64,000 nt of DNA, taken from the NCBI GenBank assembly GCA_025463605.1, contig JAODAV010000003.1:56834-120833 (forward strand). Direction: 5' to 3'. The stretch's first letter is position 1; each line of letters begins with the position of its first letter. The DNA comes from Rhodoglobus sp. (GTDB lineage Bacteria > Actinomycetota > Actinomycetes > Actinomycetales > Microbacteriaceae). The notes under the pieces are model-generated. The model had not been told where the DNA came from and ran no database searches. It worked only from the letters and a program-made list of their open reading frames with translations. Positions 1 through 64,000 of this stretch are shown here, piece by piece. The translations under genes were made by a program, and so were the position numbers.

Positions 1-582
1 GAACTTGCCCTCGGTGAGGGCGCCACCGGCTCCCGCGACGTTGTGGCACATGGCGCAGTTGATGCGGAACAGCTCCGCGCCGACGGCGGCGTCGCCATCA
101 GCGTTGAGGTATTCCTCGTTCGGGAGGCCCGGGCCGGGTCCCTTTGACGCGACGAACGCGGCGAGCGCGAGAGTCTGCTCCTCGGTGAACTGCGGGGGCT
201 TCTCCTCCGCCTGCGGACCCGTCGCCGCGAGCGGCATGCGTCCGGTTCCGACCTGGAAGTCGACTGACGCAGCACCGACACCGATGAGGCTCGGAGCCTG
301 CGTCGTGCCCTGCAGGTTCATCCCGTGACAGGTTGCGCAGTTCGCGGCGAATAGCTTCGCGCCGTCTTCGACAACAGCTTGCGCGGCTGTGCTCGTCTCG
401 GCAGTCGCGCTCGTCGTGAAGAGCGCGTATGCGCCGCCGGTGCCGAGAAGTCCCACTGCGAGCAGCGCGACCGTGGCAAGCGGATGACGGCGACCTGCGG
501 CGCGCTCCCGGCGGGCGGTGGACGGTGACTTCTTCGCCATGCTGGGTTCGATTCCCCTGGTCTTCTTATCGGTGGCGGTCAT
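1..582 (-). CDS. qcrC: Cytochrome bc1 complex diheme cytochrome c subunit QcrC, C-terminus outside the window
   Basis: Membrane-anchored diheme cytochrome c of the actinobacterial bc1-aa3 supercomplex, passing electrons from menaquinol oxidation to the oxidase. The reverse frame has no stop, so the ORF track omits it. It shows an N-terminal hydrophobic anchor after a basic stretch and two haem c motifs, CATCH near residue 82 and CAMCH near residue 176. The ATG at 582 overlaps the ctaE stop as ATGA, so coupled translation is likely; a second in-frame ATG lies at 540. The ctaE-qcrC order is typical of actinobacteria, where qcrA and qcrB follow. Only 194 codons are visible. Confidence 0.93.
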
Positions 583-1214
583 TTGAGAACGTAGATCACG
601 AGGAACAGGCCGATCCAGACGACGTCGACGAAGTGCCAGTAGTAGGAGACGACGATGGCGCTCGTCGCCTCTTTGTGACCGAAGTTCTTGACGGCGAACG
701 CGCGCCCGATCACGAGGAGGAAGGCGATAAGGCCACCCGTGACGTGGAGGCCGTGGAAGCCGGTGGTGATGTAGAAGGCGGAGCCGTACGAATCGCTCGA
801 GAGGCTCACATGCTCGCTCACGAGCTGCGCGTACTCGAAGATCTGACCGACGACGAACGTGGCGCCCATCGCGTAGGTCAGGTAGAACCACTCGACCATG
901 CCCCACTTCCAGAACTGCGCGAGGGTTCCGGTGCGATGCGCCTGGAGGCGCTCCGCCGCGAAGACTCCGGCCTGGCAGGTGAAGGAGGAGAGCACGAGGA
1001 TGATCGTGTTGATCAGGGAGTACGTCACGTTGAGCTTGGCGGTCTGCTCCGACCATAGCTCGGGCGATGTCGACTTGAGGGTGAAGTACATCGCGAAGAG
1101 CCCGGCGAAGAACATGACTTCGCTGCCGAGCCAGACGATGGTACCCACCGCCACGACGCTCGGGCGGTTGACGACAGGTGCTCCGATCGAGCGTGAGAGG
1201 GAGGCAGTGGTCAC
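579..1214 (-). CDS. ctaE: Cytochrome c oxidase subunit III (aa3 type)
   Basis: Integral membrane subunit III of the aa3 cytochrome c oxidase, about 211 aa with roughly five membrane segments. The N-terminal '[16 protein letters not shown]' and the later '[10 protein letters not shown]' and '[12 protein letters not shown]' are characteristic of the family. The ORF track starts at 1253, but a GTG at 1214 lies exactly six bases after a CATAAT -10-like box, giving a leaderless start at the conserved N-terminus (VTTASLSRS). I prefer that start because nothing before 1253 resembles a ribosome-binding site. It is the first gene of ctaE-qcrC and diverges from trpD. Confidence 0.93.
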
Positions 1215-1226
1215 CCCTCCATTATG
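1214..1226 (-). promoter_or_regulatory. Predicted leaderless promoter of ctaE
   Basis: On the reverse strand CATAAT (1226-1221) is followed by GGAGGG and then GTG at 1214, placing the expected transcription start on the start codon. No good -35 is visible. The GGAGG next to the GTG is too close (one base) to act as a ribosome-binding site. Confidence 0.5.
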
Positions 1227-1294
1227 GCCGATATCGAGTCGGCGTTTTCTCATTCCCCGGGCCAGTCGCTCCGCGGTCGGTAGGATTCTGGGTC

Positions 1295-2365
1295 ATGTCC
1301 CGTGAGCACACCTGGCCAAGCATTCTCGGCTCCCTCGTCGAGGGCAACGACCTGGCCATAAGCGAGGCCGAGTGGGCCATGCGCTCCGTCATGGCGGGGG
1401 AGGCTACCTCAGCCCAAATGGCCGGGCTGCTCGTGGCGCTGCGGGTCAAGGGCGAGACGGTTGACGAGATCGTGGGCTTCCGGGATGCCGTGCTCGCGAA
1501 TGCGCTGCCCCTCGACGTCGATCCCATGGTGCTCGACATCGTCGGCACGGGCGGTGACCCCTATGGGGCCGTGCTCAACATCTCCTCGATCGCCTCGATC
1601 GTCGCCGCTGCCGCGGGAGTTCCCGTGGTCAAGCACGGCAATCGCGGGGCCAGTTCGGCATCCGGCGCTTCCGACGTGCTCGCCGCCCTCGGTCTCAACC
1701 TCGACATCCCGCCCGCGAGAGTGGCCGAGGTGCTGGAGGAAGCGGGCATCACCTTCGCGTTCGCGGCACTCTTCCATCCCGGCTTCCGGCACGCCGGTCC
1801 CACGCGCAAGGAGCTCGGCATCTCGACGCTCTTCAACGTGCTCGGCCCGCTCTGCAACCCGGCGCGGCCCGAAGCATCGGCGGTCGGCGTCGCGAGTCTC
1901 GAGCGCGTGCCTCTCGTTGTCGGGGTGTTCCGCACCCGCGGCGCCACCGCGCTCGTGTACCGCGGCGATGACGGCATCGACAAACTCACGACCACCGGTC
2001 ACAGCCATATCTGGGAAGTGTCGCGAGGATTCGTCACCGAGCATGATCTCGATCCGGCCGACCTCGGCATCCCGCGGGCGGACATCGAGGACCTGCTGGG
2101 CGCGGACCCCGACCACAACGCGAACGTTGCCCGAGGCGTGCTGGCGGGGGAGCGTGGACCTGTGCGGGACATCGTGCTGCTCAACGCGGCAGCGGGCCTC
2201 ACGGCGTTCGAACTCGCGAAAGACCCCGAGCTGTTGCAGGAGCCCATCGTGGCGAGGCTGGCCGCGCAGTTCGAGCGCGCGGCGGCGGTCGTCGACTCAG
2301 GTCTCGCGGCGCAGAAGCTCGACGACTGGGTCGCTGCGACCAATCGCCCGTCGGTGTCGCCTTAG
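1295..2365 (+). CDS. trpD: Anthranilate phosphoribosyltransferase
   Basis: Transfers the phosphoribosyl group of PRPP to anthranilate, the second committed step of tryptophan synthesis (cytosol). About 356 aa. The PRPP loop 'VGTGGD' and the '[10 protein letters not shown]' motif are present and the length fits the family. ATG at 1295 is chosen over the track start at 1178 because the earlier part overlaps ctaE; TAGGAT lies eight bases before it, suggesting a leaderless or near-leaderless transcript. It stands alone from other trp genes, next to ctaE as in other actinobacteria. Its TAG stop overlaps the glpK stop by four bases. Confidence 0.94.
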
Positions 2366-3897
2366 TCCGTATCGTCGTCGACCCAGTCGAGGGTCTTCGT
2401 CACGGCCTTCCGCCAGTTGCGCAGCAGCCGGTCGCGCCGCTCCGGTTCGATCGTCGGGAGCCACCGCTTGTCCTCCTGCCAGTGGGAGCGCAGCTCGTCT
2501 CGGTCCTTCCAGAAGCCGACCGCGAGGCCAGCGGCATACGCGGCTCCCAGAGCGGTGGTCTCGGCGACGACCGGGCGGATGACCGGCACGTCGAGGATGT
2601 CCGCCTGGAACTGCATTAGCTCGTCATTGCCCACCATCCCGCCGTCGACTTTGAGCTCCTCGAGAGCGACCCCCGTGTCCGCCGTGACGGCGTCGAGCAC
2701 CTCCCGGGTCTGGAACGCGGTCGCCTCCAGCGCGGCACGAGCTATGTGTCCGCGGTTGGCGAAACGAGTGAGGCCGAGGATGGCGCCACGGGCATCCGGT
2801 CGCCAGTGAGGGGCGAAGAGACCCGAGAAGGCGGGCACGAAGTAGACGCCCCCGTTGTCGTCGACGCTTCGGGCGAGCTTCTCGATCTCGGGCGCGCTGG
2901 AGATGATCCCGAGGTTGTCGCGCAACCACTGCACGAGCGAACCCGTGACGGCGATCGAGCCCTCGAGCGCGTAGCGCGGAGCCTCGTCGCCGAGCTTGTA
3001 CGCCACGGTCGTGAGCAGGCCGTTCTTCGAGTGCACGATATCTTCGCCCGTATTGACGATGAGAAAGTTGCCGGTTCCGTAGGTGTTCTTCGATTCACCG
3101 GCGTCGAAGGCGGCTTGCCCGAACGTCGCCGACTGCTGGTCGCCGAGGATGCCCGCGACGGGCACTTCGCGCAGCAGGCTCGAAGGCTCGATGAGCCCGT
3201 ACACCTCTGAGGAACTGCGGATCTCGGGGAGCATCGAAGCCGGCACTCCGAATGCAGCGAGGATCTCTTCGTCCCACTGGAGCGACTCGAGGCCCATGAA
3301 GAGGGTGCGGCTCGCGTTCGTTACGTCGGTGGCATGGACGCCGCCATCCGCACCCCCGGTGAGATTCCACAGCACCCACGTGTCGGTCGTTCCGAAGGCG
3401 AGTTCGCCCGCCTCGGCCCGCTCGCGCGCGCCATCGACGTTCTCGAGAATCCACGCGATCTTGGTGCCGGAGAAGTAGGTGGCCAGCGGCAGGCCGACCT
3501 TCTTCGTGAAGCGCGCGAGGTCGCCGTCAGCGATTCGGTCGACGATCGACTGCGTGCGGGTGTCCTGCCAGACGATCGCGTTGTACACGGGTTCGCCTGT
3601 CGCGCGATCCCAGACGACGGTCGTCTCGCGCTGGTTGGTGATGCCCACGGCTGCGATGTCGTGGCGTGTCACGTCGGCCTTGGCCAGCGCTTGACCGATG
3701 GCCTCGCGCGTGTGGTGCCAGATCTCGAGGGGGTCGTGTTCGACCCATCCGGCTCGCGGGAAGATCTGCTTGTGCTCGAGCTGGCCGGTCGACACCACCG
3801 AGCCGGCGTGGTCGAAGATGATCGCTCGCGTGCTCGTCGTGCCCTGGTCTATCGCAAGCACGAAGCGGGCGTTCGCGGCGCCGTCGGTGTTGTGCAC
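2362..3897 (-). CDS. glpK: Glycerol kinase
   Basis: Phosphorylates glycerol to sn-glycerol 3-phosphate with ATP (cytosol, FGGY kinase family). 511 aa, normal length. The N-terminal phosphate loop 'DQGTTSTRA' (about residue 17), '[14 protein letters not shown]' and the C-terminal '[19 protein letters not shown]' are all present. The start is GTG at 3897 with AGGA eight bases upstream. It begins five bases after the stop of the alpha-hydroxy-acid oxidase, so the two probably form a small carbon-source operon. No glpF or glpD is adjacent. Confidence 0.96.
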
Positions 3898-3902
3898 GAG
3901 CC

Positions 3903-5171
3903 CTATCCTGCCCGAGTGACGGAATCGATCCCCAGCTCGGCGGCAGACCGGTGCCCGCTCAGGCCGAGCACGAGATCGAATTCGGCGATGATGTTGCGCA
4001 GCACGGCCTCGGCTCCCGCAGATCCTGCCACCGCGAGACCGTAGGCGTACGGCCGGCCCACCAGCACGGCGGTGGCGCCGAGAGCAAGTGCCTTGAACAC
4101 GTCAGAACCAGAGCGCACCCCGCTGTCGAAGAGCACGGGCATCCTGCCGCCCACGCGCTCGGCGATCGCCGGGAGCGCGTCGAGGGAACCGATCGCGCCA
4201 TCGATCTGGCGGCCGGCATGGTTGCTGACCACGATCCCGTCGATGCCGTGGTCGAGAGCGAGCGCGGCGTCATCCGGGTGCTGGATTCCCTTGAGCAGGA
4301 TGGGGAGCGACGTGCGCTCTCGCAGAAAGCTGAGGTTTGCCCACGTAAGCGAGGACCGCGAGAAGACGTCGAGGAAGGTCTCGACGGCAGCGCGAGGTTC
4401 GGCAGAGCGGAGTGTTCCGCCGGGGTAGTTGCGCGTCATGTCGAGGAGCGTGCGGACGGTAGCGGCGGTGATGCGGGGTTTCGAGGCCGGGGGAGCGGGG
4501 TTGGCGACGCGCTCGGCGACGAGTTGGCGGAACACCGGATCGCTCGTGTACTGCGCGATGCCCTGTCCGTGGATGAAAGGGAGGTAGGCGACGTCGAGGT
4601 CGCGGGGGCGCCAACCCAGCATGTGGGTGTCGAGCGTGACCACGATCGCCTGGGCGTCGGAGTTCTCGGCGCGCTCGACGAAGCTCGCGACGAGGTCGTC
4701 CGAGCTGCTCCAATAGAGCTGGAACCACCGCGGGGAGCCGCCCATCGCGAGCGCGACCTTCTCCATGGGCACGGAGGCCTGGCTCGACAGCACGTACGGA
4801 ATGCCGAGCGAGGATGCGGCTCGGGCGATCCCCAGGTCGGCGTCGCGGTGCACGAGCTCGAGCACGCCCACCGGCGCCGCAATCACGGGGGAGGGGTAGC
4901 GGTGCCCGAAGATTTCGACGCTGAGGTCGCGTTCGGAAACGTCTCGCAGCACCCTCGGCACGATGCTCCAGCGGTCGAGGGCACGGCGGTTGTTCGCGGC
5001 GGTGACTTCCGAGCCGCTGGATCCTGCGACGTACGCCCAGGCGGCGGTCGACATCGCGCGCTTCGCGGCCCGCTCCAGGTCGCCCCAGCCCACCGGCACG
5101 ACCGGGGCCCTGCCGGTGGCGCCGTCGCGGTAGATGGAGGACTGGGTGTCCCGCCCGAAGCTGACCGGCAT
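3903..5171 (-). CDS. FMN-dependent alpha-hydroxy-acid oxidase, lactate 2-monooxygenase-like
   Basis: TIM-barrel FMN enzyme of the lactate/glycolate oxidase family, probably oxidising L-lactate or a related 2-hydroxy acid. 422 aa from ATG 5171, which has a clear AAAGGAG six bases upstream; the 506-aa track ORF runs into the divergent argG promoter. FMN-binding '[18 protein letters not shown]' and '[10 protein letters not shown]' are present. The active-site stretch reads SNHAGRQ where most members have HGGRQ. An insert after the barrel core ('[15 protein letters not shown]') is typical of lactate 2-monooxygenases. First gene of a pair with glpK; substrate is inferred. Confidence 0.85.
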
Positions 5172-5196
5172 CCGTGGCTCCTTTGCTCTGGTCTGA

Positions 5197-6732
<1,536 letters not shown>

Positions 6733-6752
6733 CGCGACGCTCAGGAGCTAGT

Positions 6753-6767
6753 GGGGGAGCGGCCCCC
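6753..6767. terminator. Short GC hairpin after argG
   Basis: GGGGG-agcgg-CCCCC, 20 bases after the argG stop. It has no T-run and also lies in the last codons of the reverse-strand fragment, so termination is only plausible. Confidence 0.35.
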
Positions 6768-6768
6768 G

Positions 6769-6785
6769 TGTGTACACTGTACACA
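6769..6785. promoter_or_regulatory. Perfect 17-bp palindrome TGTGTACA-C-TGTACACA
   Basis: Eight-base arms around one central base, at the 3' end of the SCP2-like fragment and 36 bases after argG. The shape is that of a TetR/GntR-class operator, but no intact regulator lies beside it. Confidence 0.5.
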
Positions 6786-6986
6786 TGGCCGCGAAGCGAT
6801 CGAGGAGTTCGCCGCGCCCGCGCAGCAACTCGACCACGCCGGTCGTGATCGCGCGGTCCGGGGTGAGCTCGCCGGAGATGAGCAGGCGGATGTCCGGACC
6901 CGCGGCGAACACGAGGTCGGCCAGTCCGTCGCCGCGCGTCACGTCGAGGGTGGAGCCATGCACCCGGTAGTCCTCTATGGGCGCAG

Positions 6987-7463
6987 CTAGTCGAGTTGAA
7001 GGATCAACTCGACCACCCGCTCTCCGCGCCCGGGGGCGAAATCGCTCTGTTCGTTGATCACGACGAAGCCCGCCTTCTGCAACACACGGAGCGATCCAAG
7101 GTTGTCTGACACGGCCCGAGCTCGCAGCGGGCGCTCGGGAGTCTCCTCGATCAGAAGACTGAGCGCCTTGCTTGCGATCCCGCGGCCCCAGTGCTCGCGG
7201 TCAACCCAGTAGGTGACTTCCAGGATGCCGTCATCGGGGTAGGTCGCCGCGTTGCCGACGACCTCTCCATCGAGCACGACCGTGCGATTGACGACCCGTG
7301 GGTTCGCCCGGACGCGCGCCCAATGAGCGTAGAAGGCGCTGCGGTCGTCGGGGTCGTCGGGGGTGAACGCCGCCATGCGTACCGCCTCGGGGTCACGCTG
7401 GAACTCGAAAAAGCGATCCAGGTCGCTGTCGATGACCGGCCGGATGCTGACGTCGACGCTCAT
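6987..7463 (-). CDS. GNAT family N-acetyltransferase
   Basis: RimJ/RimL-type acetyltransferase, about 158 aa, using acetyl-CoA on an unknown amine or protein N-terminus. Seen: the N-terminal 'LRPV/FFEFQRDPEAVRMAAF'-like strand-helix region, the 'YWVDREHWGRGIASKAL' motif A, and 'NLGSLRVLQKAGF' near the C-terminus. The ATG at 7463 overlaps the VOC stop as ATGA, so its translation depends on that gene. The 286-aa track ORF fuses it to an out-of-frame read of the VOC region. Confidence 0.85.
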   Translation of the reverse strand: MSVDVSIRPVIDSDLDRFFEFQRDPEAVRMAAFTPDDPDDRSAFYAHWARVRANPRVVNRTVVLDGEVVGNAATYPDDGILEVTYWVDREHWGRGIASKALSLLIEETPERPLRARAVSDNLGSLRVLQKAGFVVINEQSDFAPGRGERVVELILQLD

Positions 7464-7660
7464 TTTCCCGGACGCATCCGGCTCAGGCCTGCTGGTTCGC
7501 GACGGCCTTGGGTGGCGGCGACCGGGTCCATCCATCCGAACTCGAGGATGTTGCCGTTGTGATCCGACATTGCCGGGTTGATGGCGAAGCCGATCGCCGT
7601 GTAGAACGCCTTCGAGCGCTCCAGGTCGGTCGCCGGCAGGTTGACGAACATTGCGGTCAT
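7460..7660 (-). pseudogene. VOC/glyoxalase-family gene with a large internal deletion
   Basis: The 66-aa product starts like a full VOC protein ('MFVNLPATDLERSKAFYTAIGF') and then passes, at 'AMSD/HNGNILEFGWMDP', straight into what is normally the last strand. About 70-80 residues of the usual ~130 are missing, in frame, so most of the metal-binding cavity is gone. The start is ATG 7660 with a weak AAAGAGA. The ORF still ends in an ATGA overlap with the GNAT gene and sits behind a promoter with an intact palindrome, so it may now serve mainly to couple translation of the acetyltransferase. Confidence 0.65.
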
Positions 7661-7700
7661 GGTGGTCTCTTTCTCGTGGGTCCGATACGTCGACCCAGTC

Positions 7701-7729
7701 GATACTTGCAAAAACAAGTATCGCGTCAA
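7701..7729 (-). promoter_or_regulatory. Promoter with 22-bp palindromic operator upstream of the VOC-GNAT genes
   Basis: GATACTTG-caaaaa-CAAGTATC (7701-7722) is a perfect inverted repeat. On the reverse strand TTGACG (7729-7724) precedes it and AGTATC at its far end could be the -10 at 17-base spacing. An inverted repeat between -35 and -10 is a classic repressor site; the ACTTG/CAAGT arms resemble HxlR/MarR-type sites. Confidence 0.5.
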
Positions 7730-7841
7730 GAGCCCGAATCCCGGCTGGCAGTGGGGGAGTTACCCGTTTTGTGGTCGCCCCGCCGAGTCCAAACCGGTAG
7801 AGTTCTCGGCGAACGTGACACGATTCGAGGAGGTGAGCCCG

Positions 7842-7895
7842 ATGCACACACTGTCCACTCTGGGCGCTCCTTCGAGTTCACGATCGCGCGACTGA
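7842..7895 (+). CDS. Possible 17-aa leader peptide before the patatin gene
   Basis: ATG 7842 is preceded by GAGGAGG at an eight-base spacing, one of the best ribosome-binding sites in the window, and opens a 17-codon frame rich in Ser and Thr ending 50 bases before the patatin start. No homologue is recognised. It could be a leader ORF, or the site could be fortuitous. The rest of 7730-7841 shows no gene. Confidence 0.3.
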   Translation: MHTLSTLGAPSSSRSRD

Positions 7896-7945
7896 CGTAG
7901 CCGTCGCGGGGAGCGCTTGCCAAGCACTCTCAGAAAGTTACGACT

Positions 7946-8884
7946 ATGAATCATTCACTTCAGCACAACTCGGAGACGACCTCTAACGACGTCTCGGACC
8001 ACCCCGCAGGCACCGCCTTGGTTCTCGCCGGTGCCGGCGCAGCGGGCAACGCGTGGCAGCTCGGTCTCATCGCCGGCTTGTGCGATGCCGGGCTCGATCT
8101 CACCGAGGCCGATCTGATCATCGGGACCTCGGCAGGATCGACGGTGGCTGCCCAGATCACCAGCGGGAAACGGCCCGCCGAACTGTATGCCGCCATCCTC
8201 GCCGAAGTGCTACCGCCTCAGGCCGGCAACGCCGGATCGGGCCGGGGGCGCGCTCCGCACCTCTCGGGGCCGAACTACATGGAGTGGTCGGACAACCTCA
8301 TCGCGTCCTCCGAGGATGCGTCCGACATGCGCCGCAAGTTCGGTGCGGCGGCACTCGAAAAGGATGCGTCCGACGGCTCGGGAGAGAACCGCTGGCGCGA
8401 TATCGTTGCGGCTCGCCTTCCCAACCATGACTGGCCGCAACAGCGGGTTCTGATCCCGGCGGTCGATGCACGTACCGGGGAACCGGTCGTGTTCGACCGC
8501 CACAGCGGAATCGATCTGGTGGACGCCGTCGCCGCCAGCACCTCGGCGATGACGCCCTACCGCATCGGCGAGAACCGATACATCAACGGGGGCTATCGAC
8601 GCAGCTCGAACGCCGACCTGGCGGCTGGATACGGCCGGGTGCTGGTGCTTGAGCCATTCGGCGGCAGGTCCCGGCAGCCGCTGGACTGGGGCATGGATCT
8701 GGCAACCCAGGTCGCCGAACTGCGCGCAGGGGGCAGCGCGGTCGAGACCGTCTTTCCGGATGCCGGCGCGGGTGACGTGTTCAATGCCAATGCGTTGGAT
8801 CCGTCAACGCGTCGGCCGGCCGCGCGAGGAGGCTACGACCAAGGCCGAGCCCTCGCGGAGCAGCTCGCCGAATTCTGGCGCTGA
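7946..8884 (+). CDS. Patatin-like phospholipase family protein
   Basis: Predicted lipid acyl hydrolase, 312 aa. The oxyanion-hole loop 'LAGAGAAGNAW' (about residue 32), the nucleophile elbow 'GTSAGS' (about residue 55) and a later 'NGGYRRSSNADL' with the second dyad Asp are visible. No signal peptide; the first ~20 residues are polar. ATG 7946 has only a weak AGAAAG upstream. The last 81 bases overlap the convergent HxlR gene. The lipid substrate cannot be inferred. Confidence 0.85.
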   Translation: MNHSLQHNSETTSNDVSDHPAGTALVLAGAGAAGNAWQLGLIAGLCDAGLDLTEADLIIGTSAGSTVAAQITSGKRPAELYAAILAEVLPPQAGNAGSGRGRAPHLSGPNYMEWSDNLIASSEDASDMRRKFGAAALEKDASDGSGENRWRDIVAARLPNHDWPQQRVLIPAVDARTGEPVVFDRHSGIDLVDAVAASTSAMTPYRIGENRYINGGYRRSSNADLAAGYGRVLVLEPFGGRSRQPLDWGMDLATQVAELRAGGSAVETVFPDAGAGDVFNANALDPSTRRPAARGGYDQGRALAEQLAEFWR

Positions 8885-9379
8885 CGCCCCTGATGTCGGG
8901 TCGGATGCCGCGGAGTAGGCGGCGTCGAGGCGCTCGAGCGGTCCCGGACCGTCGTGTGGCTTCGGCGGGGCGCCGAGGTGGCGGGCGCGGAGCTCGTCCA
9001 TGAGCTCCTCGACGAACGCCGCACCCTCATCGCGTATGAGCTGCTGCCGGGCCCGGAGTCCGTCGCTGCCGGGGCGCCAGTCGAGGCCCCAGTTGCCGAG
9101 GGCATAGATGATCGGCAGGGTCTGGATGCCGGCTTCAGTGAGGCTGTAGCGGGCGCGCTGCCCTCGGGCGGCCGTGCCGCGGGTGAGGATGCCCGCATCG
9201 ACGAGCCGAACGAGACGATCGGCGAGGATGTTCGAAGCGATGCCCTCGGTGGATCCGGTGAGCAGCGCGCGGAAATAGCGACGGTCGCTGAAGATGACAT
9301 CGTTCAGAATAAGCAACGACCAGCGGTCTCCGAGCACCTCGACGGCGGCGTTGACCGGGCCCCCGGAACGTTGTTCCAC
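8804..9379 (-). CDS. HxlR family winged-helix transcriptional regulator
   Basis: About 191 aa. The N-terminal HxlR domain is clear: 'VLGDRWSLLILNDVIF' (about residues 15-30), 'RYFRALLTGSTEGIASNILADRL' recognition region, and the wing 'YSLTEAG'. GTG 9379 has AAGGAGG four to five bases upstream, better than the track start at 9406. It diverges from the RibD/DHFR-like gene across a shared promoter and palindrome, so it probably controls that gene and itself. The C-terminal 27 codons overlap the patatin 3' end on the other strand. Confidence 0.9.
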   Translation of the reverse strand: MEQRSGGPVNAAVEVLGDRWSLLILNDVIFSDRRYFRALLTGSTEGIASNILADRLVRLVDAGILTRGTAARGQRARYSLTEAGIQTLPIIYALGNWGLDWRPGSDGLRARQQLIRDEGAAFVEELMDELRARHLGAPPKPHDGPGPLERLDAAYSAASDPTSGASAPEFGELLREGSALVVASSRGRPTR

Positions 9380-9388
9380 GATTCCTCC

Positions 9389-9436
9389 TTGACAGCTACT
9401 TCGCACTCAATATAGTAGTTGCAGACTGCAATCACT
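9389..9436 (+). promoter_or_regulatory. Divergent promoter and palindrome between hxlR and the reductase gene
   Basis: TTGACA (9389-9394), a 16-base spacer and TATAGT (9411-9416) form a good sigma-A promoter for the reductase gene. The inverted repeat AGTAGTTGCAG-A-CTGCAATCACT (9414-9436, 9 of 11 pairs; core TTGCAG-A-CTGCAA perfect) covers the -10 and start region and is the likely HxlR operator. TATATT on the other strand could serve hxlR. Confidence 0.65.
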
Positions 9437-9453
9437 AATGGGAAGAGGCGCTG

Positions 9454-10044
9454 ATGGGCCGGTTTGTCTACGGGATGAACGTGTCCCTCGACCTGCGCAT
9501 CGAGCAGGTCCCTGGGGACAACGGTGCAGGGGAGTGGTTGCGCATCGACGAGGACCTGCACCGCGAGTGGAACGCCCTGGACCAGGCGCTCGCGCTCCTC
9601 GTCCAGGGTCGGGTCGTTTACGAGCTCATGGAGGAGTACTGGCCGCGGGCGCGCGAGGACGCATCGCTGCCGGACTACATGCGTGAGTACGCGGAGATGT
9701 GGACGGCCAAACCCAAGGTGCTCGTCTCCCGCACCCGACAGAGCGCCGATCACAACACACGGATCATCGGCGGAGACGACGCGATCGAGCATCTCGCCGC
9801 CCTACGGGCGGAGACCGACGGCGCGATCGGTGTGGGCGGCGCCACGCTCGCCACGCAACTGCTTCGGGTGGGGCTGCTCGACGAGCTGGTGCTTGCCACC
9901 CATCCCGCGATCCTCGGCTTCGGCAGGCCGCTGTTTGACGACTACGACGTGCCGATCGAACTCGACTTGCTTGAGCAGAAATCGTTCGAATCGGGCGTCA
10001 CGATGCACCACTACGCCATCCGCAATGACAGCGAGGTGCGCTGA
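9454..10044 (+). CDS. Dihydrofolate reductase / RibD C-terminal-like family protein
   Basis: 196-aa NADPH-dependent reductase-fold protein of the DHFR/RibD C-terminal superfamily, usually of unknown substrate. Seen: the first strand 'RFVYGMNVSLDLRI', 'ALLVQGRVVYELMEEYW' and the nucleotide-binding 'IGVGGATLATQLL' followed by 'DELVLATHPAILGFGRPLF'. ATG 9454 follows GGAAGAGG. Divergent from hxlR with a shared operator, so expression is probably HxlR-controlled. The MBL-hydrolase tail begins about 20 bases after its stop. Confidence 0.85.
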   Translation: MGRFVYGMNVSLDLRIEQVPGDNGAGEWLRIDEDLHREWNALDQALALLVQGRVVYELMEEYWPRAREDASLPDYMREYAEMWTAKPKVLVSRTRQSADHNTRIIGGDDAIEHLAALRAETDGAIGVGGATLATQLLRVGLLDELVLATHPAILGFGRPLFDDYDVPIELDLLEQKSFESGVTMHHYAIRNDSEVR

Positions 10045-10065
10045 TGCTGAGGCAGGTCGCGGAGG

Positions 10066-10293
10066 GTCGTCATCCCCGGCCACGGGTCCATCGGCGCCGC
10101 CGATGAACTACACGCACGGATCGATCAGGACCGCGCGTACGTCCAGGCCTTGCGCGACAGTCAGGATCCTAGCGACCCGCGAGTCGGTGCGTCGGCCAAG
10201 CCCGGTTGGGAATGGTTGGGCGACGTGCACGCAGGGCAACTGCAACATCTCGCCCAGCGAAGCGAGCGCGACAGGACGCCCGACCTCCCGTAG
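10066..10293 (+). pseudogene. C-terminal remnant of an MBL-fold metallo-hydrolase
   Basis: Frame 10066-10293 reads VVIPGHGSIGAADEL and then a helix-rich tail ending at TAG; this is the end of an MBL-fold hydrolase, with the GHG histidine normally near two thirds of the protein. An in-frame stop at 10048 lies just before it and there is no start codon, so the N-terminal two thirds, with the HxHxDH site, has been lost. The ORF track misses it because it has no start. Confidence 0.7.
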
Positions 10294-10429
10294 ACGGCTT
10301 TAGGAGGACGTTTAGTCCACCTCGGGGGAGCTATCCGGTTTGTAGCCTGTTGCAGAAAACGCGAATGGTGTGATTGCCACTTGACATAATCGGCATTATC
10401 GGAGGGGCCAAAATGACCCGAAAACCGGC
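10294..10429. other. Non-coding stretch with inverted repeat ATAAT-CGGC-ATTAT
   Basis: AT-rich for this genome. It holds a copy of a 22-base motif also found at 7753 (10324-10345), TTGACA at 10381, a perfect 5-base inverted repeat at 10386-10399 and GGAGGGG before an ATG at 10412 that opens only a 21-codon frame running into the antisense gene. It looks like a regulatory region whose gene is gone. Confidence 0.4.
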
Positions 10430-10900
10430 CTACCGCGTCGCCAGGTACCGTCTGATCGCCTCGAACGCCGTTTCGTGATCGATCGCGTCGGGCTCACCGG
10501 ACATCGTGAGCGTGCCGACGATCTCGCCATCGACCCGCAGCGGGATCGAGCCGCCATGAGCCTTCAGGACGTCGTGATCGAGATCGAGTTCGGTGAATTC
10601 GGTGCCCGCCTCGACGTGCCGCATCTTCACGAGCAGCGAGGGCTCACCGAAGTGCATGGCCACGGCGGCCTTTCCGGCGAGCCAGGGATCGTTGCCCGGG
10701 CCGGTGCGCTTGAGCTTCGCACGGAATACAAGATCGCCGCCCAGCACGATGTCGACCGCAAGGCTTACATCCCATTCCCGGATGACTTCGACGGCAACGA
10801 GCCCCAGGTCGACGGCGTCATCGTTCGTAAGGCTCGGCAGCTGGACCGCTGCGTGCTCCTCGAGTTCGGCGACCGTGTATTCGTGCACTTCTCTTGACAT
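10430..10900 (-). CDS. Heme-degrading/heme-binding domain protein, UPF0303 (DUF336-like)
   Basis: 156 aa, matching the UPF0303 branch of the GlcG/HbpS (DUF336) fold. The C-terminal 'LDHDVLKAHGGSIPLRV' followed by 'GTLTMSGEPDAIDHETAFEAI' is the typical block. Related proteins bind haem or corrinoid, but activity here is not shown. ATG 10900 has AAGGA seven bases upstream. It lies alone, downstream of the Nudix gene on the same strand with 47 bases between them. Confidence 0.8.
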   Translation of the reverse strand: MSREVHEYTVAELEEHAAVQLPSLTNDDAVDLGLVAVEVIREWDVSLAVDIVLGGDLVFRAKLKRTGPGNDPWLAGKAAVAMHFGEPSLLVKMRHVEAGTEFTELDLDHDVLKAHGGSIPLRVDGEIVGTLTMSGEPDAIDHETAFEAIRRYLATR

Positions 10901-10947
10901 GATTAATCCTTACTAAATGGAACGGATAGAGCGGAAACGGACGAATA

Positions 10948-11406
10948 TCAGCAGGAGGGGAGCTGGCGTCGAACGAGGTTGACGAGCTGCGCCGGTTCGT
11001 AGGGCTCATCGGTACCGATGAGTTCCGAGAGGGTCCACCAGCGATGCGCGAGCACGTCGACGCGCTCGTCGTCGGTCCAGAACTCGTCGCTCGGCTCGAA
11101 GGCGTCGACCACTGCCGTATAGAACTCGGCGTGCCCCGTGTCGTGGTCGGCGTCATCCCATTGCACGTCGAAATCGTGCGCCCACACCGGAGCACCGAGG
11201 TCGTCGATGCGCAGACCCGTCTCCTCCTGCAGCTCACGAACAGCTGCGTGGTGGTGGGTCTCCCCTTCGTCCACTCCCCCGCCGGGGGTGATCCAGCGGG
11301 CCACCTTGCTCGTATCGGGTGCCGTGGTGAGAAACAGCAGGATGCGGCCGTCGCGGTCGAACAGGAGCACCCGGCTGGTACGGCGGTGGACCCCGCTCGT
11401 CGTCAC
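10948..11406 (-). CDS. NUDIX hydrolase
   Basis: 152 aa. A complete Nudix box is present (GGVDEGE-x7-RELQEETGL, about residues 44-66), so it should hydrolyse a nucleoside diphosphate linked to another group; the substrate is unknown. The GTG start at 11406 overlaps the stop of the S9 peptidase as GTGA, so the two are translationally coupled. No signal peptide or extra domain is seen. Confidence 0.88.
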   Translation of the reverse strand: MTTSGVHRRTSRVLLFDRDGRILLFLTTAPDTSKVARWITPGGGVDEGETHHHAAVRELQEETGLRIDDLGAPVWAHDFDVQWDDADHDTGHAEFYTAVVDAFEPSDEFWTDDERVDVLAHRWWTLSELIGTDEPYEPAQLVNLVRRQLPSC

Positions 11407-13358
11407 AGGTGCCTCCCCAACCAGTCGAGGATCGCCTCGAAGCGCTGCACTCGGTGTCGCGGCCGCCCGGAGCGGCTGAGTTCGTGGTTCTCACCGGGGA
11501 ATACGAGCAGTTCGGCCTCCACGCCGTTGAGCTTGACGCAGGTGTACCAATTCTCGGCCTGGCCCAGCGGGCACCGCAGGTCGTCTTCGGAGTGGATAAC
11601 GAGCGTGGGCGTCTTCACCTGTCGCACCACTGCCTGAGGGCTCTGGGCGCGCACGCGAGAGGGCGACTCGCCGTTGTACTCCTGGGGAAAGAACCAGCCG
11701 ATGTCGGAGGAGCCCACGAACGACTCGGGGTCGAGGTAGCCACGCTCGACGACGGCTGCGCGGAATCGGTGATCGTGCGCAATCGTCCACGCCGTGAGAT
11801 AGCCGCCGTACGATCCGCCCAGAATCCCGAGCCTGCTCGAATCCAGTTCGCTCCGTACGTCGAGCGCGCCATCGAGGAAGTCGAGCACATCGGCGAGGTC
11901 AACGGTGCCCATGGCTCCCTTGATTGAACGCCCGTGAGCCTGGCCGTATCCCGCACTCCCCCGTGGGTTGCAGTAGACCACCGCGTAGCCGGCCTCGACG
12001 TAGACCTGGGTCTCATCGAACACGTGCACCGAGTAGTCCGCGAAGGGTCCGCCATGGATCATCAGCACAGTGGGATGCGGCCCCTCCCCCGCGGGGCTCG
12101 CGACCCACCCGTGAATCGGGTACCCATCCCGGCCGGTGACCGTGAGCTCGACGGGCCGCACGATTCCGGTATCCCTGAGGGAGGCGGAGAAGTCGCTGAG
12201 CGGTGTCAGAACACCGTTCTCGAGCAGGGCAACATCCCCGAAGGTGTCGGGCGATGAGTAGCTGACCACGACGGATGATCGTGCGGTGGAGACGTCCTGG
12301 CCAGAGATCTCGATGTCCCCTGAACTGAGCGCGCGCGAGGCGCCGTCGGGCTGGACTTCGAGCAGGTGCACTCGCCCGCGCGCCCTGTTGGGAACGATCG
12401 CGGCGTCGTTCATCACGGGGATGTCGCCGTCGGCAAGGTCTACAGTCTCCGGGTCTGTGAGGAGGACCGCGACACCGTCCGCGAGGCGGTACAGCGAGGA
12501 GTTGCGGCCGACGAAGTCGGTGGCAGACCCGACATCCTGGGCGATGAGGTAGACGCTTCCGTCGGGCGCCGCCCGGAACGTCTCGATCGAAAGCTCGGGC
12601 CCGATGAGCGCTTCGCGTTCCGTCGAGCCGTGCGGCTGCACGACCCACAGCTGATTGAGCAGATCGCGATCACGGGACGCGTGGCGCGGCGAAAGGAAGC
12701 CCAGTTTGTCCCCGATGAACCGAGGGACGAAGTGCTCGAAGTCGCCTTTGGTCACTTGCACGGATTCGGGCACTTGCGGCGACTCGGGCTTCGAGCGATC
12801 GGGGTGGGGTGCCGGCTCGTACGATGGTTCGGCGTCGAGAGGGGGGACCTCCACGAGGAAGATGTGGCGGCGGCGATCGTTGGTGTACCCGAGCCCGTTG
12901 GCCTTGTAGCGCACGACCGAGATCCGCCTCGCGGGTTCCGCATCGGACCCGATTCCATCAACGGTGCCGTAGCGTCCCTCTTCGGCGACGCGCGCGGTGT
13001 ACGCGATCCGCGCGGAATCGGGGGCCCAATCGAAGTCACCGGCGCCGAGCTTCTGGTCGGTGAGGCGCACCGGCTCGCCGCCTCGGGCATCCATGACGTG
13101 AAGCTGGGCCGGCGTGCCGGGGACGGCCCTCAGGAACGCGATCGCGCGGCCGTCCGGACTGAAGGCCGGAGCCGAATCGTGGGCGCCCCGAGTGATGCGT
13201 CGCGGGCCAGAGCCGTCGAGTGGCACGCTCCAGAGCTGGCCCACCGTGGCGTCGGATTCGAGATCAGGATGCGTCACACTCACGATTGCGCGCGAGCCGT
13301 CGGGGTCGAGACTGGGACGGGAGACGCTGTAGAGCGACTCGATGTGTCGGGGCTGCAC
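11403..13358 (-). CDS. S9 family peptidase (acylaminoacyl-peptidase-like)
   Basis: 651-aa two-domain serine peptidase. The N-terminal part has beta-propeller repeats ('SPDGRAIAFLR', 'WAPDSARIAYTA'). The C-terminal alpha/beta hydrolase carries the nucleophile 'GGSYGGY' (about residue 498), Asp in 'HSEDDLRCP' and His in 'PGENHELSR'. No signal peptide, so cytosolic peptide turnover is likely. GTG 13358 is used; no clear ribosome-binding site is seen. It starts eight bases after the SDR stop and overlaps the Nudix start, giving an SDR-S9-Nudix operon. Confidence 0.9.
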   Translation of the reverse strand: MQPRHIESLYSVSRPSLDPDGSRAIVSVTHPDLESDATVGQLWSVPLDGSGPRRITRGAHDSAPAFSPDGRAIAFLRAVPGTPAQLHVMDARGGEPVRLTDQKLGAGDFDWAPDSARIAYTARVAEEGRYGTVDGIGSDAEPARRISVVRYKANGLGYTNDRRRHIFLVEVPPLDAEPSYEPAPHPDRSKPESPQVPESVQVTKGDFEHFVPRFIGDKLGFLSPRHASRDRDLLNQLWVVQPHGSTEREALIGPELSIETFRAAPDGSVYLIAQDVGSATDFVGRNSSLYRLADGVAVLLTDPETVDLADGDIPVMNDAAIVPNRARGRVHLLEVQPDGASRALSSGDIEISGQDVSTARSSVVVSYSSPDTFGDVALLENGVLTPLSDFSASLRDTGIVRPVELTVTGRDGYPIHGWVASPAGEGPHPTVLMIHGGPFADYSVHVFDETQVYVEAGYAVVYCNPRGSAGYGQAHGRSIKGAMGTVDLADVLDFLDGALDVRSELDSSRLGILGGSYGGYLTAWTIAHDHRFRAAVVERGYLDPESFVGSSDIGWFFPQEYNGESPSRVRAQSPQAVVRQVKTPTLVIHSEDDLRCPLGQAENWYTCVKLNGVEAELLVFPGENHELSRSGRPRHRVQRFEAILDWLGRHL

Positions 13359-13366
13359 GATCGCGG

Positions 13367-14131
13367 CTAAGAACGCTGGAAGTCGGAGACGTCGCCCACG
13401 TAGCGCGTATGGTCGGCGGGAATCGGTTCGACGGCCGCGAGGGCGACCTCGGCGGCGAACTCGCCGACGTTGTACAGGCGGCCAGCAGCCTCCTTGCGGG
13501 CCTCGATCGCGCCAGGGTTGGCGCGCTGCAGGAGCGTCGCCGTGATGGTTCCCTCGATCATGTCGCCCGAGACCACAACGAACCCGATGCCGCGCGACTC
13601 GAGCTGCGGAATGAGGTCGCGCAGCGCATCCTCACCCGCTCGCTTGCTGAGCGCGACAGGAAGGTACTCGGGCATGGTCTCGACGGTCTTGATGAAATGG
13701 GCCTGGTGGCTGGTGACGAACACGACGCGCGACCCGTGATCGAGCAACGGCAGCATTGCCGTGAGGAAGCCGACCTGGGCGTCGCGGTTGAGCTTCATGG
13801 CGTAGTCCTCGGCCATGCCGCTCTCCATGCCGCCCGAAGCGTTGAGCACGAGAATGTCGACTCCGCCGAACTCCTCGCGCACGGCTTCGACGAGTCCGCG
13901 CACCGAAACCGGCTCCGTCAGATCGGCTCCGATCGCGATAGCCGACCCGCCCGCCTCCTCGAGCTGGGCGACGAGTTTGAGGGCCCTCGCCTCCTTGTTG
14001 CGGTAGTTGATCGCGACGCGCGCACCGGCCTCGGCGAAGTACGTCGCGGTGTCCGCTCCGATGCCTCGCGACGAGCCCGTCACGAGCGCTCGCTTGCCGG
14101 ACAGGGAACCAGGCGCCAAGGGGTTGCTCAC
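13367..14131 (-). CDS. SDR family oxidoreductase without the usual catalytic Tyr position
   Basis: About 254 aa Rossmann-fold short-chain dehydrogenase. The cofactor loop 'VTGSSRGIGADTA' and 'LVLNASGGMESG' are clear. At the YxxxK site the sequence is 'PEYLPVALSKRAGEDAL': Lys is in place, but the residue four before it is Val; the nearest Tyr is seven before. I recall an actinobacterial subgroup with this pattern. GTG 14131 is favoured (TAGTCT eight bases upstream, near-leaderless). First gene of the SDR-S9-Nudix group; substrate unknown. Confidence 0.82.
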   Translation of the reverse strand: MSNPLAPGSLSGKRALVTGSSRGIGADTATYFAEAGARVAINYRNKEARALKLVAQLEEAGGSAIAIGADLTEPVSVRGLVEAVREEFGGVDILVLNASGGMESGMAEDYAMKLNRDAQVGFLTAMLPLLDHGSRVVFVTSHQAHFIKTVETMPEYLPVALSKRAGEDALRDLIPQLESRGIGFVVVSGDMIEGTITATLLQRANPGAIEARKEAAGRLYNVGEFAAEVALAAVEPIPADHTRYVGDVSDFQRS

Positions 14132-14216
14132 GGTATCCGAGACTAGCAACTCCCCCTGCTCCTCTCGTCGCGCGCTAGTGGTAGCTTCATTACCGTAACG
14201 ACACGAGAGGTGCCGA

Positions 14217-14687
14217 ATGATCCTGGATTTCCTGGTCGACTACGCATGGATCGTCTGGCTCGCGCTCATCCTGGTGTTCGGCATCATCGAGCTGACGACT
14301 CTCGAGTTCACGTTCCTCATGCTCGCGGTCGGCAGCCTCGGCGGGCTCCTCTCCGGCCTCTTCGGTCTGCCGTGGTGGGCGCAGATCATGATCGCCGCGG
14401 TACTCTCGCTCCTTCTGCTGTTCGCCCTGCGGCCGGCCCTCCTGCGAGCCCTCAAGCGCGGGGGCGATCCGGCCAGGAGCAACGTGGATGCGCTGCTGGG
14501 CCTTTCGGGCACGGTCACCAACGACTTCTCTGGCAATGCCAACCACGTCAAACTCGCGAACGGCGAGACATGGACGGCGAAGATCCTCTCGGACGACCGC
14601 TCCCTGGTCGAGGGTGAGCGGGTAATAGTGTCAGCAATCGATGGGGCGACCGCCGTGGTCGTGCCAGTGGAAAGGACCGAACCGTGA
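14217..14687 (+). CDS. NfeD-like membrane protein
   Basis: 156 aa. Two or three N-terminal membrane segments ('IVWLALILVFGIIEL', 'IMIAAVLSLLLLFAL') are followed by a soluble OB-fold domain with 'LLGLSGTVTNDFSG' and 'VVVPVE', the NfeD C-terminal domain. NfeD proteins partner SPFH/stomatin proteins in membrane microdomains, and the next gene is exactly that, overlapping it as GTGA. ATG 14217 follows AGAGGTG. Confidence 0.88.
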   Translation: MILDFLVDYAWIVWLALILVFGIIELTTLEFTFLMLAVGSLGGLLSGLFGLPWWAQIMIAAVLSLLLLFALRPALLRALKRGGDPARSNVDALLGLSGTVTNDFSGNANHVKLANGETWTAKILSDDRSLVEGERVIVSAIDGATAVVVPVERTEP

Positions 14688-15598
14688 CCGACCCAGGCCA
14701 GTTCTTCGGGCAGATCATCCTCGTGATCCTGCTCGCGATCGTCGCCATTTTCGTGCTCGTCATCCTGTTCCGGTCAATCCGGATCATTCCTCAGGCCAAC
14801 GCGGGCGTCGTCGAGCGGCTTGGCAAGTACCACAAGACCCTCATGCCGGGCCTGAACATCCTCGTGCCGTTCATCGACCGGGTGCGCCCTCTCATCGACA
14901 TGCGCGAGCAGTTCGTGTCGTTCCCGCCCCAGCCGGTGATCACGGAGGACAACCTTGTCGTCTCCATCGATACGGTCGTCTATTTCCAGGTGACGGATGC
15001 CCGTGCCGCGACGTACGAGATCGCGAACTACCTCGGCGCCGTCGAACAGCTGACGACCACCACGCTGCGTAACGTCGTCGGTGGCCTGAACCTCGAGGAA
15101 GCCCTCACCAGCCGTGACAACATCAACGGCCAGCTGCGCGTCGTGCTCGACGAAGCGACGGGCAAGTGGGGCATCCGCGTGGGACGCGTGGAGCTCAAGG
15201 CGATCGACCCGCCCCTGTCGATCCAGGATTCGATGGAGAAGCAAATGCGCGCCGAGCGTGACCGGCGGGCGCTCATCCTCACCGCGGAGGGCACCAAGCA
15301 GTCCGCAATCCTCACGGCCGAGGGTGCTCGACAGGCCGCTATCCTGTCGGCCGAGGGTGATGCGAAGGCCGCCGTGCTCCGCGCGCAGGGTGAGGCGGAG
15401 GCGATCACGACCGTATTCGGTGCGATCCACGCGGGCAACCCGGATGCCCCGCTGCTCGCGTATCAATACCTCCAGACGCTCCCGAAGCTCGCGGAAGGCG
15501 AGTCCAACAAGATGTGGATCATCCCTTCCGAGCTCACCGAAGCTCTCAAGGGAATCAGCGCCGGATTCCTTGGCAAGACGCCGCCGCCCGCCAAGTAA
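14684..15598 (+). CDS. SPFH/Band 7 (stomatin/QmcA-like) protein
   Basis: 304 aa. One N-terminal membrane segment (about residues 10-28) is followed by the SPFH domain ('AGVVERLGKYHKTLMPGLNILVPF') and an Ala/Glu-rich coiled tail built of repeats of the form ILTAEG-x-x-x-AAI (about residues 200-245), typical of self-assembling stomatins. The GTG start at 14684 overlaps the nfeD stop, so the pair is co-translated. Likely role: membrane organisation or protease-scaffold function; partner inferred from family knowledge. Confidence 0.9.
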   Translation: MTDPGQFFGQIILVILLAIVAIFVLVILFRSIRIIPQANAGVVERLGKYHKTLMPGLNILVPFIDRVRPLIDMREQFVSFPPQPVITEDNLVVSIDTVVYFQVTDARAATYEIANYLGAVEQLTTTTLRNVVGGLNLEEALTSRDNINGQLRVVLDEATGKWGIRVGRVELKAIDPPLSIQDSMEKQMRAERDRRALILTAEGTKQSAILTAEGARQAAILSAEGDAKAAVLRAQGEAEAITTVFGAIHAGNPDAPLLAYQYLQTLPKLAEGESNKMWIIPSELTEALKGISAGFLGKTPPPAK

Positions 15599-16355
15599 AG
15601 CGCTCGAGGGCTACCTCTCCCCGGCGGCTCCCCGGCTGTTCGCACACCGGGGGCTCGCGGTTGATGCGCCAGAGAACACGCTGCTCGCGTTCGCCCGGGC
15701 GGTAGGCGTGGGGGCGACATACATCGAGACCGATGTTCACGCGAGCCACGACGGCGTCGCGGTGATCGCCCACGACGCGGATCTCAAGCGCATCGCGGGC
15801 CGCGACGTTCGCGTCGATCAACTCACGATGACCGAGCTTCGCCGTATCGAACTCGGGCACGGCCAATCCTTCTGCTCGCTTGCCGAGGCACTCGACGCAT
15901 TTCCGGAGACTCGCTTCAACATCGACGTGAAGTCGCGCGCGGCCGTCGAACCGACGATCGCGGCGATTCTCAAGGCCGGGGCCAGCAACCGGGTGCTCGT
16001 GTCGTCGTTCGACGAGCGCAGGCGCACCGCGGCGATCCGGGGGTTGCCCGGGGTCGTGTCGTCGTCATCCGCGCGCCGCTTCGTCTTCGCACTCCTGGGC
16101 GGAAAGGTGGGCTTCTCCCCCGCCCTGAGGGGCGCGCTACGGGGCCTCGTTGCGGTGCAGGTTCCCGAGAAGGCCCTCGGGCTGAAGGTGACCACGGCGC
16201 GCATGATTCGGCAGTTGCACGCCGCGGGCGTCGAGATTCACGTCTGGACCGTCAACGACCCGCGCCGCATGGTCGAGCTGCTCGATCTCGGCGTCGACGG
16301 CATCGTCACCGACCGCATCGATCTCGCCCTCGAGGTTGTGCGCGCCCGTCCCTGA
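15570..16355 (+). CDS. Glycerophosphodiester phosphodiesterase
   Basis: GDPD-family TIM barrel, about 250-260 aa, splitting glycerophosphodiesters into glycerol 3-phosphate and an alcohol. Catalytic signatures are present: 'FAHRGLAVDAPENTLLAF', 'IETDVHASHDGVAVIAHD', 'FNIDVKS' and C-terminal 'VWTVNDPRRMVELLDLGVDGIVTDR'. No signal peptide. The start is uncertain: there is no ATG or GTG between the SPFH stop and the HRG motif, so TTG 15570 inside the SPFH gene is the best option. Probably third in the NfeD-SPFH operon. Confidence 0.85.
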   Translation: MARRRRPPSKALEGYLSPAAPRLFAHRGLAVDAPENTLLAFARAVGVGATYIETDVHASHDGVAVIAHDADLKRIAGRDVRVDQLTMTELRRIELGHGQSFCSLAEALDAFPETRFNIDVKSRAAVEPTIAAILKAGASNRVLVSSFDERRRTAAIRGLPGVVSSSSARRFVFALLGGKVGFSPALRGALRGLVAVQVPEKALGLKVTTARMIRQLHAAGVEIHVWTVNDPRRMVELLDLGVDGIVTDRIDLALEVVRARP

Positions 16356-16558
16356 GGCCGCCCCCTCCCCCGCCCCGTTTCCCGGTAATACTCGCGTCCG
16401 CGTAGATAGGGGGTTCGGTGGTGGATATCTCCCGAAAACGGACGCAAGGGAAGGGCGAAGTCTGGGAACTAGCTGGGAGACCGCGCGCGCTTGAAAGGTT
16501 ATGCCCAGCTTGTGGGTTTATAACTATGCATTGAACCGCGAGTAAAGGAGGCCACACG
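16356..16558. other. rbpA upstream region
   Basis: 203 non-coding bases. GCGTCCG (16394-16400) and CGGACGC (16439-16445) form a 7-bp inverted repeat around a 38-base loop. Further on TTGAAA (16492) and the AT-rich TTTATAACTATGC (about 16516-16528) are promoter-like but not at ideal spacing. GGGAAC at about 16464 lacks the spacing of a SigR/SigE promoter. AAAGGAGG before the ATG is strong. Confidence 0.4.
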
Positions 16559-16924
16559 ATGGCAGACCGGAGTTTGCGCGGTATGAGACTTGGAACCCAG
16601 AGCTTACAGAGCGAAGAGGGCGTGGAGTTTTCACCGCGGAAGAAGAGCGTCTACCGCTCTGCTGATGGGACCACCTTCGAGGTGGTCTTCGCAGCGGATG
16701 CCGAGGTTCCCCAGCAGTGGGAATCACCCAAGACCGGCCAGGAGGGCATCCTGCTCACGAGTGACGGCGAGCCCGTCGTTCTCGACCAGGCCGAAGCCAA
16801 GGTGCCGCGCAGCCATTGGGACATGCTCCTCGAGCGCCGCACGCGTGCCGAACTCGAGGAACTGCTTCAGGAGCGGCTCGACTTCCTGCGTTCCCGCAAG
16901 GGCCAGCAGAAGATTGGCGCGTAG
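16559..16924 (+). CDS. rbpA: RNA polymerase-binding protein RbpA
   Basis: 121-aa actinobacteria-specific transcription factor that binds RNA polymerase and group 1/2 sigma factors and stabilises the open complex. The N-terminal 'LRGMRLGTQSLQSEEGVEF', the core ending in 'PQQWESPKTGQEG' and the C-terminal sigma-interacting segment 'RSHWDMLLERRTRAELEELLQERL' are all visible. The core lacks the zinc-binding cysteines of the Streptomyces type. Start ATG 16559 with AAAGGAGG. It faces ppm1, the same arrangement as in M. tuberculosis (rbpA/ppm1). Confidence 0.95.
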   Translation: MADRSLRGMRLGTQSLQSEEGVEFSPRKKSVYRSADGTTFEVVFAADAEVPQQWESPKTGQEGILLTSDGEPVVLDQAEAKVPRSHWDMLLERRTRAELEELLQERLDFLRSRKGQQKIGA

Positions 16925-16925
16925 C

Positions 16926-16941
16926 GCCTATCTTCATAGGC
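16926..16941. terminator. Small hairpin GCCTAT-CTTC-ATAGGC after rbpA
   Basis: Six-base perfect stem with a four-base loop, one base after the rbpA stop codon. There is no T-run, so it is a weak terminator candidate for rbpA. Confidence 0.35.
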
Positions 16942-16989
16942 ACTGCATCGGCTTTCAACTGAATAGGTAGTGCATCGGCTTTTAGCGAG
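16936..16989. repeat. Two tandem 27-bp imperfect direct repeats
   Basis: Units start at 16936 and 16963 (ATAGG..TGCATCGGCTTT..), about 20 of 27 positions equal with a 12-base identical core. The second unit covers the ppm1 stop codon, so the first looks like a local duplication of the ppm1 3' end. Confidence 0.55.
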
Positions 16990-17704
16990 AACGCCTCAGG
17001 GCCGCCGCCAGCCCCCAGGCGGTGACCCTGAGCAGCGCCTCGATGACGATGCCCGCGTGCATCTTCGAACGCCCCGTCGCCCTCTCAACGAAGGTGATGG
17101 GGTGTTCTGCTATGCGGTGTCCGGTGCGCTCCAGGTTCCACGCCACTTCGACCTGGAAGCAGTAGCCCTGCGATGACACCCCGGCGAGATCCACGTCGCG
17201 CAGCGCTGACGCCCGGAACACCCGGAAGCCGGCGGTGATGTCGCGGATGCGTGACCTGAGCATGGTGCGCGCGTACCAATTGCCGGCCTTCGAGATGGCC
17301 TGGCGGATCCACGGCCAGTTGCGCACTTCGCCGCCCGCCACCCATCGGGAGCCGATGACCAGGTCGGCCCCGGCCTCCGCGAGTTCGAGCATGCCCGGCA
17401 GGTCGTCGGGGTCGTGCGAGCCGTCCGCGTCGATCTCGACCACGAAGTCGTAGCCGTCCGCGAGGGCTTGCTCGAATCCGGCCAGATATGCCTTGCCGAG
17501 TCCCTGCTTTCCGGTACGGTGCAGCACGCGGATGCCCGGGTCGGTAGCCGCGAGCCGGTCGGCTAGGGCGCCAGTACCATCGGGGCTGGAGTCGTCGACG
17601 ACGAGGATGTCGGCGAGAGGAACAGATTGCCGCAGCCTGCCAACGAGCCCTTCGAGGCTCTCGATCTCGTTGTAGGTCGGAACGATCACCAGCGTCTCAG
17701 GCAC
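16982..17704 (-). CDS. ppm1: Polyprenol monophosphomannose synthase
   Basis: GT2-family transferase that loads mannose from GDP-mannose onto polyprenyl phosphate at the inner membrane face, feeding lipoglycan and glycoprotein mannosylation. 240 aa with 'VIVPTYNE' (about residue 6), 'VVDDSSPDGTG', the metal-binding 'EIDADGSHDP' and 'GSRWVAGG'. It has no membrane domain of its own. The GTG start at 17704 overlaps the lnt stop by eight bases. In mycobacteria the same two activities are one fused protein (Ppm1). Confidence 0.93.
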   Translation of the reverse strand: MPETLVIVPTYNEIESLEGLVGRLRQSVPLADILVVDDSSPDGTGALADRLAATDPGIRVLHRTGKQGLGKAYLAGFEQALADGYDFVVEIDADGSHDPDDLPGMLELAEAGADLVIGSRWVAGGEVRNWPWIRQAISKAGNWYARTMLRSRIRDITAGFRVFRASALRDVDLAGVSSQGYCFQVEVAWNLERTGHRIAEHPITFVERATGRSKMHAGIVIEALLRVTAWGLAAALRRSR

Positions 17705-19217
17705 GTCGCCTCCGCGTGAACCCGCCGGCGATTACAAGCGCCGCAAGCCCGATGCCCGAGACGAGCCACTCGATCTGCCTGCCGACGAGCAGTGCGGGGG
17801 TGGCCGCATCGCTGAGCGGCACATCCTCGATCATCGCCGCCGCCGTGTACCAGGGCAGCTGCGCGACGATCGAACCGTCTGGCGCGATCACCGCGCTAAT
17901 GCCCACCGTGGAGATGTTCACGACGCTGCGCCCCAGTTCGATGGCCCGGATGCGCGCGACCGCCAATTGCTGTGCGCTCTCGTCGGTGCGCCCGAAGTCG
18001 GCATTGTTGGACGATGCAAAGATCACCTGTGCACCCTGCTCGACGCTCTCGGTGAGGAGCTGGTCGTCGATGATGTCGAAGCAGATGTTGATCCCCGCGA
18101 TCACCCCGTCGATATCGAACACCATGTCGGTCGTCCCTGGCGTGTATTCGCGCTGGATGAGGCCGATGAGGTCGGGCGCGAACGGTTCCCAGAACGACCG
18201 GTCGGGCACGTACTCGCCGAAGGGCACCGGGTGCTTCTTGTCGTAGAAGTCGGTGGCGCCCTCCCCCGCCTTCCACAACAGTTCACTGTTGTAGAACTTC
18301 CCGTCCCGCTCTGTCACCGCCCATCCGACGAGGGGAGCATCCATCTGCTCCGAGACGTAGTCGAGCACGCTCGCGGTGTACGCATCGGTGAGGGGGCTGC
18401 GATCGGTCGCGCCTTCGGGCCACAGCACGACGTCGACGTTCTGGCCGAAGATCGGCGTCGTCGCGTCGAGCTGGGCCTGCAGGAGTTCGCCAGGCTCGCG
18501 TCGGTCGAAGTATCCGGCCCGCGAGTTGCCCTGCACCGCTGCCACCCGCAGGGAGCCCTCCGTGATCACCGGCCACGCCGGCAGCACGAGCAGCAGAGTG
18601 GCGAGTGCGACTGGGATCGCGAGCGCGCGTAAGAAGTCGGGGCCCCGTACAGCCTCGATGGCGGCCGCGACGACCAGCACCATCATGAAACTCACCCCGG
18701 AGATGCCGAGCCACGCGAAGAGGGGCGACAGCGGGCTGTCGGACTGCGACAGTGCCACGCGGCCCCACGCGAAGCCACCGTACGGCCACACGCTCGCCCA
18801 CGCCTCGCGCGCCGTCCAGAGCCCTGCGATGACGACCGGCAGTAGAGCCAGCCTCCCGAGCGCGCTCGGCCACGCCCGAGGCACCCAGCGGTAAGCCAGC
18901 GTGATCGCGCCTGCGCCAACGGCGAAGAACAGCGACTCGAGCACGGCGAGAGCCGACATCGGCAGCGGGCCCAGGAAGAGGGAAGCCCAGAAGATGTGGG
19001 TGAAGTAGAACGACGCCCCGGCGACGAAGCCGACGAGCAGCGAGCCGCCGATACCGCGACCGATGAGTGTGACGAGCACGAGGCCGACACCAACCAGAGT
19101 GAGCGGCCAGATGCCCTTGTCCGGGAACCCGGCATCCATGATCGGCCCGGATGCCGCGGCCACGAGCACGGCGGCCCACAGCGGCAGCGGCGCGCGCGCA
19201 GGCGCGGATTCGGTCAC
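17697..19217 (-). CDS. lnt: Apolipoprotein N-acyltransferase
   Basis: Adds the third acyl chain to the N-terminal cysteine of lipoproteins. About 506 aa from GTG 19217. Several membrane helices are followed by a nitrilase domain with the catalytic Glu in 'VLWPEGATDRS', Lys in 'KKHPVPFGEYVP' and Cys in 'INICFDII', then a final membrane helix near the C-terminus. The track start at 19514 lies inside helY. TAGGCT ends eight bases before the GTG, and helY ends 11 bases upstream, so both read-through and an own start are possible. Confidence 0.92.
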   Translation of the reverse strand: MTESAPARAPLPLWAAVLVAAASGPIMDAGFPDKGIWPLTLVGVGLVLVTLIGRGIGGSLLVGFVAGASFYFTHIFWASLFLGPLPMSALAVLESLFFAVGAGAITLAYRWVPRAWPSALGRLALLPVVIAGLWTAREAWASVWPYGGFAWGRVALSQSDSPLSPLFAWLGISGVSFMMVLVVAAAIEAVRGPDFLRALAIPVALATLLLVLPAWPVITEGSLRVAAVQGNSRAGYFDRREPGELLQAQLDATTPIFGQNVDVVLWPEGATDRSPLTDAYTASVLDYVSEQMDAPLVGWAVTERDGKFYNSELLWKAGEGATDFYDKKHPVPFGEYVPDRSFWEPFAPDLIGLIQREYTPGTTDMVFDIDGVIAGINICFDIIDDQLLTESVEQGAQVIFASSNNADFGRTDESAQQLAVARIRAIELGRSVVNISTVGISAVIAPDGSIVAQLPWYTAAAMIEDVPLSDAATPALLVGRQIEWLVSGIGLAALVIAGGFTRRRRA

Positions 19218-19228
19218 GAACGTAGAGC

Positions 19229-21655
19229 CTAAGCGACGGAACTGTAAGCGACGATTCCTCGGCGGATCGCGTCGAGAGCCGTGCGGGCCGTGCGTCCCAC
19301 CTCCCCGTGGGCGACAACCGATAGCTGGTCGAGCACGTCGATCGTCTGCTTCGTCCAGCGCACGAAATCGCCGGCCGCCATGTCGGCCTCCTGCAGCACG
19401 GCATCGAGTCCCGTGCCGCTGGCCCAGCGGTACATCGCAAGGGCGAGGCCGGTCGACAGCGGTTGGCTGCCGGGCAGCTTGTGCAGCCGCTCGAGGTCGT
19501 CGAGTTCCGCCCACAGGGTGCCCGTGCGCTCGAATGCCTCGCGGAACCTGCCTCGGGGCAGGTGCCGCTCGCCGACCTGCCCCTCCTCGCGGCGCGGTTC
19601 GTAGACGAGCGTCGTCGCCATGGCCGCGATCGATGCGGGATCCAACTCATCCCAGAGACCGCGGCGCAGCGACTCGGCGACGAGCAGGTCTCGTTCCCCG
19701 TAGATGCGGCGCAGCATCCGACCGTTCGTGTTGAGGGCGAGTTCGCTCCCCACCGCCACGAGGTAGCCGAGTTGCACGAGCACGTCGGTGACCCGGTCGA
19801 AGACCTTGGCGACCGCGCCCGTGCGAGTGCGGATCTGGGCGGTGAGCTGGTCGGTATCGCGTTTGAGCTTCCACCAACGCTCGGCCCACCGGGCGTGCTG
19901 CTCGCGCTCGGGGCACGCGTGACAGGGATGCTGCTTCATGCGGCGCCGCAGTTCTGTCACCTGGCGCTGGCGGCGGTCGCGCTCGGCGCGGCTTGCCGTG
20001 TTCGAGATGCCTTTGCGCTCCAGGTCGGTGAGTTCGCGCCGGATCGACCAGTACTCGGCGAAGTCCCCCAGATGGCACGTCATCGACGTCGCATAGCCCG
20101 CGAGCGACTCCTCTTGCGAGCGCACCTTGCGCGCGAGGTCGACGACGGCACGGTCGGCCTGGAACTGCGCGAAACTCGATTCGAGGATCTCTCGCGTGCG
20201 TTCGCGGCCAAACTGCTCGATGAGGTTGACCGCCATGTTGTACGTCGGCTTGAAGCTCGAATTCAACGGATACGTGCGCCTGCTCGCGAGGGATGCGACG
20301 GCCTGCGGGTCGAGTCCGTCGACCCACTGGATGACCGAGTGGCCCTCCACGTCGATCCCCCGCCGACCCGCGCGACCGGTCAGCTGCGTGTACTCCCCCG
20401 GTGTGATCGGTACTCGAGCCTCGCCGTTGAACTTCTCGAGCTTCTCCAGCACGACCGTGCGCGCGGGCATGTTGATGCCGAGCGCGAGGGTCTCGGTCGC
20501 AAACACGACCTTGACGAGCTTCTTCTGGAAGAGCTCCTCCACGACCTCCTTGAAGGCGGGAAGGAGACCGGCGTGGTGGGCGGCGACCCCGCGCTCGAGG
20601 CCGGTGAGCCAGTCCCAGTAGCCGAGCACGGCGAGGTCCTCGTCCAGCAGGGTGCGACAGCGCTCCTCGACGATCGCGCGGATCTCGTCGCGCTCCTGCA
20701 CCGTGGTGAGACGCACTCCCGCGCGCAGCACCCGCGTGACGGCTTGATCGCAACCGACGCGGCTGAAGATGAAGAAGATGGCGGGCAGGAGGTTCTTGCT
20801 GTCGAGGAGCTTGACGACATCCGGGCGGTCCATGCGCTGGTTCTCGGGCCTGCCGCCGCGCGAATGGTAGCGGCCGACATCCTTCATCTGCCGTGCGCTG
20901 AGCGTGCGCCCGCCGTACCGGGCCATCTGCACGAGCTCCGGGTTGACCCGATTGGTCGCGGCGAGGCCGGAGGAGTCGAAGAGGTCGATGAGCTTGGTGC
21001 GCATAAGGATGTGCTGGTCGAGCGGAACCGGACGCTCCTCCGACACGATCACCTCCGTGTCACCCCGCACCGCCTGCAGCCAGTCGCCGAACTCCTCCGC
21101 GTTCGAGACGGTTGCGCTCAGGGAGACCATGCGCACCGACTGCGGGAGATGGATGATGACCTCCTCCCACACGGCGCCGCGGAACCGGTCGGCGCGGTAG
21201 TGAACCTCGTCCATGATCACGCACGAGAGGTTGCGCAGCAGCTCGGAGTCCGCGTACAGCATGTTGCGCAGCACCTCGGTGGTCATGACCACGATTCGCG
21301 CGCGCGAGTTGATGTTCGTGTCACCCGTCAGCAGGCCGACCGCATCCGGTCCGTATTCCGCGACGAGCTCGTTGAACTTCTGATTGCTCAACGCCTTCAT
21401 TGGCGCGGTGTAGAAGACCTTCTCGGCGGTGGTCTGCATCGCGCGGAAGATCGCGAACTCGGCGATCACCGTCTTGCCCGCGCCGGTCGGCGCCGCGACC
21501 AGCACGCTCTTGCCGTTCTCCACCACCTCGCACGCGGCGAGTTGGTAGGGGTCGAGGTCGAACCGCTGGCGTGCTCGGAACGCCTCGAGGATCGGCAGGC
21601 GCGTGCGCTTCTTGGATGCTGCGAAGCGTTCGGCCGGCGAGAGCTGGTCGGTCAT
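19229..21655 (-). CDS. helY: DEAD/DEAH-box helicase, HelY (Ski2/Mtr4-like)
   Basis: 808-aa superfamily 2 helicase, probably acting on RNA. Walker A 'APTGAGKTVIAEFAI' (about residue 56), 'DEVHYRADRFRG' (DEVH), 'SLSATVSNAEE' and motif VI 'QLTGRAGRRGID' are in order, followed by a long C-terminal region with 'CHACPEREQHARW' and an Mtr4-type helical end. The start is ATG 21655. It follows tatC by 37 bases, the usual actinobacterial order pafBC-tatA-tatC-helY. Confidence 0.94.
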   Translation of the reverse strand: MTDQLSPAERFAASKKRTRLPILEAFRARQRFDLDPYQLAACEVVENGKSVLVAAPTGAGKTVIAEFAIFRAMQTTAEKVFYTAPMKALSNQKFNELVAEYGPDAVGLLTGDTNINSRARIVVMTTEVLRNMLYADSELLRNLSCVIMDEVHYRADRFRGAVWEEVIIHLPQSVRMVSLSATVSNAEEFGDWLQAVRGDTEVIVSEERPVPLDQHILMRTKLIDLFDSSGLAATNRVNPELVQMARYGGRTLSARQMKDVGRYHSRGGRPENQRMDRPDVVKLLDSKNLLPAIFFIFSRVGCDQAVTRVLRAGVRLTTVQERDEIRAIVEERCRTLLDEDLAVLGYWDWLTGLERGVAAHHAGLLPAFKEVVEELFQKKLVKVVFATETLALGINMPARTVVLEKLEKFNGEARVPITPGEYTQLTGRAGRRGIDVEGHSVIQWVDGLDPQAVASLASRRTYPLNSSFKPTYNMAVNLIEQFGRERTREILESSFAQFQADRAVVDLARKVRSQEESLAGYATSMTCHLGDFAEYWSIRRELTDLERKGISNTASRAERDRRQRQVTELRRRMKQHPCHACPEREQHARWAERWWKLKRDTDQLTAQIRTRTGAVAKVFDRVTDVLVQLGYLVAVGSELALNTNGRMLRRIYGERDLLVAESLRRGLWDELDPASIAAMATTLVYEPRREEGQVGERHLPRGRFREAFERTGTLWAELDDLERLHKLPGSQPLSTGLALAMYRWASGTGLDAVLQEADMAAGDFVRWTKQTIDVLDQLSVVAHGEVGRTARTALDAIRRGIVAYSSVA

Positions 21656-21692
21656 CCCCTCCAGCCTAGGCGAGCGGGAGTTGCCGACGCCG

Positions 21693-22487
21693 TCAGCTGG
21701 CGGCGAGGGATGCTTCGAGGTCGGCGAGGCGGCGGGCGGTGCGGCGGTCGTGGAGGTGGGCGACGAGGTACGCGGCGAAGTAGAGGACCACCATGGGGAT
21801 GGCCAGCAGGAACATCGAGATGACGTCGGCGGCGGGGGTGGCCAGAGCCGTGAACAGGCAGATCGTGAGGATGGCGATACGCCAGCCCTTGATGATCGCG
21901 GCGGCGGAGAGCACGCCGACGAAGTTCAGCAGCACGAGGAAGACCGGCAGCACGAAGGCGATCCCCACCGCGAGCACCAGTTTGATGACGAAGTCGTAGT
22001 AGGTGCGCGCGTCCAGAAAAGTGCCGTCCTCGGGAGCGGAAAACGAGGTCAGCAGTTGCACCATGTGCGGGAACACGAACCAGCCAGAGGCGGCGCCGGC
22101 GAGGAACAGGGGCACGGCGGTGAAGAAGAAGCCGAATGTGTAGCGCTTCTCCTTGCCAGTCAGCCCGGGCACCAGGAATGCGAACACCTGATACAGCCAC
22201 ACCGGGCTGGCGATCACGATCGCGATGGTGACCGCGATCTGGATGCGCAGGTCGAATGCGCCCGTGACGGTGGTGTAGATGATCGTCGCGTTGCGATCCT
22301 CGGCGAGCTGGTTGATCGGCACCCGCAGTGCGTCGATGACATAGGGCGCCAGGAAGAAACCGCCCACCGCGCCGACCAGGATCGCTGCGGCCGCGGTGAA
22401 CAGCCGTTTGCGCAGTTCGCGGAGGTGCGCCCCGAGCGACATCCGCTCGTCGCCCTTGGTGCGCCACCGCCCGGTACGGGTGGCCAT
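21693..22487 (-). CDS. tatC: Sec-independent protein translocase TatC
   Basis: 264-aa membrane protein with six predicted helices; receptor for twin-arginine signal peptides. The N-terminal 'MSLGAHLRELRKRLF' and the periplasmic/loop motif 'FFTAVPLFLAGAASGWFVF' are typical, and the acidic E in HLREL is in place. ATG 22487 adds 15 residues before this block; an in-frame ATG at 22442 is the alternative. It follows tatA by five bases and precedes helY. Confidence 0.94.
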   Translation of the reverse strand: MATRTGRWRTKGDERMSLGAHLRELRKRLFTAAAAILVGAVGGFFLAPYVIDALRVPINQLAEDRNATIIYTTVTGAFDLRIQIAVTIAIVIASPVWLYQVFAFLVPGLTGKEKRYTFGFFFTAVPLFLAGAASGWFVFPHMVQLLTSFSAPEDGTFLDARTYYDFVIKLVLAVGIAFVLPVFLVLLNFVGVLSAAAIIKGWRIAILTICLFTALATPAADVISMFLLAIPMVVLYFAAYLVAHLHDRRTARRLADLEASLAAS

Positions 22488-22492
22488 CGGGA

Positions 22493-22753
22493 CTACTTCT
22501 TCGGCTTGTTGGCCGCAGGCTTCGCCGTGGTGGTCTTGGCGGCGGTGGTCTTCGCGGCCGGCGGTTGCTCTTCGACCGTCTCGACGGCAACGACGTCGCC
22601 GTTCTCGTCTTTCATCGTCTTGACCTCGCTGCGGAAGATCCGCATCGACTGGCCGATGCTGCGTGCCAGGCCGGGAAGCTTGGGCGCACCGAAGAGGAGC
22701 AGTACGACCGCAAGAATGATGACCAGGTGCCAGCCATTGAGATTACCTAGCAT
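22493..22753 (-). CDS. tatA: Sec-independent protein translocase TatA
   Basis: 86 aa. One N-terminal membrane helix ('[15 protein letters not shown]'), the hinge '[23 protein letters not shown]' amphipathic helix and a low-complexity Ala/Lys/Thr tail: the TatA layout for the pore-forming subunit. ATG 22753 has AAAGGAAG about nine bases upstream. Immediately before tatC. Confidence 0.93.
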
Positions 22754-22828
22754 GTGCGTGAGCTTCCTTTGCTGCTGTGGGATGGTGTGCGTTGAGCACT
22801 GGGTTTGTGCGGTGGTCAGGGGTGTGCA

Positions 22829-23191
22829 TTACGTCGCCTCGGAATCATGCGGGGCCGGGCGGCCCTCCTTGGCGAATCGCTGGCGTTGCGCGTAGGCGGA
22901 TTCGACCGGGGGGCGCACTTTTGCTACCGGTTCGTCGTCCTCGATGAGGGCATCCCGGATGATTCGGCGCGGGTCGTACTGGCGGGGGTCGAGCTTCTTC
23001 CAGTCGATGTCGTCGAAGTCTGGGCCCATCTCCTCCCGCATGCGCTCCTTCGCGCCATTGGCCATCGTGCGAGCGCTGCGCACCAGCCGGGCCAGCTGTG
23101 AGGCGTAGTACGGCAGACGGTCCGGGCCCAGCAGGAAGACAGCAATGATCCCGATGATCAGGAGCTTGTCGAAAGTCAGGCCGAAGGACAC
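22829..23191 (-). CDS. tatB: Sec-independent protein translocase TatB
   Basis: About 120 aa. The membrane helix 'LTFDKLLIIGIIAVFLLGPDRLP' followed by a long amphipathic charged helix and 'DWKKLDPRQYDPRRIIRDAL' fits actinobacterial TatB rather than TatA. GTG 23191 lies exactly six bases after TATTCT, a leaderless start giving VSFGLTFDKLL; the track start at 23197 is two codons longer. It sits just upstream of tatA, so tatB-tatA-tatC lie together; in M. tuberculosis tatB is elsewhere. Confidence 0.88.
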   Translation of the reverse strand: MSFGLTFDKLLIIGIIAVFLLGPDRLPYYASQLARLVRSARTMANGAKERMREEMGPDFDDIDWKKLDPRQYDPRRIIRDALIEDDEPVAKVRPPVESAYAQRQRFAKEGRPAPHDSEAT

Positions 23192-23236
23192 CTGCACAGA
23201 ATAGCCGACCGAACTAGGAAACCCAGAGTCCCTGAA

Positions 23237-23623
23237 CTAACCGGCTCGGTCATGCGATTTGCGGATGCGAGCGAAGTCCGCTCGGAACCATCGGGACGGC
23301 TGCTCACCGAAGCCGAGAAGCACGTAATCATCGCGCGATGTGCGCCTCGGGTGGTACAGCACCATCGCCGGTTTCTTGACGAGTTCGGAGTCCCCCGCGC
23401 TCACCACCGACTTCACCGCGGTTCTCGTCACTCCGTCGGCATCCGTGTAGCGCACCGCGATCGAAGGCTCTCGGCGCCCTCGCCTGGGCTGCAGCGTGGC
23501 AACTCCACGGGTCTGCGCGCCCGCCGCGAGCAAGTACGTGCGAATTCCGCGGCGGCGCACGGCAGTGAGAATCCACAAGATCGCCAGGAAAGCGATCGCG
23601 ACGGCCACGAAGATGCCCGTCAC
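23237..23623 (-). CDS. Hypothetical single-pass membrane protein
   Basis: About 128 aa. One N-terminal membrane helix ('FVAVAIAFLAILWIL') is followed by a basic soluble part with a beta-rich look ('SIAVRYTDADGVTRTAVKS', 'PAMVLYHPRRTSRDDYVLLG'), somewhat like DUF3592-type proteins. GTG 23623 overlaps the stop of the next upstream gene as GTGA, so it is coupled to the paf operon. The 288-aa track ORF is an out-of-frame extension. Function not recognised. Confidence 0.7.
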   Translation of the reverse strand: MTGIFVAVAIAFLAILWILTAVRRRGIRTYLLAAGAQTRGVATLQPRRGRREPSIAVRYTDADGVTRTAVKSVVSAGDSELVKKPAMVLYHPRRTSRDDYVLLGFGEQPSRWFRADFARIRKSHDRAG

Positions 23624-23985
23624 CGCCACTCCTGGGGCCACGGGCCGCGCGCGGCCTCGGCGCTCGTGATGCGTCGGGCCCGCGTCATCCTGCGGTCGTG
23701 GCGCTGGCGGCGACGGTTGCTGCGGCGGGCCCGGCGGGCATCCTCGCGGCTGCGGATGTCGCGGAGTTCGGCGAGCACGGCGAGCTGCTGCCGTGGGAGT
23801 ACCGGGTCGTCGACCTCGAGGATCGCGGTCGTTTCTGCGAGAGCCGAGAGATCGTCGAGCAAGCGGAGGGATTTGCGGAACAGCCACCACGCGAATAAAG
23901 CGAGCATTGCGACGAGCGCGAGCCCGAGACCCGTCCAGATGAGCAGCCAGCCCCACCACGCAATTGCCACCGTCACGGCCGTCAC
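23620..23985 (-). CDS. Hypothetical membrane protein with charged coiled tail
   Basis: About 121 aa. The N-terminal helix 'VAIAWWGWLLIWTGLGLALVAMLALFAWWLF' is followed by an amphipathic, probably coiled region and a very Arg-rich C-terminus ('RRARRSNRRRQRHDRRM'). GTG 23985 overlaps the pafC stop as GTGA. Function not recognised; its fixed place in the paf-tat operon suggests a conserved membrane role. Confidence 0.7.
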   Translation of the reverse strand: MTAVTVAIAWWGWLLIWTGLGLALVAMLALFAWWLFRKSLRLLDDLSALAETTAILEVDDPVLPRQQLAVLAELRDIRSREDARRARRSNRRRQRHDRRMTRARRITSAEAARGPWPQEWR

Positions 23986-24995
23986 GTCGCCTCGTGCTGC
24001 GTCGCAGCCGGCGCGTGGCCCGCGTCGTATCGCGCCGCACCCGCCGCTGCCCACTCCGCGACGACGGCCCGCGCCTCCGTAGGCTCGACGACGGTCGCAA
24101 CACCCGGCATGCTCGCGATGAGCCGCTTGAGTCCGTGGTAGTGCGAGACCCGCACGGTCGTGCGCACGCGGCCGTCGACCTCGGTCATCGTCGCGCCCTC
24201 GGGGATGTAGTCGGCGATGAGCGGCGCAGCGGCGGGTGCCACATCGATCGTGACGATGAGATCGTCGACCGAGCCCTCGAAGAGCTTGTCGGGCAGTGAC
24301 ACGTCGCGCGCAGCGTGCGTTATCGGCTCGTCGGTGATCGACGGCAATGACATTCGATCGAGCCGGAAGGTGCGCAGCGCCTCACGCGAGTGGCACCAGC
24401 CCCGCAAGTACCAGTCGGCATCGACGGATTCGACTCGCAGGGGGTCGACCCGTCGGCGCTCGGCCTGGCCCTGCGAGTTGAGATAGTCGAACTCGAGTTG
24501 GGAACCCCTCTCTACCGACTCGCGGATGAGCGCGACGGTCTCGTCGGATTCCGAGGCCTCGACGGCGACCTGGCTGGGTTGGCTGGATGCCCCGCGCGAC
24601 AGTTTTGCGGTGAGGGACGCGATCGCGTCCCGGTCGGCATGCTCCGGCAGGGACGACAGGTACTGCAGGCCCGCGATGAGGGCGGCCGCTTCGCGTGCCG
24701 AGAACCGCGGCGAGTCGTCGATTGCGACGAGGTGCGTGAGCAGGATCTGGTCGTTGTCCTCGAAGTCGTCCCACGCGATGTCGAAGAGGTCGCCGTGCTG
24801 GTACATCGCAGTCTCGCCTGGCACGCCCGAAACACCGATGAGGCGTACCGCCTCGCGGATCTGATGCTCGGGAACCCCGAAGTGGGCGGCCGCGTCAGCG
24901 ACGCTCACGCGGTCGTGATCCATGAGATACGGCACGAGCGAGAGCAGGAAGGCGAGCTTGTCCTGCGCGTGGCGCGGTTGCGATCGGTCAGCCAT
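23982..24995 (-). CDS. pafC: WYL-domain transcriptional regulator PafC
   Basis: 337 aa. The N-terminal winged-helix ('YLMDHDRVSVADAAAHFGV') is followed by a WYL domain ('DADWYLRGWCHSREALRTFRLDRM') and a WCX C-terminal extension. With PafB it forms the LexA/RecA-independent DNA-damage activator of mycobacteria. ATG 24995 overlaps the pafB stop by eight bases. The 400-aa track ORF extends out of frame into pafB. Confidence 0.92.
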   Translation of the reverse strand: MADRSQPRHAQDKLAFLLSLVPYLMDHDRVSVADAAAHFGVPEHQIREAVRLIGVSGVPGETAMYQHGDLFDIAWDDFEDNDQILLTHLVAIDDSPRFSAREAAALIAGLQYLSSLPEHADRDAIASLTAKLSRGASSQPSQVAVEASESDETVALIRESVERGSQLEFDYLNSQGQAERRRVDPLRVESVDADWYLRGWCHSREALRTFRLDRMSLPSITDEPITHAARDVSLPDKLFEGSVDDLIVTIDVAPAAAPLIADYIPEGATMTEVDGRVRTTVRVSHYHGLKRLIASMPGVATVVEPTEARAVVAEWAAAGAARYDAGHAPAATQHEAT

Positions 24996-25983
24996 GGTCG
25001 GCTGCCGTTCGCTGGAGGCGCTGGTGCACGGCGTCGCGCAGGTCGCCCGGAGCGAGCACGAGCACTTCGGGCCCGAAGCCGGCAAGCTCGTCGGCGAAGA
25101 TGTTGATGTCGGAATAATGCAATTCCAGCGCACCGGATGCCGCGACACCCGTGCCCCTGCGCTTGCCGAGCCGGGTCGCGGCATCCGAGCCGGGTTCCAC
25201 CTGGACGATCGCCGTATGCGCGTTCCAGACCTCGTCGAGCTCCGCGAGGGCCCGCTCGGTCTGATCTGCGGATGGCGCCGGGAAGGTCTGATTGGTGGTC
25301 GTGACCTGGCTCACGATGCGCCGGAGCAGGAACGTCTTGGTCACGCCCGCCTCGGGGTCATCCGCGTAGAGGTGCCAGCGGCCCTGATGCTGCACGAGGG
25401 CGAGCGGTGCGACGCGTCGAACCGTCGCCTCCCGGTCTCCCGGCTTGAGGTAGGAGAACCGCACGTACTGGCGCTTCTCGAGCGCGGAACTGAGCGGGTC
25501 GAACGCGGACTCTCGCACCCTCACGCGCGGCGCGTAGCCGAGCACCGGCTCGGTCGTCGAGACCCCGAGCGAGCGCAGCTTGAGGATCGCGCGGCGCGAC
25601 TCACCCGACAGCGAGCCCTCCCGCCACACCATGGCCGCGAGATTGAGCAGGGTCGTCTCGTCTGGGGAGAAGCGCACGTCGGCGGGGAGTTCGTACTCGC
25701 CCCTAGGGATGCGGTAGCGCAGGTTCTGGTTGTTTCCCGCCTGGCCGGGCGACTCGATCGTCTCGAGTGGCACACCGAGATCGCGGATGTCGTCTTTGTC
25801 GCGCTCGAACTGCCGCTCGAGATTCGAGTTGTCGCCCGAGTGGGCGTACTTCTGCCGGTAGCCCTGCACCGTCGAGAGGATCTCGTTCTTGGTGAGGCCC
25901 GAGTCGGTCGCCAGGAGCGCGAGGACGAGGCTGAAGAGCCGCTCCTCTACGGGAACCCTGGGGGAAGAACTGGCTGTTGGCAC
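24988..25983 (-). CDS. pafB: WYL-domain transcriptional regulator PafB
   Basis: 331 aa. HTH region 'SGLTKNEILSTVQGY', then 'FERDKDDIRDLGVPLETI' and the WYL core ('HQGRWHLYADDPEAGVTKTFLLRRI'). Partner of PafC in the mycobacterial-type DNA-damage response. GTG 25983 is six bases after TAGGAT with no ribosome-binding site, so the operon appears to start here as a leaderless mRNA. The name refers to pupylation genes that are absent from this locus. Confidence 0.92.
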   Translation of the reverse strand: MPTASSSPRVPVEERLFSLVLALLATDSGLTKNEILSTVQGYRQKYAHSGDNSNLERQFERDKDDIRDLGVPLETIESPGQAGNNQNLRYRIPRGEYELPADVRFSPDETTLLNLAAMVWREGSLSGESRRAILKLRSLGVSTTEPVLGYAPRVRVRESAFDPLSSALEKRQYVRFSYLKPGDREATVRRVAPLALVQHQGRWHLYADDPEAGVTKTFLLRRIVSQVTTTNQTFPAPSADQTERALAELDEVWNAHTAIVQVEPGSDAATRLGKRRGTGVAASGALELHYSDINIFADELAGFGPEVLVLAPGDLRDAVHQRLQRTAADHG

Positions 25984-26035
25984 GAGTGAATCCTAATTCT
26001 TGAGTCAGGACACCCGGCCAGTGTCTGCGTCGCGG

Positions 26036-26980
26036 TTAGCCGATCCCGAGAATATCGACGACGAATACCAGCGTATCGCCCTCGGCCACTCCTCCGGGCG
26101 CCTGTCCGGTGGGATATGCGTCGGCGGACGGGACGACCGCGATGACCTGGGACCCGACCTTCTGTCCGACGAGAGCCTTGACGAGCCCCTTGGGCAATCC
26201 GGAGCCGGAGGAATCAAGCTCACTCACGAGGAGGGCCGCCGGCGACTGGTTGTCCCACGAGGATGTAAAGGTCTCTGTACCGCCCCACACGATGCCGCTC
26301 AAATTGGCGATGATCGTGTCGCCTTCCTTGACCTTGGCGCCGTTGCCCTGCTTGAGCGCAGCGAAGCGCAGGTCGACAGGTGGGTTACCGGGAAAAGTGA
26401 ACCCAGGCTGGCCGTTAGGTGCGAGGACGATGTCGGGGAAGCCAGGCTGCGCTAGCTGGTCGATGCCGTTCGCCTTGGCGGGATAGGTCTTGTCAACATC
26501 GGTGACGATGACGATCGTCGGATCGCCCGAGAGTCCCAGGCCCGCCGGCCCGAACAATTGTGTCTGGGTTCCGGTCGTTACGACTCGGGATCCCACGGTT
26601 GCACACGCGAGGGCAGCGGTGAAGGGAAATCTGCCATCGACGAATGAACGGATGGAGACAGCGGTGAGCGGACCGCTCTGACTCTGCAGTGCCTCACCGG
26701 TTTTAGCGTCGTAAATGCTCAGTGTGGCGTCGACCGCACCGTTCGGGGCCACGTCGGCGCCGTCGCCTTCCTGGGTAACGGAGAGCTCAGCCCGCTTGGC
26801 GACCAGCGGCGTCGGGAAGTCAGCCTCGGGGTCCGCTCCGAAGGCTCCTGCTGCGGTGACAAGAGCGGCATTGCCGGTGGATTCGCATCCGGCGAATAGG
26901 GTCGGCCCGCCCGCGCAAGAGGTCAGCGAAACCATCAGGCCAGCGGCCACCACCAGTGCGGGAAGCTTGCGCACGAACAC
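26036..26980 (-). CDS. FKBP-type peptidyl-prolyl isomerase lipoprotein
   Basis: 314-aa secreted lipoprotein. Signal peptide with lipobox 'VSLTSCAGG' (Cys about residue 22). Two similar modules follow; the C-terminal one is a recognisable FKBP domain ('VKEGDTIIANLSGIVWGG', 'GLVKALVGQKVGSQVIAVVP'). Likely folds exported proteins at the membrane outer face. The start is GTG 26980 or the in-frame GTG at 26974, which has the better-placed AAAAGAG. It lies between trmI and pafB. Confidence 0.85.
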   Translation of the reverse strand: MFVRKLPALVVAAGLMVSLTSCAGGPTLFAGCESTGNAALVTAAGAFGADPEADFPTPLVAKRAELSVTQEGDGADVAPNGAVDATLSIYDAKTGEALQSQSGPLTAVSIRSFVDGRFPFTAALACATVGSRVVTTGTQTQLFGPAGLGLSGDPTIVIVTDVDKTYPAKANGIDQLAQPGFPDIVLAPNGQPGFTFPGNPPVDLRFAALKQGNGAKVKEGDTIIANLSGIVWGGTETFTSSWDNQSPAALLVSELDSSGSGLPKGLVKALVGQKVGSQVIAVVPSADAYPTGQAPGGVAEGDTLVFVVDILGIG

Positions 26981-27006
26981 TCTTTTCTTCGACTCGAATA
27001 CCGGAA

Positions 27007-28727
<1,721 letters not shown>

Positions 28728-28797
28728 AGGGGACAATCGTAGTTCTATCCTTGATAGCAGCCCGGTCATCCGGTCGGGCACAGTCGGTGGGAGCCCC

Positions 28798-29706
28798 GTG
28801 TCAGAAACGCAGTTCGGGAGCGGCAGACTTCTCGTGGTCGCCTTCGAGGGCTGGAACGACGCGGGCGAGGCCGCGAGCGGCGCCGTACGCACGCTCAAGG
28901 AACTGCTCGATTTGTACCCGATCGCCGAGGTGGATCCCGAGGACTACTTCGACTACCAGTTCAACCGGCCTTCCGTGGCAGCGGACGAAGAGGGCAACCG
29001 GGAGCTGGTCTGGCCGGGCGTGACCGTGTACGGACCCACCCGCCCGCATACGGTTCGCGCAACCGAGGTCGGGGACAACAGCTCCAACATCTACCTGCTG
29101 CTCGGCACCGAGCCCTCTCGCGGGTGGAAGACGTTTACGCGGGAGATCCTCGACGTCATGGAGACGAACGAGATCACCTCGATCGTCTTCCTCGGCGCGA
29201 TGCTCGCCGATGTGCCGCACTCCCGGCCCATCTCGGTATTCACGAGCAGCGAGAACGCCGCCGTTCGCGCGCAACTCGGCGTGGAGCGCAGTGGGTACGA
29301 GGGCCCCGTCGGAATCCTCTCGGTGCTCGGCGACGCCGCCGAGAAGGCGGGCATCCTCACGATGTCGATCTGGGCATCCGTGCCGCACTACGTGCACAAC
29401 GCGCCCTCCCCCAAAGCGACACTCGCCCTGCTCGACAAGCTTGAAGAGATCATCGACGTGGTCATACCGCGCGGTGATCTCGTGACGGAGGCCGCCGCGT
29501 GGGAAAGCGGGATCGACGCTCTCGCGGGCGACGATGACGACATGGCCTCGTACATAGAGCAACTCGAGCAGGCCCGCGACACTGTCGACTCGCCCGAGGC
29601 GAGCGGCGAGGCTATCGCGCAGGAGTTCGAGCGCTACCTGCGGCGCGGCGGCGACAAGCCCGACGGCGGAGCGGCGGGCGAAGAGCCCTGGCGGCCGAAG
29701 GACTAG
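28798..29706 (+). CDS. PAC2 family protein
   Basis: 302 aa. PAC2/proteasome-assembly-chaperone-like fold: 'LLVVAFEGWNDAGEAASGAV' at the N-terminus and 'IVFLGAMLADVPHSRPISV' are diagnostic. Family function in bacteria is unknown, but the gene is conserved near trmI and mshC in actinobacteria. GTG 28798 has GGGAG four bases upstream. It diverges from the HAD-trmI operon with 70 bases between starts. Confidence 0.88.
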   Translation: MSETQFGSGRLLVVAFEGWNDAGEAASGAVRTLKELLDLYPIAEVDPEDYFDYQFNRPSVAADEEGNRELVWPGVTVYGPTRPHTVRATEVGDNSSNIYLLLGTEPSRGWKTFTREILDVMETNEITSIVFLGAMLADVPHSRPISVFTSSENAAVRAQLGVERSGYEGPVGILSVLGDAAEKAGILTMSIWASVPHYVHNAPSPKATLALLDKLEEIIDVVIPRGDLVTEAAAWESGIDALAGDDDDMASYIEQLEQARDTVDSPEASGEAIAQEFERYLRRGGDKPDGGAAGEEPWRPKD

Positions 29707-29724
29707 TTCGTTCCCCAGGGCCGT

Positions 29725-30939
29725 TCAGAAATTCAGGCGCGCGGCCCGTAGTGCGAGATAGCGCTGCTCTGGAAGGCTTCGGCTCAGCCGCGCTGCCTCC
29801 TGATACGCCTCGGTCGCCGCATCCCGCTCCCCCGCGAGCTCGAGCAGGTGGGCTCGCACCGCCACCACGCGGTGGTTGCCTGTCATGCGCTCGTCGGCAT
29901 CGAGTGTTCCGAGTTCCGCCAGCCCGGCTCGTGGGCCGTGCACCATCGCTACAGCCACCGCCCGATTGAGAGCGACGACGGGTCCTGGCGAGATTCGTGC
30001 GAGCACATCGTAGAGGGCGAGGATCTGCCGCCAGTCGGTCTCGTCGGCACTAGGGGCCTCGTCGTGCACGGCGGCGATCGCGGCCTGAAGTTGATACGGG
30101 CCCACGGGTCCAGACCCGAGGGCGCGCGTCACGAGCGCTACTCCTTCATCGATGCGCGCAGAATTCCACACGCTGCGGTCCTGCTCGGCAAGCGGGATGA
30201 GCTCACCCTGCGCTTCGCGGGCGTCGCGCCGGGCATCCGTGAGCAGCATGAGTGCAAGCAGGCCGGCGGCCTCGGGTTCGGCGGGGGCCGCGGCGTGGAG
30301 CATGCGGGTGAGGCGGATGGCCTCCGTCGTGAGGTCCGCGCGCTGGGCGACCGCTCCCGAGCTCGTCGTGTAGCCCTCGTTGAAGATGAGATAGAGCACG
30401 CGCATTACCACTCGAAGCCGGTCGGCGTGCTCGTCGGTGGGAAGCGCCGCGAATCGCGCACCGGCCGCGCGGATCGACTGCTTTGCGCGGCTGATGCGCT
30501 GCGCCATCGTGGCCTCCGGAACGAGGAATGCGCTCGCGATCTGCGCCGTCGTGAGTCCGCCCACTGCGCGAAGGGTAAGCGCGAGCTGGGACGATTCGGA
30601 TAGCGCCGGATGGCAGCACAGGAACAACAGCTCGAGCGTGTCGTCGCGAGCGCTCGAGTGAACCGTGCCGGTGGGTTCGAGCGCCGCAGCTTCGTCCTCC
30701 CGGCGCCGACGCGCGCTCTCGCTGCGCCACTCGTCGACGAGTCGCCGGCTCGCGACGGTGACGAGCCAGGATCGCGGGCTGTCCGGGATGCCGTCCGCGG
30801 GCCACTGAGTCGCCGCCGCGAGGAGCGCCTCCTGGGTCGCATCCTCGCAGGCGTCGAACTGCCCGTGGCGCCGCACGAGGATACCGAGCACCTGCGGCGC
30901 CAACTCGCGCAGCAGCTCCTCGATGCCCGGAAGGGTCAT
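29725..30939 (-). CDS. ECF42-type RNA polymerase sigma factor with SigJ-like C-terminal extension
   Basis: 404 aa. Sigma2 ('DACEDATQEALLAA'), sigma4 ('LTTAQIASAFLVPEATMAQRISRAK') and a long C-terminal helical repeat region (DUF6596 plus TPR-like, from about residue 185) typical of group ECF42. These factors have no anti-sigma factor and are paired with DGPF (YCII-like) proteins; the upstream neighbour is one, overlapping as ATGA. ATG 30939 is chosen; the track start at 31050 lies inside the DGPF gene. Confidence 0.9.
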   Translation of the reverse strand: MTLPGIEELLRELAPQVLGILVRRHGQFDACEDATQEALLAAATQWPADGIPDSPRSWLVTVASRRLVDEWRSESARRRREDEAAALEPTGTVHSSARDDTLELLFLCCHPALSESSQLALTLRAVGGLTTAQIASAFLVPEATMAQRISRAKQSIRAAGARFAALPTDEHADRLRVVMRVLYLIFNEGYTTSSGAVAQRADLTTEAIRLTRMLHAAAPAEPEAAGLLALMLLTDARRDAREAQGELIPLAEQDRSVWNSARIDEGVALVTRALGSGPVGPYQLQAAIAAVHDEAPSADETDWRQILALYDVLARISPGPVVALNRAVAVAMVHGPRAGLAELGTLDADERMTGNHRVVAVRAHLLELAGERDAATEAYQEAARLSRSLPEQRYLALRAARLNF

Positions 30940-31286
30940 ACCTCGGGCGGTTCCTCGCCGAGCGGCCGCACCTCGACCACTCCCGAGTACTTCGCGATCG
31001 ATGTCGCCAGCTCGGTTACGCGGGCCTCGCTCTCCACGTCGACGACCCAAAAGCCGATGAGGGATTCCTTCGTTTCGGCGAACGGCCCATCGGTCACGAG
31101 TCCGTCGTCGTGCACGAGCTTCGCAGACGTGCTGTCGGCGAGGCCGGCGTTGAACACCATCTCGCCATTCGAGCGCAGCTCATCGTCCAGGCCGATCATG
31201 AAGCCGATCATCTCCTTGATCCACTCCTCGGACTTGGACTGCATCATCTCGCCGGCGTTTCCGAACATCATGAGCATGTATTTCAT
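30936..31286 (-). CDS. DGPF domain / YCII-related protein
   Basis: 116 aa. The family motif is 'VTDGPFAETKESLIGF' (about residues 64-79) in a ferredoxin-like fold. These proteins accompany ECF42 sigma factors and are thought to be their targets or partners. ATG 31286 has AAGGAGAC seven bases upstream. First gene of the pair; the stop overlaps the sigma factor start. Confidence 0.9.
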   Translation of the reverse strand: MKYMLMMFGNAGEMMQSKSEEWIKEMIGFMIGLDDELRSNGEMVFNAGLADSTSAKLVHDDGLVTDGPFAETKESLIGFWVVDVESEARVTELATSIAKYSGVVEVRPLGEEPPEV

Positions 31287-31338
31287 GGCTGTCTCCTTCT
31301 GTTACGAGTGAGTCGGAGCCGAGCTCCCGTTCTCGACA

Positions 31339-32553
31339 TTAGAGCCGGATGCCCAGCAGCGCCTCAATCGAATCCAGGTCGCCGAGCGTTGGCACGGTGC
31401 CCGCGGCCACGCGCGCATCGACGGCGTCGAGAGCGGAGGGGGCATCGAGATCCGCCGCGAGGATCTCCCGCAGCTCGTCCCGTAGTGTGCCTTCGCCGTC
31501 GCTCGCCGCGCTGGCCCAGCGCTCCCAGTCCGCGAGCCGGGCCACCCCTGAGGCGAGAACCGCGTCGGTCCACTCCCAGTCCGATCGGTAGTGCTTCGAG
31601 AGGATCGCGAGGCGGATCTCTCGCGGATCGACGGCGTCGGCGAGCAGCCCCGAGACGAGCACGAGGTTGCCGAGCGACTTGCTCATCTTCTCGCCGCGGT
31701 AGGAGACGAGACCTGCGTGAGAGTAGACGCGCGCGTGGTCCCGCCCTGTCAGTGCTGCAGTGTGACCGGCCGTGAACTCGTGATGCGGAAAGATCAGGTC
31801 CGAGGCGCCGCCATTGACGGTCAGGGGAATGTCGAGGAGTTCCTGGGCGATCACCGAGCACTCGATGTGCCAGCCGGGCCGGCCCTCGCCGAGCACCGTG
31901 GACCAACGGGGCTCGTCGGGCCGGGCCGCGCGCCACAGCACGGGATCGAGCGGATCCCGCTTGCCCGGCCGCTCCGGATCCCCGCCGCGCTCGCTGGAGA
32001 GGGTGAGCATCGTCGCCGTGTCGAGCCCGCTCTCCTGCCCGAGGTGCCAGGGCGACGCGACAGCTGCGGCCGCACTGTCGAAGTACACGTCCTCGTCGAC
32101 CCGATAGGCGGTTCCGGTCTCAAGCATGCGGGCAACGGCCTCGGCGACGGGCTCGATCATCTCCGTCACCGCCACGTAGTGGTCGGGCGGGATGACCGCG
32201 AGTGCCTGCATGTCGCTGCGGAACAGCTCCACCTGCTCGCCGGCGAGAACGCGCCAATCCACGCCGGTCGCCGCGGCGCGCTCGAGGAGCGGCTCGTCGA
32301 CATCCGTGACATTCTGCACATAGCTGACGTCGTAGCCGGCGTCGAGCCACAACCGGATGAGCGTGTCGTAGGCGATGTACGTCGCCGCGTGCCCGATGTG
32401 GGTGGCGTCGTACGGTGTGATTCCGCAGACGTACAGCCCCGCGAGGGCTATCGGGTCGGTCTCCACCACGCGGTCCAGAGCTGTGTCGTGGATGCGCGGG
32501 AGCGGTCCGTGCCCCGGCAGCCGGGGCACCGATGGTCGGCGCCAGGCTCTCAC
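31339..32553 (-). CDS. mshC: L-cysteine:1D-myo-inositol 2-amino-2-deoxy-alpha-D-glucopyranoside ligase
   Basis: 404-aa ATP-dependent ligase of mycothiol biosynthesis, related to cysteinyl-tRNA synthetase but lacking the anticodon-binding end. Seen: 'YVCGITPYDATHIGHAATY' with the zinc Cys and HIGH-type motif (about residue 43), 'GWHIECSVIAQELL' and 'GEKMSKSLGN' (KMSKS). It implies a mycothiol-based redox buffer. The GTG start at 32553 overlaps the uppP stop as GTGA. Confidence 0.94.
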   Translation of the reverse strand: MRAWRRPSVPRLPGHGPLPRIHDTALDRVVETDPIALAGLYVCGITPYDATHIGHAATYIAYDTLIRLWLDAGYDVSYVQNVTDVDEPLLERAAATGVDWRVLAGEQVELFRSDMQALAVIPPDHYVAVTEMIEPVAEAVARMLETGTAYRVDEDVYFDSAAAAVASPWHLGQESGLDTATMLTLSSERGGDPERPGKRDPLDPVLWRAARPDEPRWSTVLGEGRPGWHIECSVIAQELLDIPLTVNGGASDLIFPHHEFTAGHTAALTGRDHARVYSHAGLVSYRGEKMSKSLGNLVLVSGLLADAVDPREIRLAILSKHYRSDWEWTDAVLASGVARLADWERWASAASDGEGTLRDELREILAADLDAPSALDAVDARVAAGTVPTLGDLDSIEALLGIRL

Positions 32554-33401
32554 AGGGGGTTGAGGATGCCGAGGGAGAGCAGCACGAGCAATGTGCCGCC
32601 GAGCAGAAGGCGGTAGATCACGAATGGCAGGAACGACCGCTTCTCGATGTAGCGCATGAGGAACGCGATCACGGCGTAGCCGACTCCGAACGCGACGACG
32701 GTCGCGACGAGGGTCTCCGGATACCCGTAGGCACCGTCGGGCTCGCCGAAGCTGTGCACGAGCTCGTACAGCCCGCTGCCGAACACCGCCGGTATCGCGA
32801 GCAGGAAGCCGAATCGGGCCGCCGCGGGCCGGGTGTATCCGAGCGAGCGCGCCGCCGTCATGGTCGCACCGGAGCGCGAGACACCGGGGATGAGCGACAG
32901 GACTTGAGCAGCCCCGATGAGGATGCCGTGCCGGTAGGTCATCTCCGGGAGGGCACGGACGCGCTTACCGATGAGGTCGGCGAGCCCGAGCAGGATGCCG
33001 AACACGATGAGCACGATCGCGATGAGCCACAGCGACCTGAACACGGACCGGATGGTGTCTTGGGCGAGGAACCCGATGATGACGATGGGTACGGTGCCGA
33101 TGATGATGAGCCAGCCGAGTCGCACGTCGGGATCGTTCTTCGGAATGGGATCCGAGTGCGCTCCCCCGGGTTTGCGGAAGTGCCGGAACCAGCGCCCGAT
33201 GATGCGAGTGATGTCTTTGCGGAAGTACAGGATCACGGCGAGTTCGGTGCCGATCTGCGTGATCGCCGTGAACGTCGCGCCCGGATCGGTTGCCGAAGGC
33301 AGGAACTCCCCCGCGATGCGCAAGTGGGCGCTCGAGGAGATGGGGAGGAATTCGGTGAGACCTTGAATGAGGCCGAGGATGATCGCCTCGATGAAGCCCA
33401 C
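32550..33401 (-). CDS. uppP: Undecaprenyl-diphosphate phosphatase
   Basis: About 283 aa, integral membrane BacA/UppP protein that recycles undecaprenyl pyrophosphate for cell-wall synthesis. Motif 1 'GLIQGLTEFLPISSSAHL' and motif 2 'PGVSRSGATMTAARSLG' are intact. GTG 33401 has AGGAG seven bases upstream and gives VGFIEAIILG at the usual N-terminus; the track start at 33452 is inside the M20 gene. Part of an M20-uppP-mshC run. Confidence 0.94.
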   Translation of the reverse strand: MGFIEAIILGLIQGLTEFLPISSSAHLRIAGEFLPSATDPGATFTAITQIGTELAVILYFRKDITRIIGRWFRHFRKPGGAHSDPIPKNDPDVRLGWLIIIGTVPIVIIGFLAQDTIRSVFRSLWLIAIVLIVFGILLGLADLIGKRVRALPEMTYRHGILIGAAQVLSLIPGVSRSGATMTAARSLGYTRPAAARFGFLLAIPAVFGSGLYELVHSFGEPDGAYGYPETLVATVVAFGVGYAVIAFLMRYIEKRSFLPFVIYRLLLGGTLLVLLSLGILNPL

Positions 33402-33411
33402 GAGATAACTC

Positions 33412-34716
33412 CTAGTAGTTGAGCAGCAGGTCTGCGAGAACCCGCCTGCCAAACACTAGTGCGTCGAGCGGCACCCGTTCGTCAACCCCGTGGAACATGC
33501 CGGGGAAGTCCAGTTCGGGCGGCAGCTGCAGCGGCGCGAAACCGTAGCCCTTGATGCCGAGCTTGGCGAGAGCCTTGTTGTCGGTTCCTCCCGAGAGCAG
33601 GTACGGCAGAACGGGAGCGCCGGGGTCGTGCATGCCGAGCGTTCCGACCATCGCGTCGACGAGCGGCCCGGTGAAACTGTTCTCCAGCCCGATGTCGCGG
33701 TGCATGACCACGATCTCCACCTCGTCGCCGATGAGTTGCCTCACCTGGGCGAGCACGGCATCCTCTTCGCCCGGCAGTGTGCGGATATCGATGAGCGCCT
33801 CGGCGGTGTCGGGGATGACGTTGTGCTTGTAGCCGGCTTTCAGCAGCGTCGGGTTGCTCGTGGTGCGAAGCGTGGCCTGGATGAACCCAGCCGCGTTTCC
33901 CGTGGACAGCACGAGCTCATCCGGACCCACCTTCGCGGGGTCGACCTCCATGATGCGTGCGAGCTCGGCGATGAGCAGCTCCGTCGTCGCGGTGAGACGC
34001 AAGGGCCAGTCCTGGCGACCGAGTGTGACCACCGCCTCGGCGAGTTTCGTGATCGCGTTGTTGCGGATGACCCGGCTTCCGTGCGCGGCTGTGCCTCGCG
34101 CGATGAGCTTGATCCACACCAGCGCCTTCTCGCCTGTCTGGAGCAGGTACGAGCGCTTTCCGTTGAGGTGCACGGAGTAGCCGCCCACTTCGCTGATGGC
34201 CTCGGTTGCGCCCGCGAAGAGGCCCGGGTGGTTATCGACGAGGTAGTGCGACCCGAACACTCCCCCGTTCTCCTCATCGGAGAAGAAGCACACGATGAGG
34301 TCACGGGCGGGCTGCCTGCCGGCACCCAGGATGTCCTGCAGCGCGGTGATGATCATCGCGTCCATGTTCTTCATGTCGACCGCACCACGGCCCCACAGCA
34401 GCCCGTCTCGAATGACACCGCCGAACGGGTCGACGGTCCAGTTGGTCGGATCGGCCGGGACGACGTCGGTGTGGCCGTGAACGACGAGCGCGGGCTTGCT
34501 GGGATCGGCGCCCTCGACGCGCGCGATGACACTCGTGCGGCCAGTGGCCGCATCAACGTATCGAGGCTCGAGGTCGAGGCCGGCAAGCAACTCCCCGAGA
34601 TATTCGGCGGCATCCGTCTCGCCGTTGGAGCGGCCCTCGCCGTAGTTGGTGGTGTCGAACCGGATGAGCTCCTGCGCGATGCGGGCAGTCTCTTCGAGCT
34701 CCTCTGGCGGCGTCAT
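33412..34716 (-). CDS. M20/M25/M40 family metallopeptidase
   Basis: 434-aa di-zinc aminoacylase/carboxypeptidase-like enzyme. Metal site motifs: 'VVHGHTDVVPAD', 'GRGAVDMKNMDAM' and 'FFSDEENGGVFG'. The closest known relatives are the DapE-like actinobacterial enzymes, but the substrate is not clear. ATG 34716 is exactly six bases after TACCGT with no ribosome-binding site, a leaderless start of the M20-uppP-mshC group. Confidence 0.88.
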   Translation of the reverse strand: MTPPEELEETARIAQELIRFDTTNYGEGRSNGETDAAEYLGELLAGLDLEPRYVDAATGRTSVIARVEGADPSKPALVVHGHTDVVPADPTNWTVDPFGGVIRDGLLWGRGAVDMKNMDAMIITALQDILGAGRQPARDLIVCFFSDEENGGVFGSHYLVDNHPGLFAGATEAISEVGGYSVHLNGKRSYLLQTGEKALVWIKLIARGTAAHGSRVIRNNAITKLAEAVVTLGRQDWPLRLTATTELLIAELARIMEVDPAKVGPDELVLSTGNAAGFIQATLRTTSNPTLLKAGYKHNVIPDTAEALIDIRTLPGEEDAVLAQVRQLIGDEVEIVVMHRDIGLENSFTGPLVDAMVGTLGMHDPGAPVLPYLLSGGTDNKALAKLGIKGYGFAPLQLPPELDFPGMFHGVDERVPLDALVFGRRVLADLLLNY

Positions 34717-34779
34717 TCCACCACGGTATCAGCGTGCTATTCTCGTAACCCGGTGGTCCTGCGAAGGAACCGCCGATGC

Positions 34780-34864
34780 GCGCGGATGGCGGAAATGGCA
34801 GACGCGCTAGCTTGAGGTGCTAGTGCCCGTATAGGGCGTGGGGGTTCAAGTCCCCCTTCGCGCA
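34780..34864 (+). tRNA. tRNA-Leu (anticodon GAG)
   Basis: 85 nt. Acceptor stem GCGCGGA/TTCGCGC, anticodon stem CTAGC/GCTAG with loop TTGAGGT (anticodon GAG), a class II variable arm (TGCCCGTATAGGGCG) and T-arm GGGGG-TTCAAGT-CCCCC. CCA is not encoded. Reads CUC and CUU. Confidence 0.95.
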
Positions 34865-34873
34865 CATACATAT

Positions 34874-34911
34874 CGAGAAGGCCCCGGAGATTGCTCTTCG
34901 GGGCCTTCTCG
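34874..34911 (+). terminator. Terminator hairpin after tRNA-Leu
   Basis: CGAGAAGGCCCCG and CGGGGCCTTCTCG form a perfect 13-bp stem with a 12-base loop, ten bases after the tRNA. There is no long T-run, as is common in actinobacteria. It also ends transcription toward the convergent small gene. Confidence 0.75.
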
Positions 34912-34947
34912 GCTCTCGTGCCGCACTCGAGGGGTTTCACGCCGTGC

Positions 34948-35253
34948 TCAACCCCTGTTGGGCTGCTTAGGCATTCCCAGCTCGTTCAGCGGACTGGCGT
35001 CGAATGGTTGCCGCGGGGGCTCGATCGGGCAGTTGAGGATCGCGTTGTTCGTCGAGTGGTCGATGGTGTGCTCCGACATCGGTCGTCCGCACACAGGACA
35101 AGCCGCCGCGCCGACGCGCTCCACCACAGGATCGTATGGGCCCAACGGGGGCGGGCCGACCACCTTGTAGACCTTCTCGTTGAACCAATCGATGAAACCC
35201 AGTACGCCGCCGCGGCTGACTTCGCCGTCGAGTCGGGATTCTTTCCCGTCCAT
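34948..35253 (-). CDS. Small conserved hypothetical protein with a zinc-ribbon-like motif
   Basis: 101 aa, no recognised family. The middle carries 'CPVCGRPMSEHTIDHSTNNAILNCP', a CxxC plus His residues and a later Cys that could bind zinc. No membrane segment. ATG 35253 lies six bases after TACCCT: a leaderless start. It stands alone between the tRNA terminator and the monooxygenase. Confidence 0.72.
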   Translation of the reverse strand: MDGKESRLDGEVSRGGVLGFIDWFNEKVYKVVGPPPLGPYDPVVERVGAAACPVCGRPMSEHTIDHSTNNAILNCPIEPPRQPFDASPLNELGMPKQPNRG

Positions 35254-35293
35254 TGTTCAAGGGTAGCGACGCGCGTGAAGTGACGGTAGGTAC

Positions 35294-36808
35294 TCAGATC
35301 GAAACCCATGGCAGTGCGGCGGCCAGCGCGACGACAGCGGTGTGCGGCCGAGCGCTCGCGGCGACGAACCCATCGGGGCGCACGAGGTAGAACCTCCCCG
35401 ACTCCAACCGGCGGTGACGCGCTTCGGAGAATGTGCTTACCGACAGGCCCAGCTCGTCCTCGAGCCGCTTGGCGACCGCCTCGTCGAACGTGCCGTAGAC
35501 GTGCACCTGCCAGGACATCGCGCGGAGGCTCTCGTAGTTGTCCCCGTTCCAAGGCAGTCGACGGCCCACGACCTTGCCCCGTCGGCCATGCGCCGCGCGC
35601 TTGGCCTCGTCGCTCATCCAGTAATGGATGCGCGTTTGGGAGACGTACTCGAACAGGCGCGATGAGGCGCCGAAGCGCGGGATCACCGAAGTGCCGATCG
35701 GGGCGAGCAGCCGTATGAACCACCGGCGAAACAGGCGCGCCGCGCGCTTGTCGGACGTGACGATCCCGAACATGGTGTCGGTCGTGCCGATCAGTCGCCT
35801 TGCCACGGGCCTGCGCTCGGCCTCATAGCGGTCGAGGTAGTTCTCGGGAGCGCGCCCCGCAAGCACATCGGCGAGTTTGCACGCGAGGTTGTGCGCATCC
35901 TGAAGCCCCGTGTTCATGCCCTGGGCACCGACCGGCGAGTGCACGTGCGCGGCATCGCCCGCGAGGAACACCGGGCCGGCACGGAACCGGGCGGCCACGC
36001 GATGATGCACGCGATAGGTGGAGAACCAGCGCGTCGAGGCGTAGGTGACCGAGAATACGCGGTCGAGCATCTCTCGAACGGCTTCCTCGGGGACCGGCTC
36101 GTTCTCGGGCGTGCGGACGACACCGAGGAGGCGCTCGTGGTCGTGCGCGCCCATAGGGAAGGTGAGCAGGAAGTCCCGCTCCCCGAACCGCAGGTTGATC
36201 GAATCAAGCGCGAGCCCTCGCACGCCGACGGCATCAGCGACGTAGAAGGTGTGCAGGTTCGTCACGCCCTCGAAGGCGATGCCCGCGATGGACCTGACGA
36301 GCGATGAGCTGCCGTCAGCACCGACACAGTACTTCGCGGAGATGATCAGCTCATCGCCGCTCGACCGCACCTCCACACCCCCGCCGGCTTGCGGAGTCAG
36401 AGACTCGAACTCGTGGTTCCATTGCACTTCAACGCCCAGGGCGCTGAGATTCTCGACAAGAAGGCGCTCGTTCTCGCTCTGTTCGAGCACATAGAGGTGC
36501 GGGTAGGGCGTGACTCCTTCGGCGAGGCGTCGCAGATTCACGGCACGGAACCGCCGTTTCTCGAATCCGGGCACGATCGCGCCGGCCTTCTCGGCCGCGG
36601 CGAGCACCCGGTCGCCCATGCCGAGCTGGTCGTAGACCTCCATCGTGCGGGCCTGCAGAACGAGCGCCCGGGATTCGCGCGTCGGTGCCGCCTTACCGTC
36701 GAGCACGACCACTCCGACCCCGAGTCGCGCGAGACAGTTCGCGAGCATGAGGCCCGTCGGCCCCGCACCGACGACGACGACATCGGTCTTGAGGTGTCGT
36801 TGCGGCAT
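35294..36808 (-). CDS. FAD-dependent aromatic-type monooxygenase
   Basis: 504 aa, PHBH/UbiH-like flavoprotein hydroxylase. FAD/NAD(P)H motifs: 'VVVVGAGPTGLMLANCLA' (about residue 10), the DG motif 'YCVGADGSSSLVR' and the second FAD motif 'VFLAGDAAHVHSPVGAQGMN'. A thioredoxin-like C-terminal extension after about residue 400 matches MhpA/PgaE-type enzymes. ATG 36808 has GAGG upstream. The partner gene 36819-37520 ends ten bases before it; substrate unknown. Confidence 0.88.
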   Translation of the reverse strand: MPQRHLKTDVVVVGAGPTGLMLANCLARLGVGVVVLDGKAAPTRESRALVLQARTMEVYDQLGMGDRVLAAAEKAGAIVPGFEKRRFRAVNLRRLAEGVTPYPHLYVLEQSENERLLVENLSALGVEVQWNHEFESLTPQAGGGVEVRSSGDELIISAKYCVGADGSSSLVRSIAGIAFEGVTNLHTFYVADAVGVRGLALDSINLRFGERDFLLTFPMGAHDHERLLGVVRTPENEPVPEEAVREMLDRVFSVTYASTRWFSTYRVHHRVAARFRAGPVFLAGDAAHVHSPVGAQGMNTGLQDAHNLACKLADVLAGRAPENYLDRYEAERRPVARRLIGTTDTMFGIVTSDKRAARLFRRWFIRLLAPIGTSVIPRFGASSRLFEYVSQTRIHYWMSDEAKRAAHGRRGKVVGRRLPWNGDNYESLRAMSWQVHVYGTFDEAVAKRLEDELGLSVSTFSEARHRRLESGRFYLVRPDGFVAASARPHTAVVALAAALPWVSI

Positions 36809-36818
36809 GGGTTGATCC

Positions 36819-37520
36819 TCAGGCGGCGTCTGCGGCCCCTGCAACGGCCGCGCCGTACGATGCGGTCACGAGGATCGGGATGTGGTCAGACGACCCCCGC
36901 GCGAGCGTCTCGACCCCCTCGATCGTGAGTCCCTGCGAGGTCGCGAAGTCGAAGTGCCCGCGGAAGAACTTATATGCCGTGTAGGTGCGGCGGTCGCTCA
37001 GGGAGAGGTCGTACCCGCGCTTCTTGACTCGTTCCGTGAGGTTGTCTTTGAAGAGGGGATAGTTGTAGTCGCCGACCATGAGGATGGGCACGCCCGAGCC
37101 GAGCTCCGTAAGCAGTTCGTGCGCTGCCTTGATCTGGTTGCGGCGCAGCGAGTTGAGCGCCGTGAGCGGGGCGGCGTGGAATGACGCGAGCACGAGCTCG
37201 TGGTTGGTCTCGCGGTCGACGAGTCGCGATCCGACGAGGCGCTCCGGCGTGGGCGAGAAGATCAGGTCGTGCAGGGACTTCTTGAGCTCGAACGACCTGC
37301 TCGCGATGTGCTCGTAGCGATCCTTGCGGTAGTACACCGCGAGCCCGAGGCGGTTGCGCTTGGTGGAATCCGCGAGGTGCAGGTCGCCGATCTCGGCGGG
37401 CAGTTCAGCGGCGAAGACCTCTTGAAGACAGAGCGCGTCGAGGTCGGGAGTCTTCGCCAGCTCGGCGAGCTCCCCGATTGCGCGGTGCTTGCGGAGGTTG
37501 TAGCTGATTACTCGGATCAC
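36819..37520 (-). CDS. Endonuclease/exonuclease/phosphatase (EEP) family protein
   Basis: 233-aa DNase I-like metal-dependent hydrolase fold. Active-site blocks are 'VISYNLRKH', 'LCLQEVFA', 'MVGDYNYPLF' and 'GSSDHIPILV', with the conserved Asp, Asn and His. It could be a nuclease or a phosphodiesterase. No signal peptide. GTG 37520. Divergent from the HEAT-like gene; 119 bases separate the starts. Confidence 0.85.
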   Translation of the reverse strand: MIRVISYNLRKHRAIGELAELAKTPDLDALCLQEVFAAELPAEIGDLHLADSTKRNRLGLAVYYRKDRYEHIASRSFELKKSLHDLIFSPTPERLVGSRLVDRETNHELVLASFHAAPLTALNSLRRNQIKAAHELLTELGSGVPILMVGDYNYPLFKDNLTERVKKRGYDLSLSDRRTYTAYKFFRGHFDFATSQGLTIEGVETLARGSSDHIPILVTASYGAAVAGAADAA

Positions 37521-37639
37521 GGACCTGTGTACCTTCTTCCGAACGGAGACCCCAGCCTATGCGGCATGCCGACTGTTCGTCGCCATCGCCCCTTTCGACG
37601 GCTCACGCACAGTACCGCGCCGTCCCCTACCCTTGCTGC

Positions 37640-38266
37640 ATGACAGGGCGAACGTGGGATGAATTCCGGCTGGAGGCGTTCGGCGAGCCCTACATGGTCT
37701 GGCACGACGGCCCCGACTTCTACGCCTTCACACAGGCTTGGCAAGTCGACCCGGGCGGCGTTGAGGGGATGCTGCGCGAGGGTCTCGCCCAGAGCGATGC
37801 TCTCGCCGCGGAGTCGATCGGGGAACTGCCGATGCCTGCCGAGTCGATTGCGGCGTTCACCCCACTCCTGCTGGCAACGCGTGACACGTCGACGGGTACG
37901 TTTCGCGTGAGGGTAGCCCAGACGCTCCGCAAGCTCACGGGCAGCGAGACGTGGTCCTCCGACATCGTCGATGTGCTCGTCGGCCGCGAGCACTGGGGTG
38001 ACAGGATCGACGCCGCGATGGCCCTGGGTCACTTCACGCCGACCATCGAGCTCATCGCCGCCCTCATGCGTGGAGTGCTCGACGAGGAGTACCTCGTGCG
38101 CTACCACTCGGCGAACTCCCTGCTCACGTTTGCGGGACTGCCGGCCGACGTGGGCTCCGACAAGGAGCTCTTCCCGCAGCTCAGTGCCGAGAATGCACCC
38201 GAGCTGTGGAGTCTTGCCGCGTCGGGTCTCGCGGGATCGGCATCCGCCCGGCTCATGGCCGGGTAG
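37640..38266 (+). CDS. HEAT-repeat-like hypothetical protein
   Basis: 208 aa. The C-terminal half has helical pairs ('DRIDAAMALGHFTPTIELIAALMRGVLDEEYLVRYHSANSLLTF') that look like PBS lyase HEAT-like repeats, a protein-binding scaffold. No catalytic motif is seen. ATG 37640 is six bases after TACCCT, a leaderless start. The GNAT remnant follows directly after its stop, in the same frame. Confidence 0.7.
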   Translation: MTGRTWDEFRLEAFGEPYMVWHDGPDFYAFTQAWQVDPGGVEGMLREGLAQSDALAAESIGELPMPAESIAAFTPLLLATRDTSTGTFRVRVAQTLRKLTGSETWSSDIVDVLVGREHWGDRIDAAMALGHFTPTIELIAALMRGVLDEEYLVRYHSANSLLTFAGLPADVGSDKELFPQLSAENAPELWSLAASGLAGSASARLMAG

Positions 38267-38269
38267 CGC

Positions 38270-38434
38270 CGCGGTCTCGGCCGCGAACTGGTGACCCGCG
38301 CGCTGGCCCCTTGTGAGAACGTGCGTCAGAAGGTGCTTCTCACCGACGACGAGCCGGGCCAGAAGGCGTTCTACGAGTCCCTGGGCTACCAGCAGGTGAG
38401 CGATCCCCTGCGCGCCTTCGTGCGCTTCGACTGA
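38270..38434 (+). pseudogene. C-terminal fragment of a GNAT acetyltransferase
   Basis: The frame after the HEAT gene stop reads RRGLGRELVTRAL and ends 'AFYESLGYQQVSDPLRAFVRFD' then TGA: motif A through the last strands of a GNAT protein, about 54 codons. There is no start codon and the N-terminal half is missing. The track does not list it. Confidence 0.65.
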
Positions 38435-38441
38435 CCCGGTC

Positions 38442-39353
38442 TCAGACGAAACGCACGCCGTCCTGCAAGCGCGTGCGCACGTCGAACAGTTCGTTGCCGC
38501 CGATCGGTTCCGCCGCACCAGCGCCCCCTCGCAGGAGAGCCGGAAGATACGACTTCCGCACAGCCACGGCGGTCGCCCCGCGAATGGTTCCGAGCTGCGC
38601 GACAGGCTCGTCGAGCGCCTCGTCGGGCAGCACGACGGCAAGGCATGTGAATTTCACCCGCAACTGACGCGAGATGACTTTTGCGCGGGCTGCGAGGTCA
38701 TGAACCGGTCGCGTGCCCGCAAGCGCCTCCCCGATGAGTTCGCCCTTGCGCGTGCGCACAGGCCCGCCGAAGTCCTCGGACAGCAGCGCGAACAGACCGG
38801 TGGGGCCGAGCACGATGTGGTCGAGCTTGTCCTCCGGCCTTCCCGTCGCGACGTCATGCCAGACCGTGTACCCGATACCCAGCTCGCTGAGCGTGCGCGC
38901 GGTCGATTCTTCGGCGAGGGCATCCGCGAGCGTGTGTCGGATCTCGCGGGGCGCGCTGCGGACGAGGGCGGGGTCGTATGGGTCGTCGAGGGCAACCCCA
39001 CGGCCGACCCACTCGCGCATCTGGGCGAGGTAACGCTCGCGCCGCCAGCCGCCCGGGTGCCCGTACGAACGAGAGCGCGGTCGGGAATCCGCTCGCGGTC
39101 GGGCGGCCCTGGCTGTGAACGTCTCGTGCTCCTGCTGCGCACCGCGGCCGGCGTCGAACGCGCGGCGCTTGTCGGGCGTGCCGATGCGCTCCCAGGCGAG
39201 CTGCACGGCCGTGAATCGCCGCGGATCTCCTCCCGTATCGGGATGGGTCTCACGCAACGCCCGACGGAAGGCCTTTCGCAGTTCGGCTTCGCTTGCGGAT
39301 GTCGGCACGCCCAGCACCTCATAGGGGCTCGCCGACATCGGACTCTCGGGCAT
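38442..39353 (-). CDS. DnaJ-domain protein fused to a NERD-like domain
   Basis: 303 aa. A J-domain occupies the first ~70 residues, with HPD at 37-39, so it should stimulate an Hsp70 ATPase. The C-terminal part looks like a NERD (nuclease-related) domain: 'EDKLDHIVLGPTGLFALLSE'; the Lys that usually follows is replaced by Ser-Glu, so nuclease activity may be lost. The linker is Arg-rich. ATG 39353, or ATG six codons later (MSASPYEVLG). It reads away from the glutathione peroxidase. Confidence 0.78.
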   Translation of the reverse strand: MPESPMSASPYEVLGVPTSASEAELRKAFRRALRETHPDTGGDPRRFTAVQLAWERIGTPDKRRAFDAGRGAQQEHETFTARAARPRADSRPRSRSYGHPGGWRRERYLAQMREWVGRGVALDDPYDPALVRSAPREIRHTLADALAEESTARTLSELGIGYTVWHDVATGRPEDKLDHIVLGPTGLFALLSEDFGGPVRTRKGELIGEALAGTRPVHDLAARAKVISRQLRVKFTCLAVVLPDEALDEPVAQLGTIRGATAVAVRKSYLPALLRGGAGAAEPIGGNELFDVRTRLQDGVRFV

Positions 39354-39415
39354 CGGCTCGCTCTCCAGGAGGTGGCGTAAGGCGAAGCTCAGGATATCGG
39401 GCGTAGGTTGTAGAC

Positions 39416-39901
39416 GTGACCACTATCGCTGACATCCCCCTGACCACGATCGACGGCCAACCGACGAGTCTCGCGGGCTACGACGAGAAGGTGATGCTCA
39501 TCGTCAATGTCGCCTCCCGGTGTGGCCTCACTCCCCAGTACGAGAAGCTCGAGCAACTGCAGAAGAAGTACGCCGACCGCGGTTTCACCGTACTCGGCTT
39601 TCCGAGCAACCAGTTCCTGCAGGAGCTCGGTACCGAGGATTCGATCAAGGAGTACTGTTCGATGACCTGGGGCGTCACATTCCCTATGTTCGCGAAGGTC
39701 AAGGTCAACGGCCGCGGTGCGCACCCGCTCTACGAGCAACTCACGAAGACCGCGGACGAGAACGGCAAAGCCGGCAAGGTCAAGTGGAACTTCGAGAAGT
39801 TCGTCGTGACCCCGCGGGGTGATGTACACCGCTTCCGCTCGGACGTGGAGCCGGATGACGCGAAGATCCTGTCGGTCATCGAGGGCGCCCTGCCCGCCTG
39901 A
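39416..39901 (+). CDS. Glutathione peroxidase family (thioredoxin-dependent-like) peroxidase
   Basis: 161-aa peroxidase. Active site Cys36 in 'NVASRCGLTPQY', Gln in 'FPSNQFLQ' and Trp in 'KWNFEKF' are in place; a Cys, not Sec, is used. It removes peroxides; a mycothiol- or thioredoxin-coupled cycle is likely in an organism with mshC. GTG 39416 lies exactly six bases after TAGGTT, a leaderless start, and matches the family N-terminus. Confidence 0.92.
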   Translation: MTTIADIPLTTIDGQPTSLAGYDEKVMLIVNVASRCGLTPQYEKLEQLQKKYADRGFTVLGFPSNQFLQELGTEDSIKEYCSMTWGVTFPMFAKVKVNGRGAHPLYEQLTKTADENGKAGKVKWNFEKFVVTPRGDVHRFRSDVEPDDAKILSVIEGALPA

Positions 39902-39906
39902 CCGCC

Positions 39907-40575
39907 GTGCGCCTCCTCCTCGTCCGCCATGGTCAGACGCCCTCGAACGTGCGGGGGCTGCTCGACACTGCAGTTCCTGGCCCGGGCCTGACTCCCCTGG
40001 GCCTCCGGCAGGCGGCCGAGCTTCCCGACGGCCTCGCGGGCAGGTTGGTCGACGCGATCTTCGTGAGCTCTCTCGTGCGCACGCGCCTCACGGCCGAGCC
40101 GCTCTCGATGGAGCGCGGTCTCGATCCGATCGAACTTCCCGGCGTCCACGAGATCGCTGCGGGAGCGCTCGAGCTCAAGTCCGATCGGACTTCAGTGCGC
40201 ACCTATCTCGAAACGGCGTTTGCCTGGGGCCTCGGCCGACTCGACGGGCGCATGCCGGGCGGCGAGAACGGGCACGAGTTCTTCGAGCGCTACGACGAGT
40301 CGATAACGCGCGCCGCGCGCACGTCCGACACAGCCGTGGTCGTCAGCCACGGCGCCGCGATCCGCGTGTGGGTCGCCATGCGTGCGAGCAATGTGCCGCC
40401 CTCCTATGCGGGCGATCACGAGCTCGACAATACGGGCGTCGTTGAACTCGAGGGCTCGCCGTCAACGGGCTGGCGGCTTCTTGCGTGGCAGGGCACACCC
40501 GTGGGCGGGGCCGAACTCGCGGATGCGACGGCAGAAGACCCGACGGGCGAGACGCTCGAGGAGGCGCTCGACTAG
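39907..40575 (+). CDS. Histidine phosphatase family protein
   Basis: 222 aa. The RHG motif 'LLLVRHGQTPSN' (His about residue 8) and the second catalytic His in 'VVVSHGAAIRVWV' are present. Phosphoglycerate-mutase-like fold; substrate unknown. GTG 39907, five bases after the peroxidase stop, so the two are probably co-transcribed. Its stop shares CTAG with the convergent LLM gene. Confidence 0.87.
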   Translation: MRLLLVRHGQTPSNVRGLLDTAVPGPGLTPLGLRQAAELPDGLAGRLVDAIFVSSLVRTRLTAEPLSMERGLDPIELPGVHEIAAGALELKSDRTSVRTYLETAFAWGLGRLDGRMPGGENGHEFFERYDESITRAARTSDTAVVVSHGAAIRVWVAMRASNVPPSYAGDHELDNTGVVELEGSPSTGWRLLAWQGTPVGGAELADATAEDPTGETLEEALD

Positions 40576-41594
40576 GCCGCGCGGCTCCAGCCGATCGACG
40601 GCGCCACGTGCTCCGCGATGGCGGCTAGGAGGTGTGCGTTGTACTCCACCCCGAGCTGGTTGGGCACGGTGACGAGCAGGGTGTCGGCCTCACGCACGGC
40701 GGCATCCTTCGCGAGGTCCTCGGCGACGCGATCGGGCTCGCCGACGTAGCTCTTGCCGAACCGGGCGAGGCCGCCGTCGAGATGGCCGACCTGATCCTGG
40801 CTGTTGCGCTCGCCGCCGAAGTACCGCCGGTCGAGATCCGAGGTGAGAGGAAAGATGCTTCGGCTCACCGACACGCGGGGCTGGCGCTCGTGCCCTGCGG
40901 CTTTCCAGGCCTGGCGGTACACGGCGATCTGTTCGGCCTGCAGTTCGTCGAAAGGCACTCCCGTATCCTCCGTGAGCAGGGTCGAACTCATGAGGTTCAT
41001 GCCCTGCTCCCCCGCCCACTGGGCAGTGGCTCGCGTACCGGAACCCCACCAGATGCGGTCGAGGAGCCCCGGCGAGTGCGGCTGGATGGGCAGCAGTCCC
41101 GTCGAACGGCTCATCTGGGGATTGGGCGGAACGATGCCCGCCCCGGAAATAGCAGCTCGGAAGATCGCCGCCTTCGTTCGGGCGTCATCCGCGTCGGTGC
41201 CTCCCTCGTCGGGCACGTACCCAAAGGCCTCGTACCCCCTGAGCGCGGTCTCCGGTGACCCGCGGCTGATGCCGAGTTGCAGGCGTCCGTCGCTGATGAG
41301 GTCGGTCGCCGCCGCTTCCTCGGCCATGTAGAGGGGGTTCTCGTAGCGCATGTCGATGACCGCGGTGCCGATCTCGATGCGGCCCGTGCGGGCGGCGATC
41401 GCCGCGAGCAGGGGAAAGGGCGAAGCGAGCTGAGGCGCAAAGTGATGCACGCGAACAAACGCGCCGTCGATACCGAGTTCCTCGGCAGCGACAGCCAGGT
41501 CGATGGACTGCACGAGGGCATCACGCGCCGTTCGCGCCGTCGATCCCGCAACATCCTGGTAGTGCCCGAAGGAGAGAAAACCGATGCGCTTCAT
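40572..41594 (-). CDS. LLM class flavin-dependent oxidoreductase
   Basis: 340-aa luciferase-like monooxygenase fold, possibly FMN- or F420-using. 'GFLSFGHYQD', 'EELGIDGAFVRVHHF' and 'GRLQLGISRGSPE' fit the bacterial luciferase family. Substrate unknown. The start is ATG 41594 (MKRIGFLSF) rather than the track 41618. TACGCT lies nine bases before it. Convergent with the phosphatase gene. Confidence 0.88.
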   Translation of the reverse strand: MKRIGFLSFGHYQDVAGSTARTARDALVQSIDLAVAAEELGIDGAFVRVHHFAPQLASPFPLLAAIAARTGRIEIGTAVIDMRYENPLYMAEEAAATDLISDGRLQLGISRGSPETALRGYEAFGYVPDEGGTDADDARTKAAIFRAAISGAGIVPPNPQMSRSTGLLPIQPHSPGLLDRIWWGSGTRATAQWAGEQGMNLMSSTLLTEDTGVPFDELQAEQIAVYRQAWKAAGHERQPRVSVSRSIFPLTSDLDRRYFGGERNSQDQVGHLDGGLARFGKSYVGEPDRVAEDLAKDAAVREADTLLVTVPNQLGVEYNAHLLAAIAEHVAPSIGWSRAA

Positions 41595-41677
41595 AGTGCG
41601 TTCAGCGTAGGAGGGCAACGCCCTATTCCACTGTCAACCGGTTGAATGGCTTCAGTGCGCGGCCTAGCGTCAAAAAC

Positions 41678-41869
41678 ATGGAGAACGATCGCGACACCAA
41701 CGCCACGCCGGACCCCGACCTCGTCACCGAAGAAACACATCCGACGCAGGCGGATCCAACTCGAGAGCACTCGCTAGCCGATCAGGTCGAGAACGACATC
41801 GAGCCCGGGATCTTGGATGACGTGCTGCCAGAAGGCACTCGGGTCCAGGGGCACCCTCCGATGCCCTAG
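41678..41869 (+). CDS. Small acidic hypothetical protein (63 aa)
   Basis: No known fold; Asp, Glu, Thr and Pro rich ('PDLVTEETHPTQADPTRE'), likely disordered. TAGCGT ends seven bases before ATG 41678. Similar in size and composition to the genes at 42517 and 56761. Its stop codon TAG forms the first bases of the -10 for the next gene. Confidence 0.6.
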   Translation: MENDRDTNATPDPDLVTEETHPTQADPTREHSLADQVENDIEPGILDDVLPEGTRVQGHPPMP

Positions 41870-41878
41870 CATTAATCA

Positions 41879-42163
41879 ATGCGCAAGGAGTTCGCTCACG
41901 AGCCTGATGCCACGAGATACACCCTTCGCCTCGACGGCCAGCTCGCCGCAGTCGCCGACTATCGCGTCAATGGGAATTCGGTCGCGTTCACCCACACCTA
42001 CACCCAACCGCACTTGCGCGGGCACGGATACGCGCGCGAGGTGGTCGAGCACGCGATAGACGACGTCGAGAAGAATTCCGATCGTCGGGTGCTGCCGATG
42101 TGCTGGTATGTCGCCGAGTGGTTCGACGAGCATCCTGAGCGCAAGCGCCTGTTGACCAGATAG
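41879..42163 (+). CDS. Small GNAT family N-acetyltransferase (YidJ/Yjdj type)
   Basis: 94 aa, the compact GNAT subtype (PF14542) consisting of the acetyl-CoA-binding core: 'VAFTHTYTQPHLRGHGYAREVVEHAI' and 'VLPMCWYVAEWFDEHPE'. ATG 41879 is six bases after TAGCAT, a box that overlaps the stop codon of the previous gene, so it is probably a separate leaderless transcript. Acceptor unknown. Confidence 0.85.
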   Translation: MRKEFAHEPDATRYTLRLDGQLAAVADYRVNGNSVAFTHTYTQPHLRGHGYAREVVEHAIDDVEKNSDRRVLPMCWYVAEWFDEHPERKRLLTR

Positions 42164-42260
42164 CGTCCCGCCGCGCCCGCTAGCACGATCGGGGGTCGAA
42201 TCAACCCCTTGCCTGTTCGCCGTCGCCGGAGTGTGCTTGAGCAGAGCGAACGGGGCGATC

Positions 42261-42524
42261 ATGCGTGCTTCTGCCGACCGAGATCCGCGGCACGGTCACG
42301 AGACATCCGTCGATCCGTCGCGCATCGGATCCGGTCTCGTGCAGGACGCCGACGGCGGGGACTCGAGTGTCGACCGCTCGGTGACCTCGAGAGACACCCT
42401 GATTCCGCCACACGTGCATGCACGACCGTCGCGCGGCACGCGCTCGCTTGCGACCCCCGGCCTTCGTGCGGACCTGCTCGAGAATCATCCTGAACGCGAC
42501 GAGAGGAGCAAGGATCATGAGTGA
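42261..42524 (+). CDS. Possible Asp/Arg-rich hypothetical protein
   Basis: An 87-codon frame from ATG 42261 fills most of the 353-base space after the GNAT gene and overlaps the next start by eight bases. The product is polar and probably disordered, with no recognised family. GGGGCGATC before the ATG is a moderate ribosome-binding site. Codon use is compatible with coding but not decisive; it may be only an open frame in GC-rich DNA. Confidence 0.35.
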   Translation: MRASADRDPRHGHETSVDPSRIGSGLVQDADGGDSSVDRSVTSRDTLIPPHVHARPSRGTRSLATPGLRADLLENHPERDERSKDHE

Positions 42525-42714
42525 CCCCAAGAACATCGGATCCAGCACGGAAGCCGACGAGCGTGACCTGATCGACCAGCGCACGGATGCGGACAGCGGC
42601 GCGCTCGCTACCGATCCAGAGGGGCCCGGCATCGACGATGCGCGGGAAGAAGCGACTCCGGTCGAGGATTACCCCACCCAGTCCGAGATCGACGCGAGCA
42701 ACACCGAGTCGTAG
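42517..42714 (+). CDS. Small acidic hypothetical protein (65 aa)
   Basis: 65 aa, strongly acidic ('TEADERDLIDQRTDADSG'), no membrane segment, probably disordered. ATG 42517 has AGGAGCAAGGATC just upstream, a strong ribosome-binding site, which fixes the start. A hairpin follows it. Resembles in kind the genes at 41678 and 56761. Confidence 0.65.
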   Translation: MSDPKNIGSSTEADERDLIDQRTDADSGALATDPEGPGIDDAREEATPVEDYPTQSEIDASNTES

Positions 42715-42730
42715 AGCTGAGCCGGGAGAC

Positions 42731-42756
42731 GAGCGGGGACCTCTCGGCCCCCGCTC
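42731..42756. terminator. Bidirectional terminator hairpin
   Basis: GAGCGGGG and CCCCGCTC form a perfect 8-bp stem with a 10-base loop between the convergent genes ending at 42714 and 42764. Confidence 0.65.
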
Positions 42757-42763
42757 TCCACTG

Positions 42764-43285
42764 CTAGCGTCCGCGCTGAACGCGTCGGAAGAGAACCCCG
42801 GTCGCGATGAGAGCGACGCCGAACAGCACGATGATCACCGGGGCAAGAGCACCCAGCGAGAAGACGGCGATGAGGTGGAGCAGGAACAGCAGCCCGAGGA
42901 TCGTGGCGACGACGAACACGATCGCGGCGATGTTCGTGATCTCCTTGCCCACGTACAGCACGATCGCACCGACGAGGCCGCCGAGGCCGGCGAGAATCGC
43001 GGCGAAGGTGGTCACACCCGCCGGAAGACCCAGCCCGACGCCGACCAGGGCCAGAAGGAGCCATCCGAGGGCGCCCGCGAACAGTGCGATCTTGGCGACG
43101 GTGCTGTTCACGGCGCCCAGCGCGAGCACGACGAACGCGACAGCCATCGCGAGGTAGGCGAGCAGCGAGAGCCACGGCGCCGAGACTCCGAGGAGCGGCA
43201 CGAGCACGGCGAGTACGAACAGCGCGCCCGCCACGATGAGGATGATTCCGGCTAGTGATCGGCGAGAACGGGAAATGGCGGCCAT
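42764..43285 (-). CDS. Polytopic membrane protein of unknown function
   Basis: 173 aa with about five closely spaced hydrophobic helices ('GIILIVAGALFVLAVLVPLL', 'LLAYLAMAVAFVVLALGAV', 'FVVATILGLLFLLHLIAVFSL'). No signature motif; the C-terminus is Arg-rich. ATG 43285 with GGAG five bases upstream. The 611-aa track ORF is an antisense extension through the GGT gene. Divergent from GGT. Confidence 0.75.
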   Translation of the reverse strand: MAAISRSRRSLAGIILIVAGALFVLAVLVPLLGVSAPWLSLLAYLAMAVAFVVLALGAVNSTVAKIALFAGALGWLLLALVGVGLGLPAGVTTFAAILAGLGGLVGAIVLYVGKEITNIAAIVFVVATILGLLFLLHLIAVFSLGALAPVIIVLFGVALIATGVLFRRVQRGR

Positions 43286-43345
43286 TGACACTCCAGACGT
43301 CGGTTCGGGGCCCCAGTCTAGGGGTGGGCGACGCATGATTGGGGG

Positions 43346-45103
43346 ATGATCTTCACGCCTCCCCCCGCATTCACCACTCGCCCGACGCTGCGGGGCAACT
43401 TCGGAATGAGCGCATCTACGCACTGGCTGGCGACCGCCTCGGCGCAGGCCGTGCTCGAGCGCGGAGGCAACGCCTTCGATGCCGCGGTCGCAGCGGCTTT
43501 CGTGTTGCACGTCGTCGAACCGCACTTGAACGGTCCCGGCGGTGACATGGTCGGCATCTTCGCTGTTTCGGGCGGGCAGCCGACCGTGCTCATGGGCCAG
43601 GGACCGGCGCCCGCCGGCGCCACGATAGCCCACTATCGCGCCGCCGGATTGGAGCTGGTTCCGGGTGCGGGCGCGCTCGCCGCCGCGGTGCCGGGAGCGG
43701 TGGACGCCTGGCTCCTCCTTCTGCGGGATCACGGTTCGTGGGAGCTCGCGGACGTGCTCGCTTTCGCCATCGGGTATGCGCGGGACGGGCATCCTGTTCT
43801 CGCACGTGTCTGCGCGACCATCGCCGCGGTAGCCGACCTCTTCGTCGAGCACTGGCCATCGTCGGCGGAACTCTGGATGCCCGGCGGCCGGCCCCCGACG
43901 CCGGACTCGGTCATCGTCAACCTCCCGCTGGCCCGCACCTTCGAACGCCTGGCGTCCGCCGCGTCCGGCGCCACACGGGAGGCTCGCATCGACGCCGCTC
44001 GCGAGGAGTGGAGCACCGGGTTCGTCGCCGCGGCGATCGACGGATTCGTGCGCACACCGCACCGGCACTCGACCGGCGGCGATCATGCGGGCGTGCTCAA
44101 CGCCGACGACCTGGCCGTATTCCGGGCGAGCTTCGAGTCGCCCGTCACGAGCGAGTTCCGCGGTGTCACGATCGCGAAGTCGGGACCGTGGGGCCAGGGC
44201 CCGGCCCTGCTGCAGATGCTCGCGATGCTCGACGGCTTCGATGACCTCGATCCCAGTTCCGAGCTGGGCGCGCACACCATCCTCGAGGTCGAGAAGCTCG
44301 CGCTCGCCGATCGCGACGCCTACTTCGGTGACGGATCGGTGCCGCTCGACGTGCTGCTCTCCCCCGAGTACATTGCGGAGCGGCGGAGCCTCGTCACGGA
44401 TGCCGCCTCCCGCGAGTTCCGGCCGGGCACCGTTCCCGGCGTCGAGCCGTTCGCGCCGCCGCTCACCGTCGGGTCGAGCGGACTCGGGGAGCCGACGGTC
44501 GACGCGAGCGGCGTGACCACGGGCGACACGTGCCACCTCGACGTGATCGACCGCTGGGGCAACATCGTGTCGGCGACGCCCTCGGGCGGGTGGCTCCAAT
44601 CCTCCCCCGCGATCCCCGAGCTGGGCTTCAGCCTCGGCACGCGACTGCAGATGACGTGGCTCGTGCCGGGGTCGGCCTCATCGCTGCATCCCGGTCGGCG
44701 GCCACGAACCACCCTCACGCCCACGCTCGTGCTGGGCGATGGCCGACCGATCGTCGCACTCGGGTCGCCGGGCGGGGACCAGCAGGACCAGTGGCAGCTG
44801 CTCTACCTGTTGCGAACGATCGTCGGTGGATACAGCCCGCAGCAGGCGATCGACGCACCCGCCCTGCACACGACGTCATTTCCTGACTCGTTCTGGCCGC
44901 GCTCGTGGGAACCCGGGGGCGCCGTTGTCGAGGACCGCCTCGGCGACGCCGTCATCACGGCACTCGAGGGCCGCGGCCATCGCGTCACTCGCGCGGGCGA
45001 TTGGTCGCTCGGGCGCATCTCGGCAGTCGGAACGGACGGTGCCGGCTCCCTCTGGGCTGCGGCCAATCCGCGAGGCAACCAGGGGTACGCGGCCGGGCGC
45101 TAG
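43346..45103 (+). CDS. Gamma-glutamyltransferase family protein
   Basis: 585-aa Ntn hydrolase. The family N-terminal 'SASTHWLATASAQAVLERGGNAFDAAVAAAF' and the autocleavage region 'TTGDTCHLDVIDRWGNIVSATPSGG', whose Thr becomes the N-terminus of the small subunit, are visible, plus 'GSPGGDQQ' near the C-terminus. No signal peptide, so it is the cytosolic type. ATG 43346 is six bases after CATGAT. Confidence 0.88.
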   Translation: MIFTPPPAFTTRPTLRGNFGMSASTHWLATASAQAVLERGGNAFDAAVAAAFVLHVVEPHLNGPGGDMVGIFAVSGGQPTVLMGQGPAPAGATIAHYRAAGLELVPGAGALAAAVPGAVDAWLLLLRDHGSWELADVLAFAIGYARDGHPVLARVCATIAAVADLFVEHWPSSAELWMPGGRPPTPDSVIVNLPLARTFERLASAASGATREARIDAAREEWSTGFVAAAIDGFVRTPHRHSTGGDHAGVLNADDLAVFRASFESPVTSEFRGVTIAKSGPWGQGPALLQMLAMLDGFDDLDPSSELGAHTILEVEKLALADRDAYFGDGSVPLDVLLSPEYIAERRSLVTDAASREFRPGTVPGVEPFAPPLTVGSSGLGEPTVDASGVTTGDTCHLDVIDRWGNIVSATPSGGWLQSSPAIPELGFSLGTRLQMTWLVPGSASSLHPGRRPRTTLTPTLVLGDGRPIVALGSPGGDQQDQWQLLYLLRTIVGGYSPQQAIDAPALHTTSFPDSFWPRSWEPGGAVVEDRLGDAVITALEGRGHRVTRAGDWSLGRISAVGTDGAGSLWAAANPRGNQGYAAGR

Positions 45104-45187
45104 AACGGCAAGGCCGGCGCCTGCTGTCCGTGGCCACTGGTAGCCTCCTCGCGTCGGAGCAGCCCCGGTGGTCAAGAAAGGTCGTGC

Positions 45188-48100
45188 ATGTTCGTTCGCG
45201 ATAGCGTCGTCTACTACAGCGCGAGCGATCTCACCAACGCCGTCAAGTGCGAGTGGTCGCTCATGCGGCGACTCGACGCGAAACTCGGCCGCATTCCCGC
45301 GGTCGAGGAACCCGAGGATGCGATGCTCGCGCGGGCGGGCATCCTCGGTGGTGAGCACGAAGCCCGGGCACTCGCGGGCTTTCTCGCCGAATACGGCACG
45401 CACACGCCCGGCAGTCCGGGCGGCGTCGCCATAATCGCAGAGCCACAGCCACGAGCCGACCCGACTGCGCTCGCAGCCGCCATGGAGGCTACCGTCGCCG
45501 CTCTCCGCGACGGGGCTCGCGTCGTGTTCCAGGGCACGTTCTTCGCAGACGGGTTCGTCGGATTCGCGGACTTCCTCATCCGTGCCGACAACGGCGGCGA
45601 ACCGGTCTACGAGGTCTACGACACGAAGCTCGCGCGAAAGGCGCGCATCACCGCGCTGCTCCAGGTCGCGGCGTATGCCGACCAGCTCGAGCGTCTGGGC
45701 ATCCCGATCGGGCCATCGGTGCACCTTCTCCTCGGGGACGGCACCACGTCCACGCACCGGCTCGCCGACATCTCCCCCGTCTTTCAGGATCGGGTTGCCC
45801 GGCTGCGCCACATGCTCGACGAGCGCGTTCGTGCCGCCGAGCCGCTGCCGTGGGGCATCGAGGGCTATGCGGCGTGCGGTCGATGTGCCGAATGTGCAGA
45901 GCAAGTGGCCGAGACCCGCGACGTGCTGCTCGTGGCGGGCATGCGCTCGACGCAGCGGGTTCGCCTGGCGGAAGCCGGCATCCGCACCATCGATGAACTC
46001 GCGGCAAGTGAAGGGGAGGTGGAGGGCATCGGCACCGCAGCGCTCGCCAAGCTGCGCGACCAGGCCCGCATGCAGTTGGCGGCGGTGCCCCACGCACCCG
46101 ACGAGCGGCCCGTCGTGAGTTTCCGTGTGCACGATCCTGCCGGACTGGCTGCGCTGCCCGAGCCCGATCCGGGCGACATCTTCTTCGACTTCGAGGGCGA
46201 CCCGCTGTGGACAGACGCCTCCGCGCGCGACTGGGGGCTCGAATACCTGTTCGGCGTCATCGACCACGATGGAGAGCGCGAGCACTTCCTCCCGTTCTGG
46301 GCCCACGACCGGGCGCAGGAGCGCCAGGCCCTCGTCGACTTTCTCGAATACGTGCGAGCGAGACGCCTCACGTATCCGAACATGCACATCTACCACTACG
46401 CCGACTACGAGCGCAGTCACCTGCAGGCCCTCTGCGCGCGCTACGGCACGGGAGAGACCGTGCTCGACGACCTCTTGCGGGAGCACGTGCTCGTCGATCT
46501 GTACCCGGTCGTCAAGCGCAGCATCCGTATCTCGGAAGGGTCGTACAGCCTCAAGAAGCTCGAGCCCCTCTACATGGGCGACGAATTGCGCGAGAGCTCG
46601 GTCACCAACGCGGCGGACTCGATCCAGGCCTATGTCGAGTACACGCTCCTGGTCGCCGCTGGACGGGCAGACGAAGCGAAGGTCGCCCTCGCCGAGATCG
46701 CCGACTACAACCGGTACGACTGCGTGTCCACGCTGCGCTTGAGGGACTGGCTGCTCGCGCGCGCCGACGAGGCCGGCGTGCCGCGCCGGGCGGTGCTTCC
46801 CGTCGAGCCCAGTGATGACAGCCAGCTCGATCGCGCCGAGGATGCTGTGCGCAACGAGCTGTACGCGCAGATCGACGGCGTTCCCGCGGCGCAGCGCAAC
46901 CCCGATGAGACTGCTCTTGCTCTTGCGGCCGCTGCGATCGAATACCACCGGCGTGAGGACAAGAGCTACTGGTGGGAGCACTTCAACCGCCACGTCGCCC
47001 CGCTGGAGGACTGGGCCGACCAGCGCGGAGTGCTCACGGTTGAGCAGGCAGAGGTCGTCACCGACTGGTCCCGCATGCCCAACGGGCGCATGGACCGCCG
47101 GGTGATTCGACTGCGCGGGCGCCTTGCCGCCGGCAGCAGGCTCGCCCCGGGAGACACCCCGCACACGATGTACGCCGAGCCCATCCCCGATGCCTGCGAT
47201 CCAGTGCCGTCGGGCCAGCGCAGCGAGCACGCCAGAAGCAGGGTGCTCGAGGTGAGCATGCGGGGCGACACTGCCGAAGTGCTGCTCGACGAAGGCACGG
47301 GCATGGGCAACGCCGGCTGGCCCATGTTGCCTGTGGCGCTCACGCCAGGTGCGCCGATTCCGACGAAGGCGCAGCGGCAGGCGATCCTCGAATGGGGTCG
47401 TGACATTGTGGATGCGCTGCCCCACTTGCCCGGCGGGGCGAGCCTCGACCTCCTTCGCCGAATCCCGCCGAGAATGCGCGAGGGGGGCCTGGTTCGCGGA
47501 GGCGACGATGCAGCAGCAATCGTCGACAGCATCCTTCGCCTCGATCGTTCTTACCTCGCGGTGCAGGGACCTCCCGGTTCGGGCAAGACCTATGTGGGCG
47601 CTCACGTGATCGCGGAGCTCGTGCGCAACCACGGGTGGCGGGTCGGCGTCGTGGCCCAATCCCACGAGGTCGTCGACAACCTGCTGCGTGGTGTCGTCTC
47701 GGCCGGCCTGCCGGTGGCACGAATCGCCAAGAAGGCCCCGTCGTCGGGGTATGCGGTGCCGCCCGATTGGGCGGTGCTCGACTCCCCTCAGGACTTCGTC
47801 GATCTCATCGAGGGCGGTCGCGAGCAGGGCTATGTGCTCGGCGGTACGGCGTGGGATTTCGCGAACGCCGCGAAGGTGCCCCGCGCCGAACTCGACCTGC
47901 TGGTGATCGACGAGGCCGGGCAGTTCTCCCTCGCCAACACGATCGCCGTCGGCATGGGCGCACGCAACCTACTCCTGCTGGGCGATCCGCAGCAGCTCCC
48001 CCAGGTCAGCCAGGGTCTCCACCCCGAGCCCGTCGACCGCTCAGCGCTGGGTTGGCTCTCACACGGGCACGACGTGCTGCCCGATGAGTTCGGCTACTTC

Positions 48101-48703
48101 CTCGCCACCAGCTGGAGGATGCACCCGGCGCTATGCGCCGCGGTCTCCGATCTCGCCTATGACAACCGCCTGCAATCGCGTGTGCCCGAAACCACCGATC
48201 GTCTGCTTTCAGGCGTCGTCCCCGGGTTGCACGCCGTGCCCGTCGCGCACGCCGGAAACTCGACAGAGTCGCCCGAGGAGGCCGAGCGCGTTGTCGCCCT
48301 TGTGCTCGCGCATCTCACCCATGAGTGGACCGACCCTTCCCTCGGTCGCGTACGGGATCCGCTGCGCCCGTCCGACATCATCGTCGTCGCGCCTTACAAC
48401 GCCCAGGTCGACCTGCTGCGTTCTGCGCTCGACGCCGCGGGACTCACGCAGACCCCGGTCGGAACGGTCGATCGCTTCCAGGGCCAGGAAGCAGTCGTGG
48501 CGATCGTGTCTCTCACCGCCTCGTCGGCCCTCGACGTGCCGCGCGGGATCAGCTTCCTCCTGCTGCGCAATCGGTTGAACGTGGCGATTTCCCGCGCGAA
48601 GTGGGCGGCGTACCTCGTGCACTCCCCCGCGCTGCGGGACTACCTGCCCGTCACCCCCGCGGGTCTCGCCGAGCTGAGCGGATTCATCCGGCTGGTCAGC
48701 TGA
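45188..48703 (+). CDS. TM0106-type RecB-like nuclease / RNase H-like / UPF1-like helicase fusion
   Basis: 1171 aa, three modules. N-terminal RecB-like (PD-(D/E)xK) nuclease: 'GFADFLIR' then 'YEVYDTKLARKARI' with the K, and Cys near residues 225-235 ('CGRCAECAEQ'). Middle YprB-like RNase H fold: 'DIFFDFEGDPLW' and 'IADYNRYDCVSTLRL'. C-terminal superfamily 1 helicase: Walker A 'GPPGSGKTYVGAH' (about residue 796), 'VIDEAGQFSL', 'LLGDPQQLPQV', 'VDRFQGQEA' and 'NVAISRAKWAAY'. Likely DNA repair or defence; the partners are unknown. ATG 45188 follows AAAGG. Confidence 0.88.
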   Translation: MFVRDSVVYYSASDLTNAVKCEWSLMRRLDAKLGRIPAVEEPEDAMLARAGILGGEHEARALAGFLAEYGTHTPGSPGGVAIIAEPQPRADPTALAAAMEATVAALRDGARVVFQGTFFADGFVGFADFLIRADNGGEPVYEVYDTKLARKARITALLQVAAYADQLERLGIPIGPSVHLLLGDGTTSTHRLADISPVFQDRVARLRHMLDERVRAAEPLPWGIEGYAACGRCAECAEQVAETRDVLLVAGMRSTQRVRLAEAGIRTIDELAASEGEVEGIGTAALAKLRDQARMQLAAVPHAPDERPVVSFRVHDPAGLAALPEPDPGDIFFDFEGDPLWTDASARDWGLEYLFGVIDHDGEREHFLPFWAHDRAQERQALVDFLEYVRARRLTYPNMHIYHYADYERSHLQALCARYGTGETVLDDLLREHVLVDLYPVVKRSIRISEGSYSLKKLEPLYMGDELRESSVTNAADSIQAYVEYTLLVAAGRADEAKVALAEIADYNRYDCVSTLRLRDWLLARADEAGVPRRAVLPVEPSDDSQLDRAEDAVRNELYAQIDGVPAAQRNPDETALALAAAAIEYHRREDKSYWWEHFNRHVAPLEDWADQRGVLTVEQAEVVTDWSRMPNGRMDRRVIRLRGRLAAGSRLAPGDTPHTMYAEPIPDACDPVPSGQRSEHARSRVLEVSMRGDTAEVLLDEGTGMGNAGWPMLPVALTPGAPIPTKAQRQAILEWGRDIVDALPHLPGGASLDLLRRIPPRMREGGLVRGGDDAAAIVDSILRLDRSYLAVQGPPGSGKTYVGAHVIAELVRNHGWRVGVVAQSHEVVDNLLRGVVSAGLPVARIAKKAPSSGYAVPPDWAVLDSPQDFVDLIEGGREQGYVLGGTAWDFANAAKVPRAELDLLVIDEAGQFSLANTIAVGMGARNLLLLGDPQQLPQVSQGLHPEPVDRSALGWLSHGHDVLPDEFGYFLATSWRMHPALCAAVSDLAYDNRLQSRVPETTDRLLSGVVPGLHAVPVAHAGNSTESPEEAERVVALVLAHLTHEWTDPSLGRVRDPLRPSDIIVVAPYNAQVDLLRSALDAAGLTQTPVGTVDRFQGQEAVVAIVSLTASSALDVPRGISFLLLRNRLNVAISRAKWAAYLVHSPALRDYLPVTPAGLAELSGFIRLVS

Positions 48704-48747
48704 CGCTCGACGTGCGTCGTGACACCGGCTCGTCGTAGGGTCGAAGG

Positions 48748-49050
48748 GTGAGCGAATTCCGGGTGCGCAGGCGCGAGAGCCTCGAGGTGCTGCGCGCAGA
48801 GGCGTGCGAAGAGCTCGACACGGTCATCCGCGAGAGGCTGCGGTCCGGCGAAGATCCGTGGGCGTTCATGGAGGAGTTGCCGACCGTCGACGAACTCGTC
48901 GTCTACCTGCTTCGGGCCGACGCGATCGCTCTCAACGACGGAATCCAGCCGACACCCGCGCGCGAATACCGTGTGCTGCGCCAGATCGCGCTCGAGCATC
49001 CGGCACTCACGAGCACCGTCTGGCACCTCATCGGCCGGTTCGCCGCATAG
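48748..49050 (+). CDS. Small hypothetical protein (100 aa)
   Basis: 100 aa, mostly alpha-helical and charged; no family recognised. It has an Arg-rich N-terminus and a 'PWAFMEELPTVDELVVYLLRADAIALND' stretch. GTG 48748 is exactly six bases after TAGGGT: leaderless. It ends next to, and faces, the DarT-like gene across a hairpin; a role as a partner is speculative. Confidence 0.65.
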   Translation: MSEFRVRRRESLEVLRAEACEELDTVIRERLRSGEDPWAFMEELPTVDELVVYLLRADAIALNDGIQPTPAREYRVLRQIALEHPALTSTVWHLIGRFAA

Positions 49051-49057
49051 GTCCCAA

Positions 49058-49074
49058 CCCGCCTGTCAGGCGGG
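49058..49074. terminator. Hairpin CCCGCC-TGTCA-GGCGGG between convergent genes
   Basis: Six-base GC stem with a five-base loop. It covers the last codons of the DarT-like gene and lies eight bases after the hypothetical gene's stop, so it may end both transcripts. Confidence 0.55.
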
Positions 49075-49791
49075 AACGAACCACGGCGGGTAGACGACGA
49101 CCTTCGTGTCGCCGACGAGATCACGCACGCGCTCGCGCATGGGCTCGTTGGCTACGCCGACAAGCTGCACGGCGCTGAACGGGAATGAGTCCTTGGCGAG
49201 CGCTTCGGCACTGCGCAGCCCGTCGGCGTCGTGCAGGCCCACGAGCATCCTCTTGAACTCGTCGGGCGAACTCGCGAATCGTGTGAGGGAGCCCGCCGCA
49301 TCGCCGTCGGTGATGACGGCATCGTCGCCGAGTTGCTTCGCGGTGCTCACGAGCACGACGAAGTCGGAGGATGCGGATGCTCGCGCGGCAGCCGACCACC
49401 GGGTCTCGTCATGCGCTCCTCCCCTGAGGTCCTCCCAGAGGGCGGAGTCCGGGGAAAGATAGAAGGGCACGTACTCCGCGACGCTCTGGCCCGGGATCAC
49501 TTCGGCGCTGAGCCTCAATTCGCGAGTGAGGTCCGAACTCACATCCACCACCGGATTGGCGTCGGCACGCAGCTCCGCGGCGTCGAGAATCGCATCGAGA
49601 TTGCGCACGTGGGTGACGTGGTAGATGCGTTGTTCGCCGACGTTGATCGACTTGCGGGAGGTGGTGACGGTCGGCGTGCGCCGGGTGGGGGGGCTCGCGC
49701 CGACCCTGCTCAATCGCGGTCTTTCCGGCACCGATTTGGGGTAACAACTGTCGCAGAGTTCGCCTTCGAACCCATGGATGCACTCCGCCAC
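49066..49791 (-). CDS. DarT-like (DUF4433) ADP-ribosyltransferase with N-terminal Cys/His motif
   Basis: 241 aa. After a Cys/His segment (C-x-H-x5-C-x2-C within the first ~17 residues) and a Ser/Thr/Pro linker comes a DarT-type domain: 'RIYHVTHVRNLDAILDAAEL', 'SSDLTRELRLSAEV', 'YVPFYLSPDSALWEDL' and 'SAEALAKDSFPFSAVQLV', which holds the Glu aligned with the catalytic one. DarT toxins ADP-ribosylate thymidine on single-stranded DNA. No macrodomain antitoxin DarG is nearby. GTG 49791 has AAAGGA six bases upstream. Confidence 0.78.
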   Translation of the reverse strand: MAECIHGFEGELCDSCYPKSVPERPRLSRVGASPPTRRTPTVTTSRKSINVGEQRIYHVTHVRNLDAILDAAELRADANPVVDVSSDLTRELRLSAEVIPGQSVAEYVPFYLSPDSALWEDLRGGAHDETRWSAAARASASSDFVVLVSTAKQLGDDAVITDGDAAGSLTRFASSPDEFKRMLVGLHDADGLRSAEALAKDSFPFSAVQLVGVANEPMRERVRDLVGDTKVVVYPPWFVPA

Positions 49792-49807
49792 AGTTGATCC
49801 TTTCGCG

Positions 49808-49824
49808 GCGACCGAGATGGTCGC
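49808..49824. promoter_or_regulatory. Inverted repeat GCGACC-gagat-GGTCGC upstream of the DarT-like gene
   Basis: Perfect six-base arms with a five-base loop, 17 bases before the GTG. On the reverse strand this lies between a TAGCGA-like box and the ribosome-binding site. It could be an operator or an mRNA hairpin. Confidence 0.4.
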
Positions 49825-49889
49825 TACCCTTCTACGGTACGCGCAATTCACGGACGGGCGAGAACGATGGATGCGCCCGCCACCCAGAT

Positions 49890-51086
49890 TCAGCCCCGAG
49901 CGTCCTCCCACACGAGGGCTTGCACGCGCAGCGCGAGTTCGCGCAAGAGGGCCGCTTCGGCATCCACGAACTTGCGCGGCCGACGGTCGACCACGCACAG
50001 CACACCGATGCGATGGCCGTCTGGTGCGGCCACGGGATACCCGGCGTAGAAGCGCGGAGCCGTCGGGCTGTGCGCCCACGACGATCCCGAGAAACGCCGA
50101 TCCGACCAGAGATCCTCGACGAGGAACAGGCCGGCCCTACGGATCGTGATGTTGCACAGCGATTCGCTGCGCGGCCGGTCTCGCTTCGGCATTCCCGCCG
50201 CGGCCTTCACCCATTGCCGGTCGCCGTCGATGAAGTGCACGAATGCACCGCTCGCCTCGAAGAGGTCGCGAGCCGTCTCGACGATGCGGTCGAATCTCTC
50301 GTCGGGCTCCTGCCGGAGCTCGAGTGACACGAGCGCACTCTGACGCGCACTCTCGTCGATCTTCTCGGGGACGCTCGGCACTTGATCGTCGAGGGGCCCG
50401 ATCATCGCAGGCACGATGCGAGACGCCCAATCCTCATACATCTGGCGACTGGCCATCATTGCAAGGTCGGCGCGGTCGGGCACGAACTTGATGTAGTGAA
50501 AGCCGCGCCGAGCGGCGGCGAGGGCGCGCGCATCCTGGTTCAATCGCTCACCGTGACGCGCGACGACCTCTCGGTACACCGGTGGCAGCGTGAGAATGCG
50601 GGGTGGCCGGGGCAGGCCGATGACGAACACCAGCACATCTGGTGCGCTCTCGCGAATCGAGTCGAAGAGCTCGCGCATCTGCTCTCGCCAAACCCACCGC
50701 GGCGTCAGGTACAGGGCCTCCGGTCCGCCGAGAGCGATCGCGACGGCGTCGAACCTCGAGAGCGCTACGCCCTCGAGTGCCGTTCGTGCCGACGCGGGCG
50801 AGAGCTCTGGTGCCGCGATCGTTTCGACATCCGTGCCGCGGCCAGTGCCCGCCGTTACGGCGCGCGCGATCGCGCCCCCGAGCGCGAGCTCATGGGACAG
50901 CACCCCGTAGCCGACAGCTATGCCGCTGCCCACGAGCAGGATGCGGTCGGGATTGACTCCCCCCGCGTGGGCGATCGGGGCATCCGTGGGAGTGGGCAGC
51001 TGACGCCAGGAATGTTGGGATGACGCGAGCCACAGGCGCACGAAAGGACGCGTGATGCCGTTGCGCACATATTCGAGCATGGTCAC
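49890..51086 (-). CDS. SGNH-hydrolase-like plus GAF domain protein
   Basis: 398 aa. The N-terminal part looks like a GDSL/SGNH hydrolase ('RILLVGSGIAVGYGVLSHELALGG', then 'DAVAIALGGPEALYL') and the C-terminal part is a GAF domain ('RFYAGYPVAAPDGHRIGVLCVVDRRPR') that usually binds a small ligand. The same GAF type ends the kinase at 54244-55746. GTG 51086 or the ATG two codons later. No membrane segment. Substrate and signal unknown. Confidence 0.72.
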   Translation of the reverse strand: MTMLEYVRNGITRPFVRLWLASSQHSWRQLPTPTDAPIAHAGGVNPDRILLVGSGIAVGYGVLSHELALGGAIARAVTAGTGRGTDVETIAAPELSPASARTALEGVALSRFDAVAIALGGPEALYLTPRWVWREQMRELFDSIRESAPDVLVFVIGLPRPPRILTLPPVYREVVARHGERLNQDARALAAARRGFHYIKFVPDRADLAMMASRQMYEDWASRIVPAMIGPLDDQVPSVPEKIDESARQSALVSLELRQEPDERFDRIVETARDLFEASGAFVHFIDGDRQWVKAAAGMPKRDRPRSESLCNITIRRAGLFLVEDLWSDRRFSGSSWAHSPTAPRFYAGYPVAAPDGHRIGVLCVVDRRPRKFVDAEAALLRELALRVQALVWEDARG

Positions 51087-51146
51087 CCCCCGTGATCCAC
51101 TCCCCCGGCACCAATTGTAGAGAGGCCGGGTGCTCGCGCGACAGTG

Positions 51147-52514
51147 CTAGTTCGGCGGGCCCTCCGTCGGCGCGATGTTCTGGTTTTGGCGGAACACGTT
51201 GTGAGGGTCGTATCGGCGTTTGACAGAGGCGAGCCGGGCACGCGTGTGTACGGGGTAGATCGCTGACAGAGCGACTTCGTCCGCCCGGCTCACGAAGTTG
51301 CCGTATGAGCCGGTCGTGAACGGTGCGAGCGTAGACCACAGGTCGCGCACGCGGTGGATGTCCTGATCGGTCGCGCCAGGCGGGAGGAACGCGGCGATGA
51401 GAAGCAGCACCTCGCTGTCGCGCCAAGGGAAGGCCGTGGCATCCGGGTGGATGCGGCTGAACGCGCCGCCGAGGCTGCGGATCATGAGCACGGCCCCGCC
51501 GATGCCGCGGTGCACGGCCGCGAGCGTCGCGATCGTCTCGTCGTTGAACTCGGGCGCGAACGCGTTGTTGTCGACGATCGTGATCTCACCCTCCGGCGGG
51601 TGCGGGTCGTCGAGTACGTCGGCATAGGCTTTCGGCTGGATGTCGCTGCTCACAACTGCCTTGATGCGCAGCAGCGGCTCGATCGCCGTTCGCGCCGCGG
51701 CCTCGTCGTCGCCCGCGTAGCAGACGAGGATCGAGGTTCCGCCAGGCATCTCCTCGCCGAACGACGGAAAGGAGACGAATGTCGAGTTGAGTTCCTCCGG
51801 TGCGGTCCTCATCACATCGCGCCAGGCGGTCATCGCGAGCTCGAGGTCTTCGTCATCCAGCACGATCGCACCAGCGAACACGCCCTTGAGCGGGCGAGCC
51901 TGGAATGTGAAAGCCGTCACGATCCCGAAATTGCCACCACCGCCGCGGAGCGCCCAGAACAGATCGGGTTCCTGCTCCTCACTCGTGCGCACGGTCTCGC
52001 CGGCTGCCGTGACGACATCGGCCGCGATGAGGCTGTCGAGAGCCAGCCCGTACTGCCGGATGATCCATCCGATGCCGCCACCGAGCGTGAGTCCGCCCAC
52101 GCCCACCGTCGTGGTGTCACCCGACGTGAGCACGAGATCGTGCTGCTGCAGTGCTCGCGCGACGTCACCCCAGCGTGCGCCCCCGCCGACGCGCACCACT
52201 GCATTGTCGAGCACGTCGATGCCGCACAGCAGTGTGAGGTCGATGACGATGCCTCCGTCGTTGGTCGCGAGCCCCGAGGCATGGTGCCCGCCCCCGCGCA
52301 CCGAGATCACGATTCCCTGGCCCACCGCGAACCGCACCGCTTCGGCGACGTCATCGGCAGTGGCGGGTTGGGCGACGAACAACGGCGAACCGACCGTGCG
52401 GTACGCGGTGCTCGCCAGGTCGTAACCCTCGTCACCCGCCTCGAGGATCGGGCCGGAGAATCTCTGGCGGAAATCGGAGAACGCTTGGGGATCGGCAACG
52501 GTGGCGGACGTCAT
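51147..52514 (-). CDS. FAD-binding oxidoreductase (BBE family, PCMH/VAO type)
   Basis: 455-aa berberine-bridge-like flavoprotein. 'VISVRGGGHHASGLATND' carries the His that can bind FAD covalently, and the C-terminal 'KRRYDPHNVFRQNQNI' is the BBE motif. Related enzymes oxidise sugars, alkaloids or lignin-type compounds. ATG 52514 gives MTSATVADPQAF; the track start at 52730 overlaps the HdeD gene. No ribosome-binding site is clear. Confidence 0.88.
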   Translation of the reverse strand: MTSATVADPQAFSDFRQRFSGPILEAGDEGYDLASTAYRTVGSPLFVAQPATADDVAEAVRFAVGQGIVISVRGGGHHASGLATNDGGIVIDLTLLCGIDVLDNAVVRVGGGARWGDVARALQQHDLVLTSGDTTTVGVGGLTLGGGIGWIIRQYGLALDSLIAADVVTAAGETVRTSEEQEPDLFWALRGGGGNFGIVTAFTFQARPLKGVFAGAIVLDDEDLELAMTAWRDVMRTAPEELNSTFVSFPSFGEEMPGGTSILVCYAGDDEAAARTAIEPLLRIKAVVSSDIQPKAYADVLDDPHPPEGEITIVDNNAFAPEFNDETIATLAAVHRGIGGAVLMIRSLGGAFSRIHPDATAFPWRDSEVLLLIAAFLPPGATDQDIHRVRDLWSTLAPFTTGSYGNFVSRADEVALSAIYPVHTRARLASVKRRYDPHNVFRQNQNIAPTEGPPN

Positions 52515-52590
52515 CCACCAAGTCTTGCATCGTGCTCCGACAGCCGAAAGTGACCTTCCTTTGAGTTCGCGCGGGGCATACGGTGAAGTT

Positions 52591-53214
52591 ATGACTGAGA
52601 CCGGCAGTATCAGCGATACCCTAGCCCCGCTCGCCAAGGGTATTTGGTGGTGGGTGCTCATTCGTGGCATCCTCGCCATCGCTTTCGGCATCATCGCCCT
52701 CTTCGCGCCGGGCGCCGCACTCACCGCCATCGCGATCGTGTTCGGTGCCTACGCGCTCGTCGACGGCATCATCGCTATCGTGCAGGCGATTCGGATGCGC
52801 GACCGGTTCGCCGCATGGGGCTGGTTACTGCTGCAGGGCATCCTCTCCGCTCTCGCCGGACTCCTCGCGCTCATCCTCCCCGGGATCGCGGGCGCCGTCG
52901 GTGGCCTCTTCGTGCTCTGGACGATCGTGATCTGGAACATCATGCACGGCGTCGCGGGCATCCGCTCCGCCGCGGGAGCCAGCGAGGGGCGCGCGAAGAC
53001 CTGGGGCATCGTGGCGGGCGTGCTCACGATCCTCTTCGGCGGCGTGCTCGGCGTGCTCATCCTGCTCACGCCGGGGGCGACGCTGCTCGGACTCGTCTGG
53101 GTCGTCGGGATCTACGCCATTGTCTTCGGAATCATGCTCATTGCGACTGCCATCCAGGTGCGCAGCGCCGTGACCGGCGGTACGGGCGCTGGCCCGAAGG
53201 TGTCGACGGTCTAG
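52591..53214 (+). CDS. HdeD-like (DUF308) membrane protein
   Basis: 207 aa with six hydrophobic helices in three hairpin-like pairs ('VLIRGILAIAFGIIALFAPGAAL' and similar), the DUF308/HdeD pattern. In enterobacteria HdeD aids acid resistance; here the role is unknown. ATG 52591 is exactly six bases after TACGGT, a leaderless start. Its stop shares CTAG with the convergent DUF5997 gene. Confidence 0.85.
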   Translation: MTETGSISDTLAPLAKGIWWWVLIRGILAIAFGIIALFAPGAALTAIAIVFGAYALVDGIIAIVQAIRMRDRFAAWGWLLLQGILSALAGLLALILPGIAGAVGGLFVLWTIVIWNIMHGVAGIRSAAGASEGRAKTWGIVAGVLTILFGGVLGVLILLTPGATLLGLVWVVGIYAIVFGIMLIATAIQVRSAVTGGTGAGPKVSTV

Positions 53215-53612
53215 CGGCCGCGCCCGCCACCGCTCTCGCGCTGCTGTGTTTTGGCGGCCCGCTCCGACTTGATGCGGGCATTCTCCTCGTGCACCCGTGC
53301 CTGGCTCGCCCGCTCGACGACGAGCCACTCCGGCATGCGCTCGAGCAGTGACTTGATCTCCGCGGTCGTCATGACGTCGGCGGCGCCCGCCCGAGCGAGG
53401 CCCGAGGTGGAGATGCCGAGCTTCTGCGCGACAACCTGGCGCGGGTGGGGACCGTTGAGCCGCAGCGCGACGAGCCACTCGGGCGGCGCGGATTGCAGCT
53501 CCAGGAACTGGGTCCGCGAGACCTCCCCATCCTGAAACTCGGCGGGGGTCGCGGGCAGGTAGATCCCGAGTTTCTTCGCCGCGGTCGCGGGCTTCATAGT
53601 CTGGTCCGGCAC
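53211..53612 (-). CDS. DUF5997 family protein
   Basis: 133 aa. The core 'MKPATAAKKLGIYLPATPAEFQ' and 'LQSAPPEWLVALRLNGPHPRQVVAQKLGISTSGLARAG' match the actinobacterial DUF5997 family, probably a helix-turn-helix DNA-binding protein. GTG 53612 is six bases after TACCCT. Its promoter overlaps that of the divergent LysR-like gene, and the two families are often adjacent. Confidence 0.85.
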   Translation of the reverse strand: MPDQTMKPATAAKKLGIYLPATPAEFQDGEVSRTQFLELQSAPPEWLVALRLNGPHPRQVVAQKLGISTSGLARAGAADVMTTAEIKSLLERMPEWLVVERASQARVHEENARIKSERAAKTQQRESGGGRGR

Positions 53613-53635
53613 TCGTCAAGGGTAGCCTGTGGCTG
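53612..53635. promoter_or_regulatory. Bidirectional leaderless promoter with overlapping -10 boxes
   Basis: Forward TAGCCT (53623-53628) and reverse TACCCT (53624-53619) share the bases TA. Each is six bases before a GTG (53635 forward, 53612 reverse), so both transcripts should begin at their start codons, 22 bases apart, from one symmetric element. Confidence 0.65.
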
Positions 53636-54261
53636 TGTCAGGTCCACTCGTCGTCGCGTTCGTCGTCGGAGTCACCCCCGGCAAGTGGGCGCGAGTGTGG
53701 GCTGAGCGACTGCCCGGGCATCAACTCGAACTGAAGTCCCTATCGCAAGCCGATGCGCTCGCCGCACTGCGATCCGGCGACGCGGATGCTGCGCTCTTGC
53801 GCCTTCCCATCGACGACGAGTCGCTCTCCGCCATCCCGCTCTACGCCGAGCAGCCCGTCGTTGTGGCGCCGAAGGATCACCCCGTCGCGGCGTTCGCCTC
53901 GCTCGAACTCGCTGACCTAGCCGCGGAGATCCTGCTCGAGCAGGAGTGGGCGGACGCCGTCGAACTCGTCGCGGCCAATGTCGGGCTCGCGATCATGCCG
54001 CAGGCTGTGGCGCGCGCGCTCAGCCGCCGGGATGTCGTCGCTCGCCCCGTCACCGATGCCGTTGAGACCCGAATCGCCCTGGCCTGGCTCACGGCACGCA
54101 CGACACCGGCCGTGGAGGAGTTCATCGGCATCGTGCGGGGGCGCACGGCCAACAGCTCGCGTGGAACGGTTGCAGCACCCCCGCCCGTGAAACCGCCCGC
54201 GAAATCGGGTCGCCAGCCGAATCGCACACCGCCCCGTAAGGGCTCAGGTCGCCGTCGCTGA
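53635..54261 (+). CDS. LysR-substrate-binding-domain protein without HTH
   Basis: 208 aa. The sequence matches the periplasmic-binding-like effector domain of LysR regulators ('LVVAFVVGVTPGKWARVWAERLPGH', 'DAALLRLPIDDESLSAIPLYAEQPVVVAPKDHP', 'VGLAIMPQAVARALS'), but the N-terminal winged helix is missing from the start. The tail is Pro/Arg rich. Because the neighbouring DUF5997 protein looks DNA-binding, the two may form a split regulator (inference). The last 18 bases overlap the kinase gene. GTG 53635. Confidence 0.82.
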   Translation: MSGPLVVAFVVGVTPGKWARVWAERLPGHQLELKSLSQADALAALRSGDADAALLRLPIDDESLSAIPLYAEQPVVVAPKDHPVAAFASLELADLAAEILLEQEWADAVELVAANVGLAIMPQAVARALSRRDVVARPVTDAVETRIALAWLTARTTPAVEEFIGIVRGRTANSSRGTVAAPPPVKPPAKSGRQPNRTPPRKGSGRRR

Positions 54262-55746
54262 ATCGAGTGGGTCGAGGGATTCCTCGCTGTCCACTGCGAA
54301 CGCCGCATCGAGGGTGCGACGCGCTTCGCGGCGCAACTCGAGCTCCCGCATGACCATGGCGGCAAGATCTTCGAGGGTCGCGATCTCGTCGTCGCTGATC
54401 GTGCGTGGTTCGAAGTCGAGCACGCACAACGTACCGAGGTTGTAGCCGTCCCACGTGGTCAGCGGCACGCCGGCGTAGAACTGCAGGCCGAACTCTCCCG
54501 CCACGAGGGGATTGGCGAGCGCGCGTGGGTCGCGACGGGCATTCTCGATGATCCACGGTTCGCCGCTGAGGATCGCCGATGCGCACAGACCCGGATCGCG
54601 CGTGATCTCGTCGATCTCGAGTCCATGGTGGGACTTGAACCAGATGCGGTCGGTGTCGACGACGCTCACTATCGCGATCGGCGTGCGAAGTACTCGTGCT
54701 GCGAGTGCAGTTATGCGATCGAACGTGCCGTCGGGGGGTGTGTCGAGCAGGTCGTACCGATGCACGGCCTCCATGCGAGCGTTCTCGTCGTTCCGCTGCT
54801 CGGGGTCCAGCACAGCCTTATGCCGACCCGTTTCGGCCGCGAACATCTGATGGAGGGCGATCGCGACGTCGTGGATGTCCGGTCGCTCCGCGATGTCGCG
54901 CGAGGTCATTGCCTTGAGCAACGGCGCCCATTCGGACGGCACCGCGTCAGGGATGACCGGATCGTCGATGAGTCGCGCCATGGCCGAGTGCTGCGGCGGT
55001 CCGGGGAACGCGAGCTCGCCGGTGAAGCACTGCAGCAGCACGAGGCCGAGGGCGTATACATCGCTCGGAGGGCCGACCTCGGCGCCCCGCGCCTGCTCGG
55101 GACTGAGGTACGCGACGGTGCCCGTTACTGTCTCGCCGTCGGCGACGGGCCCAGAGGCGCCGATCGACGCAACACCGAAGTCGCCGAGTTTCGCGTTGAT
55201 TCGCGAGCCGTCGTCATCGGCGGTGATGAGGATGTTGGCCGGCTTGATATCGCGATGCACGATACCGAGCCCGTGCACGTGCTCGAGTGCCGCGGCGACG
55301 TGGTATCCCACTTGCGCCACTTGCCTGGGCACGAGGGTCGACTCGTCGAGATGGCGCTTCAGGTCGGTTCCCGGCACGAGTTCCATGACGTAGTAGATGC
55401 GGGGGTTGTCGGCATCCGTGCGGTCGATCGCTGCATCGAGCAAGGTGACGAGGCTCGGATGATTCAGCCGCGCGAGTACGGTGATCTCATCCTCCTGGCG
55501 CTGGAAGTCGGCCACGGCCTTCGCGCTCGAACGAAAGACTTTGACGGCGACATCGCGACCGAGGAATTCGTCGTGGGCGCGATAGACGGTGGCCATGCCT
55601 CCCTCGGCGATGAGGGAGTTGAGCTGGTACCGGTTGCGCAACTTCGGCGGGTGTCGCGCGTGCGACGGCTCGTCGATGATCTCCGCGTCCGCGGTCTCGG
55701 TGCTCATGCTCTCTGCGTCTGCGTGAGTTGCGGGCTCCTGGGGCAT
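54244..55746 (-). CDS. Soluble serine/threonine protein kinase with C-terminal GAF domain
   Basis: 500 aa. Hanks-type kinase domain, about residues 38-300: 'IAEGGMATVYRAHD', VAVK Lys, 'HVHGLGIVHRDIKPANI', 'KLGDFGVAS' and 'GTVAYLSPEQARG'. From about residue 320 a GAF domain ('FYAGVPLTTWDGYNLGTLCVLDFEPR') replaces the usual membrane helix and PASTA repeats, so it is a cytosolic kinase that may respond to a ligand. ATG 55746 has GGAGG four bases upstream; TATCCT further up is a likely -10. Confidence 0.87.
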   Translation of the reverse strand: MPQEPATHADAESMSTETADAEIIDEPSHARHPPKLRNRYQLNSLIAEGGMATVYRAHDEFLGRDVAVKVFRSSAKAVADFQRQEDEITVLARLNHPSLVTLLDAAIDRTDADNPRIYYVMELVPGTDLKRHLDESTLVPRQVAQVGYHVAAALEHVHGLGIVHRDIKPANILITADDDGSRINAKLGDFGVASIGASGPVADGETVTGTVAYLSPEQARGAEVGPPSDVYALGLVLLQCFTGELAFPGPPQHSAMARLIDDPVIPDAVPSEWAPLLKAMTSRDIAERPDIHDVAIALHQMFAAETGRHKAVLDPEQRNDENARMEAVHRYDLLDTPPDGTFDRITALAARVLRTPIAIVSVVDTDRIWFKSHHGLEIDEITRDPGLCASAILSGEPWIIENARRDPRALANPLVAGEFGLQFYAGVPLTTWDGYNLGTLCVLDFEPRTISDDEIATLEDLAAMVMRELELRREARRTLDAAFAVDSEESLDPLDSATAT

Positions 55747-55854
55747 CACACCTCCCTGCTGCTGCTGTGTTGGTTACAGGATAGGGAAACGGTGTTCTCG
55801 CCGAGAGGGCTTGCCAAAGGCCCGCGCTGCCGATACGGGGGCTAGTTTCGAGGC

Positions 55855-56238
55855 ATGAAGACCTCGCCTCCCCCGGCCGACGGCGAACACCGCATCTACT
55901 TCAGTGACGGAAAGCTCAGCGGCATCGAGCACTACGAGGCCGGGCAGAAGAGCGGGCTGTGCGAATACTGGTACCGCAACGGCCAGAAGAAGTCGCAAGG
56001 CAGGTTCGCCGCGGGCACGTTCACGGGGCGCTGGATCTGGTGGCGGGAGAACGGCGAACTTCTGCAGGAGGGCGACTTCGTCGAGGGCATGCAGGTCGGT
56101 TGGTGGCGGCGCTGGCACGACACGGGCGCCCTCATGGACGAGGGCGAATGGGTCGACGGGCAGCGCTCGGGCGAGTGGAAGCACTACGACAAAGAGGGCG
56201 AACTGCGTAAGACGCAGAAGCACCCCGACCGCGCGTAG
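55855..56238 (+). CDS. MORN-repeat / YwqK-family protein
   Basis: 127 aa. Repeated 'G-x-x-x-G-x-W-x-x-W/Y' segments ('GLCEYWYRNGQKKSQGRF', 'GRWIWWRENGELLQEGDF', 'GWWRRWHDTGALMDEGEW', 'GEWKHYDKEG') form the MORN_2/YwqK pattern. Such proteins are annotated as toxin-antitoxin antitoxins, but no toxin is beside it. ATG 55855 is exactly six bases after TAGTTT, a leaderless start. A strong hairpin follows. Confidence 0.8.
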   Translation: MKTSPPPADGEHRIYFSDGKLSGIEHYEAGQKSGLCEYWYRNGQKKSQGRFAAGTFTGRWIWWRENGELLQEGDFVEGMQVGWWRRWHDTGALMDEGEWVDGQRSGEWKHYDKEGELRKTQKHPDRA

Positions 56239-56250
56239 CGGCAACGGACA

Positions 56251-56286
56251 ACCGGCCGGGCACCCACTGGGCGGCACCCGGCCGGT
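56251..56286. terminator. Bidirectional terminator hairpin
   Basis: ACCGGCCGGG and CCCGGCCGGT form a perfect 10-bp stem with a 16-base loop between the convergent MORN and SRPBCC genes. Confidence 0.75.
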
Positions 56287-56292
56287 CGATCG

Positions 56293-56748
56293 CTAGTTCT
56301 CTACTGTTCCCCGCCAGGCGCCGTCCTCGGCACCGCGCGACTCGATGAATTTCTTGAAGTTCTCGAGCTCGGCCCGCACCGCGCGATCAGGGATGTCGAG
56401 CGCCGCACCGGCTTTCTCGACGAAGCCCTCCGGCTCCCAGTCGATCTGCACGGCCACCCGTGACGAAGTGTCGCTGAGCCTGTGGAAGGTCACGACGCCG
56501 GCGTGGTCGACCTCACCCCCCGTGCTCGTCCACGCGACCCTATCGTCCGGGATCTGCTCGGTGATCACGGAATCGAACTCCCGCTCTCCCCCGGCGATGT
56601 TGACCCGCCAGTGAAGGTGCGTGTCGTCGATCTGCGTTACCGATTCGACGAAACTCAGGAACTGGGGAAACTTCTCGAACTGGGTCCACTGGTTGTATGC
56701 CGTGCTCACCGGCACGTTCACGTCGATCGTCTCCACTACTTGCGCCAT
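56293..56748 (-). CDS. SRPBCC family protein
   Basis: 151 aa, START/polyketide-cyclase-like ligand-binding fold. 'IDVNVPVSTAYNQWTQFEKFPQFLSFVESV' at the N-terminus and 'GGEVDHAGVVTFHRLSDTSSRVAVQIDW' are the usual blocks of the actinobacterial 'cyclase' subgroup. Ligand unknown. ATG 56748 follows GAGGGG. The small acidic gene ends 12 bases upstream, so the two may be co-transcribed. Confidence 0.85.
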   Translation of the reverse strand: MAQVVETIDVNVPVSTAYNQWTQFEKFPQFLSFVESVTQIDDTHLHWRVNIAGGEREFDSVITEQIPDDRVAWTSTGGEVDHAGVVTFHRLSDTSSRVAVQIDWEPEGFVEKAGAALDIPDRAVRAELENFKKFIESRGAEDGAWRGTVEN

Positions 56749-56760
56749 CGTCGTTTCCCC

Positions 56761-56952
56761 TCAGGCCTTCTCGTCCATGGTCACGTCGCCCTCATCGTCG
56801 GGTCCACCCGTGCCGGGCAGCACCTTCACGGCCGACTCGTCGATGTCGGGGTCGTCGAGCGCCGGGCTCGCGGCTGGAGCATCCTGCAATCTGTCGGTGT
56901 CGGTATCGCTTGCCGGGCTGTAGTTGGTGTCCTTCTCGATGTCGTCGCTCAT
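56761..56952 (-). CDS. Small acidic hypothetical protein (63 aa)
   Basis: 63 aa, about one third Asp/Glu, probably disordered ('DDPDIDESAVKVLPGTGGPDDEGD'). ATG 56952 is exactly six bases after TAGCGT, the same -10 as at 41678. No family recognised. Likely co-transcribed with the SRPBCC gene. Confidence 0.62.
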   Translation of the reverse strand: MSDDIEKDTNYSPASDTDTDRLQDAPAASPALDDPDIDESAVKVLPGTGGPDDEGDVTMDEKA

Positions 56953-57033
56953 GTTTCGACGCTATGTTGCCCGCGGCGCCGGAAATTAGGGGTTGCTTTC
57001 CCAGCTTGGCGCGCCTACGCAGTGTTCGCCCGC

Positions 57034-57846
57034 TCAATCCTCGGCCGCCCTGCGCCAGTCGTCGCTTGAGATGTGGGAGCCCCCCTGCGGCCCCATCTGC
57101 AGCATCCCGCCGTCGACGGCCCAGGACGCCCCTGTGACATAGCTGGATGCCGGCGACGCGAGAAATGCGATGACGTCCGCGATTTCGCGCGGATCGCCCG
57201 GCCTCGTGAGCGGGATGCCCGCCCGATGGATCTCGTGCGGGTCGACATCCTCAAGGTCGTTCATCGGCGTGGCGATCTCGCCGGGAGCGACGGCGTTCGC
57301 CGTGATCGCGTACTCACCGAGTTCGAGGGCAATGGTCTTGATGAGACCACCCAGACCGTGTTTGGAGGCGTCGTATGCCGATGAGCCGACGCGCGGCTGG
57401 TGCTCATGCACGCTGGTCACGGCGATGAGCCTTCCGCCCCGGCGGGCCTCGATCATGCGGCGAGCGGCCCGCTGCAGGCACACGAAAGCACCGTCGAGGT
57501 TGGTTGCCACTATCTCGCGCCATTCGTCCACCGTGACGTCGATGAAGGGGGTCTTCTGGCCCGTTCCGGCGTTGTTCACGAAGACGTCGAGCCCGCCCAG
57601 CTGGTCGGCGAGGGAATCGACCACAGTGCCGCACCCCTGGAGATCGGTCGTGTCGAGCCGGGCGACGAACGCGGTGCGCCCGAGCGAACGCACTTCCTCG
57701 GCGGTGCCTTGCGCGCCCGCCTCGTCCGAGTGCCACGTGATGCCGATATCCATTCCCGCTCTCGCGAGGGCCAGCGCAGTCGCTTTTCCGATTCCCGAGT
57801 CGGATGCCGTCACAATCGCCCTGCGAGGGTCGAAGGCCTCAGCCAT
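57034..57846 (-). CDS. SDR family oxidoreductase
   Basis: 270 aa classical short-chain dehydrogenase. 'VTASDSGIGKATALALA' cofactor loop, 'FVNNAGTGQKTPF', catalytic 'SAYDASKHGLGG' (YxxxK) and 'NAVAPGEIATPM' are present; a C-terminal His/Ser-rich tail follows the usual end. Similar to actinobacterial 2-deoxygluconate/glucose-dehydrogenase-like SDRs; substrate unknown. ATG 57846 has GGGAG seven bases upstream; the track start at 57999 overlaps the imuA promoter. Divergent from the mutasome. Confidence 0.88.
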   Translation of the reverse strand: MAEAFDPRRAIVTASDSGIGKATALALARAGMDIGITWHSDEAGAQGTAEEVRSLGRTAFVARLDTTDLQGCGTVVDSLADQLGGLDVFVNNAGTGQKTPFIDVTVDEWREIVATNLDGAFVCLQRAARRMIEARRGGRLIAVTSVHEHQPRVGSSAYDASKHGLGGLIKTIALELGEYAITANAVAPGEIATPMNDLEDVDPHEIHRAGIPLTRPGDPREIADVIAFLASPASSYVTGASWAVDGGMLQMGPQGGSHISSDDWRRAAED

Positions 57847-57992
57847 TGCGTTACTCCCTCCATTTCCCTTTTGATCGTAGGCAGGCAGCGGGGGCCCGTG
57901 CTGGGGGTTTGCGTGGGCCGCTGAGGGGCGTAGTCTCCGTCGTCGGCAGTGGTCGCGACCAGCCGCGACACGCCCGAAAATGTCGTCTGTAA

Positions 57993-58028
57993 TTGACACA
58001 ATCGAACATATGTTCGACTATGAACAAG
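57993..58028 (+). promoter_or_regulatory. SOS promoter with LexA box, imuA operon
   Basis: TTGACA (57993-57998), a 17-base spacer and GACTAT (58016-58021), followed after six bases by GTG 58028. The perfect 16-bp palindrome TCGAACATATGTTCGA (58002-58017) lies between -35 and -10 and fits the actinobacterial/Gram-positive SOS box (CGAAC-N4-GTTCG). Confidence 0.88.
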
Positions 58029-58768
58029 TGTCCCCTACTGCCACTGCGACACTGACCGCCGAGGTCGGTGCGCTCGACGACGTCGCCGTCGACAGGGTGC
58101 GCGAGTTGCAGTCGCGCATCCGGCAAATGCAGGCGACCAAGCTCGACACCAGGCGGATCCCGACGCATCCCGCGATCGCGGAACTACTTCCGGGCGGGGG
58201 CCTGCAGCAGGGCGCGAGCTATTCGGTCGAACGCTCGGCGATGCTGCTCATGACTCTCCTTGCCGCACCCTCTGCGGCCGGTTCGTGGTGTGGAGTCGTG
58301 GGAGTCCCCGAGTTCGGCGTCGAAGCGGCGCGGGGCTTCGGCATCGACCTCGACCGCCTCGTGCTCGTGCCGCATCCGGGCGACCAGTGGCTCGCCGTCA
58401 CCGCGGCGATCGCCGACGTCATGGGAGTCGTCGTCACCCGACCGCCCAGCAGGGCGACCGAGTCGAGCATCGCCCGGCTCTCGGCCCGCCTCCGGCAGCG
58501 CGGCACGACACTGCTCGTGCTCGGCACCTGGCCGCAGACGGAGGCGATGCTCTCCCTGTCCCGCAGTGAATGGCACGGCATCGGCGCCGGCCGCGGGCAT
58601 TTGGTCTCGCGGGAGGTCACCGTCACGGTCACCTCCCGAGTCGCGGGCAGGCCGCGCAGCGCCCGCTTGTGGCTACCGGATGAGTCGCAGAACGTACGAC
58701 GTGCAGATCGTCGCGAGGCTCGGCCGGCGCAGAGCGAGGTCATTCCGCTCAGGGCGGCGACAGGATGA
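58028..58768 (+). CDS. imuA: ImuA'-like SOS mutagenesis protein
   Basis: 246 aa. RecA-like fold protein of the mutasome ('GLQQGASYSVERSAMLLMTLL', 'VVGVPEFGVEAARGFGIDLDRLVLVP') that acts as an accessory factor for ImuB and DnaE2 in translesion synthesis. GTG 58028 follows the -10 box by exactly six bases, so the mRNA is leaderless; the track start at 57980 would place the LexA box inside the gene. Its stop overlaps imuB as ATGA. Confidence 0.85.
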   Translation: MSPTATATLTAEVGALDDVAVDRVRELQSRIRQMQATKLDTRRIPTHPAIAELLPGGGLQQGASYSVERSAMLLMTLLAAPSAAGSWCGVVGVPEFGVEAARGFGIDLDRLVLVPHPGDQWLAVTAAIADVMGVVVTRPPSRATESSIARLSARLRQRGTTLLVLGTWPQTEAMLSLSRSEWHGIGAGRGHLVSREVTVTVTSRVAGRPRSARLWLPDESQNVRRADRREARPAQSEVIPLRAATG

Positions 58769-60381
58769 GTCCTCGTACCCAGCGCGCGCCGGCGCTCCGT
58801 CGCGCGCTCACCGACACGACCGCACCGGGTCGCTCGCACGCCGGTCGTGAACTTGCGGGCGCAGAGCCGCCGCGGGTCATGGTGCTGTGGTGTCCGGACT
58901 GGCCCGTCACGGCAGCAGTCCAAGCCGAGAACCTGGGGGCGGATGCCGCAGTCGCCCTCATCGAGAAGAACCTCGTGTTCGCGTCATCCGCTTTCGCTCG
59001 CGCCGAGGGAGTCACTCGCGGGCTGCGGCTCCGGGAGGCTCAGGCGCGCTGCCCCGAGCTCATCGTTCTGGACTACGATCCTTCGCTCGACAACCGGGCG
59101 TTCGAACCCGTGCTCGCCGCCATCGAGCAGCTCACGCCGGGCGTGCAAGTTCTGCGACCGGGTGTGTGCGCGGTGCGCATCCGCGGCGCGGCTCGGTACT
59201 ACGGGGGTGAGAAGGCAGCGGCGCTCGCCCTTGCGGGTTGCGCCGCCGATGCGGGCGGCCGCAATGCGCGGGTGGGGGTGGCGGACGGCATCTTCACTGC
59301 GGACCAGGCCGCCCGCCTCACGGGCCGGGAGCGTGTGCGTATCGTTCCTGCGGGCGAGTCCGAGCGCTTCCTGGCGCCGCTCGACATCGGGTTGCTCGAC
59401 GACCCTGGGATAGTCACCCTGCTCAGGCGGCTGGGTATCCGCACCCTCGCGGGGTTCGCCGAACTCGCGGCCGACGATGTGCGCACCCGGTTCGGGGAGC
59501 CGGGAGCTCGGCTCCACTCCCTCGCCCGCGGTCGGGACAGCTGGCCGCTCACACCGCGCACTCCCCCGAGCGACCACGACCTCGTCGTGTCTTTCGAGCC
59601 CGCCCTCGACATCGTCGAGCAGGTGGCCTTCGGCGTGCGAACCGCTGCGGAGCGATTCGTCGACGGGCTCACCGCGTCGAAACTCGTCTGCACTGCCATC
59701 CGGGTGGAGCTTCACTCCGATTCCGGGGAGTTGTCCGAACGAGTCTGGCTGCATCCCCGTTCGTTCAGCCCTGGGGATGTCGTGGACCGAGTGCGCTGGC
59801 AGGTCAGCGGGGCGGAGCTGAGCTCGGGTGTCACGCGCGTGCGGGTCTCGCCGGAGGCCGTCGACGCGATCGGCAACCACGAGAGCGGGCTGTGGGGTTC
59901 AGGTCCTGACGAGCGCATCCACCACGCGCTCTCCCGGGTGCAAAGCATGCTCGGCCACGGCGCGGTGCTCATGCCGGGCGTCGGGGGCGGTCGTACCCTG
60001 TCCGACCGGCAGCAGCTCGTGGCCTGGGGCGACCGTGCAGTCTCTGCGAAACCGTCCGAGCAGCCGTGGCCCGGCTCACTGCCGGCACCGTTCCCCGGCA
60101 CGGTCTTCTCCCCCCGCCATCCCGTGCAAGTGCTCGACGAGCGACAGGAGAGCGTCGGAGTGGATGACCGCGGCGCGCTCAGCGCTGCTCCGGCACGATT
60201 CGCGGCGGGAGCGAAACTGCTCGAACTCACCGCCTGGGCAGGGCCGTGGCCGCTCGATGAACGCTGGTGGTCATCCGATGCGCGAAAGGCCTGGCGGGTG
60301 CAAGCCGTCGACTCCACCGGATGCGCGTGGCTGCTCGTACTCGACGGCGGCGGCTGGTGGGCGGAAGCGCGGTACGACTGA
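58765..60381 (+). CDS. imuB: ImuB, non-catalytic Y-family polymerase homologue
   Basis: 538-aa DinB-like scaffold linking DnaE2 to the sliding clamp. Fingers/palm-like 'VMVLWCPDWPVTAAVQ' and the little-finger region are present, but the palm Asp of the VDxDAFF motif and the SIDE motif are replaced (the latter by 'CAVRIRGAARYYGGE'), so it should not polymerise, as in mycobacterial ImuB. ATG 58765 overlaps the imuA stop; its own stop overlaps the dnaE2 ATG by one base. Confidence 0.88.
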   Translation: MSPRTQRAPALRRALTDTTAPGRSHAGRELAGAEPPRVMVLWCPDWPVTAAVQAENLGADAAVALIEKNLVFASSAFARAEGVTRGLRLREAQARCPELIVLDYDPSLDNRAFEPVLAAIEQLTPGVQVLRPGVCAVRIRGAARYYGGEKAAALALAGCAADAGGRNARVGVADGIFTADQAARLTGRERVRIVPAGESERFLAPLDIGLLDDPGIVTLLRRLGIRTLAGFAELAADDVRTRFGEPGARLHSLARGRDSWPLTPRTPPSDHDLVVSFEPALDIVEQVAFGVRTAAERFVDGLTASKLVCTAIRVELHSDSGELSERVWLHPRSFSPGDVVDRVRWQVSGAELSSGVTRVRVSPEAVDAIGNHESGLWGSGPDERIHHALSRVQSMLGHGAVLMPGVGGGRTLSDRQQLVAWGDRAVSAKPSEQPWPGSLPAPFPGTVFSPRHPVQVLDERQESVGVDDRGALSAAPARFAAGAKLLELTAWAGPWPLDERWWSSDARKAWRVQAVDSTGCAWLLVLDGGGWWAEARYD

Positions 60382-63300
60382 TGGGCTGGAACAACCCTCC
60401 CGTGCCCTGGTCGGAGTTCGAGAAGAGGCTCTCCGACGCATCCCGTCCCGGCTCAGCGCCTCCCGTCGGCGCCGACGGCGGTGACAGTCCCGCGTGGTCG
60501 TACAAGCGAAAGGCCTACCAAGCACCCCCGGATGCCGCGGCTCGCCCCGAGGCCGACATCGTGCCATACGCCGAACTGCACGCCCACTCGAGTTTCAGCT
60601 TTCTCGACGGAGCCAGCATGCCGGAGAGCCTCGCGGAGGAGGCGACGCGCCTTGGCCTGCACGCGCTCGCCCTCACCGACCACGACGGGTTCTACGGGAT
60701 CGCGCGCATGGCGGAGGCAGCCGCAGAACTGCATGGACTCGCGACGGTCTTCGGGGCCGAGCTCTCGCTGGGGCTTCGCGGCCCGCAGAATGGTATTCCC
60801 GACCCGGAGGGCACTCATCTGCTCGTACTCGCCCGCAGGCAGGAGGGCTACCACCGCCTCGCTACGGCCATCACCACGGCGCAACTGAGAGGCAAGGAGA
60901 AGGGTCGGCCCGTCTACGACCTCGAGCAACTCGCGGAGCAGGCAGGCGGGCACTGGCTTGTGCTCACCGGCTGCCGCAAGGGCGCCGTGCGCCTGGCGCT
61001 CGACGGAGGGGATCCAGGGAGAGAGCTCGATGAACTCGTGGGGCTCTTCGGCGCCGACAACGTCGTCGTGGAGCTCTTCGACCACGGCAATCCTCTCGAC
61101 AGCACTCATAACGACGTGCTCGCAGCCCTCGCCGCGCAAAAAGGCCTGCGCATCGTCGCGACCGGCAACGTGCACTACGCGACACCGCAGCAGCACCACG
61201 TGCACACGGCACTCGCAGCGGTGCGAGCGCGCAGGAGCCTCGACGACATGGACGGCTGGCTGCCCGCCGCCGGTGGTGCGCACTTGCGCTCCGGGGCGGA
61301 GATGGCGGCGCGGTTCGCCCGCTACCCCGGGGCGATCGAGAACTCGGTCTCCATCGCCGATGAGTTGAGCTTCGAGCTGCGGCAGGCCAAGCCCGACCTG
61401 CCCGACCAGGAGGTGCCCGAGGGCTTCACCCCCATGAGCTATTTGCGCAAGCTCACCTGGATGGGCGCGGCCGGCCGCAAGCTCCCCCTCACCCCCGAGA
61501 ACCGCAAGCGCATCAGCGGGGAGCTCAAGGTCATCGAGCAGAAGCACTTCGCCGGCTACTTCCTCATCGTGTGGGACATGGTGCGCAAAGCGCGGGAGCT
61601 GGGCGTGCTCTGCCAGGGCAGGGGCTCGGCAGCGAGCTCGGTCGTGTGCTACCTGCTCAACATCACCGCCGTCGACCCCATCAAGTACGGGTTGCCGTTC
61701 GAGCGGTTCATCTCGAGCATGCGCGAGGAGGAACCCGACATCGATGTCGACTTCGATTCCGACCGGCGGGAGGAGGTCATCCAGTACATGTTCACGAAGT
61801 ACGGGCGCGAGAACGCCGCGCAGGTGTCGAACGTCATCCAGTACCGTCCCAAGTTCGCCGTGCGCGACATGGCCAAAGCCCTCGGCCACAGCACGGGGCA
61901 GCAGGATGCGTGGTCGAAACAGGTGGAGCGCTGGGGCGCGGTGATCTCGAGCCAGGACCACGACATCCCGGGCATCGTCATCGACCTCGCCAAACAGGTG
62001 ATGAAGCTGCCGCGGCACCTCGGCATCCACTCGGGCGGCATGGTGCTCACGAAGCGCCCGGTCGGCGAGGTCGTGCCGATCGAGCACGCACGCATGAAAG
62101 ACCGCACGGTCGTGCAGTGGGACAAAGACGACTGCGCGTGGATGGGCCTCGTCAAATTCGACATGCTCGGACTCGGCATGCTCTCCGCTCTGCAGTACAT
62201 GTTCGACATGGTCCGGGAGACGCTCGGTGAGGAGTGGGATCTCGACAGCATCCCCAAGGAGGAGCAGGGCGTCTACGACCAGTTGTGCCTCGCGGATGCG
62301 ATCGGCGTCTTCCAGGTGGAGAGCCGGGCCCAGATGGGGCTGCTCCCCCGGCTGCAGCCACGCGAGTTCTACCACCTCGTCGTCGAGATCGCCCTCATCC
62401 GCCCCGGACCCATCCAGGGCGGCGCCGTGCACCCCTACGTGAGGCGAAAGACCGGCGAGGAGAAGGTGAGCTACCTGCACCCCAACCTGGAGAAGCCGCT
62501 AAAGCGCACTCTCGGGGTGCCCATCTTTCAGGAGCAGCTCATGCAGATCGCGGTCGCCGTCGGTGGCTGCACGGCTGACGACGCCGACCTGCTGCGACGG
62601 GCGATGGGGTCGAAGCGCGGTATCGAGAAGATCGAGTCATTGCGCTCCAAGCTCTACGAGGGCATGGAGAGCAACGGCATTACGGGTGAGAATGCAGACA
62701 AGATCTACGGCGCCATCCAGGCCTTCGCGGGGTTCGGGTTCGCCGAGAGCCACGCGCTGAGCTTCGCGCTTCTCGTCTATTCGAGCGCCTGGATGCGGCT
62801 GCATTACCCCGCCGCATTCCTCGCCGCCCTGCTCCGCGCCCAGCCCATGGGGTTCTACTCGCCGCAAAGCCTTGTTGCCGACGCCCGGCGCCATGGCGTC
62901 GAGGTGCGGCATCCCGACATTCTCAAGTCGGGAGTGAACGCGGGGCTCGAGCCGGTGCAGGGCGCAGTCCCCATCACCGGTCTCGACTCCTGCCTCGAGC
63001 GCGAGCAACCGCCCGTACCGGAGGTGTTCGACCGCACGGCCCCCTTCGACCCCGCCGACCACCGCCGCGACGGTGCGTACGCCGTGCGATTGGGGCTGGA
63101 TGAAGTGAGCGGCATCGGAGAGGGCGTCGCGAAACGCATCGTCGCCGAGCGCGACACCGCGGGTCCCTACCGGGACATGAACGATCTCGTGCGCCGCACG
63201 GGCCTCACGTCTGCGCAACTCGAAGTGCTCGCCGCCGCGGGGGCCTTCGACGGCTTCGGGCTCACGAGGCGGGAGGCAATGTGGAACGCGGGCAACGCTG

Positions 63301-63782
63301 CACAAGACCGGGAGGAGTTTCTCGCCGGAACCATCGTCGCGGTGCAACCGCCCCTGTTCGCGATGCCGACACCCGTCGAAGAACTCATGTCCGACCTGTG
63401 GGCGACAGGCATCTCGCCCGACAGTCACCCCGTCGAGCATTTGCGCCCCGCGCTGCGGGAGCGGGGCATCCTCACAGCACACGACCTGGCCACGGCCGAG
63501 ACCGGGCGTCGCATCGAGATCGGCGGCGTGGTGACCCACCGCCAGCGGCCGGCCACCGCGAGCGGCATCACCTTCATCAACCTCGAGGATGAGACGGGAC
63601 TCGTGAACGTGATCTGCAGCGTCGGCGTGTGGAACCGCTACCGCCGCGTCGCGCGCGAGGCACCCGCGATGATCATCCGGGGCATCCTCGAGCGCTCCCC
63701 AGAGGGTGTGACCAACGTGCTCGCAGACCGTTTCGAGGTGCTGGCAATGGCTCCGCGCACCCGATCGCGCGATTTCCAGTAA
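60381..63782 (+). CDS. dnaE2: Error-prone DNA polymerase III alpha, DnaE2
   Basis: 1133-aa C-family polymerase performing mutagenic lesion bypass. PHP domain ('[18 protein letters not shown]'), the palm with catalytic Asp residues ('[17 protein letters not shown]'), the '[16 protein letters not shown]' block and a C-terminal OB fold ('[19 protein letters not shown]') are visible. ATG 60381 starts one base into the imuB stop, so it is coupled. The track start 60267 is an out-of-gene extension. Third gene of the LexA-regulated operon. Confidence 0.94.
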
Positions 63783-63835
63783 GTGACGAACAGTTACCGA
63801 TTTGAAAATACATGGCGGTCACAGGCCAGTACTGC

Positions 63836-63928
63836 TATACCCTAGGCACATCGTCAGCGTTCTCTTAGGAGTGCGCCGATGTGGCCTCGACTGTCGGGGC
63901 CAGAAGAACGCTCCTGGAGGAGTTTTAC
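63836..63928 (+). promoter_or_regulatory. cspA promoter and structured leader
   Basis: An extended -10 TGC-TATACC (63836-63841) would start an 81-base leader. In it AGCGTTCT (63856-63863) and AGAACGCT (63905-63912) form a perfect 8-bp long-range stem around TGGCC-TCGAC-T-GTCGG-GGCCA. AGGAG at 63867-63871 can also pair with CTCCT at 63911-63915, next to the GGAGGAG ribosome-binding site (63916-63922), so the leader may refold with temperature. Confidence 0.55.
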
Positions 63929-64000
63929 ATGGCATTAGGCACCGTTAAGTGGTTCAACGCGGAAAAGGGCTTTGGTTTCATCGCCCCTGAGGATGGAAGT
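63929..64000 (+). CDS. cspA: Cold-shock protein CspA-like, C-terminus outside the window
   Basis: 24 visible codons: [20 protein letters not shown], the RNP1-containing start of a single-strand nucleic-acid-binding cold-shock domain. ATG 63929 with GGAGGAG six bases upstream. The full protein would be about 67-70 aa. Close to the actinobacterial CspA type. Confidence 0.95.

Follow-up and report, generated by a model that had tools for sequence, protein, structure and literature searches.

DarT relatives are known as toxins that require a dedicated hydrolase or a sequestering partner. How, then, might a Microbacteriaceae genome maintain a DarT-like ADP-ribosyltransferase with no such partner beside it? 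The window, a stretch of 64,000 nucleotides from a Rhodoglobus genome, carries a gene of this kind. We consider it quite probable, judging from conserved residues and gene content, that its product is a DarT-derived enzyme that is both active and antitoxin free; the fuller reading, in which it is in addition directed to nucleic acid, has in our view an even chance of holding on all three points. A partnerless DarT-fold enzyme conserved across the Microbacteriaceae would mean a nontoxic acceptor or built-in control, and this gene family offers a direct way to test the conversion of a base-modifying toxin into a housekeeping enzyme.

A DarT-type fold behind a Cys/His head

The sequence-only reading had placed a 241-residue DarT-like protein here and gave no strand; the ORF is real and lies on the minus strand (Table 1). 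The blocks of the DarT/DUF4433 fold that it recognized are present, including YVPFY (residues 107 to 111) and the Glu region (SAEAL, with E196). The Pfam DarT profile (PF14487) matches residues 57 to 238 with an E value of 2.9e-19 (70 bits; cutoff, 22.5), and the PADLOC DarT profile matches with an E value of 6.1e-26. The score against the NCBIfam toxin-DarT equivalog NF048013 is 65.7 bits, below its cutoff of 150. An AlphaFold2 model, computed with ten relatives alongside the window protein, reaches a mean pLDDT of 81, with block means of 83 to 96 for residues 51 to 230 and values below 50 for residues 19 to 46. The model contains an ART core, and its nearest Foldseek matches are the Thermus DarT structures 7omy, 7omw, and 7omv and the M. 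tuberculosis structure 7yk3 (E values of about 1e-13 to 1e-14; target-normalized TM-scores of 0.67 to 0.76). DarT1 (8baq) is a weaker match (TM-score to target, 0.55; E value, 4e-6), and the viral fold library returned nothing beyond weak matches of low TM-score. Profile score and predicted ART fold together confirm the window protein as a member of the DarT superfamily. Six DarT homologues from outside the family (four from plasmids, one from a phage, and one from a genome contig) served as controls and are called outside DarTs below.

Table 1. Features of the DarT-like locus (window coordinates; counts refer to full-length family members)
Feature	Coordinates	Strand	Details
DarT-like ADP-ribosyltransferase gene	49066..49791	-	241 aa; GTG start at 49791, stop 49066-49068
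Cys/His head, residues 1-18 (C4-x-H6-G7-x5-C13-x2-C16-x-P18)	49738..49791	-	identical in 89/89 family members; missing in 6 outside DarTs
Basic Pro/Ala/Arg/Ser/Thr-rich low-confidence linker, residues 19-54	49630..49737	-	pLDDT <50 (residues 19-46); net charge +6
DarT-type ART core, residues 55-238	49078..49629	-	Pfam DarT 57-238; Foldseek to 7omy/7omw/7yk3
H58-x-T60-H61, predicted NAD adenosine-ribose contacts (DarT2 H13/T15)	49609..49620	-	H58 87/89, T60 86/89, H61 89/89
R93, equivalent of catalytic R51	49513..49515	-	89/89
D164, position of base-contacting H119	49300..49302	-	Asp in 84/89; in the six outside DarTs, H,N,N,N,H,N
E196, equivalent of catalytic E160	49204..49206	-	89/89
C-terminal P235-P236-W237-F238	49078..49089	-	P236 88/89, F238 88/89; WYY end in outside DarTs
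-10-like box TACCGT	49834..49839	-	48 nt upstream of start codon

A kept NAD side and an altered acceptor side

Residue counts come from 89 distinct full-length sequences of the family (at least 225 aa, broken copies left out), and equivalences come from the alignment to 7omv, with the DarT2 roles of H13, T15, and N19 (adenosine side) and of R51 and E160 as given in PMC9967889 and PMC11281641. C4, H6, G7, C13, C16, P18, R55, H61, R93, W119, and E196 are invariant. The NAD-binding residues are retained, N64 (N19 in DarT2) in 83 of the 89 sequences and its adenosine-side companions H58 and T60 slightly more often (Table 1).

On the acceptor side, nearly the whole family has Asp where DarT2 has H119 and most outside DarTs have Asn. 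The M78 position is not retained, and the residue that follows it is an invariant Trp. The stretch between the H119 and E160 positions spans 30 to 48 residues (median, 34), compared with 39 to 46 in the outside DarTs, and the GGQ..HL block of DarT has been lost. The Gln of the Q-x-E motif (Q158) is not conserved either; we dropped this loss as a diagnostic because the functional M. tuberculosis DarT aligns an Ala there, and L041 and L166 are also without the Gln. As far as the alignment can tell, the NAD side is kept and the acceptor side is consistently altered, and such remodeling makes a new ADP-ribosylation target likely. The changed pocket would accommodate a target other than the single-stranded DNA thymidine of DarT2; alternatively, the modification may be slow or conditional enough to need no dedicated hydrolase.

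The head, the linker, and the nature of the acceptor

The Cys/His head noticed by the sequence-only reading is present in every full-length relative; its spacing needs correction, since in C4-x-H6-G-x5-C13-x2-C16 six residues, not five, separate the His from the next Cys. The four putative zinc ligands (C4, H6, C13, and C16) are common to all members, from which we infer that the head binds zinc. AlphaFold2 models it with low confidence, and the head alone matched nothing in the PDB by sequence and none of the Pfam zinc families. The head pattern was found at this gene in all 26 carrier genomes scanned and in none of the six genomes without the gene. Two extra matches turned up, a chance-like site in genome G034 and a second protein in genome G259. 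In the latter (L173; contig C5, approximately 336570 to 337060), the same head (TECIHGLEEDRCDACAPKRR) opens a small protein that is unrelated and matches no Pfam family, which shows that the head can be exchanged among proteins. By these patterns, the head behaves as a module that is mostly tied to this DarT-like enzyme.

The linker that follows is basic (net charge of +6 in the window protein; family median, +7), while the core is acidic (-11; family median, -8). The head is a plausible nucleic-acid-targeting element, and with the linker it would probably tether the enzyme to nucleic acid. Because of these two elements, a DNA or RNA acceptor is favored; the acidity of the core and the changes in the base pocket would nonetheless leave room for another. 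The best-surviving rival takes up this point and proposes an active ADP-ribosyltransferase with a protein or small-molecule acceptor, the remodeled target loop being the mark of that switch. We regard it as unlikely, if the least so of the rivals. The loss of the DarT2 base-contact and target-loop residues (H/N119 to D, the shorter loop, and the missing GGQ..HL) fits such an acceptor, as does a core unlike a DNA-binding surface, but the head and basic linker resemble nucleic acid binders, and the characterized DarT relatives named in PMC11543638 and PMC11281641 modify DNA bases.

The search for an antitoxin

A macrodomain DarG lies close to all six outside DarTs, beginning 1 to 65 nt downstream in the five records that are annotated. 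In Thermus phage phiMa (phiMa_38/39; L169), an unannotated DarT adjoins a macrodomain gene as a DarTG-like pair. When 60 family loci and the window were searched by tblastn with the DarG proteins of the five annotated records, DarG was found at 0 of the 61 loci, a few genomes being represented twice. The lack of a macrodomain among the neighbors, which the sequence-only reading had pointed out, extends to the entire 64-kb window under the same queries and to the whole assembly; since this assembly is 87% complete and also misses rpoB, its lack of a macrodomain is weak evidence alone. A NADAR gene occurs in 1 of 250 Microbacteriaceae genomes.

A less favored rival holds that the protein is an ordinary DarT toxin acting on single-stranded DNA thymidine and checked by an unlinked macrodomain hydrolase of the SCO6735 type or by an unrecognized antitoxin. 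The actinobacterial macrodomain protein SCO6735 reverses thymidine ADP-ribosylation (PMC9411070), and macrodomains, present in 74 of the 250 genomes, are more common in carriers of the DarT-like gene (49 of 128) than in noncarriers (25 of 122; Fisher P = 0.002, with relatedness ignored). Yet 79 of the 128 carriers are without a recognizable macrodomain, only 4 of 27 genomes in the genus of the window have one, the nearest macrodomain and DarT-like genes on one contig are 30 kb apart, and the residues that would read the base are altered. An unrecognized hydrolase or small inhibitor may be encoded elsewhere in the genome; as a whole, this explanation seems to us doubtful.

Catalytic residues and selection

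Close pairs within the gene family have dN/dS values of 0.01 to 0.30, and the gene is under strong purifying selection. The equivalents of R51 and E160 (R93 and E196) are identical in all 89 sequences, which come from about 40 genera, although the choice of full-length sequences favors intact copies; in the absence of catalysis, such constancy would be difficult to account for, and the enzyme is probably active. Y111, at the position of the nicotinamide-stacking Y71 of DarT2, is Tyr in the window protein but in only 18 of the 89 members, which raises the possibility of weakened or changed catalysis; one of the six outside DarTs has Asn at this position. Three shortened forms, L123 (G067), L174 (G147), and L175 (G002), keep the head, linker, and tail without the catalytic Glu, which indicates that the enzyme can be lost; they could represent decay or a noncatalytic derivative. 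The scarcity of the stacking Tyr and these natural forms would fit a regulator that binds NAD or ADP-ribose and has no transferase activity. Against the invariance of the Arg and Glu, we give this interpretation little credence.

Distribution and inheritance

Members of the gene family occur in 128 of the 250 Microbacteriaceae genomes and in 44 of the 85 genera, nearly always as a single copy, and in all 26 other genomes of the same genus, in two of them fragmented. Nearly all Pfam DarT matches in the Microbacteriaceae are this gene. One genome has a second, headless DarT-domain match that falls outside the family (L124; G216 contig C1, approximately 3347209 to 3347745). In an order-wide sample, only two weak, headless matches lay outside the Microbacteriaceae, and in a phylum-wide sample no match beyond the Microbacteriaceae covered the head, all of them scoring far lower.

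Protein distances in the family correlate with those of rpoB, compared using homology-checked rpoB ORFs (Mantel r = 0.50; 0 of 5,000 permutations), and divergence is about 5.5-fold faster in the DarT-like gene. Some well-supported conflicts between the two trees make transfer within the Microbacteriaceae likely in places. The best reading is that the gene broadly follows the host phylogeny and has mostly been maintained vertically. It is a conserved resident of the Microbacteriaceae, not a stray toxin.

Among the roles that the sequence-only reading had offered (a self-controlled, a repurposed, or a phage-defense enzyme), repurposing fits best. DarTG1 and DarTG2 protect against phage (PMC11543638, PMC11481870) and the window protein matches the PADLOC DarT profile, but a stand-alone, infection-triggered defense effector is very improbable, because the phages, plasmids, and viral contigs searched contained no family member, defense neighbors are not conserved, and the gene is a single-copy one that tracks the host phylogeny across the Microbacteriaceae and is not carried in patchy islands.

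A proposed path from toxin to resident enzyme

The orphan state, the added head, and the rebuilt target side suggest a toxin turned resident enzyme. The repurposing that we favor is also the simplest account: a DarT relative would have parted from its antitoxin while its acceptor site was changing, acquired a tethering head, and settled in the chromosome as a resident enzyme. A more specific version, an antitoxin-free pathway in which the zinc-headed DarT relative marks a new acceptor (a nonthymine base or RNA) in normal physiology, is a tentative proposal, well short of an even chance.

The closest known enzymes are the DarT2 proteins of Thermus sp. 2.9, T. aquaticus, and M. tuberculosis (Rv0059; PDB IDs 7omv to 7on0 and 7yk3), which share the fold and the H13/T15/N19, R51, and E160 residues. 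Unlike them, the family is without DarG, carries the added Cys/His head and basic linker, has Asp for H/N119, has lost M78 (followed by the Trp), does not conserve Q158 and Y71, has a shorter target loop, ends in PPWF where DarT ends in WYY, and stays below the NCBIfam equivalog cutoff. DarT1 of E. coli C7 (8baq) shares the ART fold and the catalytic Arg and Glu, with a much weaker structural match, and the NADAR partner of DarT-NADAR systems is missing here. Stand-alone base-modifying ADP-ribosyltransferases are represented by the guanine-specific ScARP, Scabin, and pierisin; their ART class is different (R-S-E), and they have no sequence match to the window protein.

A precedent for a physiological DarT that is chromosomal, lineage-wide, and outside defense islands comes from the DarT-DarG system of M. 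tuberculosis, whose DarT regulates replication and transcription (PMC12170906). In M. tuberculosis, however, DarG has been retained, and DarT left unregulated is highly toxic (PMC12170906), whereas the Microbacteriaceae family does without DarG. A search of open-access papers for a DarT that stands alone turned up no account of the gene family, although a tree of about 5,000 DarTs (PMC11481870) may hold unremarked members. DNA-editing tools have already been made from DarT enzymes (PMC13368585).

Surroundings of the gene

Neighboring genes are conserved within the genus and differ between genera, and no ORF of at least 90 aa was a conserved neighbor between genera that could be a partner or antitoxin. 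The convergent gene at 48748 to 49050 was rejected as a partner, with relatives in just 6 of 57 neighborhoods; its 100-aa product matched nothing in Pfam, NCBIfam, or PADLOC.

The -10-like motif TA[GCA]CGT, picked after inspection, occurs within 100 nt upstream in 49 of the 89 members, compared with 3.7 in mononucleotide shuffles. LexA and RecA-NDp promoter boxes were considered and set aside, as the best upstream matches had at least two mismatches and scattered positions.

Directly upstream and on the same strand, a GDSL/SGNH-like hydrolase (just below the Pfam cutoff) is fused to a GAF domain (49890 to 51086, minus strand), and GAF relatives recur near the DarT-like locus within the genus. 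Another GAF fusion in the window, with a Ser/Thr protein kinase, lies at 54244 to 55749 (minus strand). On the other side, a 1,171-aa protein (45188 to 48703, plus strand) combines an RNase H-like domain (PF13482) with a helicase-type AAA domain and is a possible nuclease-helicase.
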